The notes under the pieces: generated by a model
What the model saw: the letters and a program-made list of their open reading frames with translations, nothing else
Databases searched by the model: none
Told to the model about the DNA's origin: nothing
Made by a program: the position numbers and the translations under genes
Part shown: piece by piece, positions 1-48,384 of the stretch
Position numbering within the stretch: the stretch's first letter is position 1
Layout: every line of letters starts with the position of its first letter
Source: Lachnospiraceae bacterium
GTDB taxonomy: Bacteria > Bacillota > Clostridia > Lachnospirales > Lachnospiraceae
Direction of reading: 5' to 3'
NCBI GenBank assembly: GCA_017446045.1
Contig: JAFSRP010000033.1
Coordinates: forward strand, 1-48,384
DNA length: 48,384 bases

Positions 1-699
1 CTTCCAGGAAGTGACGAGATCGGCAGTTACGAGATCCGTATAAAGGATACAGGCATCGGTATGAGCCGGGAATTCATGGAGCATTTGTTTATTCCTTTTG
101 AGCGTGAACGCACCTCGACCGTCAGCAGGACCCAGGGAACAGGGCTTGGACTGGCGATCACCAAAAGCATTGTTGACATGATGGGAGGTAAGATAGCTGT
201 CCGGACCGAAAAAGGCAAGGGCACGGAGTTTACGATTACCGTCGACTTCCCCCTGGCAGAGCCGGAAGAGGAGATCTGTTCCTGCGAAGAGGATGATATT
301 TCGTTTGAAGGTCTGCGCGCACTGCTGGTCGAAGACAATATGATCAACATGGAGATCGCGCAGATGCTGCTTGAGCAGGCAGGGTTCCTGATCGAAACGG
401 CTGAGAACGGGGAAATTGCCGTGGAAATGACGACGGCATCCGAGCCGGGCTACTATGATGTGATCCTGATGGATATACAAATGCCGGTCATGGACGGATA
501 CACGGCAACGAAGGCGATCCGCACGCTTCCCGATGCCGGACTTGCGGACATCCCGATCATTGCCATGACGGCGAATGCGTTCCAGGAGGATATAAAGAAA
601 GCCGAAGAAATCGGGATGAACGGGCACATTGCAAAGCCGCTGGATATTCGAAGCATGAAAGCAACTCTGCAGCATGTACTGAAGAATGTATCAGGATGA
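1..699 (+). CDS. Hybrid sensor histidine kinase, C-terminal part (5' truncated by window edge)
   Basis: The reading frame is open from base 1, so only the last 232 residues are visible. It starts inside the HATPase_c ATP-binding domain: the G1 box reads DTGIGM and the G2 box GTGLGLAI. After a short acidic linker comes a response-regulator receiver domain with the acidic pocket in LLVEDN, the phospho-acceptor Asp in LMDIQMPVMDG (visible residue 158), the conserved Thr of AMTA and the Lys of AKPL. It should autophosphorylate in its missing N-terminal part and pass phosphate to its own receiver. The protein ends directly after the receiver, with no HPt domain. The signal it senses cannot be judged because the sensor region is outside the window. 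Confidence 0.93.
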   Translation, partial: LPGSDEIGSYEIRIKDTGIGMSREFMEHLFIPFERERTSTVSRTQGTGLGLAITKSIVDMMGGKIAVRTEKGKGTEFTITVDFPLAEPEEEICSCEEDDISFEGLRALLVEDNMINMEIAQMLLEQAGFLIETAENGEIAVEMTTASEPGYYDVILMDIQMPVMDGYTATKAIRTLPDAGLADIPIIAMTANAFQEDIKKAEEIGMNGHIAKPLDIRSMKATLQHVLKNVSG

Positions 700-799
700 T
701 CCGCGGTGCGCATCGCTTATGCGGGAACGGAGACAGAATAAGGAAGAAAACAAACCCATTGGCATTGAATACCGGCCTGAAAGAAGAGAAGCTGTAATT

Positions 800-1696
800 A
801 TGATTAATCTTTCCGATTACAATGATAAGAAGGTCAAAGTCTTTGTGAATGACGGCAGCACTTTTGAAGGATGGGCTACCCATAATTCGTATGAGTACAG
901 TTACAGTGAGTTCGGCGTAGACGCGGAGTGTCTTCAGATCTGTGACTATCTTATAAGAGACAGAGAGATCGAGAGAATAGAACTGATAGACCCTTCCCCG
1001 TCGATCCGCAGCACGGAAGAGGATATGGCTATGCTCTTTTCCGTCAAACGATCCTTTTCCGAACACCTGATGCGCTGGGAAGATAACGAGCTTCCCGATA
1101 AGTACGATCATAACTGTTTTGAGTATAACGGACAGCCGACGAAGGAAGAGTTTGAACACGCTCTGGCGTTTCAAAGAGAAAGGGGAGATCATTTCATAAA
1201 GCTGCAGGGGGATCATCCGCTTTCAGATGATTTCGGACTTTCCTTAAGCATTACGCTCACCATGCAGCTTACGGGCAGCACGGATCACTGGGCCGTGAAT
1301 GATGAGATCGAAATAAAAGCCCCGACATATAAAGACCTTAAGAAGATAGAACTGAAGCATTTCGGACCGGTCTACGGTGAAGACTTTGCCGCCCGCAATA
1401 TGGACCATTTATATGAGTATCTGGATTTCAGAGGCGCATACATCGGTGAAAAGCTGGTCGGTGCTTATTATTTTTACTCTTCGAATGGATACACCTGTGT
1501 GGACGGACTGATCGTGGATGAGGACTGCCGGCGCAGGCATATTGCAACGACGCTCCTGAAGCATGCAGTACAGGAGGCTGCGGGAAATGTCGTCTTCCTG
1601 CATGCAGCTGCGGACGATACCCCGAAAGAAATGTATGAAAAACTGGGATTTCGTGAGGCTGACAGGCTCTATGGATACCTTTCCACGAATATCTGA
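800..1696 (+). CDS. GNAT-family N-acetyltransferase with an N-terminal LSm-like segment
   Basis: A 298-residue protein from the ATG at 800; the same frame is open further upstream but overlaps the kinase gene and looks non-coding. The last 80 residues form a GNAT acetyl-CoA-binding core: VDGLIVDEDCRRRHIATTLL matches motif A (R/Q-x-x-G/A region) and MYEKLGFREA is the usual motif B end. Residues 1-60 (KKVKVFVNDGSTFEGWA) resemble a small LSm-like barrel; I infer this from pattern only. The middle about 130 residues are not recognised. The acceptor substrate is unknown. The gene follows the kinase by 100 bases and ends at a bidirectional terminator. Confidence 0.75.
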   Translation: MINLSDYNDKKVKVFVNDGSTFEGWATHNSYEYSYSEFGVDAECLQICDYLIRDREIERIELIDPSPSIRSTEEDMAMLFSVKRSFSEHLMRWEDNELPDKYDHNCFEYNGQPTKEEFEHALAFQRERGDHFIKLQGDHPLSDDFGLSLSITLTMQLTGSTDHWAVNDEIEIKAPTYKDLKKIELKHFGPVYGEDFAARNMDHLYEYLDFRGAYIGEKLVGAYYFYSSNGYTCVDGLIVDEDCRRRHIATTLLKHAVQEAAGNVVFLHAAADDTPKEMYEKLGFREADRLYGYLSTNI

Positions 1697-1719
1697 TTTC
1701 AAAGGATGAAAACGAGTTT

Positions 1720-1753
1720 AAAGAAGTGCCCGGGTCGCCCCAGGCACTTCTTT
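1720..1753. terminator. Bidirectional intrinsic terminator between convergent genes
   Basis: Perfect 11-bp inverted repeat AAAGAAGTGCC (1720-1730) and GGCACTTCTTT (1743-1753), with an inner GGG/CCC pairing in the loop. The A-rich 5' side and T-rich 3' side make it usable in both directions, which fits the two converging acetyltransferase genes. Confidence 0.8.
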
Positions 1754-1795
1754 CAGGCAGAAGAAACTGCAGGTATAGTTCGTCAACGAATATCC

Positions 1796-2347
1796 CTATG
1801 CTTCCAGATCGAGCCGCATGAGCACCAGTTCCTGCCATCCGGTCAGACGGGAGCGGAACCCCTTGGGATTTCGCCCGTACTCCACGAAGCCCACGTCTTC
1901 ATACAGGGCGAGGGCATTTTTGTTATCCGCAACGACATCCAGCTCCAGTTGGACATAGCCGGCATTTCTGGCACATGCGATGCATGCTTTTGTCAGTGCG
2001 CGTCCGATTCCAAGGCCCCAGTAAGCCTGGTCCACACTGATACCAAACTCAGCCCGGTGTTTTACTTTGGTTTTTGTGCTCACACATCCGATCCCGGCTG
2101 ATGCGACAATGATCCCGTCGATCTCTGCGAGTATCTCGATCTCGTGCGGGCTTTCTGTTTTATCCTTTAAAAACTGTGCTTCCTGCTCCGCTGTCATCGT
2201 GGCTTCATCCGGGTAGGAGAGCAGATAGTCGGTCTGTGAATGGGTCAGAATGTAGATATCCAGCAAAGCCTGTCCGTCCTGTTCTGTACCATTTCTCAGG
2301 ATGCAGTTTCTGCCATCCTTAAGTGTGATCATTTCATTATAAATCAT
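1796..2347 (-). CDS. GNAT-family N-acetyltransferase (RimL/ribosomal-type)
   Basis: A 183-residue single-domain protein. Motif A is clear in GISVDQAYWGLGIGRALTKA (Q-x-x-G-x-G type, acetyl-CoA pyrophosphate binding), followed by VVADNKNALALYEDVGFVEYGR, the typical N-x-x-A-x-x-x-Y-x-x-x-GF end. The general layout resembles RimJ/RimL and other GNAT enzymes that acetylate protein N-termini or small molecules, but the substrate cannot be assigned. The start is supported by AGAGGAA about 8 bases upstream on the minus strand. It converges on the neighbouring plus-strand acetyltransferase and shares its terminator; the two are not close copies. Confidence 0.85.
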   Translation of the reverse strand: MIYNEMITLKDGRNCILRNGTEQDGQALLDIYILTHSQTDYLLSYPDEATMTAEQEAQFLKDKTESPHEIEILAEIDGIIVASAGIGCVSTKTKVKHRAEFGISVDQAYWGLGIGRALTKACIACARNAGYVQLELDVVADNKNALALYEDVGFVEYGRNPKGFRSRLTGWQELVLMRLDLEA

Positions 2348-2510
2348 TGAACGTTCCTCTTAATATAGGAGCATTTCTTTAAAATCGCAGCCTGTATGAA
2401 CCGCAAGGTGCCCCTTATATAGTTGTCAGCTTATAGAGTATTTTGGAGTGACTTGCGGTCACTTGTCAATATTGTTTTGGTGACTATCTGCTGTAAAGGT
2501 ATGAAACATA

Positions 2511-2539
2511 TTGCCAACTAAATAATTTTGAGATATTGT
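2511..2539 (+). promoter_or_regulatory. Probable sigma-A promoter of tcdA
   Basis: TTGCCA (2511-2516), 17-bp spacer, TATTGT (2534-2539), about 65 bases before the gene. The same divergent intergenic stretch holds an inverted repeat AGTGAC/GTCACT at 2447-2463 that could be an operator; nothing else is seen there. Confidence 0.5.
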
Positions 2540-2603
2540 GAATACGCAAAAGAGTGTACCGGGCATCGGACAGCAGAAAGCAGAAATCGGATATCTTGAA
2601 TGA

Positions 2604-3353
2604 GTGAGGCCCATGGATATATCGGGACGTTTTGGGAGGACAGAGCTTCTCTACGGAAGGGAAGCAATGGAAAAACTGGCAGAAAGCAGGGTCGCGGTCT
2701 TTGGGATCGGCGGCGTCGGAAGCTATGTGGTGGAGGCGCTGGCACGGTCCGGAATCGGCGCATTAGACCTGGTGGATCATGACCGGGTAGCCCTGTCCAA
2801 TATCAACCGGCAGATCATTGCCCTCGAGAGCACGGTGGGGATGTATAAGGCAGATATTGCAGCCGCGCGTGTGGCCGAGATATCGCCGGAATGCAGGGTG
2901 ACAGCGCACAGGACTATGTTTTTGCCGGACACAGCAGATCAGTTTGATTTCCGGATGTATGATTATGTCGTGGATGCTATCGATACTGTGACAGGAAAAC
3001 TGACCATCATAACGAAGGCAAAAGCTGCCGGAGTCCCGGTGATCTCCGCCATGGGCGCCGGCAATAAGAGGGATCCGGCAGCATTTGAAGTGGCGGATAT
3101 TTATGAGACCTCGGTCTGTCCGCTCGCAAAGGTCATGCGGCATGAATGCAGAAAGCGGGGGATCGATTCTCTGAAAGTGGTGTATTCGAAGGAAATGCCG
3201 GTGCAGACGCAAACGGATGCCCGGGATGAGATCGCAGATCCGGGATCCACAGGCAGAAGAAGCATTCCCGGTTCCGCAGCGTTCGTACCTTCTGTCGCCG
3301 GTCTGATCATAGCGGGGGAGATCGTCAATGACCTTACGGCTGAATTCCGATAA
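2604..3353 (+). CDS. tcdA: tRNA threonylcarbamoyladenosine dehydratase (ThiF/E1-like)
   Basis: A 249-residue protein of the ThiF/MoeB/E1 superfamily. The adenylate-binding loop GIGGVGSYVVEALARSG sits near residues 34-50, followed by DLVDHDRVALSNINRQ, the acidic and Asn/Arg residues used for ATP. The C-terminal part (SVCPLAKVMRHECRKRGI and PGSAAFVPSVAGLIIAGEIV) matches the TcdA/CsdL branch, which cyclises N6-threonylcarbamoyladenosine at position 37 of tRNAs. Enzymes of this branch act alone on t6A tRNA using ATP. The GTG at 2604 and the ATG at 2613 are both possible starts; neither has a good ribosome-binding site, so the first three residues are uncertain. Monocistronic between a promoter and a strong terminator. 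Confidence 0.88.
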   Translation: MRPMDISGRFGRTELLYGREAMEKLAESRVAVFGIGGVGSYVVEALARSGIGALDLVDHDRVALSNINRQIIALESTVGMYKADIAAARVAEISPECRVTAHRTMFLPDTADQFDFRMYDYVVDAIDTVTGKLTIITKAKAAGVPVISAMGAGNKRDPAAFEVADIYETSVCPLAKVMRHECRKRGIDSLKVVYSKEMPVQTQTDARDEIADPGSTGRRSIPGSAAFVPSVAGLIIAGEIVNDLTAEFR

Positions 3354-3379
3354 AAGAAATATACATAGAAAATAATACG

Positions 3380-3415
3380 AAAAGCGGCAGCAGTATTGAC
3401 AGCTGCCGCTTTTTT
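3380..3415 (+). terminator. Intrinsic terminator after tcdA
   Basis: Perfect 12-bp inverted repeat AAAAGCGGCAGC (3380-3391) and GCTGCCGCTTTT (3402-3413), 10-base loop, followed by a run of T. It lies 27 bases after the tcdA stop codon. Confidence 0.9.
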
Positions 3416-3599
3416 CTGTATTGTAAACCCATCTTCAATTCGAATGTGATATCTTGGGTATTTCGAAACTTCTGCGATGGTTTCCTTATTATCCTGAGTA
3501 AAAGGGCAGAAAAGAGCCGGCACAGAGCCGGTCATGTTTTGGTCTGTGTATTTCATATATCCGGACCCGTATTTACAATGCGTATAAGGAGAACTGTCC

Positions 3600-4580
3600 A
3601 TGTCAAAAACCATGAATTATTCCACTTTCAAATCCTATGTCTGCGATCATATCCATTCCTGTCTCCCGGATCACTTTCAAAACGGAAGCGTAAAGGTATC
3701 CAAAGTGTGTGAAGCCGGAGAGGAACCGTTGGATTCACTGATCATCGAAGAGCCGGGTTGTCTGGTCTCTCCCAGCATTATTCTTGAGGACTATTATGCA
3801 TCTTATGCTTCCGGTATGCCGATCGATCTCGTGATGGGTGATATCGCATCCTATCGGACAGAGTTCCGCGAGTCCGACGAGTTCGTACTCGATCCTTTGA
3901 TGCGCAAGCCAGGTGCGGTCAAGCAGTTTGAAAAAGTAAAAGATAAGATCGTTCCGCGTCTCATCAACTACGAGAGCAACCGGTCTTATCTCGAGGACAA
4001 AGCCTTCAAACTGATCGAAGATCTGGCGGTGACCTATCATGTATATGTTTCCTTCAGGGATGGGACCTATTCGACTGCGGTTACCCGCGATATGCTGCGG
4101 GATTATCATATCGGAATCGAGCAGCTGCATGCGATCGCGTTGGAAAACATAGAACATATTACTCCCATGTGGTTCCGGGCACTGGATACCCTAGTGGCGG
4201 AAGCTATAGCGGAGCAGGGGCAGGATGACCGGGAGACTATGCAGAAACTGGATCTGGACATGGCAGCAGACGGAACAGTGAGGGATGACGGTACGATCGT
4301 CCTGAGCAATGCATCCCGTCGTTACGGTGCCGCCATCATGCTGGTCCCGGAGGTGATGGACCGGATGCGGCGTCTTTATGGAAAGGACTTTTATATCCTG
4401 CCCTCATCAGTCCATGAAGTCATCCTGCGTCCGCGAAACAAAGTAGATAACATTCAGGCACTCCGCTGGGTAGTCAAGGAGATCAACCGCACCGTAGTGG
4501 AAAAAGAAGAGAGACTGTCAGACAACATCTATACCTATGACTTCGAGAAACATATGTTGAAGATATGCAGAGAGAAGTAA
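3600..4580 (+). CDS. DUF5688-like protein of unknown function
   Basis: A 326-residue soluble protein with no signal peptide or membrane segment. The sequence style (LVSPSIILEDYYASYASGMP, RLINYESNRSYLED, LSDNIYTYDFEKHML) matches what I know of DUF5688, a family seen often in Lachnospiraceae and with no known activity; this is recall, not a search. The middle part carries a Trp-Phe (MWFRALD), and the C-terminal third holds a segment on the pattern FYILPSSVHEVILRP. The start has AAGGAGA at 3586-3592, 7 bases from the ATG. The gene stands alone between the tcdA terminator and the 134-bp repeat block. No function is proposed. Confidence 0.7.
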   Translation: MSKTMNYSTFKSYVCDHIHSCLPDHFQNGSVKVSKVCEAGEEPLDSLIIEEPGCLVSPSIILEDYYASYASGMPIDLVMGDIASYRTEFRESDEFVLDPLMRKPGAVKQFEKVKDKIVPRLINYESNRSYLEDKAFKLIEDLAVTYHVYVSFRDGTYSTAVTRDMLRDYHIGIEQLHAIALENIEHITPMWFRALDTLVAEAIAEQGQDDRETMQKLDLDMAADGTVRDDGTIVLSNASRRYGAAIMLVPEVMDRMRRLYGKDFYILPSSVHEVILRPRNKVDNIQALRWVVKEINRTVVEKEERLSDNIYTYDFEKHMLKICREK

Positions 4581-4609
4581 CCAGGCAGAAACCTGCCGCA
4601 AAGGCAATA

Positions 4610-4932
4610 CCGGGCTATGCTTGCATAAGCGCGGTATTGCCAAGCGGCAAGGTCTGCATGGCAGACCGCCAGAACATGAGCAAGCAGGCCGAAGGCCGGA
4701 TTGCGAATGCATCTGGCAGGTTTCTGCCGTACGAACAGAGTCGCCGGGCTATGCTTGCATAAGTTCAGCATTGCCGAGCGGCAAGGTCTGCATGGCAGAC
4801 CGCCAGAGCATGAGCAAGCAGGCCGAAGGCCGGATTGCGAATGCATCTGGCAGGTTGCTGCTGTACGAACAGAGTCGCCGGGCTATGCTTGCATAAGCGC
4901 GGTATCGCCGAGCGGCAAGGTCTGCATGGCAG
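4610..4932. repeat. Tandem 134-bp palindrome-rich repeat (about 2.4 copies) in a 411-base gene-free stretch
   Basis: Copy 1 is 4610-4743, copy 2 is 4744-4877 and copy 3 is cut off at 4932; the period is exactly 134 bp and the copies differ at only a few positions. Each unit has nested palindromes: GGTCTGC/GCAGACC, GGCC/GGCC around GAA, and a near-palindrome around GCTATGCTTGCATAAGC. The left flank carries GGCAGAAACCTGCC (4584-4597), the exact reverse complement of GGCAGGTTTCTGCC at the end of copy 1. Open frames exist on both strands but only because the repeat lacks stops. They lack ribosome-binding sites and I treat them as non-coding. This explains the stretch 4581-4991. Confidence 0.9.
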
Positions 4933-4961
4933 GTTTTTGTACCCACGCCTTCTCATTCCAT

Positions 4962-4969
4962 GGTATACT
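4962..4969 (+). promoter_or_regulatory. Extended -10 element of the tetR gene
   Basis: GG-TATACT preceded by T (TGGTATACT, 4961-4969) is a TGN-type extended -10, just after the repeat block. No convincing -35 lies at the usual distance. The predicted start is about 15 bases before a strong AGGAGGG. Confidence 0.45.
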
Positions 4970-4991
4970 GAAGCGGACAGGAGGGCAGAAT

Positions 4992-5552
4992 ATGGCGGAT
5001 TTTACGAAGCGGGCGATCAAAGCTTCTTTTGTGAAGCTGCTGGATGAGCGGCCCATGAGCCGGATCACGGTCAAGGATATCGCGCGGGACTGCGGCATCA
5101 ACCGCAATACCTTTTATTATCATTACCAGGATATTCCCACTCTGCTGATGGAGATCATCAAGGATGACATGGACCGGATGCTGCAGAAATATCCGAGTTT
5201 TGATTCTTTCGAGGATTGTGTGGAAGCTGCCATTCAGATGGCGATCGAGAACCGGCGGATCGTCATGCACATATACAATTCCATCAACCGCAATCTCTAT
5301 GAACAGTTCATCTGGGAGCTTTCCGAATATGCTGTAAAACAGTATATCGCATCCGTGTTTCCGGACAGAAAGCTGAATCCCGAAGACCGGGAAATGATCA
5401 TCCGCTATTATAAATGTGAATGCTTCGGGATCGTGACCGATTGGCTCGAGAATGGAATGAACGAGGATGCGATAAGGTACTTCCGCCGTATCTTTGAGCT
5501 GAAGAAGGACCAGGCGGAGGAACTGATCCGGCGCTGTGAGGAGAGTGGATAA
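4992..5552 (+). CDS. TetR-family transcriptional regulator (DhaS-like)
   Basis: A 186-residue protein. The N-terminal TetR DNA-binding domain is clear: ITVKDIARDCGINRNTFYYH is the helix-turn-helix with the hallmark F/Y-Y-x-H. The rest is an all-helical ligand-binding domain of the type found with DhaS-like regulators. I place the start at the ATG at 4992 because AGGAGGG (4979-4985) is spaced correctly; the open frame extends upstream only because the repeat block has no stops. It lies just before, and in the same direction as, the MMPL exporter operon, and is likely its repressor. The small inverted repeat TACA/TGTA (5674-5686) in that promoter is a candidate site. Confidence 0.88.
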   Translation: MADFTKRAIKASFVKLLDERPMSRITVKDIARDCGINRNTFYYHYQDIPTLLMEIIKDDMDRMLQKYPSFDSFEDCVEAAIQMAIENRRIVMHIYNSINRNLYEQFIWELSEYAVKQYIASVFPDRKLNPEDREMIIRYYKCECFGIVTDWLENGMNEDAIRYFRRIFELKKDQAEELIRRCEESG

Positions 5553-5624
5553 ATTTTTACGGAGATGAACACTGCAATTTCTGCTGTCATATAACGCAGG
5601 AATGATTTTAAACACATTTAGTCG

Positions 5625-5656
5625 TGTGCCCAAATTTCAGGCACATGGCTTTTTTT
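5625..5656 (+). terminator. Intrinsic terminator after tetR
   Basis: TGTGCC (5625-5630) and GGCACA (5640-5645) form a 6-bp stem with a 9-base loop, followed after TGGC by seven T (5650-5656). It separates tetR from the exporter operon promoter. Confidence 0.65.
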
Positions 5657-5661
5657 GATTC

Positions 5662-5690
5662 TTGGCATTGCGGTACACTTTTTGTAAATT
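5662..5690 (+). promoter_or_regulatory. Promoter and candidate TetR operator of the MMPL operon
   Basis: TTGGCA (5662-5667), 17-bp spacer, TAAATT (5685-5690). The inverted repeat TACA-CTTTT-TGTA (5674-5686) fills the spacer and touches the -10, a good position for repression by the adjacent TetR protein. The transcript would start about 5697, directly at the AGGAGGAG of the leader ORF. Confidence 0.5.
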
Positions 5691-5709
5691 TAGATTGCAG
5701 GAGGAGCGG

Positions 5710-5742
5710 ATGGAGTCTGTATTCCGGATCGACAACATTTGA
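5710..5742 (+). CDS. 10-codon leader ORF overlapping the MMPL start
   Basis: ATG at 5710, encoding MESVFRIDNI, stop TGA at 5740-5742. It has the best ribosome-binding site in the area (AGGAGGAG, 5699-5706). Its stop overlaps the TTG start of the exporter gene (TTGA), as in translational coupling. The peptide itself has no recognisable function. Alternatively the ribosome-binding site serves the exporter from a distance and the ORF is accidental. Confidence 0.4.
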   Translation: MESVFRIDNI

Positions 5743-8048
5743 AAGACATGGCAGGCAGATCTCGAAAAAAGAGAAATATAGCGGATATTATTGTGGATCA
5801 CAACAAAGGCATTGCTGTTTTTGTGATCCTGCTTGTTGTGCTCTGCCTGTATATTTCCAGATTCGTGGGGGTCAATTACGACCTGACGATATACCTGCCG
5901 GAGGATTCTCCTTCGAAGATCGCGATCGAAAAGATGCGGGATACGTTCGGGTATCCCGGCACCGGACGTCTGATGCTGAAGGACGTAACGATCTATGAGG
6001 CAAAGGATTATAAAGACCGTATCGAAAAAGTAGACGGTGTGGATCAGGTCATCTGGTGTGATCTGACCAATTCTATCTATTCTTCTTCAGAGTTCCTGGA
6101 TACGGATGCGATCGGAGACTATTACCGTGACGGATGTGCTGTCATGGATATCACTTTTGTAGAAGGTGACACCTCCAAACGTACCCATCGGGCGATAGAC
6201 GGGATCGAAGAGATCATCGGGGACCGTGGCTATATCGTCGGCATGGCTCCGACCAACAAATCCACGGAGGAGACAGTCGAAAAGGAAATGAATATGGTCC
6301 TCGGGATCTCGACTGTCCTGCTGACGATCATTCTCCTGCTGACGACTACATCGTATTTTGAGCCTGTCATTTTCCTGACGGTCATCGGCGCGGCAGTCGC
6401 TCTGAATAAAGGGACCAATATTATCCTGGGCAACATTTCCTACATTGCCAACAATATCATGGTCGTCCTGCAGATGGCGACGTCGATGGACTACTCCATT
6501 TTCCTGCTGGATACCTATGAACGTGAAAAGGAAAAAGGCCTCGAAAAGATCCCGGCACTGAAGGCGGGTCTCGCCACGACCATCCGTACGGTCCTGGCAA
6601 GCTCGCTGACGACGTACTTCGGCTTTGTGGTGCTGGTGCTCATGAAGTTCAAGATCGGCCTGGATCTGGGTTTTGTCATGTCAAAGAGCATCATCTGCTC
6701 CCTGCTGATGGTGATCTTTTTCATGCCGGCGCTTCTGCTCCTGTTTTCTGATACGATCGACCGTTTTCGCCATAAGGACCTGTTCCCGGACTTCACTTTC
6801 TTCGCCAAAGCGGTCCGCAGGATCAGTCCCTTTGTCCTGGTGATCGTGCTGGTACTTGCGCCGGGACTGTTCATATCCCAGGGCCTCAATGATTTCCGAT
6901 ACGGGCCGGATGCCACGAGTACCGGTGAGAGGATGCCGATCTATCAGCATACACAGGAGATCAATGAAAAATTCGGCAGATCAAACCTGATCGTGGCGAT
7001 ATTTCCCGATGAAGGCCGCGTAAAGGAAAAGGAGCTGGTAGACGAACTTGAAGAAAGATCTTATGTCCGTAAGGTCATGGGAATGTCTGCCTATCTTCCG
7101 GAAGGCATGTATGAGGAGATCCTTCCGCGAAGCCTGACCGAAATGTTTCATAAGGACGGGTTTGCAAGGCTCCTGATCTACATCCGTACCAAACCGGAGA
7201 GCGAGGCAGGCTATCGGTATGCTCTGGAAGTGGAATCCATCATAAGGAAATATTATGGTGAGGATGCCTATATTGCCGGCAACACCCCCACCACCATGGA
7301 TATGCAGAATATCCTGAACTATGACTATACCAGGGTCAACAACATGGCGATCATATGTATTTTCCTGATCGTCGCGATCTCCTTCCGTTCCCCGGTCATC
7401 CCGATCGCCGCAATGATACCCATCATGGCTGCGATCTACCTCAATATGACTTTCCCGTACCTGCAGGGCAGGGAGCTGATCTTTATCGCATATGCGGTCG
7501 TTTCCTGTGTGCAGCTTGGATCCACCATTGATTATGCGATCCTGAGCATCGATAATTATGGCCATATACGCAAAAAGGAGCCGGATAAGGGCAAGGCGGC
7601 TGTCGCGATGACGCGGATCAGTTTTCCTTCGATCATTACCTCGGGCAGTATCCTCACGGTCTGCGGCTATACGGTCTTCTTCATTTCCACCAGTCCGGCG
7701 ATCCGTGAGGTGGGGCACCTGGTCGGACGCGGCGCGGTCTTCTCGGTCTTTTTCGTAACGACTCTGATGCCGGCGGTACTGCAGATCATAGACCGCTTTA
7801 TCGTCACGACCATGAAAGAACGGCACAGGCAGCGGCGGGAACTCCTTGAAAAAGGCATCCGGAAAGAGCGGGAACTTTTAAGTGAGGGGATCACGGCAGT
7901 CAGGGAGACCATCATGGAAAAGACGGAAGCCGATCCCGGCGGGGAGAAGGCAGAGACAGGCGGATCCCTGAAAGAAGAAGCGGACACAGTCAGCAAACAG
8001 CAAAAGCAGGCTGCGGGAGATGAGCAGCAGAAAGGAGGGCAGCTATGA
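5739..8048 (+). CDS. MMPL/RND-superfamily transporter
   Basis: A protein of about 769 residues with the two-fold MMPL layout: one transmembrane helix (FVILLVVLCLYISRF), an extracytoplasmic domain, five helices, then the same again. Each half carries the Asp-Tyr proton-relay pair in the fourth helix of its bundle: SMDYSIFLLD (Asp251) and STIDYAILSID (Asp598). Residues after about 690 form a charged cytoplasmic tail. MMPL proteins export lipids, surface molecules or drugs using the proton gradient; the cargo here is unknown. The start is uncertain: TTG at 5739 overlaps the leader ORF stop, and ATG at 5748 lies in frame three codons later with no ribosome-binding site of its own. The stop overlaps the next ATG (ATGA), so the genes are translated together. 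Confidence 0.85.
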   Translation: MKDMAGRSRKKRNIADIIVDHNKGIAVFVILLVVLCLYISRFVGVNYDLTIYLPEDSPSKIAIEKMRDTFGYPGTGRLMLKDVTIYEAKDYKDRIEKVDGVDQVIWCDLTNSIYSSSEFLDTDAIGDYYRDGCAVMDITFVEGDTSKRTHRAIDGIEEIIGDRGYIVGMAPTNKSTEETVEKEMNMVLGISTVLLTIILLLTTTSYFEPVIFLTVIGAAVALNKGTNIILGNISYIANNIMVVLQMATSMDYSIFLLDTYEREKEKGLEKIPALKAGLATTIRTVLASSLTTYFGFVVLVLMKFKIGLDLGFVMSKSIICSLLMVIFFMPALLLLFSDTIDRFRHKDLFPDFTFFAKAVRRISPFVLVIVLVLAPGLFISQGLNDFRYGPDATSTGERMPIYQHTQEINEKFGRSNLIVAIFPDEGRVKEKELVDELEERSYVRKVMGMSAYLPEGMYEEILPRSLTEMFHKDGFARLLIYIRTKPESEAGYRYALEVESIIRKYYGEDAYIAGNTPTTMDMQNILNYDYTRVNNMAIICIFLIVAISFRSPVIPIAAMIPIMAAIYLNMTFPYLQGRELIFIAYAVVSCVQLGSTIDYAILSIDNYGHIRKKEPDKGKAAVAMTRISFPSIITSGSILTVCGYTVFFISTSPAIREVGHLVGRGAVFSVFFVTTLMPAVLQIIDRFIVTTMKERHRQRRELLEKGIRKERELLSEGITAVRETIMEKTEADPGGEKAETGGSLKEEADTVSKQQKQAAGDEQQKGGQL

Positions 8049-10633
8049 AAAGAACAGGACGAAGCATAATAAAGCGGCATGCGGCAGCCCTTCTGAGTGC
8101 GGTCATGGTAATATCGGGACTTTGGAGCACGACGGCTTATGCTGACGCGGGCGCGGATGTCAGTGAAAAGCTCTATGTCAATATGGACTATGCGGGCAGC
8201 ATTGATAAAGTCAATGTCGTGAAAGAGATCCGGTTCACTACAGGGGATACTTATACTGATTATGGCGCCTACCGGGAGATCACCAATATGACCGACCATC
8301 AGGACCCCGCTGTGCAGGAAGATATGGTCACCTGGCATCGCCCCGACAAGGGCGGAAAGCTGTATTTCCAGGGTTCAATGGATCCGGAGAGTGTAGAACT
8401 GCCGTGGACTTTTGAGGTCTCGTATAAGGTCAACGGAATAGAGACGGCACCGGAACGCGTCGGAGGTGCTTCCGGAACTGTGGAGATCGACGTCGACGCG
8501 ATCCCGAATAAAAATGTCTCGAAATACATGCAGGACAATATGATCCTGCTCGTTCTGATCCCCATGGATACGAGCGATGTCTACTCCATTGACGCGCCGG
8601 ATTCCATGGAGGCAAGCTTCGGCAATTACAGCGGCATCGGTTTTGAAGCGCTGCCCGGCAAGGAAGGTCATTTTACTGCCCGGTTCGGAACAGACTGCTT
8701 TGAGTCCATGGGCGTGATGATGATCATGACCCCGGTCACGGTGGGAGACCTTTCCAAGATCAAAGACCTGAAGGAACTCAAGGACAAGTTCCGTGATAAT
8801 TCCAACGCCATGATGGACAGTGTGGAAGCTATTATGGACAATGTTGTCGATATGTCTTCCCAGCTTGACAGGACCAATGAGGTCCTGGATGAACTGGCAA
8901 CGGGAAAGCGCAAACTCGACGAGACCAGACAGGTCATTTTTAATGGCGTGGACGTTTCGCTGCAGGACCTGCGGGATCTGAATGCGCTTCTGGATCCGCT
9001 GGATTCCTCAGTCAGGACCTCCCAGTGGATGGTCTACGATCTCAACACCCGGCTGAATGATACCAATGAGGCACTGCAGAGAACCAGCCCGGTCATGGGG
9101 ACCCTGGGGAAGCGGCTCCGGTCTCTTTCCCATGAAATGTCTTCGGTCAATACCTTCAGCATCGATCCCGTGCGGGAAGACATTGCCGTGACCCGCAGCG
9201 AACTGGACAAACTGGAACAGAGCCTGATCAGGGGCGGCACGGCGGCGCGCAACCTGAGGACCATAACCGGTTCGGACGAGTTCGCTTCCGATGCGGAAGA
9301 GCTTGTGAGCAGGGCAGTCATCGACAATGCCGCTTTCGAGGAGGAATACCTTCCGGAAGCAGTGATCGGGATCATCAACGACTCGGTTTCTGATCCGGCA
9401 TCTGTAACACCGTCCCAGTTGCAGGAGCTCATTCCACGGGTCGCGCTCATCCTGGATCTGTATGATCTGCTGACGGAACCCGTAAAGCAATACAGATACA
9501 GCGGCATTGCATCCCATGTGTCTACACCAGGAGATTATTATGAGATCGAGGGAAGTACAAACGGGATCGGCAGAAGCTACACTGTCACCAAGTCAGATCT
9601 TTACGGTATGATCGCAGCCTTCCAGGCGGGTATGGCCGGGGACCCAAACGCGATCCCGGCAGAGGTAGGCAGGTTCTTCGCTTCCAAAAACGTGGTACCT
9701 GATGATCAGGCAGGGATCGTTCAGGGAATTACAGGACTGGCAGCATCCGGAGGTCAGGCATCCCCTGCATCCACTGCGGAGGCTTCCCGTTTCTTTGAAC
9801 GCATGAACTCCATGATGCAGCTGAAAAACGGGGCAGCTGCACTGGAAACCAGGCAATACGGCGCTGCGGGGAGCAGTCTGAAAGACAGTCTGGATGAGCT
9901 TTCGGAAGCCGGTTCAGAAGCTTTGGCTAATGCGATCACAGCGTACGCATCCGCGGATTATGATGATGTGCTCGAACAGGTGGACCGGGTGATCGGCGAT
10001 CTTGATGAAGTGATGGATGCCGGCGCTGCTGTTTCCTACCAGTCCAGCCGTCTGCTGGACAGCCTGCGGCGGGCGTCTTCGAGTGTGGATGAGCTGACAG
10101 CTGTGCTGAACAGTTATTACGAAGACGTTCAGACCGCACTGATCAATGTATCGAATACGATCGGTCAGACGGAGCGGCTGGCAGGCAATTTTGCGGAAAC
10201 CGCGCAGATCCTGAACAACACCCTCCGGGCTGCTTCCGAAGACTTCAGCCGTGCGGGCGATGACAGCATTGCCCTCGGCAGGGAAGCTACGGAGAATACC
10301 GGCAGGATGATCGAGAATACTAAGAAGCTCAAAGAAGCCGGCGCAGACCTCCGGCAATCCATTAATGATGAACTGGATGAGCAGGAAGCAGACAACAATT
10401 TCCTGAACATGGATCCCTATGCCGAAAAAGAATCACTGACGAGCAGCCGGAATCCGGCACCGTCTTCGATCCAGATCATCTGCCGCTCAGAAGAGATCTC
10501 CGCAAAGGAAGCGGAGGAAGACGACCTGCTGGCGGATGCCGAGATCCCGCCGGAACCCACGACATTTCCCGGCAGAGTGGCAAATATATTCAAGACCCTT
10601 TGGAGAAAGATCCTTGCGATCTTCGGACGCTGA
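8045..10633 (+). CDS. Secreted long coiled-coil protein, YhgE/Pip-like extracytoplasmic type
   Basis: An 862-residue exported protein. The signal peptide has a basic start and hydrophobic core (LLSAVMVISGLWSTTAYA) with probable cleavage after AYA. Residues about 35-235 look like a beta-rich domain; from about 240 onwards the protein is mainly helical, with repeated Leu-spaced heptads and many Asp/Glu/Asn, as in the extracytoplasmic part of YhgE/Pip proteins. Unlike those it has no membrane segments at the end, only a basic amphipathic stretch (NIFKTLWRKILAIFGR). It overlaps the exporter gene by 4 bases, so it is very likely an extracytoplasmic partner of that exporter. The family name is inferred from sequence style. 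Confidence 0.65.
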   Translation: MKRTGRSIIKRHAAALLSAVMVISGLWSTTAYADAGADVSEKLYVNMDYAGSIDKVNVVKEIRFTTGDTYTDYGAYREITNMTDHQDPAVQEDMVTWHRPDKGGKLYFQGSMDPESVELPWTFEVSYKVNGIETAPERVGGASGTVEIDVDAIPNKNVSKYMQDNMILLVLIPMDTSDVYSIDAPDSMEASFGNYSGIGFEALPGKEGHFTARFGTDCFESMGVMMIMTPVTVGDLSKIKDLKELKDKFRDNSNAMMDSVEAIMDNVVDMSSQLDRTNEVLDELATGKRKLDETRQVIFNGVDVSLQDLRDLNALLDPLDSSVRTSQWMVYDLNTRLNDTNEALQRTSPVMGTLGKRLRSLSHEMSSVNTFSIDPVREDIAVTRSELDKLEQSLIRGGTAARNLRTITGSDEFASDAEELVSRAVIDNAAFEEEYLPEAVIGIINDSVSDPASVTPSQLQELIPRVALILDLYDLLTEPVKQYRYSGIASHVSTPGDYYEIEGSTNGIGRSYTVTKSDLYGMIAAFQAGMAGDPNAIPAEVGRFFASKNVVPDDQAGIVQGITGLAASGGQASPASTAEASRFFERMNSMMQLKNGAAALETRQYGAAGSSLKDSLDELSEAGSEALANAITAYASADYDDVLEQVDRVIGDLDEVMDAGAAVSYQSSRLLDSLRRASSSVDELTAVLNSYYEDVQTALINVSNTIGQTERLAGNFAETAQILNNTLRAASEDFSRAGDDSIALGREATENTGRMIENTKKLKEAGADLRQSINDELDEQEADNNFLNMDPYAEKESLTSSRNPAPSSIQIICRSEEISAKEAEEDDLLADAEIPPEPTTFPGRVANIFKTLWRKILAIFGR

Positions 10634-10678
10634 GGTCAACGATCATGGGAAAAAGACACTGATCCCGGAGGTATGGAT

Positions 10679-12004
10679 ATGATCATGAAGGAAGGAAAAA
10701 ACCATATTGCAATGCGCGTCCCGATCCTGGCCGGCATTTTCTGTCTGTGTATGGCTGCTCCGGTATCAGCTATGACCCGTCATATCGATCTCGAAGCAGA
10801 CCTGGACAACATCCCGGAACACAATGCCGGAGAAGCATTTTTGCCTGATTATGTGCTGACGGATGATGATGACGGGCAGATCTCTGTGGATATGGATGCC
10901 GGACCGGAGGTGACAGCCAGTCCCATCGTTCCGTACAGTCTCAGGATCCGCATCCACTCGGACAACGGATCTTTGGACGAGGACCTTGTGATCCGCGGAA
11001 GCGGCATCCGGTCCACGTCGGTGGAATATGTTTCCGAAGATAACGAGGAAGCGGAAGGGAGGTTATTGGTCTATCCCTTTTACAGGCTGCCCGCGCCGCA
11101 GCCGTCCGCCGATCTTTCGGGAGACTTTGTCAGCTGGCCGGAAGTGCCGTATGCAGGCAAGTATGAATACCTTATCTCCTATACGGATAGAAACGGAGAT
11201 ACGAAACAGAAACACGGCACAACGAAGCAGACATCTGTAAGCATTGCCTCTGAGATCGCCGCATCTGCATCCGGTCAGTTTGGCTTCGCTGTGCGGGCGC
11301 TCGCAACAGAAGAGGAAGGATACACGGAGGCGGTCATACGTGATGGTACCGCTTACTGGGATGATATGAACTGGGCGGATAAATACCGTGTGAGGATCGC
11401 TTTTACAAGTCTGAACGGGAAAAGCGCAAAGCAGGAAAAGACCGTTACGGGGACTTCTCTCAATGTACAGAGCTATATCGACTCTTCCGCAGATCATGCC
11501 GTGAAGGTCACGGTGCGTGCTGTGCCGCGGTCCAATGACCATGCGTATTATAACATTGCCTTAAGCGAATTCGGCTTTGCCGGGAATGAAGCGGTGGACA
11601 CGTCGGATCTCGAAGTGGACGACCCCTGGGAATTCCTCGCAGATTACAGTGCTGTCAGCGATGGCAGCAGTCATGCTTCCTATGTTCCTACCGGCGCCAG
11701 CAGCGGCGTGACAGGTGTAAACGGGGGCGCGTCAGGCAGTGGGACCTGGAAGAGGATAACCTGGAAATGGCAGTATCTGATGAACGGTGTGCCGTACAGC
11801 AGCGGATGGATCAGGATCGGAGATGCCTGGTATTATTTTGATCCGGATGGATTCATGCATACAGGCTGGCTGACGGATACCGATGGAAAGCAGTATTATC
11901 TTGAAACTAAAGTAGGCTCCGGACAAGGCAGGATGGTGACAGGGACACGGGAGATCGACGGCGTCCTGTGCAGCTTTGACGAAAGCGGCGCCCGGATATC
12001 CTGA
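10679..12004 (+). CDS. Secreted FN3-like protein with C-terminal cell-wall-binding repeats
   Basis: A 441-residue exported protein with signal peptide core ILAGIFCLCMAAPVSA. Two modules of fibronectin-III style follow (VSWPEVPYAGKYEYLISYT and YWDDMNWADKYRVRIAFT). The last about 80 residues are choline-binding/glucan-binding type repeats: WIRIGDAWYYFDPDGFMHTG, then GKQYYLE, then a final copy with DGVLCSFDESG. These repeats usually hold proteins on wall polymers. I choose the ATG at 10679 because GGAGGT (10667-10672) is 6 bases away; the ATG at 10673 touches the ribosome-binding site. It is the last gene of the MMPL operon and ends before a terminator, so it may tether or position the export complex at the wall (inference). 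Confidence 0.75.
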   Translation: MIMKEGKNHIAMRVPILAGIFCLCMAAPVSAMTRHIDLEADLDNIPEHNAGEAFLPDYVLTDDDDGQISVDMDAGPEVTASPIVPYSLRIRIHSDNGSLDEDLVIRGSGIRSTSVEYVSEDNEEAEGRLLVYPFYRLPAPQPSADLSGDFVSWPEVPYAGKYEYLISYTDRNGDTKQKHGTTKQTSVSIASEIAASASGQFGFAVRALATEEEGYTEAVIRDGTAYWDDMNWADKYRVRIAFTSLNGKSAKQEKTVTGTSLNVQSYIDSSADHAVKVTVRAVPRSNDHAYYNIALSEFGFAGNEAVDTSDLEVDDPWEFLADYSAVSDGSSHASYVPTGASSGVTGVNGGASGSGTWKRITWKWQYLMNGVPYSSGWIRIGDAWYYFDPDGFMHTGWLTDTDGKQYYLETKVGSGQGRMVTGTREIDGVLCSFDESGARIS

Positions 12005-12017
12005 CCCGGCCGGCCCC

Positions 12018-12054
12018 AGACCCTGCGGAAACTGACCGCAGGGTCTTTGATTTT
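12018..12054 (+). terminator. Intrinsic terminator ending the MMPL operon
   Basis: Perfect 11-bp stem AGACCCTGCGG (12018-12028) and CCGCAGGGTCT (12036-12046), 7-base loop, followed by TTGATTTT. Confidence 0.85.
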
Positions 12055-12091
12055 GCTGGCACAGTTTCGGATTTCCATGTACAATACTGGT

Positions 12092-13054
12092 ATGAAGAAA
12101 AAAGACCTGTTCAAAAAGCGAATATTTGAGATCATACAGATCGGCAACACCAGCGACATGCCCAGCCGGACCTTTGATATCATCCTGGTTGCCGCCATTA
12201 TCCTGAATATCCTGACCCTGTTCCTGGAGACTTTCGACAGTCTCTCGGCCTGGTCGGATGTATTCTTTGTGACAGAGAGCGTGACGATCCTGTTTTTCTG
12301 CATTGAGTATGCTCTGCGGATCTGGACTGCGGAGTTTCTTTTTCCGGGGCGCAGCAGGGCAGAGGCTACGTGGCGTTTTCTTATTTCTTTTGATGGCATC
12401 GTCGACCTGCTGACGATCCTCCCGTTTTTCTGGATGTCCGGTTTTGTGGCTTTCCGCATGCTGCGCGTCGTCAGGATATTCCATTTGTTCAGGGTAAACA
12501 CGAACTATGATTCGTTCAATGTCATTAAATCTGTTATATACGAAAAAAGAAACCAACTCGCTTCCTCTATTTTTATTATCATTCTCCTGATGCTTGCTTC
12601 TTCCCTGTGCATGTACAGCGCGGAGCATGACACACAGCCCGAAGCGTTTGCCAATGCCTTTTCCGGTCTTTGGTGGAGTGTATCCACAATGCTGACGGTA
12701 GGCTACGGAGATATTTATCCTGTCACGATAGCCGGACAGATCATGGCGATCATTATAGCTTTTCTCGGCGTTGGCGTAGTGGCCATCCCTACCGGTATCA
12801 TATCCGCCGGATTCGTTGAGCAGTACACAAAAGCCCAGAATGCCGCCTCTTCACTGGAGGTCAGTATCAATACGGTCATCGTGGACATTGACAGCAAATG
12901 GATCGGTCTGACGGTACGGGAGATCGAGGAACAATATCATATGGTCATAGTCGTCGTACGCAGAAACAATACGCTGCTGCAGCCGGGAGAGGACTATCGA
13001 GTACAGATGAAGGATGTGCTGGCGGTTTATCATAAGATCTCGCATACCGCATGA
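12092..13054 (+). CDS. Voltage-gated potassium channel with cytoplasmic RCK-C-like domain
   Basis: A 320-residue membrane protein with six helices. The voltage-sensor helix shows spaced arginines (Arg122, 125, 128, 134 in VAFRMLRVVRIFHLFR) and the pore loop has the K+ selectivity filter TVGYGD (202-207). After the last helix, about 85 residues (KWIGLTVREIEEQYHMVIVV, ending DVLAVYHK) look like a TrkA-C/RCK C-terminal ligand-binding domain. It should let K+ cross the membrane in a voltage-dependent way. The start is not certain: ATG at 12092 lies only 6 bases after a TACAAT (12080-12085), which could mean a leaderless transcript; ATG at 12077 and the ATT-type start at 12047 are less likely. It lies 3 kb before trkA-trkH. 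Confidence 0.85.
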   Translation: MKKKDLFKKRIFEIIQIGNTSDMPSRTFDIILVAAIILNILTLFLETFDSLSAWSDVFFVTESVTILFFCIEYALRIWTAEFLFPGRSRAEATWRFLISFDGIVDLLTILPFFWMSGFVAFRMLRVVRIFHLFRVNTNYDSFNVIKSVIYEKRNQLASSIFIIILLMLASSLCMYSAEHDTQPEAFANAFSGLWWSVSTMLTVGYGDIYPVTIAGQIMAIIIAFLGVGVVAIPTGIISAGFVEQYTKAQNAASSLEVSINTVIVDIDSKWIGLTVREIEEQYHMVIVVVRRNNTLLQPGEDYRVQMKDVLAVYHKISHTA

Positions 13055-13099
13055 ATCTTTGCCTGGATCATTTAAATGTAAATGAAACTTCACTTATGA

Positions 13100-13128
13100 T
13101 TGACATATCCCTGGGGGTATGTCATAAT
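13100..13128 (+). promoter_or_regulatory. bioY promoter with embedded CsoR-like palindrome
   Basis: Consensus -35 TTGACA (13100-13105), 17-bp spacer, -10 CATAAT (13123-13128). A 24-bp near-perfect palindrome (13101-13124) with arms TGACATA and TATGTCA and a CCC/GGG core fills the promoter. Read on the other strand, its core ATACCCCCAGGGATAT resembles CsoR/CstR-family operators. The palindrome is followed by a T-run (13128-13135), so it might also end the upstream channel transcript. A second inverted repeat, AATCCC/GGGATT, lies at 13139-13154 in the leader. Confidence 0.6.
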
Positions 13129-13183
13129 TTTTTTTATCAATCCCATCAGGGATTCGGGATGATCATAAAGGCAGGCATACTGT

Positions 13184-13729
13184 ATGAACCCACGCGCACC
13201 ATACTCCGTATCGGACATCTGTATCATTGCGCTGTTTACCGCACTGATCTCCATACTGGCGCAGGTCAGCATACCGCTTCCCGGCGGTGTGCCCCTTACG
13301 ATGCAGACCTTTGCTGTGCTCCTCACAGGGATCGTGCTGGGAAGACGGAAGGGCTGTGCAGCAGCAACAGCTTACATACTGCTTGGCGCACTCGGCGTGC
13401 CGGTTTTTTCGAATTTCGGGGCGGGTCTTTCAAGGCTGGCAGGACCTTCGGGCGGATTTCTCCTGTCTTATCCCCTGATGGCATGGATCGCAGGGTATGG
13501 CGCCGAACGTGCCAGCAAACCATACATAGCAGCGGGGCTGGCAGCTGCCAATGCGATCTGTTATGCAATGGGCTGCATCCTATTTTCCTTCATCACCGGG
13601 AGCGGCATGGCTGCGGCGCTGGCTGCCTGTGTGGTACCGTTTCTCATGGCGGATCTTCTGAAAACGATACTGGCCGGCTGGGCAGGACTTTATCTTCGAA
13701 AGACGCTCCGGCGGGCGGGGGTCCATTGA
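13184..13729 (+). CDS. bioY: Biotin transporter BioY
   Basis: A 181-residue membrane protein with about six hydrophobic helices, the right size for BioY, the substrate-binding S component of biotin ECF transporters. Family marks are PLPGGVPLTMQTFAVLLTG, the stretch GRRKGCAAATAYILLGALG, and GPSGGFLLSYPLMAWIAG. It binds biotin in the membrane and works with the general energising module EcfA-A'-T, not encoded here, or possibly alone. ATG at 13184 follows AAAGGCAGG. The birA gene for biotin ligase lies 160 bases downstream under its own promoter, so import and use of biotin sit side by side. Confidence 0.93.
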   Translation: MNPRAPYSVSDICIIALFTALISILAQVSIPLPGGVPLTMQTFAVLLTGIVLGRRKGCAAATAYILLGALGVPVFSNFGAGLSRLAGPSGGFLLSYPLMAWIAGYGAERASKPYIAAGLAAANAICYAMGCILFSFITGSGMAAALAACVVPFLMADLLKTILAGWAGLYLRKTLRRAGVH

Positions 13730-13819
13730 TGGGATAACAGGGTATACTTCAAGCCGACCGCAGTCATGTGCACAACTGTTACGTGATATGTAAATTTTTT
13801 ATAACATCCATTTTACCTT

Positions 13820-13848
13820 TAGACATTTATCTTAAAACGTGATAAAAT
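13820..13848 (+). promoter_or_regulatory. birA promoter
   Basis: TAGACA (13820-13825), 17-bp spacer, TAAAAT (13843-13848), about 43 bases before the birA start. No BirA-type operator was recognised. Confidence 0.6.
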
Positions 13849-13891
13849 AACTCGAGCTCGTTTTTTGATTGTCTTTTCGAGAGGTATACGG

Positions 13892-14893
13892 ATGACAAAG
13901 AATAATGTTTTAGCGATCCTTATGAAAAATGAGGGCTTTGTCTCAGGTGAGGCGATCAGCCGGGAACTCGGTCTGAGCAGGACTGCCGTGAACATGGCGG
14001 TCAAGAAATTACGAGAGGAAGGATACGAGATAAAATCCGTGACCAACAGAGGGTACAGACTTATAAGTTCGCCGGACCTTCTGAATTACGGCACACTGAT
14101 GGGGTACCTGTCGGAAGTGCGGATGAGGGACGTGGAGTGTTATGACATCGTTGGATCCACGAACTATGAACTATCCAAACGTGCTGTGGAAGGCGCCCAT
14201 CAGGGGACTGTGATCATCGCGGATGAGCAGAGAAACGGACGTGGACGCAAAGGGAGGGCCTTTGCTTCTCCGGGCGGACACGGCATCTATCTTTCCTATC
14301 TGATGCGTCCGTCGACGGAACTGAAGAAGAAGATCGCAAATTCCCGCAATAACCTGGCCTGGTCGAGTATTACTGCCTGGACTTCCGTGACCGTAGCGGA
14401 GGTCATCGAAAAAAACTGCGGAGTAAGGCCGGATATCAAATGGGTCAATGATCTTTATATGAACGGAAGGAAGATCTGCGGCATCCTGACGCAGTCCAGT
14501 TTTGACGCCGAAGTGCTGGAAGTGCAGCATATCCTGATAGGTATCGGCATCAATGTAAGTGAACTGTATGAGGATTTCCCGAAGGAGATCCGTGATATTG
14601 CAGGCTCTGTCCTGAGTGAGAGCGGTGTTGCCGTTTCCAGAGCCAAGCTGACGGCTGATCTGATCCTGGCGATGGATGAGATGTGCAGCAGATGGCCGGA
14701 AGGTATGAACGAGTACCTGGAAAAATACAGAGACTGGAACATCGTTCCCGGTAAAAACGTGCTTGTGAATTACGGAGACAGCACCGAAGAGGTCTATGCC
14801 CTGGGGATCGACGACAGCTTTTCGCTTCGGGTGCGGGATTCTGCCGGTGAAGAAAAAAGGCTGATCTGCGGAGACGTTTCTTTAAAACTGTAA
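13892..14893 (+). CDS. birA: Bifunctional biotin-protein ligase / biotin repressor BirA
   Basis: A 333-residue protein. Residues 1-60 form a winged helix (SGEAISRELGLSRTAVNMAV) as in group II BirA proteins, which also repress biotin genes. The ligase centre follows: GRGRKGR at 116-122 is the biotinyl-AMP loop and KWVNDLYMNGRKICGIL, starting at Lys183, carries the catalytic Lys and Asn-Asp. The C-terminal SH3-like domain is complete. The enzyme joins biotin to acceptor lysines of carboxylases using ATP. ATG at 13892 is chosen because GAGAGG is spaced 6-7 bases before it. It may regulate the adjacent bioY, although the palindrome there does not look like a typical BirA site. Confidence 0.93.
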   Translation: MTKNNVLAILMKNEGFVSGEAISRELGLSRTAVNMAVKKLREEGYEIKSVTNRGYRLISSPDLLNYGTLMGYLSEVRMRDVECYDIVGSTNYELSKRAVEGAHQGTVIIADEQRNGRGRKGRAFASPGGHGIYLSYLMRPSTELKKKIANSRNNLAWSSITAWTSVTVAEVIEKNCGVRPDIKWVNDLYMNGRKICGILTQSSFDAEVLEVQHILIGIGINVSELYEDFPKEIRDIAGSVLSESGVAVSRAKLTADLILAMDEMCSRWPEGMNEYLEKYRDWNIVPGKNVLVNYGDSTEEVYALGIDDSFSLRVRDSAGEEKRLICGDVSLKL

Positions 14894-14920
14894 TTATATA
14901 GCTGGTGCACAGTAATCATA

Positions 14921-14947
14921 AGCCCCGCAGGTCTCTGCGGGGCTTTG
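14921..14947 (+). terminator. Intrinsic terminator after birA
   Basis: Perfect 10-bp stem AGCCCCGCAG (14921-14930) and CTGCGGGGCT (14935-14944), 4-base loop GTCT, then TT and GTGG, a short T-run. Confidence 0.75.
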
Positions 14948-14980
14948 TGGGTCGCTGTGGCAGCAGGGAAAGGATATAGC

Positions 14981-16108
14981 GTGTTTAACATACATGACAT
15001 ACGGCGGGATGAACTGATGCTGACCGGTTCTTTCGCGGAACAGGGATACGACTGGTGGTGGCACAGCTTTACGGGGATACATGCGGTCACCGGCAAAGAA
15101 AAGGCTTTCTTCATTGAGTTCTTTGTATGCAATCCCGCATTGGGAAAAGCGAAGCCCGTACTGGGACAGCTGCCTGCCAACCGCAGCGCCGGGGCCAGAC
15201 CTTCCTATCTGATGGTCAAAGCAGGGTGCTGGGGCCGTGATCATATGCAGCTACACCGTTTTTTCGGTTGGGATGAAGTCCGTATGAACGGAAGGGCACC
15301 GTTTAAAGTGAAGGCAGCAGACTGTCTTGTACAGGAAGACAGGCTCCGGGGATCTGTTACGGTGACACCGGAGGAAGCTGCTCAGCATCCGGAATGGATG
15401 TGCGATGCCGGCTCCATGAGCTGGGATCTGGAGGTGGATAAACAGATCGCATACAATGTCGGATACGGGGCATCTGCGCCTCTCCGGGCTCTCAAGGCTT
15501 TTGAGATGTACTGGCATGCCGAAGGCATGAAGACCGCATTTACCGGTACTGTATGTGTGAACGGGGAAACATACCTGGTGCGTCCGGAAAGCTGCTATGG
15601 ATATGCAGACAAAAACTGGGGACGTAATTTCACTTCTCCCTGGGTCTGGCTGAGCTCGAATGATCTGACGAGCCGTCTGAGCGGGAAGAAACTCATGAAC
15701 AGCGCGTTCGACATCGGCGGCGGAAGACCGAAGGTCTTTTTTGTACCGCTGGACCGGCAGCTGCTCAGTGCCTTCTATTATGAAGGAACGGAGTATGAGT
15801 TCAATTTTTCCAAATTCTGGACCGGCACGCTGACCAAGTTTGAAAGCAGGGAGACGGAAAAACACATCCTCTGGCATGTCCGCCAGGCTAACCGGGATAC
15901 GATCATGGATACCAAAGTCAGCTGCCGCAAGGAGGATATGCTCCTTATCAATTATGAGGCACCGGACGGCAGCAAACGCCACAACCTTCTCTGGAACGGG
16001 GGTAACGGCCGCGGCAGGATCCGCCTGACAGACAGACGCACCGGAGAACTGATCGATGATATCGATGCGGGACACATCGGCTGTGAATACGGTGTATACA
16101 CAGAATAA
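14981..16108 (+). CDS. Tocopherol-cyclase-like protein
   Basis: A 375-residue protein without signal peptide. Its style (EQGYDWWWHSFTGIHAVTG, CYGYADKNWGRNFTSPWVWL, and the GGNGRGRIRL region) matches the Tocopherol_cycl family (PF14249) as I know it. That fold, a lipocalin-like pair of barrels, is also found in bacteria that do not make tocopherol, where the role is unknown. The start is set at the GTG at 14981, with AAAGGA 6 bases before it; upstream in-frame codons fall in the birA terminator. It lies between birA and trkA with no sign of co-transcription. No other quinone or tocopherol genes are in the window, so the substrate cannot be inferred. Confidence 0.7.
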   Translation: MFNIHDIRRDELMLTGSFAEQGYDWWWHSFTGIHAVTGKEKAFFIEFFVCNPALGKAKPVLGQLPANRSAGARPSYLMVKAGCWGRDHMQLHRFFGWDEVRMNGRAPFKVKAADCLVQEDRLRGSVTVTPEEAAQHPEWMCDAGSMSWDLEVDKQIAYNVGYGASAPLRALKAFEMYWHAEGMKTAFTGTVCVNGETYLVRPESCYGYADKNWGRNFTSPWVWLSSNDLTSRLSGKKLMNSAFDIGGGRPKVFFVPLDRQLLSAFYYEGTEYEFNFSKFWTGTLTKFESRETEKHILWHVRQANRDTIMDTKVSCRKEDMLLINYEAPDGSKRHNLLWNGGNGRGRIRLTDRRTGELIDDIDAGHIGCEYGVYTE

Positions 16109-16143
16109 GACGGGGGTTGTCAACTTATGCTTGCCTTTGCGGT

Positions 16144-16149
16144 TATAAT
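16144..16149 (+). promoter_or_regulatory. -10 element of the trkA-trkH operon
   Basis: Perfect TATAAT. The only good -35-like sequence, TTGTCA (16117-16122), is 21 bases away, too far for a standard promoter, so the full promoter is uncertain. Confidence 0.45.
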
Positions 16150-16202
16150 GCTCTATGATTAAATGATTCTAACAGCTGTTTAGCATCAAAGGAATATCAG
16201 GT

Positions 16203-17561
16203 ATGAATGCTGTGATCGTAGGATGCGGAAAGGTCGGCTCCGAGCTGGCCCGCACGCTTGTCAATGACGGACATAATGTGTCTCTCGTCGACAATAATCA
16301 AAAACCCATAGACGAGATCTCGGAGGAGCTGGATGTCATGGCGCTGCTCGGAAACGGCGCGGACATCAATATCCTTTATGAGGCAGGACTTAAGACGGCG
16401 GACATTTTCATTGCGGTCAGTGCTTCCGACGAACTGAATCTTCTGACCTGTCTGATGGCCAAACAGGAGACCAAATGCGAGACCATTGCCCGTGTGCGGA
16501 ATCCCCTGTATTCGAAGGAGACCAATTTTATCAAAGACCGCCTGGGTCTTTCCAAGATCATCAATCCGGAGCATCTTGCAGCCAACGAGATCTATAATCT
16601 TCTGCAGTTTCCCGCACTCAGCCGGATCGATCTGTTTGAGGGCAGTGACGTGGTGATCGCCACGATGCATGTACTCCCGGAGTATAAGTTCGTCGGCAAG
16701 AGTCTGATGCAGGCGCGGCGTGAACTGCCTGGCAGCAATACTCTGGTCTGTGCCGTCATGCGCAAGGGAGAGACGACCATCCCTTCCGGACAGTTCGTGA
16801 TCGAAGCCGGAGACGACATCACGATCGTGGCTACCAGAGATGAGATGCGGCGTTTCCTCAGATCCCACGGGGTCCCCAACACACCGGCGGAAAATATCAT
16901 GATCGCCGGCGGCGGTACCATTTCATACTATCTCGTCGAGAAGCTTCTAAGGCGCGGAAAAACAGTACGGCTGGTGGAAAAGGACTACAAGCGCTGTCTG
17001 GAGCTCTCGGAGACATTCCCTGAGGCGGAGATCATTCACGGAGACGGCACGGACCGGCGCTTCCTTATGAAACATGGTCTGAGCACCGCGGACGCGTTCG
17101 TCCCGCTGACCGGCATCGATGAGGAAAATATCGTCATCGCGACCTATGCCAAGAATTCCACGAAGGCAAAGATCATTACAAAGGTCACCCGGACCGATAT
17201 GAATGATGTGATCCAGACCCTCAGCATCGACTCCGTTGTCTTTCCAAAACTTATCTGCGCGGATATCATCGCGCAGTATGTCCGGGCCAAAAACGCGGGT
17301 GCGGGCGGCAATGTGGCGACGCTGTTCCGCTATCTCGATAACAGCATCGAGATCGTGGAATTGGTGGCTTCTTCCGATACAGCGATCCTTGACAAACCGA
17401 TCATGGATCTGAAGATCAAAAAGAACCTGATCATCGCCGGGATCATCCATGGAAAGGAATTCACAGTCCCGTCCGGTAAAGATATGATCCGGGAGGGGGA
17501 TTCTGTGATCATCGTTACTACCAACAGGGGAATCGCTTCCCTGCATGATATCGTGTCCTGA
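16203..17561 (+). CDS. trkA: Trk potassium uptake regulatory subunit TrkA
   Basis: A 452-residue cytoplasmic protein made of two RCK repeats. Each half starts with a Rossmann nucleotide-binding loop, VIVGCGKVGSELARTL near residue 4 and the GGGTISYYL variant near residue 239, and each ends in a TrkA-C domain (FVIEAGDDITIVA and MIREGDSVIIVTT). The ring of TrkA subunits gates the membrane subunit TrkH in response to NAD(H) or ATP/ADP. The second nucleotide loop is slightly degenerate, common in long TrkA proteins. ATG at 16203 follows AAAGGA at about 9 bases. trkH starts 14 bases after the stop, so the two form an operon. Confidence 0.95.
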   Translation: MNAVIVGCGKVGSELARTLVNDGHNVSLVDNNQKPIDEISEELDVMALLGNGADINILYEAGLKTADIFIAVSASDELNLLTCLMAKQETKCETIARVRNPLYSKETNFIKDRLGLSKIINPEHLAANEIYNLLQFPALSRIDLFEGSDVVIATMHVLPEYKFVGKSLMQARRELPGSNTLVCAVMRKGETTIPSGQFVIEAGDDITIVATRDEMRRFLRSHGVPNTPAENIMIAGGGTISYYLVEKLLRRGKTVRLVEKDYKRCLELSETFPEAEIIHGDGTDRRFLMKHGLSTADAFVPLTGIDEENIVIATYAKNSTKAKIITKVTRTDMNDVIQTLSIDSVVFPKLICADIIAQYVRAKNAGAGGNVATLFRYLDNSIEIVELVASSDTAILDKPIMDLKIKKNLIIAGIIHGKEFTVPSGKDMIREGDSVIIVTTNRGIASLHDIVS

Positions 17562-17575
17562 GAGGTACGGGGCTT

Positions 17576-19018
17576 ATGAATCCACTGGTCATCAGTAATA
17601 TCATCGGCTCGGGACTCTGCCTGGAAGCGGTCTTTTTTGCGATCCCGCTGGTCTGTGCCCTGATCTATCATGAAAGCGTCCTGCCTTTTGTCATACCGGC
17701 GCTGATCGCGGCAGCAGCGGGCTTCCTGCTTTTGCATAATAAGGCAGAGGAGGGGGGCATGCACTCCAAGGAAGGCTTTGTATCCACAGGCCTGACATGG
17801 ATCGCATGGTCCCTGGTCGGCATGCTCCCATTCCTGATCAGCGGGACCCTGACCAATGTGTTTGATGCATTGTTCGAAACGATCTCGGGATTTACGACCA
17901 CCGGGTCCAGTGTGATCAAAAGTGTAGAGGACGTTGCCAAGAGCGTACTGATGTGGCGGAGCTTCATGCACTGGATCGGCGGTATGGGCATCCTGGTGTT
18001 TATGTCAGCGATCATGCGATTTACCGGCGGATCCCAGATGAACCTGATGAAGGCGGAAAGCCCCGGTCCGGTCGTTTCCAAGCTGGTGCCGAAGGCGGGA
18101 AGCACTGCCCGGGTGCAGTATGGGATCTATACCGGGATGACTCTGTTCATGATCCTGATCCTGCTGCTTCTGAAAATGCCGCTGTTCGATTCTATCTGCA
18201 TCACGTTCGGCGCTGCCGGCACCGGCGGCTTCGGCGTGCTGAACAACAGCTGCGCTTCCTATACCGTGGCACAGCAGGCGGTGATCATCATCGGAATGAT
18301 CGCCTTTGGAATGAATTTTACCTTTTATTTCCTCCTGCTTGTCGGTAAGTTCCGCGCGGCTTTCCAGATGGAAGAGATCCGTCTGTATCTGCTCATCATA
18401 GCTGCCGCAATTCTGACGATCACTGTCAACCTGTTGGGACAGGGCGGGTTTACTTCTATTTCCTGGGCGTTCCGGGATGCCGCTTTCCATGTGGGATCCA
18501 TCATGACGACCACCGGATACGCCATCGATGATATCAACCAATGGCCACGGCTCTCCCAGGGGATCCTGGTGTTTCTGATGTTCTGCGGCGCGTGCGCGGG
18601 TTCCACCGGCGGCGGATTTAAGATATCCCGTATCCTGCTGATGGCGAGAGGTTTCAGCCGGGATATGGCAGCGCATCTGCGTCCGGATATCGTGAAGAAG
18701 GTCCATATCGACGGCAAGGTCGTGGAAGAAAACGTGCTGCGGAGCACGGGCACCTATACTTTCGTTTACATCACGATCACAATGCTTTCCGTCCTGCTGG
18801 TCGCCTTTGAAGGCAGAGACTGGCCTACGACCTTTACCGCGGTGATCGCCACCTTTAATAACATCGGACCGGGACTGGGAGAAGTCGGCACGGTCGGGAA
18901 CTATGCCGCGTTTTCCAATTTCAGTAAACTGGTACTGAGTGCCGATATGCTGATCGGACGTCTTGAGATCTTCCCGATCCTGGTGCTGTTCCGCAGAAAC
19001 ACATGGACCAGATTCTGA
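17576..19018 (+). CDS. trkH: Trk/Ktr-type potassium uptake membrane subunit
   Basis: A 480-residue membrane protein of the TrkH/KtrB superfamily. The four pore segments are visible by their selectivity-filter glycines: SGFTTTGSSVI, AAGTGGFGVLN, IMTTTGYAIDD and ATFNNIGPGLG. The characteristic GSTGGGFKISRILLMARG follows the third repeat. It imports K+ (with Na+ or H+) under control of TrkA encoded just upstream. The N-terminus has the two additional helices of TrkH-type proteins. ATG at 17576 follows GAGAGG. The HAD phosphatase gene starts 17 bases after the stop and may be the third gene of the same transcript. Confidence 0.94.
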   Translation: MNPLVISNIIGSGLCLEAVFFAIPLVCALIYHESVLPFVIPALIAAAAGFLLLHNKAEEGGMHSKEGFVSTGLTWIAWSLVGMLPFLISGTLTNVFDALFETISGFTTTGSSVIKSVEDVAKSVLMWRSFMHWIGGMGILVFMSAIMRFTGGSQMNLMKAESPGPVVSKLVPKAGSTARVQYGIYTGMTLFMILILLLLKMPLFDSICITFGAAGTGGFGVLNNSCASYTVAQQAVIIIGMIAFGMNFTFYFLLLVGKFRAAFQMEEIRLYLLIIAAAILTITVNLLGQGGFTSISWAFRDAAFHVGSIMTTTGYAIDDINQWPRLSQGILVFLMFCGACAGSTGGGFKISRILLMARGFSRDMAAHLRPDIVKKVHIDGKVVEENVLRSTGTYTFVYITITMLSVLLVAFEGRDWPTTFTAVIATFNNIGPGLGEVGTVGNYAAFSNFSKLVLSADMLIGRLEIFPILVLFRRNTWTRF

Positions 19019-19034
19019 GAAAGAGGCAGTGAAA

Positions 19035-19745
19035 ATGATCAAAGCCTGCATTTTTGACCTGGACGGAACTCTGCTTGATACCTTAACTTCCTTATGGTAC
19101 TGCTCGAGTGAATCGCTGCGGAAGGAAGGGCTGTGCGTGCTGCCGCGTGAAAATTACCGTCATTATGTCGGTGATGGCGCGAGGACCCAGGTGGAGCGTT
19201 ATCTGAGGGATACAGAGCGGGACAGCAATGCTGATCCCGCTGTTCTTCATCCGGGCGCACTGCTGCACGACCCCCATGATCCCGGAGATTTCCCGTATTA
19301 CTTCGACAGCTATATGCGTGAACTGGATCTTCATGCGGATTATGAGGTACATCCTTATGAGGGCATTCCGGAGCTTCTTGACCGGTTGAAAGCCGCCGGG
19401 ATCCGTCTTGCGGTCTTTTCCAATAAGCCCGACCCCGCGACAGTACGGGTGATCCGCGGCGCTTTTGGCGGGGAACTTTTTGATATGGTCCTCGGAAAGC
19501 GGGAAGAACTGCCGAAAAAGCCGGATCCTGCCGGGGTCTTTATGATCCTGGAACAGTTGGGAGTGAAGCCGGAAGAGACACTGTATATCGGTGATACCGA
19601 TACGGATATGATAACCGGAAAGAATGCCGGGCTCTTTACACTCGGCGCAGCCTGGGGATTCCGCGGAAGAAAAGAATTGGAAGAGAGCGGTGCGGACGCG
19701 GTGATCGGAAGGCCGGAAGAAATGCTGCGATATGCCGGTATCTAA
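19035..19745 (+). CDS. HAD-family hydrolase, phosphoglycolate-phosphatase-like
   Basis: A 236-residue HAD-superfamily phosphatase. Motif I is FDLDGTLLD (nucleophile Asp8, acid Asp10), motif II the Ser in VFSNK, motif III Lys in KKPDP, and motif IV YIGDTDTDM, giving the Mg2+ aspartates. The cap after motif I is helical (type C1), as in phosphoglycolate phosphatase Gph and pyrophosphatase PpaX. The real substrate cannot be read from sequence. The start at 19035 has AAGAGG at the right distance; the longer upstream frame overlaps trkH. Likely co-transcribed with trkA-trkH, though a functional link is not evident. Confidence 0.88.
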   Translation: MIKACIFDLDGTLLDTLTSLWYCSSESLRKEGLCVLPRENYRHYVGDGARTQVERYLRDTERDSNADPAVLHPGALLHDPHDPGDFPYYFDSYMRELDLHADYEVHPYEGIPELLDRLKAAGIRLAVFSNKPDPATVRVIRGAFGGELFDMVLGKREELPKKPDPAGVFMILEQLGVKPEETLYIGDTDTDMITGKNAGLFTLGAAWGFRGRKELEESGADAVIGRPEEMLRYAGI

Positions 19746-19765
19746 ACCGGTCTATGAGCAAAAAA

Positions 19766-19795
19766 GATCGCTGAACGCTTCGCGTTCCGGCGATC
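19766..19795. terminator. Strong hairpin with its T-run on the minus strand
   Basis: GATCGC (19766-19771) pairs with GCGATC (19790-19795), and GAACGC (19773-19778) with GCGTTC (19782-19787), loop TTC. Downstream on the plus strand is ATTAT, but six A precede it (19760-19765), giving six T when read on the minus strand. It may end the trk-HAD transcript poorly and block antisense transcription from the right. Confidence 0.5.
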
Positions 19796-19838
19796 ATTAT
19801 CCCTAAATCTACCCCTTAAAAAGGGAGGAACCCCGAAG

Positions 19839-19895
19839 ATGCGGAACATCAACGGGGCAAAGCATTATGAAAAAATTATTTTAGCATTGCAGTAA
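19839..19895 (+). CDS. Possible 18-residue small ORF
   Basis: ATG at 19839, encoding MRNINGAKHYEKIILALQ, stop TAA at 19893-19895. It has a good ribosome-binding site GGGAGGA (19823-19829, 9 bases before), which can be masked by the small hairpin CCCTT-AAA-AAGGG (19813-19825). No known peptide is recognised. It lies in the 252-base gap between the HAD gene and ispE; the rest of that gap holds the hairpin at 19766 and the ispE -10. Confidence 0.3.
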   Translation: MRNINGAKHYEKIILALQ

Positions 19896-19913
19896 CAACT
19901 ACACTAACTATTG

Positions 19914-19919
19914 TATACT
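19914..19919 (+). promoter_or_regulatory. -10 element of ispE
   Basis: TATACT preceded by TG one base away (TTG-TATACT). The nearest -35-like TTGCAG is 21 bases upstream. A transcript from here would have a leader of about 70 bases with no clear ribosome-binding site at ispE. Confidence 0.4.
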
Positions 19920-19997
19920 GTTATGTTAATCACGAAACATGGACGTTTTATGTGTCGAAAGTAAATAATATTTAAAAGAATTGTTAACATAGTGTGA

Positions 19998-20891
19998 ATG
20001 AAAGTATATGCGCATGCAAAAATAAATCTTTCCCTGGACGTCTGCGGACGTCGTCCGGACGGGTATCATGAGGTCCGGATGATCATGCAGAGCCTGGCAC
20101 TTTCCGATGAGATCGTACTGACGCCCCGGGAGGACAGTCAGATCCTGATGACCATGGAGCCCGCTGTGGAAGATATCCCGACAGACGGGCGGAACCTCAT
20201 GGTGCGTGCTGCGCGTCTCATGCAGGAAAGCTGCGGGATCAGGCAGGGCGTGGACATGCATCTTATTAAGCGGATCCCGTCTCAGGCCGGACTTGGCGGG
20301 GGTTCCGCAGATGCCGCGGCAGTACTGAAGGGAATGAACCGCCTGTTTGGCACAGATCTTTCGGATAAGGCGCTGCAAAAGCTCGGACTCGGGCTCGGAG
20401 CGGATGTTCCGTTCTGTGTTATGGGAGGTATGGCTATGGCAGAGGGCATCGGCGACCGCCTGACAATGGTCCTCCCGCACGTTGTTTTTGATGGCATGCC
20501 GGTCCTTCTTGTGAAGCCGGCCCGCGGTATTTCTACAGGCGCAATGTATGCCGCGCTCGATGCGCAGCCCGATCTGCGGCATCCGGATACGGATGCCTGC
20601 CTGGATTCCATAATCAGGGGGGACCTCCTTCTGCTTTCAGAGTCGGCAGCCAACAGCTTTTCTCTTCCGGTGGAACGGGAGATCCCGGAGATCCGTAAGA
20701 TCATTGATGACATGCGCCGCTGCGGTGCTTTTTTTGCCTGTATGAGCGGCAGCGGACCGACCGTCTTTGGATTGTTCCGGGCAGAAGATGCCCTTCGAAA
20801 CGCGGAAGAAACGATCCGGGGAGCCGTCTACGCGGATCAGCTTTCGGATATTATCCACACATCATTTGAGACAAAAAAAACGGATCCCTGA
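19998..20891 (+). CDS. ispE: 4-diphosphocytidyl-2-C-methyl-D-erythritol kinase IspE
   Basis: A 297-residue GHMP-family kinase. The N-terminal AKINLSLDVCGRRPDGYHEV is the IspE signature with the catalytic Lys and substrate-binding His. The glycine-rich ATP loop PSQAGLGGGSADAAA begins at residue 94, and the third GHMP motif is FACMSGSGPTVFGLF. It phosphorylates CDP-methylerythritol in the MEP route to isoprenoids, so this organism uses the MEP pathway. ATG at 19998 gives the expected start (MKVYAHAKINL), but no Shine-Dalgarno sequence is seen before it, unlike its neighbours. Its stop codon lies inside the loop of the terminator hairpin. Confidence 0.95.
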   Translation: MKVYAHAKINLSLDVCGRRPDGYHEVRMIMQSLALSDEIVLTPREDSQILMTMEPAVEDIPTDGRNLMVRAARLMQESCGIRQGVDMHLIKRIPSQAGLGGGSADAAAVLKGMNRLFGTDLSDKALQKLGLGLGADVPFCVMGGMAMAEGIGDRLTMVLPHVVFDGMPVLLVKPARGISTGAMYAALDAQPDLRHPDTDACLDSIIRGDLLLLSESAANSFSLPVEREIPEIRKIIDDMRRCGAFFACMSGSGPTVFGLFRAEDALRNAEETIRGAVYADQLSDIIHTSFETKKTDP

Positions 20892-20904
20892 CAGGATCCG
20901 TTTT
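20877..20904. terminator. Bidirectional terminator between ispE and gntR
   Basis: Perfect 11-bp inverted repeat AAAACGGATCC (20877-20887) and GGATCCGTTTT (20894-20904). A run of eight A (20873-20880) gives a strong T-tail for the minus-strand gene; TTTTG serves the plus strand. The ispE stop TGA (20889-20891) is in the loop. Confidence 0.9.
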
Positions 20905-20945
20905 GTATTGAGTTTGTCTGACGCGGCGATCTGTCAGTCCCGGAC

Positions 20946-21635
20946 TCAGCGGCCGGTGTCCAGCGATTCTTCCTTCAGTTTCGCAAGGACAGCTTTTTCC
21001 TGATTTCCGATATGCTTTTCCACAAGGTTCAGGCCGTTTTCCGCATCGCGCTCCGCAAGTGTTTCCACAATGGCGCGGTGATCTTCGATCAGCTCGGACC
21101 GGACCGCCCGATTCTTGGCATACTCCATACGGTAACGGTACATATTTTCCTTGAGGTTGGTCAGGATCTCCAGAAGCTTGTCGTTGCCTGCGGCATCGTA
21201 AATGATGAAGTGGAACTTCTCGTCAGCCTCCGCGATCGATACCAGGTCTCCGCCCTCAACGGCAGCTTCAAAGTCAGCTTCGGCTGCACGCAGACTGGCA
21301 ATGGCTTCATCCGTGATGTTCTCGAAAGCACATTCATATGCCATTTTTTCCAGAGTCATGCGGACACGAAGTACATCTTTCAGCATTTTCTCGGAAATAC
21401 CCGCCACGATAGCTCCTTTACGGGGAATCATGGTGACAAGGCCTTCCGCAGCCAGTTTGCGGATCGCTTCGCGGATCGGTGTGCGGCTGACGCCCATCTT
21501 CTCCGCCAGCTGGATCTCCATCAGGCGCTCACCCGGCTGAAGCTCACCTTTCAGGATAGCCTGCCGGAGCGTCGTGAACACCAGTTCTCTCAGGGGCATG
21601 TACTCATTGATAATAACGGTAAAATCCGATCCCAT
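20946..21635 (-). CDS. GntR-family regulator with FCD domain
   Basis: A 229-residue regulator. The N-terminal winged helix has the GntR signature (LRQAILKGELQPGERLME, then KMGVSRTPIREAIRKLAAEG). The C-terminal helical FCD domain has the metal/ligand histidines in EKFHFIIY, IEDHRAIV and VEKHIG. FCD regulators sense small carboxylates such as sugar acids or acyl-CoA. I set the start at the ATG at 21633-21635 (MGSDFTVI) because GAGGTGA is well spaced before it; the frame extends 14 codons further without a better site. No metabolic target gene is adjacent, so it may act at a distance as well as on itself. It ends at the shared terminator. Confidence 0.9.
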   Translation of the reverse strand: MGSDFTVIINEYMPLRELVFTTLRQAILKGELQPGERLMEIQLAEKMGVSRTPIREAIRKLAAEGLVTMIPRKGAIVAGISEKMLKDVLRVRMTLEKMAYECAFENITDEAIASLRAAEADFEAAVEGGDLVSIAEADEKFHFIIYDAAGNDKLLEILTNLKENMYRYRMEYAKNRAVRSELIEDHRAIVETLAERDAENGLNLVEKHIGNQEKAVLAKLKEESLDTGR

Positions 21636-21680
21636 AGTGATCACCTCATCCGTATACGTGCCTGATCGACGGCACAAATC

Positions 21681-21714
21681 TTAGTAGTATAAGAGTACTA
21701 AAAAAAATGCAAAA
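21681..21714 (-). promoter_or_regulatory. gntR promoter with self-operator candidate
   Basis: Minus strand: -10 TATACT (21686-21691) with -35-like TTTGCA 16 bases away (21708-21713). The inverted repeat TTAGTA (21681-21686) and TACTAA (21696-21701) overlaps the -10 and could be the site where the GntR protein represses itself. Another 6-bp inverted repeat, TTAACT-GCAT-AGTTAA, lies further upstream at 21743-21758. Confidence 0.45.
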
Positions 21715-21766
21715 ATACAAGCCTATTTTTAAAAATCTTTATTTAACTGCATAGTTAAGTATTCGT

Positions 21767-22723
21767 TCATTTACCGCTTTCGCTCGTTCTGCGGATGTTG
21801 GAATCCAGCAGTTTGTTGTACCCGAGCCATCCGTCGGCATTCTGCGGCGCTTTGCTTTTGAATGCCTCATACATGGTTTCGACCTTGGCGTCCATGTTAT
21901 CCACAAAGCTCAGGATCATTGCTTCCACGATCGCGGGCTTTTTGGGGGATCCGTATTCCAGCTCACCGTGGTGGGAAAGGATCATGTGGATGAGCTCGGC
22001 GGAGAGTTTGCGCGGAAATCCTTCGATCTTTCGGATCCGTTCACTGACGATCTGTGCGCCGATCATGATATGTCCCAGGAGCTGGCCTTCATCTGTATAC
22101 TCATTATACGGGAAAGCGCTGAGCTCAGAGAGCTTTCCGATGTCATGCAGGATGGCACCGGTGACCAGCAGGTCCCGGTTGACGAAGGTATAGTGACGGG
22201 AGATGTCATCGCAGATCGTAGCGACACTTAAGGAGTGCTCCAGAAGCCCGCCGATAAATCCGTGATGGACGCTTCGGGCAGCACTGTGGCGGCTGAAACG
22301 TTTGACGAAGACCGGGTCTTCAAAGAACGAGGCCAGAAGCTTCTGCAGATAAGGGTCATTGACGGAACGGATGAGTTCCAGCATGGAAGCTTTCATTCCG
22401 TCGATATCCTTTTCCGAGACCGGAAAGTAATCCGAAGGGTCATATTGCCCGTCGGACGCCACCTGGATCCGGTGTATATTCAGCTGGTTTGCATTGTTGA
22501 ACACGGTCACGCTGCCGTCGACCTGGACATAGTCCATGGCTTCGAAATCACGGATCGCGGGACTGTTCAGATCCCAGATCTTTGCTTCCAGCTGGCCGGT
22601 CTTATCCTGCAATGTCAGGCTTCCGTATTCCTTTCCGTTCTTGGTAAGGGCGATGGTCTTGGTCTTGCAGAGATAGACGCCGCTGACATGCATACCGTCC
22701 TGCAGACTTTCAATATATTTCAT
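21767..22723 (-). CDS. yhaM: 3'-5' exoribonuclease YhaM family
   Basis: A 318-residue protein with the YhaM architecture: an N-terminal OB-fold for nucleic-acid binding (GSLTLQDKTGQLEAKIWD, residues about 35-52) followed by an HD phosphohydrolase domain (HHGFIGGLLEHSLSVA, then GAILHDIGKL and ILSHHGELEYGSP). YhaM trims RNA 3' ends in Firmicutes with Mn2+ or Co2+. The sequence is full length. The start has AGGAGAG in good position on the minus strand. Upstream of it the divergent L,D-transpeptidase gene begins; downstream, gntR has its own promoter. Confidence 0.92.
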   Translation of the reverse strand: MKYIESLQDGMHVSGVYLCKTKTIALTKNGKEYGSLTLQDKTGQLEAKIWDLNSPAIRDFEAMDYVQVDGSVTVFNNANQLNIHRIQVASDGQYDPSDYFPVSEKDIDGMKASMLELIRSVNDPYLQKLLASFFEDPVFVKRFSRHSAARSVHHGFIGGLLEHSLSVATICDDISRHYTFVNRDLLVTGAILHDIGKLSELSAFPYNEYTDEGQLLGHIMIGAQIVSERIRKIEGFPRKLSAELIHMILSHHGELEYGSPKKPAIVEAMILSFVDNMDAKVETMYEAFKSKAPQNADGWLGYNKLLDSNIRRTSESGK

Positions 22724-22907
22724 AAGGTCTCTCCTGTTCGGGGTGATGCCGGCGTTTCCGGCATAGAGTCCTGATTAGTATACATGATTGGAAGCTTTTT
22801 TTCAGCATTTCCTAATCATTTCGTAAAAAATATAAATGGTGAAATATGGTAGTATTAAAAGCGGAGACCTGTTCATGGGTCTTACAGACAAGTATGAGGA
22901 GAATCCG

Positions 22908-23741
22908 ATGAGGAAGATGATCATACCGGCTGTCGTCGCAGCCGCAGGCATATTCTGTTTCAGTGCCTTTGCGGGCGGTCTGGGCAAGTCCGCAATAGTG
23001 CCCGCGCATACTCAGGCGGGACCGGGACCGGGCGTCCAGGCATCTGTAGGCTTTGCGATCACAGAAACACCTGCAGCCGGCGCGGATGCAGCCGGAAAGG
23101 AAACGACAGCCTGGGATCCCGCAAAGGCGGCCGTACCAGCCGATGCGCGCGTCATGATGACGCTGGAAGGCAGTCGCAGCGAGGATCACGGTATTTTTCG
23201 GATCTATACCCGCAGCCAAGAGACAAACGGAGGACTTGCCCCCTGGACACTGGCTTTGGAGACCGCTGCCATGAGCGGCAGGAATGGTCTGTACAAAGAA
23301 GTAGAGGGTGACAAAAAGACTCCGGTCGGCATTTTTAAGATGAACACACCCTTCGGGATCCTGCCCGCGCAGGAAGGATTCCCGTCCAATTATGTACAGG
23401 CGGATGAGCGCTTCTACTGGGTAGGGAATTCCGATTCCCCCATGTATAACCGCTTCGTACGAAGCGATATTTTCACCGAGTTCGATCCGCGGGCTTCAGA
23501 GCAGATCGTGAGGTACCCCGGATACTATAATTACTGTATCGATACCGGATACAATCCGGAGGGCATACCTTACAGGGGCTCTGCCATCTTTCTCCACTGT
23601 GTGGTAGACGGACAGAACACCGCCGGGTGCATCGCCATTCCGGAAGCGGACATGGTCACGGCGATGAAGCTGTACCGGGAGGGCACCAGTTATATGGTGA
23701 TCTTTGACAGGGCTGATATCGGGGCAGTATACGCGAACTGA
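22908..23741 (+). CDS. Secreted L,D-transpeptidase-family protein (YkuD fold)
   Basis: A 277-residue exported protein. The signal peptide (MRKMIIPAVVAAAGIFCFSA) is followed by a low-complexity Ala/Pro/Gly linker to about residue 75. The catalytic domain ends with the YkuD-type active site: HCVVDGQNTAGCIAIPE, with His230 and nucleophile Cys241. Such enzymes cross-link peptidoglycan peptides in the 3-3 manner or attach proteins. The spacing between His and Cys and the GC(I) start fit the family, although the usual Ser before Gly-Cys is replaced by Ala. I choose the ATG at 22908 because AGGAG (22897-22901) is 6 bases before it; the ATG codons at 22836 and 22875 would spoil the signal peptide. 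Monocistronic, with its own terminator. Confidence 0.85.
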   Translation: MRKMIIPAVVAAAGIFCFSAFAGGLGKSAIVPAHTQAGPGPGVQASVGFAITETPAAGADAAGKETTAWDPAKAAVPADARVMMTLEGSRSEDHGIFRIYTRSQETNGGLAPWTLALETAAMSGRNGLYKEVEGDKKTPVGIFKMNTPFGILPAQEGFPSNYVQADERFYWVGNSDSPMYNRFVRSDIFTEFDPRASEQIVRYPGYYNYCIDTGYNPEGIPYRGSAIFLHCVVDGQNTAGCIAIPEADMVTAMKLYREGTSYMVIFDRADIGAVYAN

Positions 23742-23754
23742 CAGAGGAAGTATT

Positions 23755-23780
23755 GAAAACGGAGCGCAGGCTCCGTTTTC
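23755..23780 (+). terminator. Intrinsic terminator after the L,D-transpeptidase gene
   Basis: Perfect 11-bp stem GAAAACGGAGC (23755-23765) and GCTCCGTTTTC (23770-23780), 4-base loop GCAG. Confidence 0.9.
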
Positions 23781-23790
23781 TATGTCTATA

Positions 23791-23819
23791 TTGCAGTTTG
23801 GACAGTTCTAAGGTACAAT
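23791..23819 (+). promoter_or_regulatory. Promoter of the RND efflux operon
   Basis: TTGCAG (23791-23796), 17-bp spacer, TACAAT (23814-23819). The leader of about 90 bases contains a hairpin with stem CCGGGA (23866-23871) and TCCCGG (23884-23889), without a T-run, that could regulate or stabilise the message. Confidence 0.6.
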
Positions 23820-23917
23820 ACAATATTAACTTATTATGATTAGTTGCATTAAGCTAACTTTCACGCCGGGACCTTCTTTGGGATCCCGGTGACGTACTGG
23901 ATAAAGGCAGGATTTTT

Positions 23918-25102
23918 ATGAAGAAAACGGAAAAAAGATCTTCTCTCGCCGGAAAGATCATTCTGCTGCTGGTGTTGGCTGCTATCATCGCTTTGATAGT
24001 ACTGCGCCTGCGCAAACCGAAGGATGAACTGGTAACGAAGCCGCTGTCTACAGTGTCCGTGGAAGCGCCGCAGTATGCGGACATATATATCCATACAGAT
24101 CTCGTAGGCACAGTCATGCCCGGCGATGTGTATTATGTCGTTCCGAAGGCTGTCGGTGAGGTCCGGGAGATCTTTGTCCATCAGGGGGACCATGTGAATG
24201 AAGGCGATCCTATCTGTACGATCGACAACCAGAAGGCGATCGACGGGGCACGGATCTCGATGGATGCGGCAGAGGTCCAGGTCAATACTTTGAGTGAAAG
24301 CGTGGCGCTGGCCCGTACGAATCTGGACCGCATGGCGGCGCTGAGACAGACAGGGGATATTTCCGCACAGGCATATGAGCAGGCTAAGAGCGCCTACGAC
24401 CAGGCTGTCTCCGGGTTGGAGGGCGCAAGACTGCAGTATGACGGAGCCAAGCTCCAGTATGATACCCAGGTGGAGTTCTCAACAGTGACCTCGCCGGTGA
24501 ACGGTACGGTAGAGTCCACCGATATGAGCATCAATGCCATTGCTTCCCAGACCTCACCGCTTGCGGTGATCTCCTCCCTTGACGTCGCGAAGCTGGAGTT
24601 CTCTGTGACGGACCGTCTGCTGGATTCTTTGTACATCGGTTCCAAAGTGGAAGCACAGCGCCAGGGAGAGATCTACCCTGCCCATATCACCAAGATCTCC
24701 AGGCTGCCCAGCCAGACCAGCGGCCTTTATCCCGTGGAAGCTGCTTTTGACGGTCTGCAGACCATGGCGAGAGGTACCGCTGTCAAGGTGACCTTTGTTT
24801 CCGAGAAAGCGGAAAATGTTCTGACAGTCAGCACAGACAGCATTTACTATGACGGCGGAAAGTCCTATATCTATACGATCAGCTATAATGAGGATGCGGG
24901 GGTTCAGGATGAAGGCGTCCTGATCTCTGAGAACAACAGAGCCGGAACTGTACATAAACATGAGATACAGACCGGTCTTTCGGATGTGGAAAGGACGCAG
25001 ATCCTGGACGGCCTTTCCGAGGATGATGTTGTGATCCGTACCTGGACTTCCCAGCTGTATGAAGGCGCGCAGGTACAGGCCAGGAGACCGGAGGACAGCT
25101 AA
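23918..25102 (+). CDS. RND efflux membrane-fusion (periplasmic adaptor-type) protein
   Basis: A 394-residue protein with one N-terminal membrane anchor (IILLLVLAAIIALIVLRL). It then has the HlyD/AcrA pattern: first half of a lipoyl domain (GEVREIFVHQGDHVNEGDPI), a helical hairpin of about 75 residues rich in Ala/Leu/Gln, second lipoyl half (FSTVTSPVNGTVESTDM), and a beta-barrel and membrane-proximal domain. It should bridge the RND pump to outer partners. The helical hairpin is short. Upstream is a promoter with a 90-base leader; AGGCAGGA lies before the ATG. Its stop touches the next ATG directly (TAAATG). Confidence 0.9.
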   Translation: MKKTEKRSSLAGKIILLLVLAAIIALIVLRLRKPKDELVTKPLSTVSVEAPQYADIYIHTDLVGTVMPGDVYYVVPKAVGEVREIFVHQGDHVNEGDPICTIDNQKAIDGARISMDAAEVQVNTLSESVALARTNLDRMAALRQTGDISAQAYEQAKSAYDQAVSGLEGARLQYDGAKLQYDTQVEFSTVTSPVNGTVESTDMSINAIASQTSPLAVISSLDVAKLEFSVTDRLLDSLYIGSKVEAQRQGEIYPAHITKISRLPSQTSGLYPVEAAFDGLQTMARGTAVKVTFVSEKAENVLTVSTDSIYYDGGKSYIYTISYNEDAGVQDEGVLISENNRAGTVHKHEIQTGLSDVERTQILDGLSEDDVVIRTWTSQLYEGAQVQARRPEDS

Positions 25103-28100
25103 ATGATCAGAGTCACTAAATTTGTCCTCAGGCGCCCGGTCACAACGCTGCTGGTCGTCCTTTCCCTCTTCTTTTTCGGAATTATGGCGCTTGTCAGTTC
25201 CAAACTGGAACTGACGCCGGAGATCAACATGCCCATGCTGGTCGTTACGACCACTTACCCGGGCGCCAGCCCGCGGGACGTGGATGAGCTGATCACTAAA
25301 AAGATGGAGGAAAATGTCGGAACCTTAAGCGGTATCGACACGCTGGCCGGTATTTCCAACGAGAACTTTTCACTCGTGCTGCTTCAGTATGAATACGGTA
25401 CGGATATGGATAATGCCTATTCGGACCTTCGAAAGCGTGTGGACCAGGCGAGAACGAGTCTTCCTGAGGATGCCAATGAGCCGGTGATCTATGAACTGGA
25501 CGTCAACCAGGTGGCATCCATGTATGTCACGATCAAAAACTCCGGTGTCAATAACATCCTGAACTATGCCAAAAAGTATGTGGTCCCGGAACTGGAAAAG
25601 CTCGCTTCTGTCGCGTCGGTCGATACTTACGGCGGGCAGCAGGACTATATCCGGATCTGCCTGAGCCCTGAAAAGCTGGAGCGGTATCATTTGGATATCA
25701 ATTCCGTCGCTCAGCTGGTGGGTGCCGCTTCCTTCACGATCCCCGCCGGATCCACGGGTGTCGGCAACACGGATATGAGCGTTTCCGCCGGTGTGAAATA
25801 TAAGACACCGGAAGAGCTGAAGCGGGTCCCGATCACCTACGGCGGCGGCAATATCATCTATCTTGAGGATATCGCGGATATCTACCGGGCACAGAAGAAA
25901 CAGAGCGCAGTCGGCCGCTATAACGGCGAGGACGTGGTGATGCTGGGCCTGAACCGCAATCAGAAGTATACGGCGGTCAATGTCTCAAGGGCGGCAAAAA
26001 AAGTATTTGAAGAGATCAGGGCAGATGACCCCAACGTAGAATTCATCATCGTCAATGACAGTGCCGACGACATTATGGGCTCCATTGAAACGATGCTGAA
26101 GACCATGGCAGCTGCAGTTGTGATCTGTACGATCGTATTGTTTCTGTTCTATGGCGATGTCAAGGCGTCCCTGATCGTAGCCACTTCCATCCCCATCTCC
26201 ATTCTGACTGCTTTTGTCATGATGTGGGCGAGGGGATATTCCCTGAATGTCATCACCCTTGGCTCCATGGTCCTCGGTGTCGGTATGATGGTAGATAACT
26301 CCATCGTTATCCTGGAGTCCTGTTTCCGGTCCATGGAAGCGCATCCGGGTCAGACGTTTGAGGATTATATGCATTCCGCGGTGGATGGCACGGGAATCGT
26401 GGCAGCCAGCGTATTCGGCGGTACGCTTACGACCTGTGTGGTCTTCCTGCCGCTGGGCTTCCTTGCAGGGCTGTCGGGACAGTTTTTCCAGCCGCTGGGC
26501 ATGACCATCGTGTTCTGCATGGTGGCATCGCTGCTCTCGGCAGTGTCCCTTGTTCCTCTGTGCTACGTATTCTATAAACCGGTGGAGCGGGAGAGCGCGC
26601 CGGCTTACCGCTTTATTCGCAACCTGCAGGGGGAGTACCGTGACATGATGGAGGGCATCATGCGTCACAAGAGGATCGTTATCGCGGTCACGCTCTTCCT
26701 GTTTGCGGGTTCCATTTTCCTTGCGACCAGGCTCGATATGAAGCTGATGCCGGAGATCGATCAGGGCCAGATCAGCATAACCGTCAGCATGAAGCCCAAC
26801 CTCAACATGGATACCCAGGAGAAGACCTACCGGCAGATCGAGGAGTTGATCAGTGCGGATGAGGACCTGGACAGTTACATGATCTCTTCCGGCGGCGGAT
26901 TCATGACCGGCGGTTCCGCGAGCCTGACGGCATATCTGAAGGATGACCGTAAGAAGACGACCGATGAGACAGTCGAGATCTGGAAAAAGATGCTGCAGGA
27001 TGTGGATAACTGTGATCTGAGCGTTTCAGCCTACTCGGAGACGAGCATGATGAATATGAGCGCGGGATATTCACAGACACTGAACGGCGCGGATTACGAT
27101 GCGCTGAAGACGGCGTCCGACAGGATCACTGCCGAACTGGAAAATGATCCGCGTCTGACCTCTGTGTCGTCTTCCCTCGGCAATGCGTCCCCGATCATCA
27201 AGATCAACGTGGACCCTGTCCAGGCTGCCGCGGAGGAATTTGTTCCCGCACAGGTATCCGGCGGTCTGTATACGATGCTGAACGGTACGGAAGCCGATAA
27301 GATGGAGCTCGACGGTGAATCCCTGTCGATCCGGGTGGAGTATCCGGATGACCAGTTCGATACGATCAACAAGGTCAGGGATATCCGCCTGACCTCCGCA
27401 TCCGGCAACACGGTATACCTTAAGGATATCGCGGAGATCACCTTTGAAGACAGCCCGCTGTCGATCCAAAGGACCGACAAACAGTATACCGCGGAGATCA
27501 CGGCAGGTTATACGGATCTCGCAAACCGTATGACGGCGATGGATATACACGACAACGTGATCCTGCCAAACCTGACGGACGGTATACATGAGCAGGAGAA
27601 CTCCAGGATCGAGATGATGAATGAAGAGTTCGGCAATCTTTTCCGCGCGATCCTCATCGCGGTCTTCCTGGTCTTCGTAGTCATGGCAGCGCAGTTCGAG
27701 TCGCCCCGTTTCTCCTTCATGGTCATGACGACGATCCCCTTTGCCATGGTGGGATCTTTCGGATTCCTGTGGCTGTTTGATATTCCGCTGACCATGCCGG
27801 CACTGATCGGTTATCTCATGCTGATCGGCACGGTCGTCAACAACGGTATCCTTTATGTAGATACCGTCAACCAGTTCCGTGAGGAAATGCCGCTCGAGGA
27901 CGCCCTGATAGAGGCAGGAGCGATCCGTCTCCGGCCGATTCTGATGACGACCCTGACTACGGTCCTGGCCATGCTGCCTATGGGTCTCGGGATCGGCAGA
28001 TCTGCCGAGCTGATGCAGGGACTTGCGATGGTCAATATCGGTGGCCTGCTGACATCCACGATCATGGCGCTGTTGGTGCTGCCGGTATACTATTATTACA

Positions 28101-28180
28101 TGACAGGCCGGAAGAAGCGTGCGGCTCTGGAGGCGAAACTGGGGTCAGAGCCCGATGAAAAAGGAGAGATCAATGACTGA
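25103..28180 (+). CDS. RND efflux pump permease (AcrB/HAE1 type)
   Basis: A full-length 1025-residue RND permease with twelve helices and two large extracytoplasmic loops. It begins with FVLRRPVTTLLVVLSL, the family's first helix. Helix 4 reads GMMVDNSIVILES: Asp398 corresponds to the first Asp of the AcrB proton relay, while the second is Asn399. In helix 10 the AcrB Lys is replaced (VVNNGILYVD, Asn913-914), a pattern I know from Firmicute RND pumps, so the relay is reduced compared with AcrB. GGAGG before the ATG. It is the motor of the operon; substrates such as drugs, bile acids or lipids cannot be told from sequence. Confidence 0.93.
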   Translation: MIRVTKFVLRRPVTTLLVVLSLFFFGIMALVSSKLELTPEINMPMLVVTTTYPGASPRDVDELITKKMEENVGTLSGIDTLAGISNENFSLVLLQYEYGTDMDNAYSDLRKRVDQARTSLPEDANEPVIYELDVNQVASMYVTIKNSGVNNILNYAKKYVVPELEKLASVASVDTYGGQQDYIRICLSPEKLERYHLDINSVAQLVGAASFTIPAGSTGVGNTDMSVSAGVKYKTPEELKRVPITYGGGNIIYLEDIADIYRAQKKQSAVGRYNGEDVVMLGLNRNQKYTAVNVSRAAKKVFEEIRADDPNVEFIIVNDSADDIMGSIETMLKTMAAAVVICTIVLFLFYGDVKASLIVATSIPISILTAFVMMWARGYSLNVITLGSMVLGVGMMVDNSIVILESCFRSMEAHPGQTFEDYMHSAVDGTGIVAASVFGGTLTTCVVFLPLGFLAGLSGQFFQPLGMTIVFCMVASLLSAVSLVPLCYVFYKPVERESAPAYRFIRNLQGEYRDMMEGIMRHKRIVIAVTLFLFAGSIFLATRLDMKLMPEIDQGQISITVSMKPNLNMDTQEKTYRQIEELISADEDLDSYMISSGGGFMTGGSASLTAYLKDDRKKTTDETVEIWKKMLQDVDNCDLSVSAYSETSMMNMSAGYSQTLNGADYDALKTASDRITAELENDPRLTSVSSSLGNASPIIKINVDPVQAAAEEFVPAQVSGGLYTMLNGTEADKMELDGESLSIRVEYPDDQFDTINKVRDIRLTSASGNTVYLKDIAEITFEDSPLSIQRTDKQYTAEITAGYTDLANRMTAMDIHDNVILPNLTDGIHEQENSRIEMMNEEFGNLFRAILIAVFLVFVVMAAQFESPRFSFMVMTTIPFAMVGSFGFLWLFDIPLTMPALIGYLMLIGTVVNNGILYVDTVNQFREEMPLEDALIEAGAIRLRPILMTTLTTVLAMLPMGLGIGRSAELMQGLAMVNIGGLLTSTIMALLVLPVYYYYMTGRKKRAALEAKLGSEPDEKGEIND

Positions 28181-29327
28181 AGTTTTCAATAAAAAAATAC
28201 GCCGTGTGATGGCAGTTCTGGGCACCGCACTGTTTTCGGGCGCGATGGCGCTGTCCGTTTCGGCTGCGACGCCGGAATTCGCGCGCAGCGAGGAAGAGTG
28301 GGCACACCTCAGGGACAACGTCCTGGAGTGGTATGAGATCGAGGACCTGATCCATGAGTACAACGCGACTGTCCTGAAAAACCGGGAAGATCTTTCCAAG
28401 GACGAACGGCGCAGCATGGATGCCGAGGAACTCCGTGACTATCTGCTCAGTGAAGCGGATGACATGGATTCCATGGCGGATTATGCGGACAGCGCTATGG
28501 TGGCTGCTACATTCCGCACCCAGGCGAATGCGCTCCGCAGCCAGGCTGACAGCAATGTGACTGATTTTGATATCATCCGTCTCGACTATGAAGTGATCGA
28601 GAAAAACCTGTTCCGGACAGCACAGGACCTGTTCGTCAATTATTATACCGCCTTGGCGAAGAAGGCGGGCGCGGAGTCGGGTGTCGCTTATCTGGAACGG
28701 GCATATGCGTCTGCCGTGAACCGCAGAAACGTCGGAATGGCGACAGAACTGGATGTACTGACAGCACAGGAGAGTCTGGAAAACGCGAGGGCTGCGCTGG
28801 TGGCGAACGAGACGGAAGTCCGTACCTCACTGACCAACCTGCAGGTGCTTTGCGGATGGGGTTATGACAGCGCGGCAGAGATACGCGAAGTCCCGGAGGT
28901 GGATCCGGCTTCTTTTGCGGGGATCGATCCCGAAGCGGATCTGGCACAGGCTCTTGCGGCAAGCTATACACTGAAGACGGATGAGATCCGGCTGAAGAAT
29001 GCGCGCAGCTTTTATCCGGGGCTGTCCGAACAGTATGAGAGTCAGCTGGCAGCGGATACCAACACCTTTAAGGTCGGATTCCGCGGGGCTTATGACAGCC
29101 TGATCAATGCGGGACTGGCATACAGCAACGCCTGTGCGGACCATGCCCTGAAGGCACAGGATCTGGCTGCGGCCGAGAGGAAGCTTTCGCTCGGACTGAT
29201 CAGCCAGATGGAGTATGAAGGCGTTCGCAACGACCTGATCACCATGCAGACAGCAGAACGTACAGCCTACCTGGCGATGGTCAGCGCAAAGGCGGCATAT
29301 GACGCTGCTGTCAGAGGGATCCTGTAA
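28173..29327 (+). CDS. TolC-family (outer-membrane-factor-like) protein, first paralogue
   Basis: A 384-residue exported protein. The start at 28173 overlaps the permease by 8 bases and has AAGGAGAG close by; it gives a clean signal peptide (VLGTALFSGAMALSVSA, cleaved at AAT). The rest is almost entirely helical with two similar halves of long hairpins, as in the OEP/TolC family: LDVLTAQESLENARAAL in the middle and a matching AERKLSLGLISQMEYEGVRN near the end. True TolC proteins form barrels in an outer membrane; here there is no sign of an outer membrane, so it may form a helical conduit through or in the cell wall (inference). Shares the opening motif LRDNVLEWYEIEDL with the next gene. Confidence 0.8.
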   Translation: MTEVFNKKIRRVMAVLGTALFSGAMALSVSAATPEFARSEEEWAHLRDNVLEWYEIEDLIHEYNATVLKNREDLSKDERRSMDAEELRDYLLSEADDMDSMADYADSAMVAATFRTQANALRSQADSNVTDFDIIRLDYEVIEKNLFRTAQDLFVNYYTALAKKAGAESGVAYLERAYASAVNRRNVGMATELDVLTAQESLENARAALVANETEVRTSLTNLQVLCGWGYDSAAEIREVPEVDPASFAGIDPEADLAQALAASYTLKTDEIRLKNARSFYPGLSEQYESQLAADTNTFKVGFRGAYDSLINAGLAYSNACADHALKAQDLAAAERKLSLGLISQMEYEGVRNDLITMQTAERTAYLAMVSAKAAYDAAVRGIL

Positions 29328-29332
29328 AGACC

Positions 29333-30598
29333 ATGAAAAGAATCTGCAGATTAAAAATCAATATAGCGGTATTTCTGGCTTCTGTCAGTCTGGGGTGCGG
29401 CGCGCTGTGCTTTCCGGCGAAGGCGGCGCCGACCTATGACGATCTTCCGGAGGGCATGACGGCAGAGCGGCTGACACAGCTGAATGATGCCGTGATCGAA
29501 TGGGACGAGATCGAGGACCTTGTGGTCTACTGGAACCCGACGTATACACGCTATTTCAATGCGGCACAGAGTAATGTGACTGAGTTGAAAGCGGGCTACA
29601 GCGATTTTGTGGATGAGGTACGGGACCAGCTGGAAGAGATCGACGGCGCGATCGAACAGATCCGTACTTCTCAGGAGATGATCTCTTCCCTTCCCGGCAG
29701 CATGGTGCCGTATGGCGGCGCGGTCATACCCAAAGACGCTGCGCTGCAGGCACTGCAGGATGCGCTGAACCAGACGAAGGAAGGACGGAGGCAGCTGAAA
29801 GGCGCTCTGCACTCCACCAAGACCGGTCTGAACCGTTCCGATAAATCGATCGATATCCGGCTCCGTCCCTTAAGAGAGCAGATGATCTCAGTGGTCCGCG
29901 GTCTGGTCGTTTCCTACAAGCAGCTGGAGACCAACCGGACCATGGTCGCCAAACAGGTGGAGCTGTACCAGACGATCTATACGACCCAGCAGCATATGTT
30001 TGCACAGAACATGGCGACAGCCCTGGATGTGCAGGCATATGAAAACCGGCTGAACAGTGCGGTACAGAGTCTTGCGCAGATCGACGCCGGACTTGCGCAG
30101 CTGCGGAAAAATATTGCCCTGCAGTGCGGATACAGACCTGATACCGAGGTGGTGATCGCTGATATTCCCGCGCCCGATGTCCATTTTCTGGAAGGTCGGG
30201 ATTATGCGGCTGACAGGCAGTGTGCCGTCAGCGGCAATCCGGAAGTGATCGAAGCCGGCAGGGTGAAGAACTTTTCGAGTTACGGCTTCCAGCTGCGGGA
30301 CCTTTCTGAGAATGAGGCAACCGGTAAGGCTTCCGCAAAAATGGATACGCTGTATGCCGAGATACAGAAGCAGACCGCGCTCTGTGAGGCTGCGGAGATC
30401 TCCCGCCAGAAGGCGGAACGGACCAGAGACAGTGCCGAGAGACAGAATGCGCTGGGGCTTCTGGGCCGGAGTGAATACGAGGGGCTGCAGATGCAGTACA
30501 TCAGCTACGAGGCGGCTGCCAGACTGGCTACCCTGAACCTGACACAGGCGATCGATACATACCTGTGGGCACTGAGAGGAATCATGACGTTAGAATGA
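29333..30598 (+). CDS. TolC-family protein, second paralogue
   Basis: A 421-residue exported protein with signal peptide (IAVFLASVSLGCGALCFPAKA). Layout and motifs follow the gene before it: LNDAVIEWDEIEDLV near residue 50, LDVQAYENRLNSAVQSL in the middle and LGLLGRSEYEGLQ at the end, close in position to the partner's LGLISQMEYEGVR. The two are therefore paralogues, though overall they have diverged strongly. It differs by about 40 extra residues between the first and second helices (ALQDALNQTKEGRRQLKGAL). Only 5 bases separate it from the first copy. The two proteins may assemble together. Its stop overlaps the next ATG (ATGA). Confidence 0.78.
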   Translation: MKRICRLKINIAVFLASVSLGCGALCFPAKAAPTYDDLPEGMTAERLTQLNDAVIEWDEIEDLVVYWNPTYTRYFNAAQSNVTELKAGYSDFVDEVRDQLEEIDGAIEQIRTSQEMISSLPGSMVPYGGAVIPKDAALQALQDALNQTKEGRRQLKGALHSTKTGLNRSDKSIDIRLRPLREQMISVVRGLVVSYKQLETNRTMVAKQVELYQTIYTTQQHMFAQNMATALDVQAYENRLNSAVQSLAQIDAGLAQLRKNIALQCGYRPDTEVVIADIPAPDVHFLEGRDYAADRQCAVSGNPEVIEAGRVKNFSSYGFQLRDLSENEATGKASAKMDTLYAEIQKQTALCEAAEISRQKAERTRDSAERQNALGLLGRSEYEGLQMQYISYEAAARLATLNLTQAIDTYLWALRGIMTLE

Positions 30599-31569
30599 GC
30601 AGAAAGATAGCTTTGATCGATTATTATTACCTGACAGAGGAGAGACAGCGCAGGATCCGGGAAACCGCTGCCCGCGGCGGATTCGAGGTGGTCTATTTTA
30701 AGTCTCTGGATGCGTCCAGGGGTCATCTCGAAGACTTTGAGATCGTGTTTGGCGCCATGGGACGGCGGACGATCCGGGAGGCGGTCAGCTGCAGGTGGTT
30801 CTGCGCCGGCCGAGTCGGGATCAATACGATATGCGACGAGAGTCTCTATGCGGATCCATCCGTGATCCTCACAAATTCACCCGGTGTGCATTCGGTATCG
30901 ATCGCCGAGCATCTTATCATGTGCGCGCTGATGCTGCTCAGGAAGCAGTATGTATATGCCGAGCCGATGCGGCGCGGTGAGTGGGATTTGGAGCAGAGAA
31001 AGATCGGTTCTCTGCTGGGAAGCCGGATCACAGTCCTCGGTACGGGCAGTATCGGTACCGCGTTTGCCGACAGGGCACGGGCGTTCCGCCCTGCAGTCAT
31101 CACCGGGATCCGGAGGGATCCCTCCCGGCTGAATCCTTCATTTGACCGTATCGCTGGTATTGATGAGCTGAACAGCATCCTTCCGGAGACGGATATCCTG
31201 GTGATGTGTCTTCCCGAGACAGATGAATCGGTCGGTGTGCTCTCGGCGGAGCGGATCGCGCTTCTGCCCGCACAGGCCTTCGTTATGAATATCGGCAGGG
31301 GCAGCGCAGTGGATCAGGACGCATTGGTCACAGCCCTGCAGGAAGGAAGGCTGGCCGGCGCCGCCCTGGATGTGATGACGCCGGAACCGCTGCCTGCGGA
31401 CCATCCTTTAAGAAAGATGGATAATGTTATCCTGACCCCTCATATCGCCGGTATTCCCAACCTGGACTATACCAATGATATGATCGTGAATGAGTTCTGC
31501 GAAGACCTTGCGCGGTATATCGACGGCAGACCCCTGAAGTATACGATCGACCGCAGCAGAAGATATTGA
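30595..31569 (+). CDS. D-isomer-specific 2-hydroxyacid dehydrogenase family protein
   Basis: A 324-residue NAD(P)-dependent enzyme. The Rossmann loop is VLGTGSIGTAFADRARAF. The catalytic triad is in place: Arg in MNIGRGSAVDQ, Glu in TPEPLPADH and His in LTPHIAGIPN. The family reduces 2-keto acids to D-2-hydroxy acids (lactate, glycerate, phosphoglycerate relatives); the substrate is not clear. The start at 30595 overlaps the second TolC gene's stop (ATGA), so it is translated with the efflux operon, an unexpected partner for an exporter. The frame extends upstream but inside the previous gene. Confidence 0.85.
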   Translation: MSRKIALIDYYYLTEERQRRIRETAARGGFEVVYFKSLDASRGHLEDFEIVFGAMGRRTIREAVSCRWFCAGRVGINTICDESLYADPSVILTNSPGVHSVSIAEHLIMCALMLLRKQYVYAEPMRRGEWDLEQRKIGSLLGSRITVLGTGSIGTAFADRARAFRPAVITGIRRDPSRLNPSFDRIAGIDELNSILPETDILVMCLPETDESVGVLSAERIALLPAQAFVMNIGRGSAVDQDALVTALQEGRLAGAALDVMTPEPLPADHPLRKMDNVILTPHIAGIPNLDYTNDMIVNEFCEDLARYIDGRPLKYTIDRSRRY

Positions 31570-31574
31570 AACAG

Positions 31575-31597
31575 ACCGTTGCGACGGCGGTGTTTTT
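31575..31597 (+). terminator. Weak terminator after the efflux operon
   Basis: ACCG (31575-31578) and CGGT (31588-31591), with an alternative inner pair CCGT/ACGG, followed by GTTTTT. The stem is only 4-5 bp, so termination is probably partial. Confidence 0.35.
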
Positions 31598-31598
31598 G

Positions 31599-31627
31599 TT
31601 GACAAGGATCCGCTTTAACGCTAAAAT
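31599..31627 (+). promoter_or_regulatory. Promoter of rny
   Basis: Consensus -35 TTGACA (31599-31604), 17-bp spacer, -10 TAAAAT (31622-31627), leader of about 90 bases. Confidence 0.8.
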
Positions 31628-31725
31628 ATACTGTTGTGTTATGTGGTTTTATAAATATATCGTAACGTTCCGGTTACTGTTTTTATAATAAATCGCACAA
31701 TGACATATCTATAAGGAGGTACAAG

Positions 31726-33279
31726 ATGAACCCACTGGTGCTCGCCGTGGTCATGCTTGTGCTTATTGCAGCAGCCGCCGGTCTGGCTTTTACATTCGGA
31801 AAAAAGCAGGCGACGAAGGAATATGAGCTTAAGGTCGGTTCCGCGGAAACAAGGGCCAGAGCCATTATCGATGATGCAGTAAAAACAGCAGAGACCAAGA
31901 AGCGTGAGGCGCTCCTCGAGGCGAAGGAGGAGGCACTCAGAAACAAGAATGAGTTTGAAAAGGAACAGCGGGAACGCCGCAAGGAGATCCAGCAGCAGGA
32001 GCAGAGGCTTCTGAAGCGCGAGGAGAACGCAGAGCGTCTCCAGGCTGAACTGAGCAAGAAAGAAAAGGAACTCAACACCAAGGACAATACCCTGAACCGC
32101 AAGGCGGAGGAGATCCGCCGCATGCATGAGGAAAAGGTCCATGAGCTGGAACGGGTATCCGGACTGACAGCGGACCAGGCCAGAGAAGAGCTTCTGAATT
32201 CCGTCAGGGATGACATCAAGCACGATACGGCCAAGATCATCAAAGAATATGAAAACATTGCCCGCGAAGAAGCGGACAAGAAAGCCAAGGATTACATCGT
32301 TACGGCCATCCAGAGATGCGCCGCAGACCATGTGGCAGAAACCACTGTTTCCGTGGTCCAGCTTCCCAATGATGATATGAAGGGAAGGATCATCGGACGT
32401 GAAGGACGAAATATCCGTACGCTGGAGACTCTTACCGGCGTCGAACTGATCATAGATGATACACCGGAGGCGGTCGTTCTTTCCGGTTTTGACCCGATCC
32501 GCAGGGAGGTCGCAAGGGTCGCCCTGGAGAAGCTGATCGTGGACGGGCGGATCCATCCGGCCCGCATCGAAGAGACCGTCGAAAAGGCAAGAAAAGAAGT
32601 CGATAATACCATCCGTGAAGAGGGAGAAGCAGCCGTTCTGGAGGCAGGCGTACATGGTCTGAATTCCGAGCTGGTCAAGCTTCTCGGCAGGATGCGATTC
32701 AGGACATCTTACGGCCAGAACGGCCTGAAGCACAGCGTCGAAGTCGCGCAGATCTCGGGACTGCTGGCTTCGGAGCTTGGTTACGATGTGCGTATGGCGA
32801 AGCGCGCAGGACTGCTGCATGATATCGGCAAAGCAGTGGACCATGAGCAGGAAGGTACACATGTGCAGCTTGGCGCGGAGATCTGCCGCAGATACAAGGA
32901 GCCGGCTGTCGTGATCAATGCGGTAGAGTCCCACCACGGAGATGTACCGCCCTCTAATCCGATTTCGTTCATCGTTGCCGCGGCGGATGCGATCTCTGCA
33001 TCCAGGCCGGGTGCCCGCAGAGAGTCCCTGGAAGCATATACCCAGAGACTGAAGAAACTGGAAGAGATCACCAACTCCTACAAAGGCGTCGAGAAATCCT
33101 TCGCCGTGCAGGCGGGACGTGAAGTCCGCATCATGGTGGTGCCTTCCGAAGTGAGCGAAGATGATATGACGATCCTGTCCAGAGATATCGCGAAGCGTAT
33201 CGAGGATGAGATGACCTATCCGGGACAGATCAAGGTCAATGTGATCCGTGAGACACGGGTGACAGCAACAGCACGTTAA
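31726..33279 (+). CDS. rny: Ribonuclease Y
   Basis: A 517-residue endoribonuclease that starts bulk mRNA decay in Firmicutes. The N-terminal membrane anchor ([20 protein letters not shown]) is followed by a coiled coil of about 150 residues rich in Glu/Lys/Arg. The KH RNA-binding domain is marked by [15 protein letters not shown]. The HD domain has HSVEVAQ (His336) and the metal-binding [14 protein letters not shown] (His365-Asp366). Size and order are those of typical Rny. A perfect AAGGAGGT lies before the ATG. It has a consensus promoter of its own. YhaM, a second RNA-decay enzyme, is encoded 9 kb upstream. Confidence 0.97.
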
Positions 33280-33297
33280 TTCAATCATTTATTATTT

Positions 33298-33349
33298 ACT
33301 GTTCAGCATCAGTCCAGCTCCATTCGGAGTTTGGCTTATGCTGAACAGT
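33298..33349 (+). promoter_or_regulatory. Long hairpin directly before murC
   Basis: Perfect 12-bp inverted repeat ACTGTTCAGCAT (33298-33309) and ATGCTGAACAGT (33338-33349). Inside it, CTCC (33318-33321) pairs with GGAG (33326-33329), extendable by CCA/TGG pairs. It ends 14 bases before the murC ATG, has no T-run, and would expose or hide the start region. Probably a translational control or mRNA-stability element. Confidence 0.6.
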
Positions 33350-33363
33350 TACTGTCAAAGACC

Positions 33364-34746
33364 ATGTATCAGGTAGACTTTCATAAACCAATCCATGTGC
33401 ATTTTATCGGCATCGGCGGCATAAGCATGTCCGGCCTTGCAGAGATCCTGCTCTCCGAAGGGTTCACGGTCAGCGGGTCCGATATGAAGGCATCCGAACT
33501 GACGGACCATCTGAAGGAGAAGGGGGCGGTGATCGCCATCGGTCAGAGGGCAGAAAATATCACCTCTCCGGATCTGGTCGTCTATACCGCGGCGATCCGT
33601 CCGGACAACCCTGAGTTCCGGGAAGCAGTCGATCGCGGTATCCCCATGCTGAGCCGGGCAGATCTTCTCGGTGAGCTGATGAACAATTATCGCGAGGCGG
33701 TCAATATTGCCGGCACCCACGGCAAGACTACTACCACTTCCATGATCACCAATATCCTGCTGGAGGCGTCCAAGGACCCGACTGTCAGCGTCGGCGGGAG
33801 CCTTGATTCGATCGGAGGCAATGTCCGCATCGGCGGTTCCGATCTATTTGTGGCAGAGGCGTGTGAGTATACCAACAGCTTCCTGAGTTTTCATCCCACC
33901 ATTGCCGTGATCCTCAACGTAGAGGCGGATCACCTGGATTTCTTCAAGGATCTTGACGATATCCGGAAGAGTTTCCGCCGTTTTGTGCAGACCCTGCCCC
34001 AGGATGAGCGCGGACTGCTCGTGCTCAACGGCGACATCACCGACAGGTCGTTCTTTACGGAAGGGATGGGCTGCAGTGTGGTGACTTTCGGCTCTTCGGA
34101 AGACTGTGACTATTCAGCTCGTGACATCGTTTTCGATGAGCTGGCGAGGGCGTCCTATACCCTGCTGAGATCCGGCAGGGAGGCCGGGCGTGTACATCTG
34201 GGCGTTCCGGGTGAGCACAATGTCTACAACTCCCTTGCTGCCATTGCGGTGGCAGACCGGCTGGGCATCCCGCTTGCGACAACGCTGAAAGGCCTGGAGT
34301 CCTACACGGGCGTCCGGCGCCGTTTCGAATACAAGGGCAAAGTCAACGGCTTTACCATACTGGACGATTACGCCCATCACCCGCAGGAGATCACAGCGAC
34401 GCTTGCGGCGGCGGCGCGATATCCGCACAGAAAGATCCACGTGATCTTCCAGCCGCACACCTATACCAGGACCAAAGCGCTCCTGCCCGAATTTGCCGAA
34501 GCACTGATGGCGGCGGATGAAGTGATCCTGGCAGATATCTATGCGGCGCGAGAGAAAAATACCATCGGGATCAGTTCCGCGGATATCGGAGATCTGATCA
34601 ATACATCCGGTGGACGGGCAGTCTACATTCCCACCTTTGAAAAAATAAAACAATATGTTCTGGAAACAGTACAAGAGGGGGATTTGTTGATAACTATGGG
34701 TGCGGGAAACGTCGTAGATATCGCAGATCAGCTGATTTCTGAATAG
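33364..34746 (+). CDS. murC: UDP-N-acetylmuramate--L-alanine ligase
   Basis: A 460-residue Mur ligase. The N-terminal UDP-binding domain begins HVHFIGIGGISMSGLAEIL, a MurC signature. The ATP loop is GTHGKTTTT (residue 117 on), then the conserved EACEYTNSFLSF. The C-terminal domain contains DDYAHHPQEI. It adds the first amino acid of the stem peptide, L-Ala, to UDP-MurNAc in peptidoglycan synthesis. I choose ATG 33364 (MYQVDFHKPIH), the start seen in related proteins; the in-frame TTG at 33331 lies within the hairpin and its ribosome-binding site is too close. No strong ribosome-binding site is seen for the ATG either. Only 84 bases separate it from rny. Confidence 0.95.
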   Translation: MYQVDFHKPIHVHFIGIGGISMSGLAEILLSEGFTVSGSDMKASELTDHLKEKGAVIAIGQRAENITSPDLVVYTAAIRPDNPEFREAVDRGIPMLSRADLLGELMNNYREAVNIAGTHGKTTTTSMITNILLEASKDPTVSVGGSLDSIGGNVRIGGSDLFVAEACEYTNSFLSFHPTIAVILNVEADHLDFFKDLDDIRKSFRRFVQTLPQDERGLLVLNGDITDRSFFTEGMGCSVVTFGSSEDCDYSARDIVFDELARASYTLLRSGREAGRVHLGVPGEHNVYNSLAAIAVADRLGIPLATTLKGLESYTGVRRRFEYKGKVNGFTILDDYAHHPQEITATLAAAARYPHRKIHVIFQPHTYTRTKALLPEFAEALMAADEVILADIYAAREKNTIGISSADIGDLINTSGGRAVYIPTFEKIKQYVLETVQEGDLLITMGAGNVVDIADQLISE

Positions 34747-34863
34747 TTATCCACTTTATCCACAGAGCTGTACACAAATTATGTCAATCGGCCCTGTGGA
34801 TTTTATTTTCGGGAAAAGCTCGAAAATAGCGTGTTTGGTCAGAAAATATCCACTTTATCCACA
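34747..34863 (+). promoter_or_regulatory. DnaA-box cluster before the dnaD-dnaI genes
   Basis: Two perfect consensus DnaA boxes TTATCCACA (34756-34764 and 34855-34863), each preceded by a degenerate copy ending CCACT (34747-34755 and 34846-34854), and a degenerate reverse box TGTGGATTT (34795-34803). The 16-bp block ATCCACTTTATCCACA occurs twice, 99 bp apart. Between them lies a perfect 8-bp inverted repeat TATTTTCG (34804-34811)/CGAAAATA (34821-34828). The inverted repeat ATCCACAG/CTGTGGAT (34758-34801) followed by TTTATTTT may also end murC transcripts. A weak promoter, TTTTCA-17-TAATAT, ends at 34918. Confidence 0.7.
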
Positions 34864-34952
34864 ACTTATTTATGGTAACCGTGCTGCTATTTTCAATTCA
34901 ACCTGCCTGTGTTAATATATGCGGGAAGAGTGGTTTTGGAGCAGTTTCAGCA

Positions 34953-35708
34953 ATGAGTTACACAGATCTTTTTCAAATCGACGCAACAGTAGTTGCCAAC
35001 GAGTTTTTAGATAAATACATGCCCCGTGCAAACGGTGATTATGTCAAAGTTTACCTTTATCTCCTTAAGAACCGCGTCAGTGGGATCGATGTGGAAACGA
35101 TCGCAGAGCATCTGCAGCTGACGGAAGGTGACGTACGCCGCGCTATCCGTTATTGGGAGGATCAGGGTATCGTTTCCATAGGGGAAGGTTCGGACGGAAA
35201 GGCAGACAGGACTCCGCAGAAGAAGCAGGAGGCACAGGCAAAGTCTGCGCCTCAGCCGGAGGTATCCGAGGCCGAGCTGCGCAGCCATTACCGCAAAGCA
35301 GAAGGCAAGGAGGCGCTCGACCGTCTTTCAAAAGATGCTGAGTTCGGCGAGCTCCTTTTTATCGTACAGAAATACCGTTCCAAGATCCTGACAGAGCGGG
35401 AAGAGCAGATTCTGGCTTACCTCTATGACGGACTGAAGCTTCCCTGTGACGTGTTGGATTATCTCGTCTCCTACTGTGTCGAAGCCGGCCATAGCGATAT
35501 GAGATATATCGAAAAGACCGGTCTGGACTGGGCGCGCAGAGGGATCCGGGATGTCCGGGCCGCGCGGCAGCGCACCAGGGAATTTGATGCGGCTCGTGAG
35601 GAAAAGGCCGGCAGAAGAACAGCAGCATCCAGCCGGCAGGGCATGACCCGTGAGACGGATCTGGACGCGCAGCTTCTGGATAGGATCATACAGAGGAAAT
35701 TGATGTAA
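34953..35708 (+). CDS. DnaD-domain primosome protein
   Basis: A 251-residue protein with the two-part DnaD layout. The N-terminal winged helix (ITVETIAEHL-like stretch: GIDVETIAEHLQLTEGDVRR, then AIRYWEDQGIVSI) is joined by a charged linker to the C-terminal DnaD/DnaB_2 domain (ELLFIVQKYRSKILTEREEQ, then ILAYLYDGLKLPCDVLDYLV). Such proteins help load the replicative helicase at origins and restart sites in Firmicutes. The start is at ATG 34953; the ribosome-binding site GGAG is somewhat far (11 bases). The open frame upstream runs into the regulatory region. The stop overlaps the dnaI-like start (TAATG), so both are co-translated. Confidence 0.88.
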   Translation: MSYTDLFQIDATVVANEFLDKYMPRANGDYVKVYLYLLKNRVSGIDVETIAEHLQLTEGDVRRAIRYWEDQGIVSIGEGSDGKADRTPQKKQEAQAKSAPQPEVSEAELRSHYRKAEGKEALDRLSKDAEFGELLFIVQKYRSKILTEREEQILAYLYDGLKLPCDVLDYLVSYCVEAGHSDMRYIEKTGLDWARRGIRDVRAARQRTREFDAAREEKAGRRTAASSRQGMTRETDLDAQLLDRIIQRKLM

Positions 35709-36709
35709 TGGCACTGACCAGAGAGCAGTATGATGAGATCATGAGGACCTTAAGCGACCGCCGGAGCGCGGCGCTGGCCCGGCAGAAAGAAAGGCAGGAA
35801 GCAGTAGAGAGACAGCTTCCTGCTCTTCGTGATTATAACGATAAAATTGCCGGCCTGTCCCGGCAGGAGGTAGAAGCCCGGCTGCACAGGGACAGCAGTC
35901 GGGTGGAGATGCTGCAGGCAGAAAGGCGGCAGCTGGTCCTGGAAAAGGATAAACTCCTGCAGGAGGCGGGCATCAGCCCGGATTATGCTCAGGTCGCGTA
36001 CTTCTGTACTAAGTGTAAGGATACCGGATACCATGACAATGAGAAGTGCGGCTGTATGCGCCAGCTGGAATCGGAGCTGCTGAACCGTGAAGCAGGGCTG
36101 CCGGAACTTCTCGCCCGTGAGAATTTTTCCACTTTTGACCTCAGCGTATTTGATGATCGTCAGCCGCTGTCGGAACTGATGCCGGGAAGAAAGATCACCC
36201 AGCAGGAATATATGCGGTCAGATATCCTTCCCGTCATACGGCAGTTCCTGATCGGGTTTGAGGAGCCGGGGAGCCATAACATCCTGATGATCGGCCCTCC
36301 CGGCACCGGCAAGACTTTCCTTTGCAACTGTATCGCCCGGCGCCTGATCGAGCGCCAGCATACGGTGATGTATGAACGCGCGGACCGGCTGTTCGGAGCG
36401 ATGACGAAAGAGCATTTTGCGCGGGAAAAGGATGAGACACAGCAGCAGCGCTTTGAACGGATCGGAAGCTGTGAGCTGCTGGTCCTCGATGATCTGGGGA
36501 CAGAGTTCATGACAGATTATACAAAAACAGAGCTCTTTTCCCTAATTTCCAATAGACTTTCGGGCGGGTTATCTACTATAATATCATCGAATCTGTCAAT
36601 GAATCAGATCAAGAACATTTACAGTGAGCGTATCTCTTCCAGATTGATGGGAGAGTACAGGCTTCTTCGGTTTTTCGGCGCAGACCTCCGTCTGACACGC
36701 AGACAGTAA
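35708..36709 (+). CDS. DnaI/DnaC-type helicase-loader ATPase
   Basis: A 333-residue protein. The N-terminal 100 residues are helical and end with a zinc-ribbon-like CTKCKDTGYHDNEKCGCM (four Cys), as in DnaI of Bacillus, which binds DNA through its zinc domain. The AAA+ ATPase follows: Walker A GPPGTGKTFLCN, Walker B LLVLDDLGTE, and the sensor and arginine-finger region in ISSNLSMNQIKNIYSERISS. It should load the DnaB-type helicase together with the DnaD-like protein encoded just before. Transposon IstB proteins share the ATPase, but the zinc domain and the neighbour favour a chromosomal loader. Confidence 0.9.
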   Translation: MALTREQYDEIMRTLSDRRSAALARQKERQEAVERQLPALRDYNDKIAGLSRQEVEARLHRDSSRVEMLQAERRQLVLEKDKLLQEAGISPDYAQVAYFCTKCKDTGYHDNEKCGCMRQLESELLNREAGLPELLARENFSTFDLSVFDDRQPLSELMPGRKITQQEYMRSDILPVIRQFLIGFEEPGSHNILMIGPPGTGKTFLCNCIARRLIERQHTVMYERADRLFGAMTKEHFAREKDETQQQRFERIGSCELLVLDDLGTEFMTDYTKTELFSLISNRLSGGLSTIISSNLSMNQIKNIYSERISSRLMGEYRLLRFFGADLRLTRRQ

Positions 36710-36761
36710 GCGCTGTTTTCGGCACGGGTCTTCAGACTAATACTTTTAAGGAAAGGACAGA

Positions 36762-38024
36762 ATGATGAGTGATCGTGAGCAGATTTCCGGCATCAGTGCC
36801 GAAAAGGCTGTGATCAGCCCGGAGTTCAGCAAAGCAAGTGATATTGAAAAGGAGACAGCGCCTGTCGGCCCGATCGGACTGATAGCCCTGAAGGGGACAG
36901 AGAATCTTGCTGCCGTCATTAACTCCTTCCTGGTCGAGTGGCGCCGCGAGCGCGGCCTGCAGGAACGGCAGAGCCTGCTCTTCGCCGGCTATGAGAAAGA
37001 CAGTTACATCCTCAATGCGGAGACCGTCCGTTTCGGCTCCGGTGAGGGAAAAGGCATCGTGTATGACGTATCCCGCGGTGAGGATCTGTATTTTCTGGTA
37101 GATGTCACGAACTATTCCATCAGCTACAAAGTCGGCGGTATCCGCAACCATTATTCACCGGACGACCACTATCAGGACCTTAAGCGGCTGATTTCCGCAG
37201 CAGCAGGCAAGGCGAAACGCATGACCGTGATCATGCCCTTCCTGTATGAAGGACGGCAGCACAACCGCAGCAGTGAGCGAGAGTCTCTGGACTGCGCGCA
37301 GATGCTGAAGGAACTGGTCGGCATGGGCGTAACGAACATCATTACCTTTGATGCCAACGATCCCAGAGTGCAGAATGCCATTCCGCTTCACAGCTTCGAT
37401 ACGTTCTCGCCCACGTACCAGTATATCAAGGCTCTTTGCCGCAACTACAGCGACATTGATTTCGACAGCGAGCACCTGACCGTCGTCAGCCCGGACGAGG
37501 GCGGTATGCGCAGGGCGATCTATTTTGCCAATGTGCTTGGTGTGGATATGGGCATGTTCTATGTCCGCAAGGATTATTCACAGATGATCAACGGGAAGAA
37601 CCCCATCATCGCGCATGAGTTCCTCGGGCCCGATGTTGCAGGCAGGGATGTTATCATCGTAGACGATATGATCTCCTCCGGTGACACCGTCCTGGATGTC
37701 GCGCTCCATCTGAAGGAGAGGAATGCGCGCCGGGTATTCGCGTGCGTGACTTTCGGCCTCTTTACCAATGGTCTTCATGAGTTTGACGAAGCCTACAGGA
37801 ACGGTATCATTGACAAGATCTTTACGACCAATCTGATCTATCAGTCTCCGGAACTTTTGGCTAGGGAATGGTATGCCAACGTCAATATGGGCAAGTATAT
37901 CGCCCTGATGATCGACTTGCTGAATCATGATTATTCCATCAGCAAGCTCTTGAACCCGACAGACCGGATCAACCGCCTGCTGGCCGACTACCGCCGGAAG
38001 AGAAATGACAAAGTGCAGGAATAA
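36762..38024 (+). CDS. prs: Ribose-phosphate pyrophosphokinase (long form)
   Basis: A 420-residue protein, about 100 longer than the usual 315. The PRPP-binding loop DVIIVDDMISSGDTV (from about residue 296) and the ATP-side stretch EGRQHNRSSERESLDCAQML mark a PRPP synthetase, which makes phosphoribosyl pyrophosphate from ribose-5-phosphate and ATP for purine, pyrimidine, NAD, His and Trp synthesis. The extra residues are at the N-terminus (about 35), in surface insertions and at the C-terminus. AAGGAAAGGA precedes the ATG codons at 36762 and 36765, either of which could start it. It lies 52 bases after the loader gene and overlaps the acyltransferase gene by 20 bases. Confidence 0.85.
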   Translation: MMSDREQISGISAEKAVISPEFSKASDIEKETAPVGPIGLIALKGTENLAAVINSFLVEWRRERGLQERQSLLFAGYEKDSYILNAETVRFGSGEGKGIVYDVSRGEDLYFLVDVTNYSISYKVGGIRNHYSPDDHYQDLKRLISAAAGKAKRMTVIMPFLYEGRQHNRSSERESLDCAQMLKELVGMGVTNIITFDANDPRVQNAIPLHSFDTFSPTYQYIKALCRNYSDIDFDSEHLTVVSPDEGGMRRAIYFANVLGVDMGMFYVRKDYSQMINGKNPIIAHEFLGPDVAGRDVIIVDDMISSGDTVLDVALHLKERNARRVFACVTFGLFTNGLHEFDEAYRNGIIDKIFTTNLIYQSPELLAREWYANVNMGKYIALMIDLLNHDYSISKLLNPTDRINRLLADYRRKRNDKVQE

Positions 38025-39249
38025 TGACAATTTCTCCAACAGGGTGAGGATCTACAGTTTTTTGCTGACCGTGCTCGTGATCTGGATACACGCCGTGCAG
38101 CCTTCTCTGGTATATCCCGAGGGGGAACCGGGCGGCAGTCTCTGGATCACGGCGCAGCGGACACTGGGCACATACCTCGGACAGATCGCTGTTCCGGGGT
38201 TTTTTGTCATCAGCGGATATCTCTTTTTCCGGGATGCCGGAAAACTGGACAGAATAGGAAAAGCCGGTCTGCGCGTGGAGGGAGCGGACCTGCCGGCGGA
38301 TGATCCCGCGGCGTTTTTCCTGCGGAAATGGAAGAGCCGTATCCGGTCACTGGTCCTCCCGTATATCGTCTGGAATCTGATCTATTATCTGATCTATCTG
38401 GCAGCCGGCCGGGCGGACATTTCCCTGCGAACGGTCGCGGAAAGCCTGCTGCTGCATCGTTACAATCCGGTCTTCTGGTATCTCGGGCAACTGATCATAC
38501 TGACTGCCCTGGCACCCGTCGTCTGGCTGCCGGTCCGCTCTCGGAAAGCCGCTCTTCCGGTGCTGGCTCTGCTTTTCGTTCTGGCGGTCTGTTATGCTTC
38601 TCTACCTTTCCACATCGTCAATGAAGATGCCCTGCTGTATTATGCCGTGGGCGCGGCTGCGGCGCTTCACTGCCGTACACTGGTGGAGACGGATATAGAG
38701 AAACTTCCGCAGAGAGGATCTGCACAGAATCCGGACGGCAGTACTGAAATACGGAAAAATCACGATAAAGATTCGAAGAAAAAAGAAATAGAGGAACGAA
38801 TTCGAAAAGGAATGGATCAAGAACGAAAAAATCCGCAGAGGACTCAGTGGAAGCGGATCCTTTTGTGGAGCGGTGCGCTTTTCCTGATCCTGTCCTCTGC
38901 GGGGGATTACGGAAGCTGGTACGGGTTTAATTACCTGCGCCTGGTAGGTTCTGTCGGCTGCCGTGTCAGCGGCGTGATCATGCTTTACGCCATACTTATG
39001 ATGACGGAAGCGGGCAGCAGTCCGACGCCTCTCTGCATGGAGTACAATTTCTTCACATACGCGACGCATTATCTGGTACTTCGCCTGGTCCAGCATCTTG
39101 CCGCGCTGATCTGGGACAGCGCGCTGTTGTCTCTGGCGCTCTATCTGGTGATGCCTGCGATCTGTATCGGGGCCAGCGTGATCGTTGCCCGCCTGCTGGA
39201 GCGCTATGTTCCCCGGATCTTCTCGGTACTTGTCGGCGGGCGGACCTGA
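38005..39249 (+). CDS. Acyltransferase-3 family membrane protein
   Basis: A 414-residue membrane protein with about ten hydrophobic helices. The start of the family (RVRIYSFLLTVLVIWIHA, with the active-site type His, then FFVISGYLFF) is recognisable as acyltransferase 3, enzymes that add acetyl or other acyl groups to sugars of wall polymers, exopolysaccharides or antibiotics. A hydrophilic insertion of about 50 residues (around 240-290, rich in Lys/Glu/Arg/Asn) between helices is A-rich in base composition and unlike the neighbouring DNA. Its start lies inside the prs gene, 20 bases before the stop. Confidence 0.8.
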   Translation: MTKCRNNDNFSNRVRIYSFLLTVLVIWIHAVQPSLVYPEGEPGGSLWITAQRTLGTYLGQIAVPGFFVISGYLFFRDAGKLDRIGKAGLRVEGADLPADDPAAFFLRKWKSRIRSLVLPYIVWNLIYYLIYLAAGRADISLRTVAESLLLHRYNPVFWYLGQLIILTALAPVVWLPVRSRKAALPVLALLFVLAVCYASLPFHIVNEDALLYYAVGAAAALHCRTLVETDIEKLPQRGSAQNPDGSTEIRKNHDKDSKKKEIEERIRKGMDQERKNPQRTQWKRILLWSGALFLILSSAGDYGSWYGFNYLRLVGSVGCRVSGVIMLYAILMMTEAGSSPTPLCMEYNFFTYATHYLVLRLVQHLAALIWDSALLSLALYLVMPAICIGASVIVARLLERYVPRIFSVLVGGRT

Positions 39250-39263
39250 AAAACAGCTGATGA

Positions 39264-40193
39264 TCAGTTCAGGATCTGTCGGGTCCATCGGCCCGAGGCA
39301 CCGGCAGGCAGTACAAAGGAAGTGCAGCCGACCGGGAGTCCGATCTCTCCTGACTCTGCATGGCCTCCAAAGCGCCGGCTGACTGCCAGGTCCAGCATGT
39401 AGGTAAGCACGCCTGCCTGCAGTCCGGTGGTATAGCTGTTGACCAGGACGAAAAGAGGCGAATCCGAGAGAATGCCTGTGCATAGTTCGATGAAGGGATA
39501 AATACTTTCTTCGATCTTCCAGATCTCACCTTTCGGACCCCGTCCGTAAGAAGGCGGATCCATGATGACCGCGTCATAGGTATTGCCACGGCGGATCTCC
39601 CGTTCCACAAACTTTCTGCAGTCGTCTACCAGCCATCGTATGGGAGCATCTCCCAGGCCGGAAGAGACTGCGTTTTCTTTTGCCCAGGCGACCATGCCTT
39701 TGGAAGCATCCACATGGGTGACCTCTGCGCCCGCAGCGGCGGCGGCAAGCGTGGCGCCTCCTGTATAGGCAAAAAGGTTAAGTACACGGACCGGCTTTCC
39801 TGTGTGTTCTATCCTTTCCCGGATGAGAGAATAGCTCCAGTCCCAGTTGACTGCCTGTTCGGGAAAAACGCCGGTATGCTTGAACGCAAAGGGCTTTAAA
39901 TGGAACGTTATGGTTCGTGCTTCTGTATCCGAGGAAGAAACTTCCGTATCCTGACCGAGCGTATAATGAATATCCCAGGTCTCCGGAAGATCGATGAATT
40001 CCCACTCTCCGCCTCCCCTGGAAGAACGATGATAGCGGGCGTTGGGCGACGACCAGCCCCGAAGGTTCCGGCGGCTCTCCCATATGACCTGGGGGTCCGG
40101 CCGGATGAGGAGATAACCGCCCCAGTTCTCGAGCTTTTCCCCCAGTGAAGTATCCAGTACCTGATATTCTGTCCAATGATCTGCGATCCACAT
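39264..40193 (-). CDS. Class I SAM-dependent methyltransferase, RlmI/RlmK-like
   Basis: A 309-residue protein. The methyltransferase motif I region VLNLFAYTGGATLAAAAAGA and the motif VDASKGMVAWAKENA identify the SAM site. DAVIMDPPSYGRGPKGEIWK carries the DPPSYGRG signature of the RlmI/RlmK/L family, which methylates cytosine or guanine in 23S rRNA. It lacks the PUA-like RNA-binding domain of RlmI, so the exact target is not certain. I place the start at the ATG at 40191-40193, as AGAAGGA is well placed; the longer frame adds 20 unlikely residues. It is transcribed opposite to its neighbours and converges on the acyltransferase gene with only 14 bases between. Confidence 0.85.
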   Translation of the reverse strand: MWIADHWTEYQVLDTSLGEKLENWGGYLLIRPDPQVIWESRRNLRGWSSPNARYHRSSRGGGEWEFIDLPETWDIHYTLGQDTEVSSSDTEARTITFHLKPFAFKHTGVFPEQAVNWDWSYSLIRERIEHTGKPVRVLNLFAYTGGATLAAAAAGAEVTHVDASKGMVAWAKENAVSSGLGDAPIRWLVDDCRKFVEREIRRGNTYDAVIMDPPSYGRGPKGEIWKIEESIYPFIELCTGILSDSPLFVLVNSYTTGLQAGVLTYMLDLAVSRRFGGHAESGEIGLPVGCTSFVLPAGASGRWTRQILN

Positions 40194-40327
40194 AATCCTT
40201 CTCCCTGTCATGAAGCTTACTGTCATTGTAATGAATTTTCCGCAGGGAATCAAGGCATCCCTTTATGAATGCCGTCTGGTCGGACTTTACATAAGATATT
40301 CGTAATTAATTAGAAAGTTTTTATATC

Positions 40328-40356
40328 TTGTATCTACTAGATATTGTTGATATACT
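40328..40356 (+). promoter_or_regulatory. Promoter of the cell-wall-binding protein gene
   Basis: TTGTAT (40328-40333), 17-bp spacer, -10 TATACT (40351-40356). The leader of about 90 bases holds a strong hairpin GGGCGG-TTTT-CCGCCC (40396-40411) with no T-run after it, likely a 5' mRNA stabiliser or a regulatory structure. The 260-base stretch before the gene holds nothing else I can support. Confidence 0.75.
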
Positions 40357-40453
40357 TCAAACTAGACCACGGTATTGGTGGATTTGTTCCGCGGCGGGCG
40401 GTTTTCCGCCCACGCTTATTAATAAGGAAGTTTCTATAAGACAGGAGATCATG

Positions 40454-41800
40454 ATGAAGAAGTGGATGACGGTTCCGGTTGTTGCAGCAGCTGCGATGCT
40501 CGCTTTGTCGGCGGCAGCATTTGCTGACGGATGGACGAAGGAGAACAACCAGTGGGTCTACTACCAGAACGGATATAAGGTGACCAATGACTGGCGCACC
40601 AGCGCTGACGGCGGTTATTATTATCTGGATGGCAGCGGCAACATGGCAGTCAACAGTTTCATCGATTATGATCGCTATGTTGACGGGGAGGGCCGGATGG
40701 TGACTTCCGGCTGGAGACAGATCGATGGAAAATGGTATTACTTTGACAGCAACGGCAAGCTGATCCGCGAGAAGTCCAAACAGATCAACGGCGTCTATTA
40801 TTTCTTTAATTATGAAGGATATATGGAGACCGGTTGGGTCCAGGACAGCAACGGAGAATGGTATTACTGCGATCCAGGTGACGGACACCGCCTGAGCGGC
40901 GTTTGGAAGTATCTCGAGCCAGCCGAGGAGATGTCTGTAGATGACTCCAATTCATCCATGCTGGACGATGGCGTATACTGGTACTATTTCCAGTCTTCCG
41001 GCAAGATGGTCAGGGGCGATGCGGGCGCCTATAAGGAGGCAACGATCAATGGCGCGCGTTATGCTTTTGACGAATACGGACGCATGACGACCGGCTGGGT
41101 CAAGCTCAACGATACCGACCCCGCTATCGCCGGCTGGAAGTATTACAATGACAGTACCGCACTCGGCACCTACGGCGCAGCACATACGGGCTGGCTTTCC
41201 GCATATCCGCCCGAGGATCAGGATCTTGGCAGTGATGTCGCATGGTATTATTTCGACAATAAGGGCACACCGTATTACGGCACGGATGTTTCTCTCAGTG
41301 ACGATGATGAGAATCTGGTTGCGAAGTTCCGGCGGCTTACCAACAACGGCAAGACCAGCACTTACCTCTTCAACAAGTACGGCAACCCGGTCTACGGCCT
41401 CCGCAAGGTGAGCAGATCCAACGGCACCGTGACCAGCATGTATTTTGGCACAAAGCAGGAGAGCTGCCTGCAGCTGGGCGAAAAGAGCATCACCGAAGCG
41501 GACGGCACCGTATCCGCTTTCCACTTTGAAAGCAATGGCTACGGCACCAATGGCGTCAAGAACAACAAGCTCTATTACATGGGCAAGCTCCAGAAGGCAG
41601 TGGACGACGATTATGCATACTACACCGTAAACGGTGTGACCTGGCTGGTCAACAAGAGCGGCACGGTCGTCAAGAACCACAACAAGAGAAAAGATCCCCA
41701 GGATGTTGAGTACCGTTCCGATTCTGCCGGACACAAGGACGGCGGCACCGAGACCGACAGCGAACTGCTGGTACCTGAGTTCGTAATTTCAGAGCTGTAA
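40454..41800 (+). CDS. Secreted protein made of cell-wall-binding repeats
   Basis: A 448-residue exported protein. After the signal peptide (MKKWMTVPVVAAAAMLALSA, cleavage near AFA) nearly the whole chain consists of choline-/glucan-binding type repeats: GWRQIDGKWYYFDSNGKL, ETGWVQDSNGEWYYCDPGDG, TGWVKLNDTDPAIAGWKYYN and more, each with the Gly-Trp and aromatic pairs. Later copies become less regular. No enzyme domain is visible, so it is likely a wall-attached surface protein or adhesin. ATG 40454 is chosen over 40451 because AGGAG (40443-40447) is better spaced. It has its own promoter and a terminator after it. Confidence 0.85.
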   Translation: MKKWMTVPVVAAAAMLALSAAAFADGWTKENNQWVYYQNGYKVTNDWRTSADGGYYYLDGSGNMAVNSFIDYDRYVDGEGRMVTSGWRQIDGKWYYFDSNGKLIREKSKQINGVYYFFNYEGYMETGWVQDSNGEWYYCDPGDGHRLSGVWKYLEPAEEMSVDDSNSSMLDDGVYWYYFQSSGKMVRGDAGAYKEATINGARYAFDEYGRMTTGWVKLNDTDPAIAGWKYYNDSTALGTYGAAHTGWLSAYPPEDQDLGSDVAWYYFDNKGTPYYGTDVSLSDDDENLVAKFRRLTNNGKTSTYLFNKYGNPVYGLRKVSRSNGTVTSMYFGTKQESCLQLGEKSITEADGTVSAFHFESNGYGTNGVKNNKLYYMGKLQKAVDDDYAYYTVNGVTWLVNKSGTVVKNHNKRKDPQDVEYRSDSAGHKDGGTETDSELLVPEFVISEL

Positions 41801-41885
41801 CCGGATAAAACACCATATATAGTTAAATATCGGGGATCACCACAAGGTTCCTCAAAAAAAACAATAATTATACAAAATCCAAAAG

Positions 41886-41914
41886 AAAGCGCTTGCATTT
41901 GCAGGCGCTTTTAT
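41886..41914 (+). terminator. Intrinsic terminator after the cell-wall-binding gene
   Basis: AAAGCGC (41886-41892) and GCGCTTT (41905-41911), extended by TGCA/TGCA pairs inside the loop, then T and AT. It lies about 85 bases after the stop codon and at the start of the gene-free stretch before rpsJ. Confidence 0.75.
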
Positions 41915-41922
41915 GATATTCT
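41893..41922 (+). promoter_or_regulatory. Tentative promoter of the S10 operon
   Basis: TTGCAT (41893-41898), 18-bp spacer, TATTCT (41917-41922). It overlaps the preceding terminator. No better promoter was found in the 375-base gap, so this is the best guess and not secure. Confidence 0.35.
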
Positions 41923-42175
41923 AAGCGGGCTGTGGCATGATAGCGTAGATCCGTGAGGTTGCCGCAGGCAGCAAAAACATAAGCGCCTGCGGGTTTTTAC
42001 GGGGAGCGAATGTCAGGAACATCATTGGCGACAAGTCACTGTACCAGATTCTAAGCTCCGGAAGGTTCCGGAAAGCGGGGTGTAGGACGTGAGGATTTAC
42101 GACACACCCGACAACGTGTACAGTCACCACTTGTCGTACTGCTTTAGAAAGTACGAATAGGAGGCGACTTTTTTT
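41923..42175 (+). promoter_or_regulatory. Structured leader RNA of the S10 ribosomal operon
   Basis: Part 1 is a terminator: CCGCAGGC (41962-41969) and GCCTGCGG (41985-41992), then GTTTTT. A competing stem pairs CTGTGGC (41930-41936) with GCCGCAG (41961-41967), so the terminator can be switched off. Part 2 (42029-42136) is a branched fold closed by CGACAAGT/ACTTGTCG and ACTGTAC/GTACAGT (42038-42044 with 42118-42124), with inner hairpins TCCGG/CCGGA (42057-42072) and GGGTGT/ACACCC (42078-42109). A small GTACT/AGTAC hairpin (42136-42154) precedes AGGAGG. It probably controls the operon by a ribosomal protein or by attenuation; pairings were read by eye. Confidence 0.6.
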
Positions 42176-42604
42176 ATGGCAAAGCAAATCATGAGAATCA
42201 CCCTCAAGGCTTACGATCACCAGCTGGTTGACCAGTCAGCCGCGAAAATCGTCGAGAACTGCAAGAAGACAGGTTCCGAGGTCAGCGGACCGGTACCGCT
42301 TCCCACCAAGAAGGAAGTAGTTACCATCCTCCGCGCGGTCCACAAGTATAAGGACAGCCGTGAGCAGTTCGAGCAGAGGACCCACAAGAGACTGATCGAC
42401 GTGATCAATCCGGCTCCGAAGACTATGGATACCCTGCAGAGACTGGATATGCCGGCAGGCGTATACATCGATGTGCAGATGAAGAACGAGGGCGACAGGA
42501 AGAGCGCGCCGAGAAAGCAGCTCGTGACCAAGCCTGCTGCACGCAAGGCTCCCGCCAGGAAGCCCGCAACCAGGAAACCCGCTCCGAAGAAGACCGAGGA
42601 GTAA
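42176..42604 (+). CDS. rpsJ: 30S ribosomal protein S10 with basic C-terminal extension
   Basis: Residues 1-103 are a normal S10 ([20 protein letters not shown], then [16 protein letters not shown]), part of the 30S head and a partner of NusB in antitermination. Residues 104-142 form an extra tail rich in Lys, Arg, Ala and Pro, with RK pairs every five residues (108, 113, 123, 128, 133; KK at 138), including [17 protein letters not shown]10 in most bacteria ends near residue 102-103. The tail looks like histone-H1-type basic repeats and may bind rRNA or DNA. First gene of the operon, preceded by AGGAGG and the leader RNA. Confidence 0.95.
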
Positions 42605-42718
42605 ATTAAGTTAAGAAGAAAGTACCTTTCATCTCCCGCATGAGGGCGATGCGCTGGTCTTTCAAGCACCGGGCGGCAAGCGTGCCGGTGCCGCTGTAGA
42701 TTATCAAGGAGGATAAAC

Positions 42719-43354
42719 ATGAAGAAGGCAATTCTTGCGACGAAGGTCGGCATGACCCAGATCTTCTCCGAGTCCGGAGCACTTGTTCCGGTCACCGTAT
42801 TGCAGGCAGGACCGTGTGTGGTCACACAGGTCAAGACCGAAGAGAATGACGGCTACAATGCTGTTCAGGTAGGCTTTTCCGATATCAGGGAGAAGCTGGT
42901 GAACAAGCCGGTCAAGGGCCAGTTCGCAAAAGCGGGCGTTTCACCGAAGAGATATCTCAGAGAGTTCAGATTCGAAAATGCTGCTGATTACAAGATCGCT
43001 GATGAGATCAAGGCAGACATCTTCGCAGTCGGCGACAGAGTGGACGCTACCGCAATCACCAAAGGTAAGGGCTATCAGGGCGCGATCAAGAGACTGGGAC
43101 AGCACAGAGGACCGATGAAGCACGGCTCCAAGTTCCACAGACACCAGGGTTCCAACGGACCGGCTACCACTCCGGGACGCGTTCTGAAGGGCAAGGGAAT
43201 GCCCGGCCATATGGGTTCCGTTCAGAGAACGATCGCGAACCTTGAGGTCATCAGAGTTGATGCTGAAAACAATCTGCTGTTGGTTAAGGGTTCTGTACCG
43301 GGACCGAAGAAATCCCTTATAACCATCAAAGAGACTGTAAAGAAATCCAAGTGA
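42719..43354 (+). CDS. rplC: 50S ribosomal protein L3
   Basis: A 211-residue L3 with [15 protein letters not shown] at the start and the central loop [15 protein letters not shown] that reaches the peptidyl-transferase centre. It is one of the first proteins to bind 23S rRNA. Preceded by AAGGAGG. The 114-base gap after rpsJ is longer than the others in this operon and has no further gene. Confidence 0.97.
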
Positions 43355-43383
43355 TTTGATGGAAGGAAAGGAGGACGAAACTA

Positions 43384-44004
43384 ATGGCAAATGTAACTGT
43401 ATATAATATGCAGGGCAGCGAAGTAGGGACCATCGAGCTCAATGATGCTGTATTCGGCGTAGAAGTCAACGAGAATCTCGTTCATGAAGCAGTCGTGGCG
43501 CACCTTGCCAACCAGCGCCAGGGCACACAGAAGGCCAAGACCAGATCCGAAGTTTCCGGCGGCGGCAAGAAGCCGTGGAGACAGAAGGGTACCGGTCATG
43601 CAAGACAGGGCTCCATCAGAGCTCCGCAGTGGAAGGGCGGCGGCGTCGTATTCGCACCGGTTCCGAGAGACTACTCCGTTTCTATGAATAAGAAGGAAAG
43701 AAGGGCCGCGCTGAAGTCCGCGCTCACCAGCCGTGTCGAGGCAGGCAAGCTGATCGTTCTGGACGAGCTGAAATTTGATGCCGTCAAGACGAAGGAATTT
43801 GCGAAAGTCCTGGATGCGCTCAAGGTCGAGAAGGCTCTGGTAGTTCTTGATTCCATGGATCAGAACGCAATTCTTTCCGCAAGAAATATTCCCTCGGTCA
43901 AGACCACACAGGTCGGCGAGCTGAACACCTATGACGTGATGAAGTACGCTACCGTGGTTGCCACCAAAAAGGCTGTTTCAGACATTGAGGAGGTATATGC
44001 ATAA
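43384..44004 (+). CDS. rplD: 50S ribosomal protein L4
   Basis: A 206-residue L4 (start MANVTVYNMQGSEVG, then GGGKKPWRQKGTGHARQGS, the extended loop lining the exit tunnel). In E. coli this protein represses its own operon by binding the S10 leader; whether it does so here is not known, but it is a candidate ligand for the leader. AAAGGAGG precedes the ATG; the stop overlaps the next ATG (TAATG). Confidence 0.97.
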   Translation: MANVTVYNMQGSEVGTIELNDAVFGVEVNENLVHEAVVAHLANQRQGTQKAKTRSEVSGGGKKPWRQKGTGHARQGSIRAPQWKGGGVVFAPVPRDYSVSMNKKERRAALKSALTSRVEAGKLIVLDELKFDAVKTKEFAKVLDALKVEKALVVLDSMDQNAILSARNIPSVKTTQVGELNTYDVMKYATVVATKKAVSDIEEVYA

Positions 44005-44303
44005 TGGCAGCGTTAATGTATTATGACGTCATTTTAGAGCCGGTCGTTTCCGAGGAATCCATGAACGCCATGGCTGACAACAAGTACACTTTCCTCGTAG
44101 CGCCTGAAGCGAACAAGACGCAGATCAAAGAGGCGGTCGAGAAGCTTTTCCCGGGCACAAAGGTTGCAACTGTCAACACCATGAACAAGCCGGGCAAGCA
44201 GAAGAGAAGAGGCATGACCTTCGGTTATACCGCAAAGACCAAGAAGGCGATCGTTACGCTCGCTGAGGGGTCCAAGCCGATCGAGATCTACCAGGGTCTG
44301 TAA
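44004..44303 (+). CDS. rplW: 50S ribosomal protein L23
   Basis: A 99-residue L23, identified by YYDVILEPVVSEESMNAM at the start and PGKQKRRGMTFGYTAKTKKA. It sits at the tunnel exit and is the docking site for trigger factor and SRP. Starts within the stop codon of rplD (TAATG), so the pair is coupled in translation. Confidence 0.97.
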   Translation: MAALMYYDVILEPVVSEESMNAMADNKYTFLVAPEANKTQIKEAVEKLFPGTKVATVNTMNKPGKQKRRGMTFGYTAKTKKAIVTLAEGSKPIEIYQGL

Positions 44304-44361
44304 GATCCAAACTATGCAGATTCAGACTGCGACAAAAAAGACAAAGGAGAAAAAGTAAGTC

Positions 44362-45207
44362 ATGGGTATTAAGACATATAAGGCTTATACACCTTCAAGA
44401 AGACATATGACCGGCTCTGATTTCTCGGAAATCACGAAGAAGTCCCCGGAGAAGTCCCTTCTTGCAGGCAAGAAGAAGACTGCCGGACGCAACGGCCAGG
44501 GCAAGATCACCGTCAGACATCACGGCGGCGGCAACAGACAGAAGTACAGGATCATTGACTTCAAGAGAAATGCCAAGGACGGCGTTTCCGCAAAGGTCAT
44601 CGGTATCGAGTATGATCCGAACAGATCCGCGAACATCGCGCTGATCTGCTATGAGGACGGCGAAAAGGCATACATCCTCGCTCCCGAAGGACTGACCGAC
44701 GGCATGACCGTTATGAGCGGCCCGCAGGCGGAAGCAAGACTTGGAAACTGCCTTCCCTTAAGCGCCATCCCGGTAGGTTCCAACATCCACAACATCGAGC
44801 TGCTTCCCGGCAAGGGCGGACAGATGGTCCGTTCCGCAGGCAACAGCGCGCAGCTGATGGCAAAGGAAGGCAAGTACGCTACACTGCGTCTTCCCTCCGG
44901 CGAAATGCGTATGGTACCGATCGAGTGCCGCGCGACCATGGGTGTCGTCGGCAACGGCGAGCATAACCTTATCAACTACGGCAAAGCCGGCCGCAAGAGA
45001 AACATGGGCATCAGACCGACCGTCCGCGGTTCCGTCATGAACCCGAACGACCATCCGCACGGCGGCGGCGAAGGCCGCGCACCGATCGGACGTCCCGGTC
45101 CTTCCACTCCGTGGGGCAAGCCAGCACTGGGCCTGAAGACCAGAAAGAAGAAGAAGTCTTCCAACAAGCTGATCGTAAGACGCCGTGACGGCAGAGCCAT
45201 TAAATAA
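44362..45207 (+). CDS. rplB: 50S ribosomal protein L2
   Basis: A 281-residue L2 of normal length ([17 protein letters not shown] at the start and the conserved [20 protein letters not shown] near the end, with the functional His). It is needed for subunit joining and peptidyl-transferase structure. AAAGGAGAAA precedes the ATG. Confidence 0.97.
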
Positions 45208-45225
45208 TAGAGGAGGATAAGGATT

Positions 45226-45507
45226 ATGTCACATCGTTCATTGAAAAAGGGACCATTCGCTGACGCATCTCTGATGAAAAAAGTAGATGCTATGAACGCT
45301 TCCGGACAGAAGTCGGTCATCAAGACATGGTCAAGACGTTCTACTATCTTCCCGCAGATGGTAGGCCTGACAATCGCTGTTCATGACGGCAGAAAACACG
45401 TTCCGGTATTCGTTACCGAGGACATGGTAGGACACAAATTAGGTGAATTCGTTGCAACCAGAACCTACAGAGGACATGGCAAGGACGAGAAGAAGACCGG
45501 CAGATAA
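45226..45507 (+). CDS. rpsS: 30S ribosomal protein S19
   Basis: A 93-residue S19 ([20 protein letters not shown], then [20 protein letters not shown]), in the 30S head with S13. AGGAGGAT precedes the ATG. Sits in the usual place between rplB and rplV. Confidence 0.97.
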
Positions 45508-45533
45508 GCGGAGCGTGAAAGGAGGATTCTAAA

Positions 45534-45923
45534 ATGGCAAAAGGACATAGAGCACAGATCAAGAGAGAAAGAAATGCCGTTAAGGATACGAGACCGAGCG
45601 CGAAGCTTTCTTACGCAAGGGTTTCTGTCCAGAAGGCATGCTTCGTTCTGGATGCGATCAGAGGCAAGGATTTAAACACTGCAATCGGTATTGTTACCTA
45701 CAATCCGAGATATGCTTCATCCTTAATCAAGAAGTTACTCGAGTCTGCTGCAGCTAATGCAGAGAACAACAACAACATGGACAGAAGCACACTGTACGTT
45801 GCAGAGTGCTATGCCAACAAGGCACCGACCATGAAGAGAGTACAGCCCAGGGCACAGGGCAGAGCTTATCGTATCGAGAAGCGCACCAGCCACATCACGG
45901 TTGTATTGGACGAGAAGAAGTAA
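45534..45923 (+). CDS. rplV: 50S ribosomal protein L22
   Basis: A 129-residue L22, slightly long at the N-terminus (about 15 extra residues before [18 protein letters not shown]). The hairpin region [20 protein letters not shown] reaches the exit tunnel and includes sites of macrolide interaction. AAAGGAGG precedes the ATG. Confidence 0.97.
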
Positions 45924-45933
45924 GGAGGAAAGC

Positions 45934-46590
45934 ATGGGACAGAAAGTTAATCCGCACGGCCTCAGAGTCGGTGTTATTAAAGACTGGGATTCCAGATGGT
46001 ATGCAGAAGGCAAGGACTTTTCTGACAATCTCGTAGAAGACCACAACATCAGAAAGTTCCTCAAGAAGAAGCTTGAAGCTGCCGCTATCTCCAAGATCGA
46101 GATCGAGAGAGCTGCAGACAGAGTTAAGGTCATCATCTACACCGCAAAGCCGGGCGTTGTTATCGGTAAGGGCGGCGCAGAGATCGACAAGCTGAAGGCT
46201 GAGATCCAGAAGTATACCGACAAGAAGCTTTTCGTTGATATCAAGGAGATCAAGAGACCGGATAAGGACGCTCAGCTTGTTGCAGAGTCTATCGCAAGCC
46301 AGCTGGAGAACCGTGTTTCCTTCAGACGTGCGATCAAGCAGTCAATGCAGAGAACCATGAGAGCAGGCGCTCTTGGTATCAAGGCAGCAGTCAGCGGCCG
46401 TCTGAGCGGTGCTGATATCGCCCGCAGCGAGTTCTACTCCGAGGGTACGATTCCGCTTCAGACGATCAGAGCCGACATCGACTACGGTTTCGCAGAGGCA
46501 GACACCACCTACGGCAAGCTTGGTGTCAAGGTTTGGATCTACAAGGGTGAGATCCTTCCGCAGAAGAAAAAGGAAGGGAGCGATAAATAA
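45934..46590 (+). CDS. rpsC: 30S ribosomal protein S3
   Basis: A 218-residue S3 beginning [20 protein letters not shown]; the KH domain loop is [11 protein letters not shown]. It lines the mRNA entry channel and has helicase activity with S4 and S5. The start at 45934 has AAGGAGG; a longer upstream frame overlaps rplV and is not used. Confidence 0.97.
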
Positions 46591-46592
46591 TC

Positions 46593-47012
46593 ATGTTAAT
46601 GCCAAAGAGAACGAAATATCGTAAGCAGCAGCGTGGTTCTATGAAGGGCGCAGCTCACAGAGGCAATACCATTGCTTATGGTGAGTTTGGTCTTGTCGCT
46701 ACCGAAGCTTGCTGGTTAAAAGCTAATCAGATCGAGGCAGCCCGTGTTGCCATGACCCGTTACATCAAGCGTGGCGGTCAGGTTTGGATCAAGGTCTTCC
46801 CGGACAAGCCGGTCACCTCCAAGCCCATCGGCGTACGTATGGGATCAGGAAAGGGCGCTGTCGAGTTTTATGTAGCAGTAGTTAAGCCGGGCCGCGTGCT
46901 CTTCGAGATCGCAGGCGTGCCGGAGGAGACAGCTCGTGAGGCACTTCGTCTCGCAATGCATAAGTTGCCGCTGACATGCAAGATCGTGTCAAAGGCAGAT
47001 TTGGAGGCGTGA
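46593..47012 (+). CDS. rplP: 50S ribosomal protein L16
   Basis: A 139-residue L16, identified by [19 protein letters not shown] and the conserved [19 protein letters not shown], near the A-site of the large subunit. The ribosome-binding site GGAAGGGAG is about 15 bases upstream, further than elsewhere in the operon; ATG 46593 gives the start typical of Clostridia. Confidence 0.97.
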
Positions 47013-47016
47013 TACG

Positions 47017-47223
47017 ATGAAAAGTAAGAAGTATTTGGAAGAGCTTACCGCTAAAGACGTCAAGGCTTTAAACGAGGAACTCGTATCAGCCAAGAAGGAA
47101 CTTTTCAATCTGAGATTCCAGAATGCTACCAATCAGCTGGATAATACAGCAAGAATCAGCGAAGTCCGCAAGAACATCGCACGTATTCAGACTGTGATCA
47201 GTGCGAAGCAGAAAGCAGACTAA
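47017..47223 (+). CDS. rpmC: 50S ribosomal protein L29
   Basis: A 68-residue L29 ([20 protein letters not shown], then [13 protein letters not shown]). It lies 4 bases after rplP, with a ribosome-binding site TTGGAGG inside the end of that gene. Sits near the tunnel exit and may touch trigger factor. Confidence 0.95.
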
Positions 47224-47247
47224 TCAAAGGAAAGGAGAGCATTCATC

Positions 47248-47502
47248 GTGGAAAGAAATCTTAGAAAGACACGTATCGGTAAGGTCGTAAGCTCGAAGAT
47301 GGATAAGACCATCACAGTTGCGATTCAGGACAATGTTAAGCATCCTTTGATCGGTAAGATTGTGAAAAAGACCTACAAGCTCAAGGCGCACGACGAGAAC
47401 AATGAGTGCAACGAGGGCGATACCGTAGAAGGAATGGAGACCAGACCTCAGTCCAAGACCAAGAGATGGAGACTGGTCAGAATCGTTGAGAGAGCGAAAT
47501 AA
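47248..47502 (+). CDS. rpsQ: 30S ribosomal protein S17
   Basis: An 84-residue S17 ([20 protein letters not shown], then [19 protein letters not shown]). It starts with GTG at 47248, preceded by AAAGGAGAG at about 9 bases. A primary 16S rRNA-binding protein. Confidence 0.96.
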
Positions 47503-47520
47503 GGAGAAAGGAGTAACATT

Positions 47521-47889
47521 ATGGTACAGCAGGAAACCAGACTTAAGGTTGCTGACAACACCGGTGCTAAGGAACTCCTTTGCATCCGTGTTTGCGGCGG
47601 CTCAACCAGAAGATATGCACGTATCGGTGATGTTATCGTCGCTTCTGTCAAGGACGCTACACCGGGCGGCATCGTAAAGAAGGGCGATGTTGTAAAGGCT
47701 GTCGTAGTTCGTACGGTTCAGAAGACCCGCAGACCGAACGGCGCTTACATCCGCTTTGATGAGAATGCGGCAGTTATTATCAAGGAAGACAAGACTCCGC
47801 GCGGAACCCGTATTTTCGGACCGGTAGCCAGAGAGCTTCGTGATCATCAGTTCATGAAGATCGTCTCTCTTGCCCCGGAAGTACTGTAA
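47521..47889 (+). CDS. rplN: 50S ribosomal protein L14
   Basis: A 122-residue L14 with [20 protein letters not shown] and the closing [20 protein letters not shown], the site of intersubunit contact and RsfS binding. AAAGGAG precedes the ATG. Confidence 0.97.
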
Positions 47890-47901
47890 GGAGGTGCCCT
47901 A

Positions 47902-48207
47902 ATGCATAAGATCAAGAAAGACGATATGGTCAGAATCATTGCCGGCAAGGATAAGGGCAAGGACGGCAAGGTGCTGAGCGTTGATACCGCAAAGCACAGA
48001 GTCGTAGTAGAAGGCTGCAATATGGTTACCAAGCATATGAAGCCGAACGCTGTTAATCCGCAGGGCGGCATTGTTAAGATCGAGGCTGCAATCGACATCT
48101 CCAACGTTATGCTTCTCGCTGACGGCCAGCCGACCAAGGTTGCCATCAAGGAAGAGAACGGCAAGAGAGTCCGCGTTGCCAAGAAGACCGGTAAGGTCAT
48201 TGCATGA
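47902..48207 (+). CDS. rplX: 50S ribosomal protein L24
   Basis: A 101-residue L24 with the KOW motif near the start ([20 protein letters not shown]). It starts assembly of the 50S subunit. AAGGAGG precedes the ATG. Twelve bases separate it from rplN. Confidence 0.96.
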
Positions 48208-48226
48208 TAGAAAGGAGGAAAAAACT

Positions 48227-48384
48227 GTGGCCAGATTAAAGGATATCTACAATTCAGAGATCAGGGACGCTATGCAGAAGAAGTTCGGTTACAAGAACGT
48301 TATGCAGATCCCGAAGCTCGAGAAGATCGTCATCAACATGGGCGTTGGTGAGGCAAAGGAAAATGCCAAGGTTTTGGACTCTGC
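48227..48384 (+). CDS. rplE: 50S ribosomal protein L5 (3' cut by window edge)
   Basis: The first 52 residues are visible from a GTG start at 48227 ([20 protein letters not shown], then [18 protein letters not shown], the L5 signature). AAAGGAGG lies 7 bases before the GTG. L5 binds 5S rRNA in the central protuberance. The gene follows rplX in the standard order. Confidence 0.95.

Follow-up and report, generated by a model that had tools for sequence, protein, structure and literature searches.

DnaA-regulated promoters have been described at sda, ywlC and the yydA region in Bacillus subtilis and at nrdA and mioC in Escherichia coli (PMC4447404). In E. coli, DnaA prefers paired boxes, the members of a pair being 2 to 3 bp apart, and a transcribing RNA polymerase can be halted by DnaA bound in its path (roadblock termination, for example at asnC; PMC11317965). 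Six clusters of DnaA boxes lie outside oriC in B. subtilis and are thought to titrate DnaA (PMC13220808, PMC11019786, PMC5295017). Firmicutes such as B. subtilis are described as being without Hda and SeqA. In Caulobacter, DnaA boxes are reported upstream of dnaB, encoding the helicase, and of dnaQ (PMC8203912).

The top B. subtilis regions for DnaA binding in vitro are oriC, ywcI/vpr, gcp/ydiF, trmE, ywlC, yqeG/sda and yydA, followed by codV and rplB; in contrast to the murC-dnaD cluster described here, no dnaB-dnaI or dnaD site is among them (PMC4447404). A B. subtilis DnaA site at nrdR-dnaB-dnaI was not confirmed, as a search found no paper on it and it is absent from the same top regions. 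Among the E. coli, B. subtilis and Caulobacter regulon members presented in these sources, none was seen that has strongly clustered boxes at a dnaD operon or at dnaB-dnaI (PMC4447404, PMC11317965, PMC8203912). A search of open-licence PMC papers found none on DnaA boxes in Lachnospiraceae, or on DnaA boxes with murC in Clostridi- taxa.

The window (the whole stretch of DNA analysed, 48,384 nucleotides from a Lachnospiraceae bacterium) carries two tandem pairs of putative DnaA boxes on the forward strand between murC and a dnaD-like gene. Group A (34747..34764) begins immediately behind the murC stop codon, at the very next base, and consists of a partner box, TTATCCACT (34747-34755, one mismatch to the consensus), and a perfect box, TTATCCACA (34756-34764). 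Group B (34846..34863) consists of ATATCCACT (34846-34854, two mismatches) and a second perfect TTATCCACA (34855-34863), and ends 49 bp upstream of the inferred -10 of dnaD. A reverse box, AAATCCACA, with two mismatches lies at 34795-34803. The 16-bp unit ATCCACTTTATCCACA has exactly two copies in the window, at 34749 and 34848, a spacing of 99 bp. The first-pass annotation had reported these two perfect, two partner and one reverse boxes and the exact 16-bp repeat at this spacing, and all are present. It had, however, missed a further box, TTATCAACA, on the reverse strand inside murC (34685..34693; murC codons TTG TTG ATA ACT), and the cluster is therefore wider than the 34747-34863 given to it. 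There is also a second inverted repeat (34803..34829, 11-bp stem, no strand assigned), which visual inspection did not reveal in the upstream DNA of near relatives.

The locus resembles the DnaA-regulated promoters of B. subtilis and E. coli in having clusters or pairs of boxes near a promoter (PMC4447404). It differs from those promoters in that the target here would be a helicase-loading operon, that the gene upstream contains one of the boxes and that another box coincides in part with an arm of a terminator. Reading the paired boxes as the functional unit is supported by the E. coli literature, although the pairs at this locus abut, without the gap of the E. coli pairs (PMC11317965). Boxes upstream of a helicase-related gene are shared with the Caulobacter regulon, which differs in belonging to another phylum, in concerning the helicase and not its loader, and in that its boxes are predicted (PMC8203912).

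The gene upstream of the cluster, murC, encodes UDP-N-acetylmuramate--L-alanine ligase (33331..34746, forward strand; TIGR01082, 483 bits, cut-off 335). Downstream on the same strand are a dnaD-like primosome gene of the DnaB_2/DnaD family (34953..35708; PF07261, 66 bits), whose start codon was picked by conservation (an earlier in-frame ATG is at 34872), and a dnaI-like gene for a helicase-loader ATPase (35708..36709; NF005304, DnaI-like ATP-binding protein, 296 bits, cut-off 215). The names dnaD and dnaI proposed from the sequence hold for the DnaB_2 match and for NF005304, which was passed, but the dnaD-like product falls narrowly below the cut-off of the DnaD_dom model TIGR01446 (24.7 vs 24.95 bits). 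About 6 kb downstream of dnaI is a gene for ribosomal protein L3 (42719-43351), followed by short genes in an arrangement like that of an S10-type operon, of which L3 alone was confirmed. The position of the L3 gene would fit an origin-proximal placement of the locus.

The boxes at the locus are real and beyond chance. With up to one mismatch allowed, TTATCCACA is matched 22 times in the window, compared with 8.6 expected, and none of 100 shuffles had as many. More consensus boxes than expected by chance lie upstream of dnaD, as a DnaA-regulated promoter requires. In the whole assembly (2,264,095 bases in 63 contigs, 79% complete) perfect boxes number 21 per 2.26 Mb, and no other two are as close together as those of the locus. 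The tandem pair TTATCCACATTATCCACA was found with at most two mismatches only as the two pairs of this locus; five more matches in the assembly each have three mismatches. Boxes elsewhere in the genome are therefore not equally dense, which answers the density check suggested with the first-pass annotation. The window contig holds five of the 21 perfect boxes of the assembly, in 48 kb of 2,264 kb; the three outside the locus are at 20851, 21897 and 27001 (stretch 20851-27009).

Conservation upstream of dnaD in relatives, a second check suggested there, proved strong. A protein search returned 11 loci, eight of which (L010-L017) have this layout in some form. NF005304 was found in all of 150 Lachnospiraceae genomes (149 above the cut-off), and upstream DNA was taken for 110 of them (30 automatic loci and 80 fetched regions). 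Together with the window and the protein-search loci this gave 122 loci, each with an identifiable dnaD relative. The 500 bp before the dnaD start contain one or more perfect boxes in 101 of the 122, and two or more in 76, counting some loci that hold less than 500 bp of upstream sequence and three distant ones (L018-L020). With three more family loci from class-level draws there were 125, and the murC motif was recognised in 105. The 105 murC-dnaD gaps (26,198 bp) contain 218 perfect boxes, compared with a mean of 0.5 in ten first-order resamplings, although related genera share ancestry and are not independent.

The intragenic box is conserved as well. Its exact form in murC, TGTTGATAA, is present in 81 of the 105 relatives (window counted), and the distance from it to the first forward box is 62 bp in 54 of these and 63 bp in 13 (67/81 together). 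Codon choice at the box is strongly biased compared with the rest of the same murC fragments, in tests that count genera as independent, though they are not: leucine is encoded by TTG in 81 of 96 cases (84% vs 7.5%), isoleucine by ATA in 88 of 99 (89% vs 16.1%) and threonine by ACT in 87 of 105 (83% vs 19.0%). The MurC residues at the box are DLLITMGAG in 85 of 105. In the 26 of 30 outgroup murC genes with a recognised motif, the residues at this site are variable and none has the box. The intragenic box thus appears to hold both the codons and the residues of MurC. A protein-binding site would then seemingly dictate the sequence of an adjacent enzyme across many genera.

Neither part of the arrangement is indispensable everywhere, since both the intragenic box and perfect gap boxes are missing from nine of the 105 loci, and another 15 have gap boxes but no exact intragenic box. 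Joint loss of the intragenic and gap boxes was considered and rejected: raw counts gave a signal of co-occurrence (Fisher P = 0.0002), but on the tree the association was not significant with the perfect-box measure (median P = 0.25) and was absent with the measure of three or more near boxes (median P = 1).

The dnaD promoter was inferred by comparison with relatives (34890..34918, forward strand), with a weak -35 (TTTTCA) and an extended -10 (TGTTAATAT). A consensus promoter scan of the window found no promoter, and the window's own -10 is weak. Many murC-dnaD gaps have an extended -10 (TGnTATAAT-like) and weak -35 elements. By a strict definition of the -10, 80 of the 105 gaps qualify, 79 of them with a forward box upstream. 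The end of the last box is 48 to 54, 58 to 60, 66 to 70 or 77 to 80 bp from the -10 in 64 of the 79, these bands having been named post hoc from the data, while the distance from the -10 to the ATG varies from 27 to 122 bp. Among the window and its near relatives (L010-L017 and L051) the distance from box to -10 is 49 bp in eight of ten. The boxes are thus conserved and linked in position to a promoter, as in DnaA-regulated promoters, with the caveats of shared ancestry and post-hoc bands. Distances show a periodicity of about 9 bp, which is accounted for by the 9-bp tandem units, so helical phasing of boxes to promoter cannot be claimed.

The layout is widespread in Lachnospiraceae, extends to part of the order that includes the family and is scarcely found beyond that order. 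The order was sampled by fetching 20 of 56 genomes; one belonged to the window's own family, and the other 19 represent 18 sister families within the order. Nine of the 19 have one or more perfect boxes within 600 bp, and in six a reverse TTATCAACA precedes a forward box by exactly 62 bp. Of the 50 loci from the class-level draws, 49 had a recognisable dnaD. All three loci from the same family (L201, L207 and L208) have the cluster, and two from one sister-family genome (L197 and L198) have no box. Outside the order a perfect box was found within 500 bp in only one of 44 loci (L204), many of which fall slightly short of that upstream length, and the murC motif, in its strict form, was found upstream of dnaD in none of the 44.

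Because of this conservation in relatives, the preferred spacing to a conserved promoter and the near-absence of boxes outside the order, the cluster is rather likely to be a conserved operator at which DnaA controls the dnaD-dnaI operon, and the relatives probably use DnaA to control helicase-loader supply. The first-pass annotation had suggested DnaA feedback on loader supply, and the same three lines of evidence support that part of its proposal, but not the second origin that it offered as an alternative. DnaA would bind cooperatively at the tandem pairs, at group A just after murC with the intragenic box as a helper, and also at group B, which is placed for promoter contact. The amount of active DnaA would then determine, through the bound protein, how strongly the helicase-loading genes are transcribed. 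Group A and the murC box would form a cooperative upstream assembly overlapping the murC terminator, and these upstream boxes may also help to insulate the operon against read-through from murC. Activation is the preferred sign of control, as the boxes lie upstream of the weak -35 and not over it, although repression is possible. If the operator is real, it would provide a direct, testable feedback link between the initiator DnaA and helicase-loader supply in these bacteria.

A less likely role is titration, in which the cluster would chiefly sequester DnaA and the neighbouring genes would be incidental. The boxes match the consensus and are presumably strong, and the B. subtilis clusters outside oriC provide a precedent (PMC13220808, PMC11019786, PMC5295017). 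dnaA was not found in the window's 79%-complete assembly, where the sole DnaA-family match is the dnaI gene, so its placement and the comparison with the origin were made in relatives. In eight genomes with both on one contig (G030, G040, G064, G077, G093, G108, G118 and G127; the G093 contig was taken as circular), dnaA is about 100 to 670 kb from the cluster. By this placement the cluster is often origin-proximal and, like those of B. subtilis, lies outside oriC. However, titration alone needs neither a fixed spacing to the dnaD promoter nor a box in murC, and both are kept; nor does it need the association with dnaD-dnaI that the cluster maintains from genus to genus.

The sequence called a degenerate reverse box in the first-pass annotation is present, but is best read mainly as one side of the murC terminator stem, the other side being a DnaA box. 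The terminator hairpin (34758..34801, forward strand; RNA fold -18 kcal/mol, z -3.5) overlaps the second box of group A with its 5' arm and the reverse box with its 3' arm. An ATCCAC...GTGGAT core is present near the end of murC in 67 of the 105 gaps. At least four of five extra pairs extend the stem in 58 of the 67, compared with a mean of 15.4 and a maximum of 26 for shuffled partners. The reading as a terminator arm rests on this pairing, which is kept while the extended stems use 38 different 5-mers, and on the T-rich tail found in 55 of the 58. A hairpin, a T-run and pairing maintained as the sequence changes are the features of an intrinsic terminator. In many relatives the motif TTTACATAA was seen by eye 3' of the hairpin (for example in gaps L050, L078, L107 and L118), and TTATGTAAA lies within the hairpin loop in some near relatives of the window.

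The pairing of the second group A box with the reverse arm, and the covariation of the stem extensions, might suggest that the box-like sequences are simply terminator stems to which DnaA does not bind. This is very improbable, as it leaves unexplained the first box of each pair, group B, and the intragenic box with its codon bias, and a terminator requires no fixed stem sequence. With DnaA bound at the proposed operator, a roadblock effect at the murC terminator is a possibility by analogy with E. coli, although here, unlike in the E. coli case, the box is built into the stem of an intrinsic terminator.

That the cluster is a second replication origin, or part of a bipartite one, is scarcely credible and was rejected on GC skew, long DnaA-trio runs and its location away from dnaA, despite several boxes in an intergenic region beside helicase-loading genes. 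Runs of at least two DnaA-trio units after the boxes are commoner than in shuffled sequence (77/99 vs 55/99 gaps), but runs of at least three are not in excess (15/99 vs 17/99). Skew is positive in all rows of the window profile, with no switch at the cluster. In G030 it switches at dnaA (-0.106 to +0.101), three stretches before dnaA being negative and five after it positive, among them both flanks of dnaD (+0.132 and +0.175). G108, of the same genus as the window, also has a switch at dnaA and positive skew on either side of dnaD, in an irregular profile with some other stretches near zero or mixed. The 4.3 kb around dnaA in G108 contains one perfect box and the murC-dnaD gap two.

A second recurrent site of paired boxes exists in the family. 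The exact 18-bp pair occurs in 91 of the 150 family genomes, compared with none for a reversed control. Of the 150 sites of the pair that were listed, from a larger total, 81 (in 58 genomes) are no more than 4.5 kb upstream of dnaI and the other 69 are elsewhere. In 24 loci away from dnaD (one per genome), the locus of about 3 kb contains hpf, secA or a gene for an SH3-NlpC/P60 hydrolase in 19; mecA is present in one of the other five, and the remaining four lack all of these genes. Protein families at these loci were confirmed for ten proteins. Neither the window's genome nor G108 yielded this site. DnaA may also control hpf, secA, mecA or the hydrolase gene in Lachnospiraceae.

More tentatively, an old operator across the family and part of the order could couple initiator activity to helicase-loader supply, with one box fixing codons and residues of MurC and another serving as a stem of the murC terminator, so that DnaA occupancy could set both murC termination and firing of the replication operon. 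With the second site near hpf, secA, mecA or the NlpC/P60 hydrolase gene, it might form a small ancestral DnaA regulon.

Abutting pairs near hpf, secA, mecA or the hydrolase gene were observed in 20 of the 24 loci (L151, L153-L158, L160, L271, L280, L281, L283, L284, L286, L290-L293, L295 and L296). Elsewhere in the window, positions 23918-30598 encode an AcrB-type RND transporter and its HlyD-like partner, and the product of the gene that follows weakly resembles an outer-membrane efflux family, scoring below the cut-off. Such a set is unexpected in a family usually regarded as Gram-positive.
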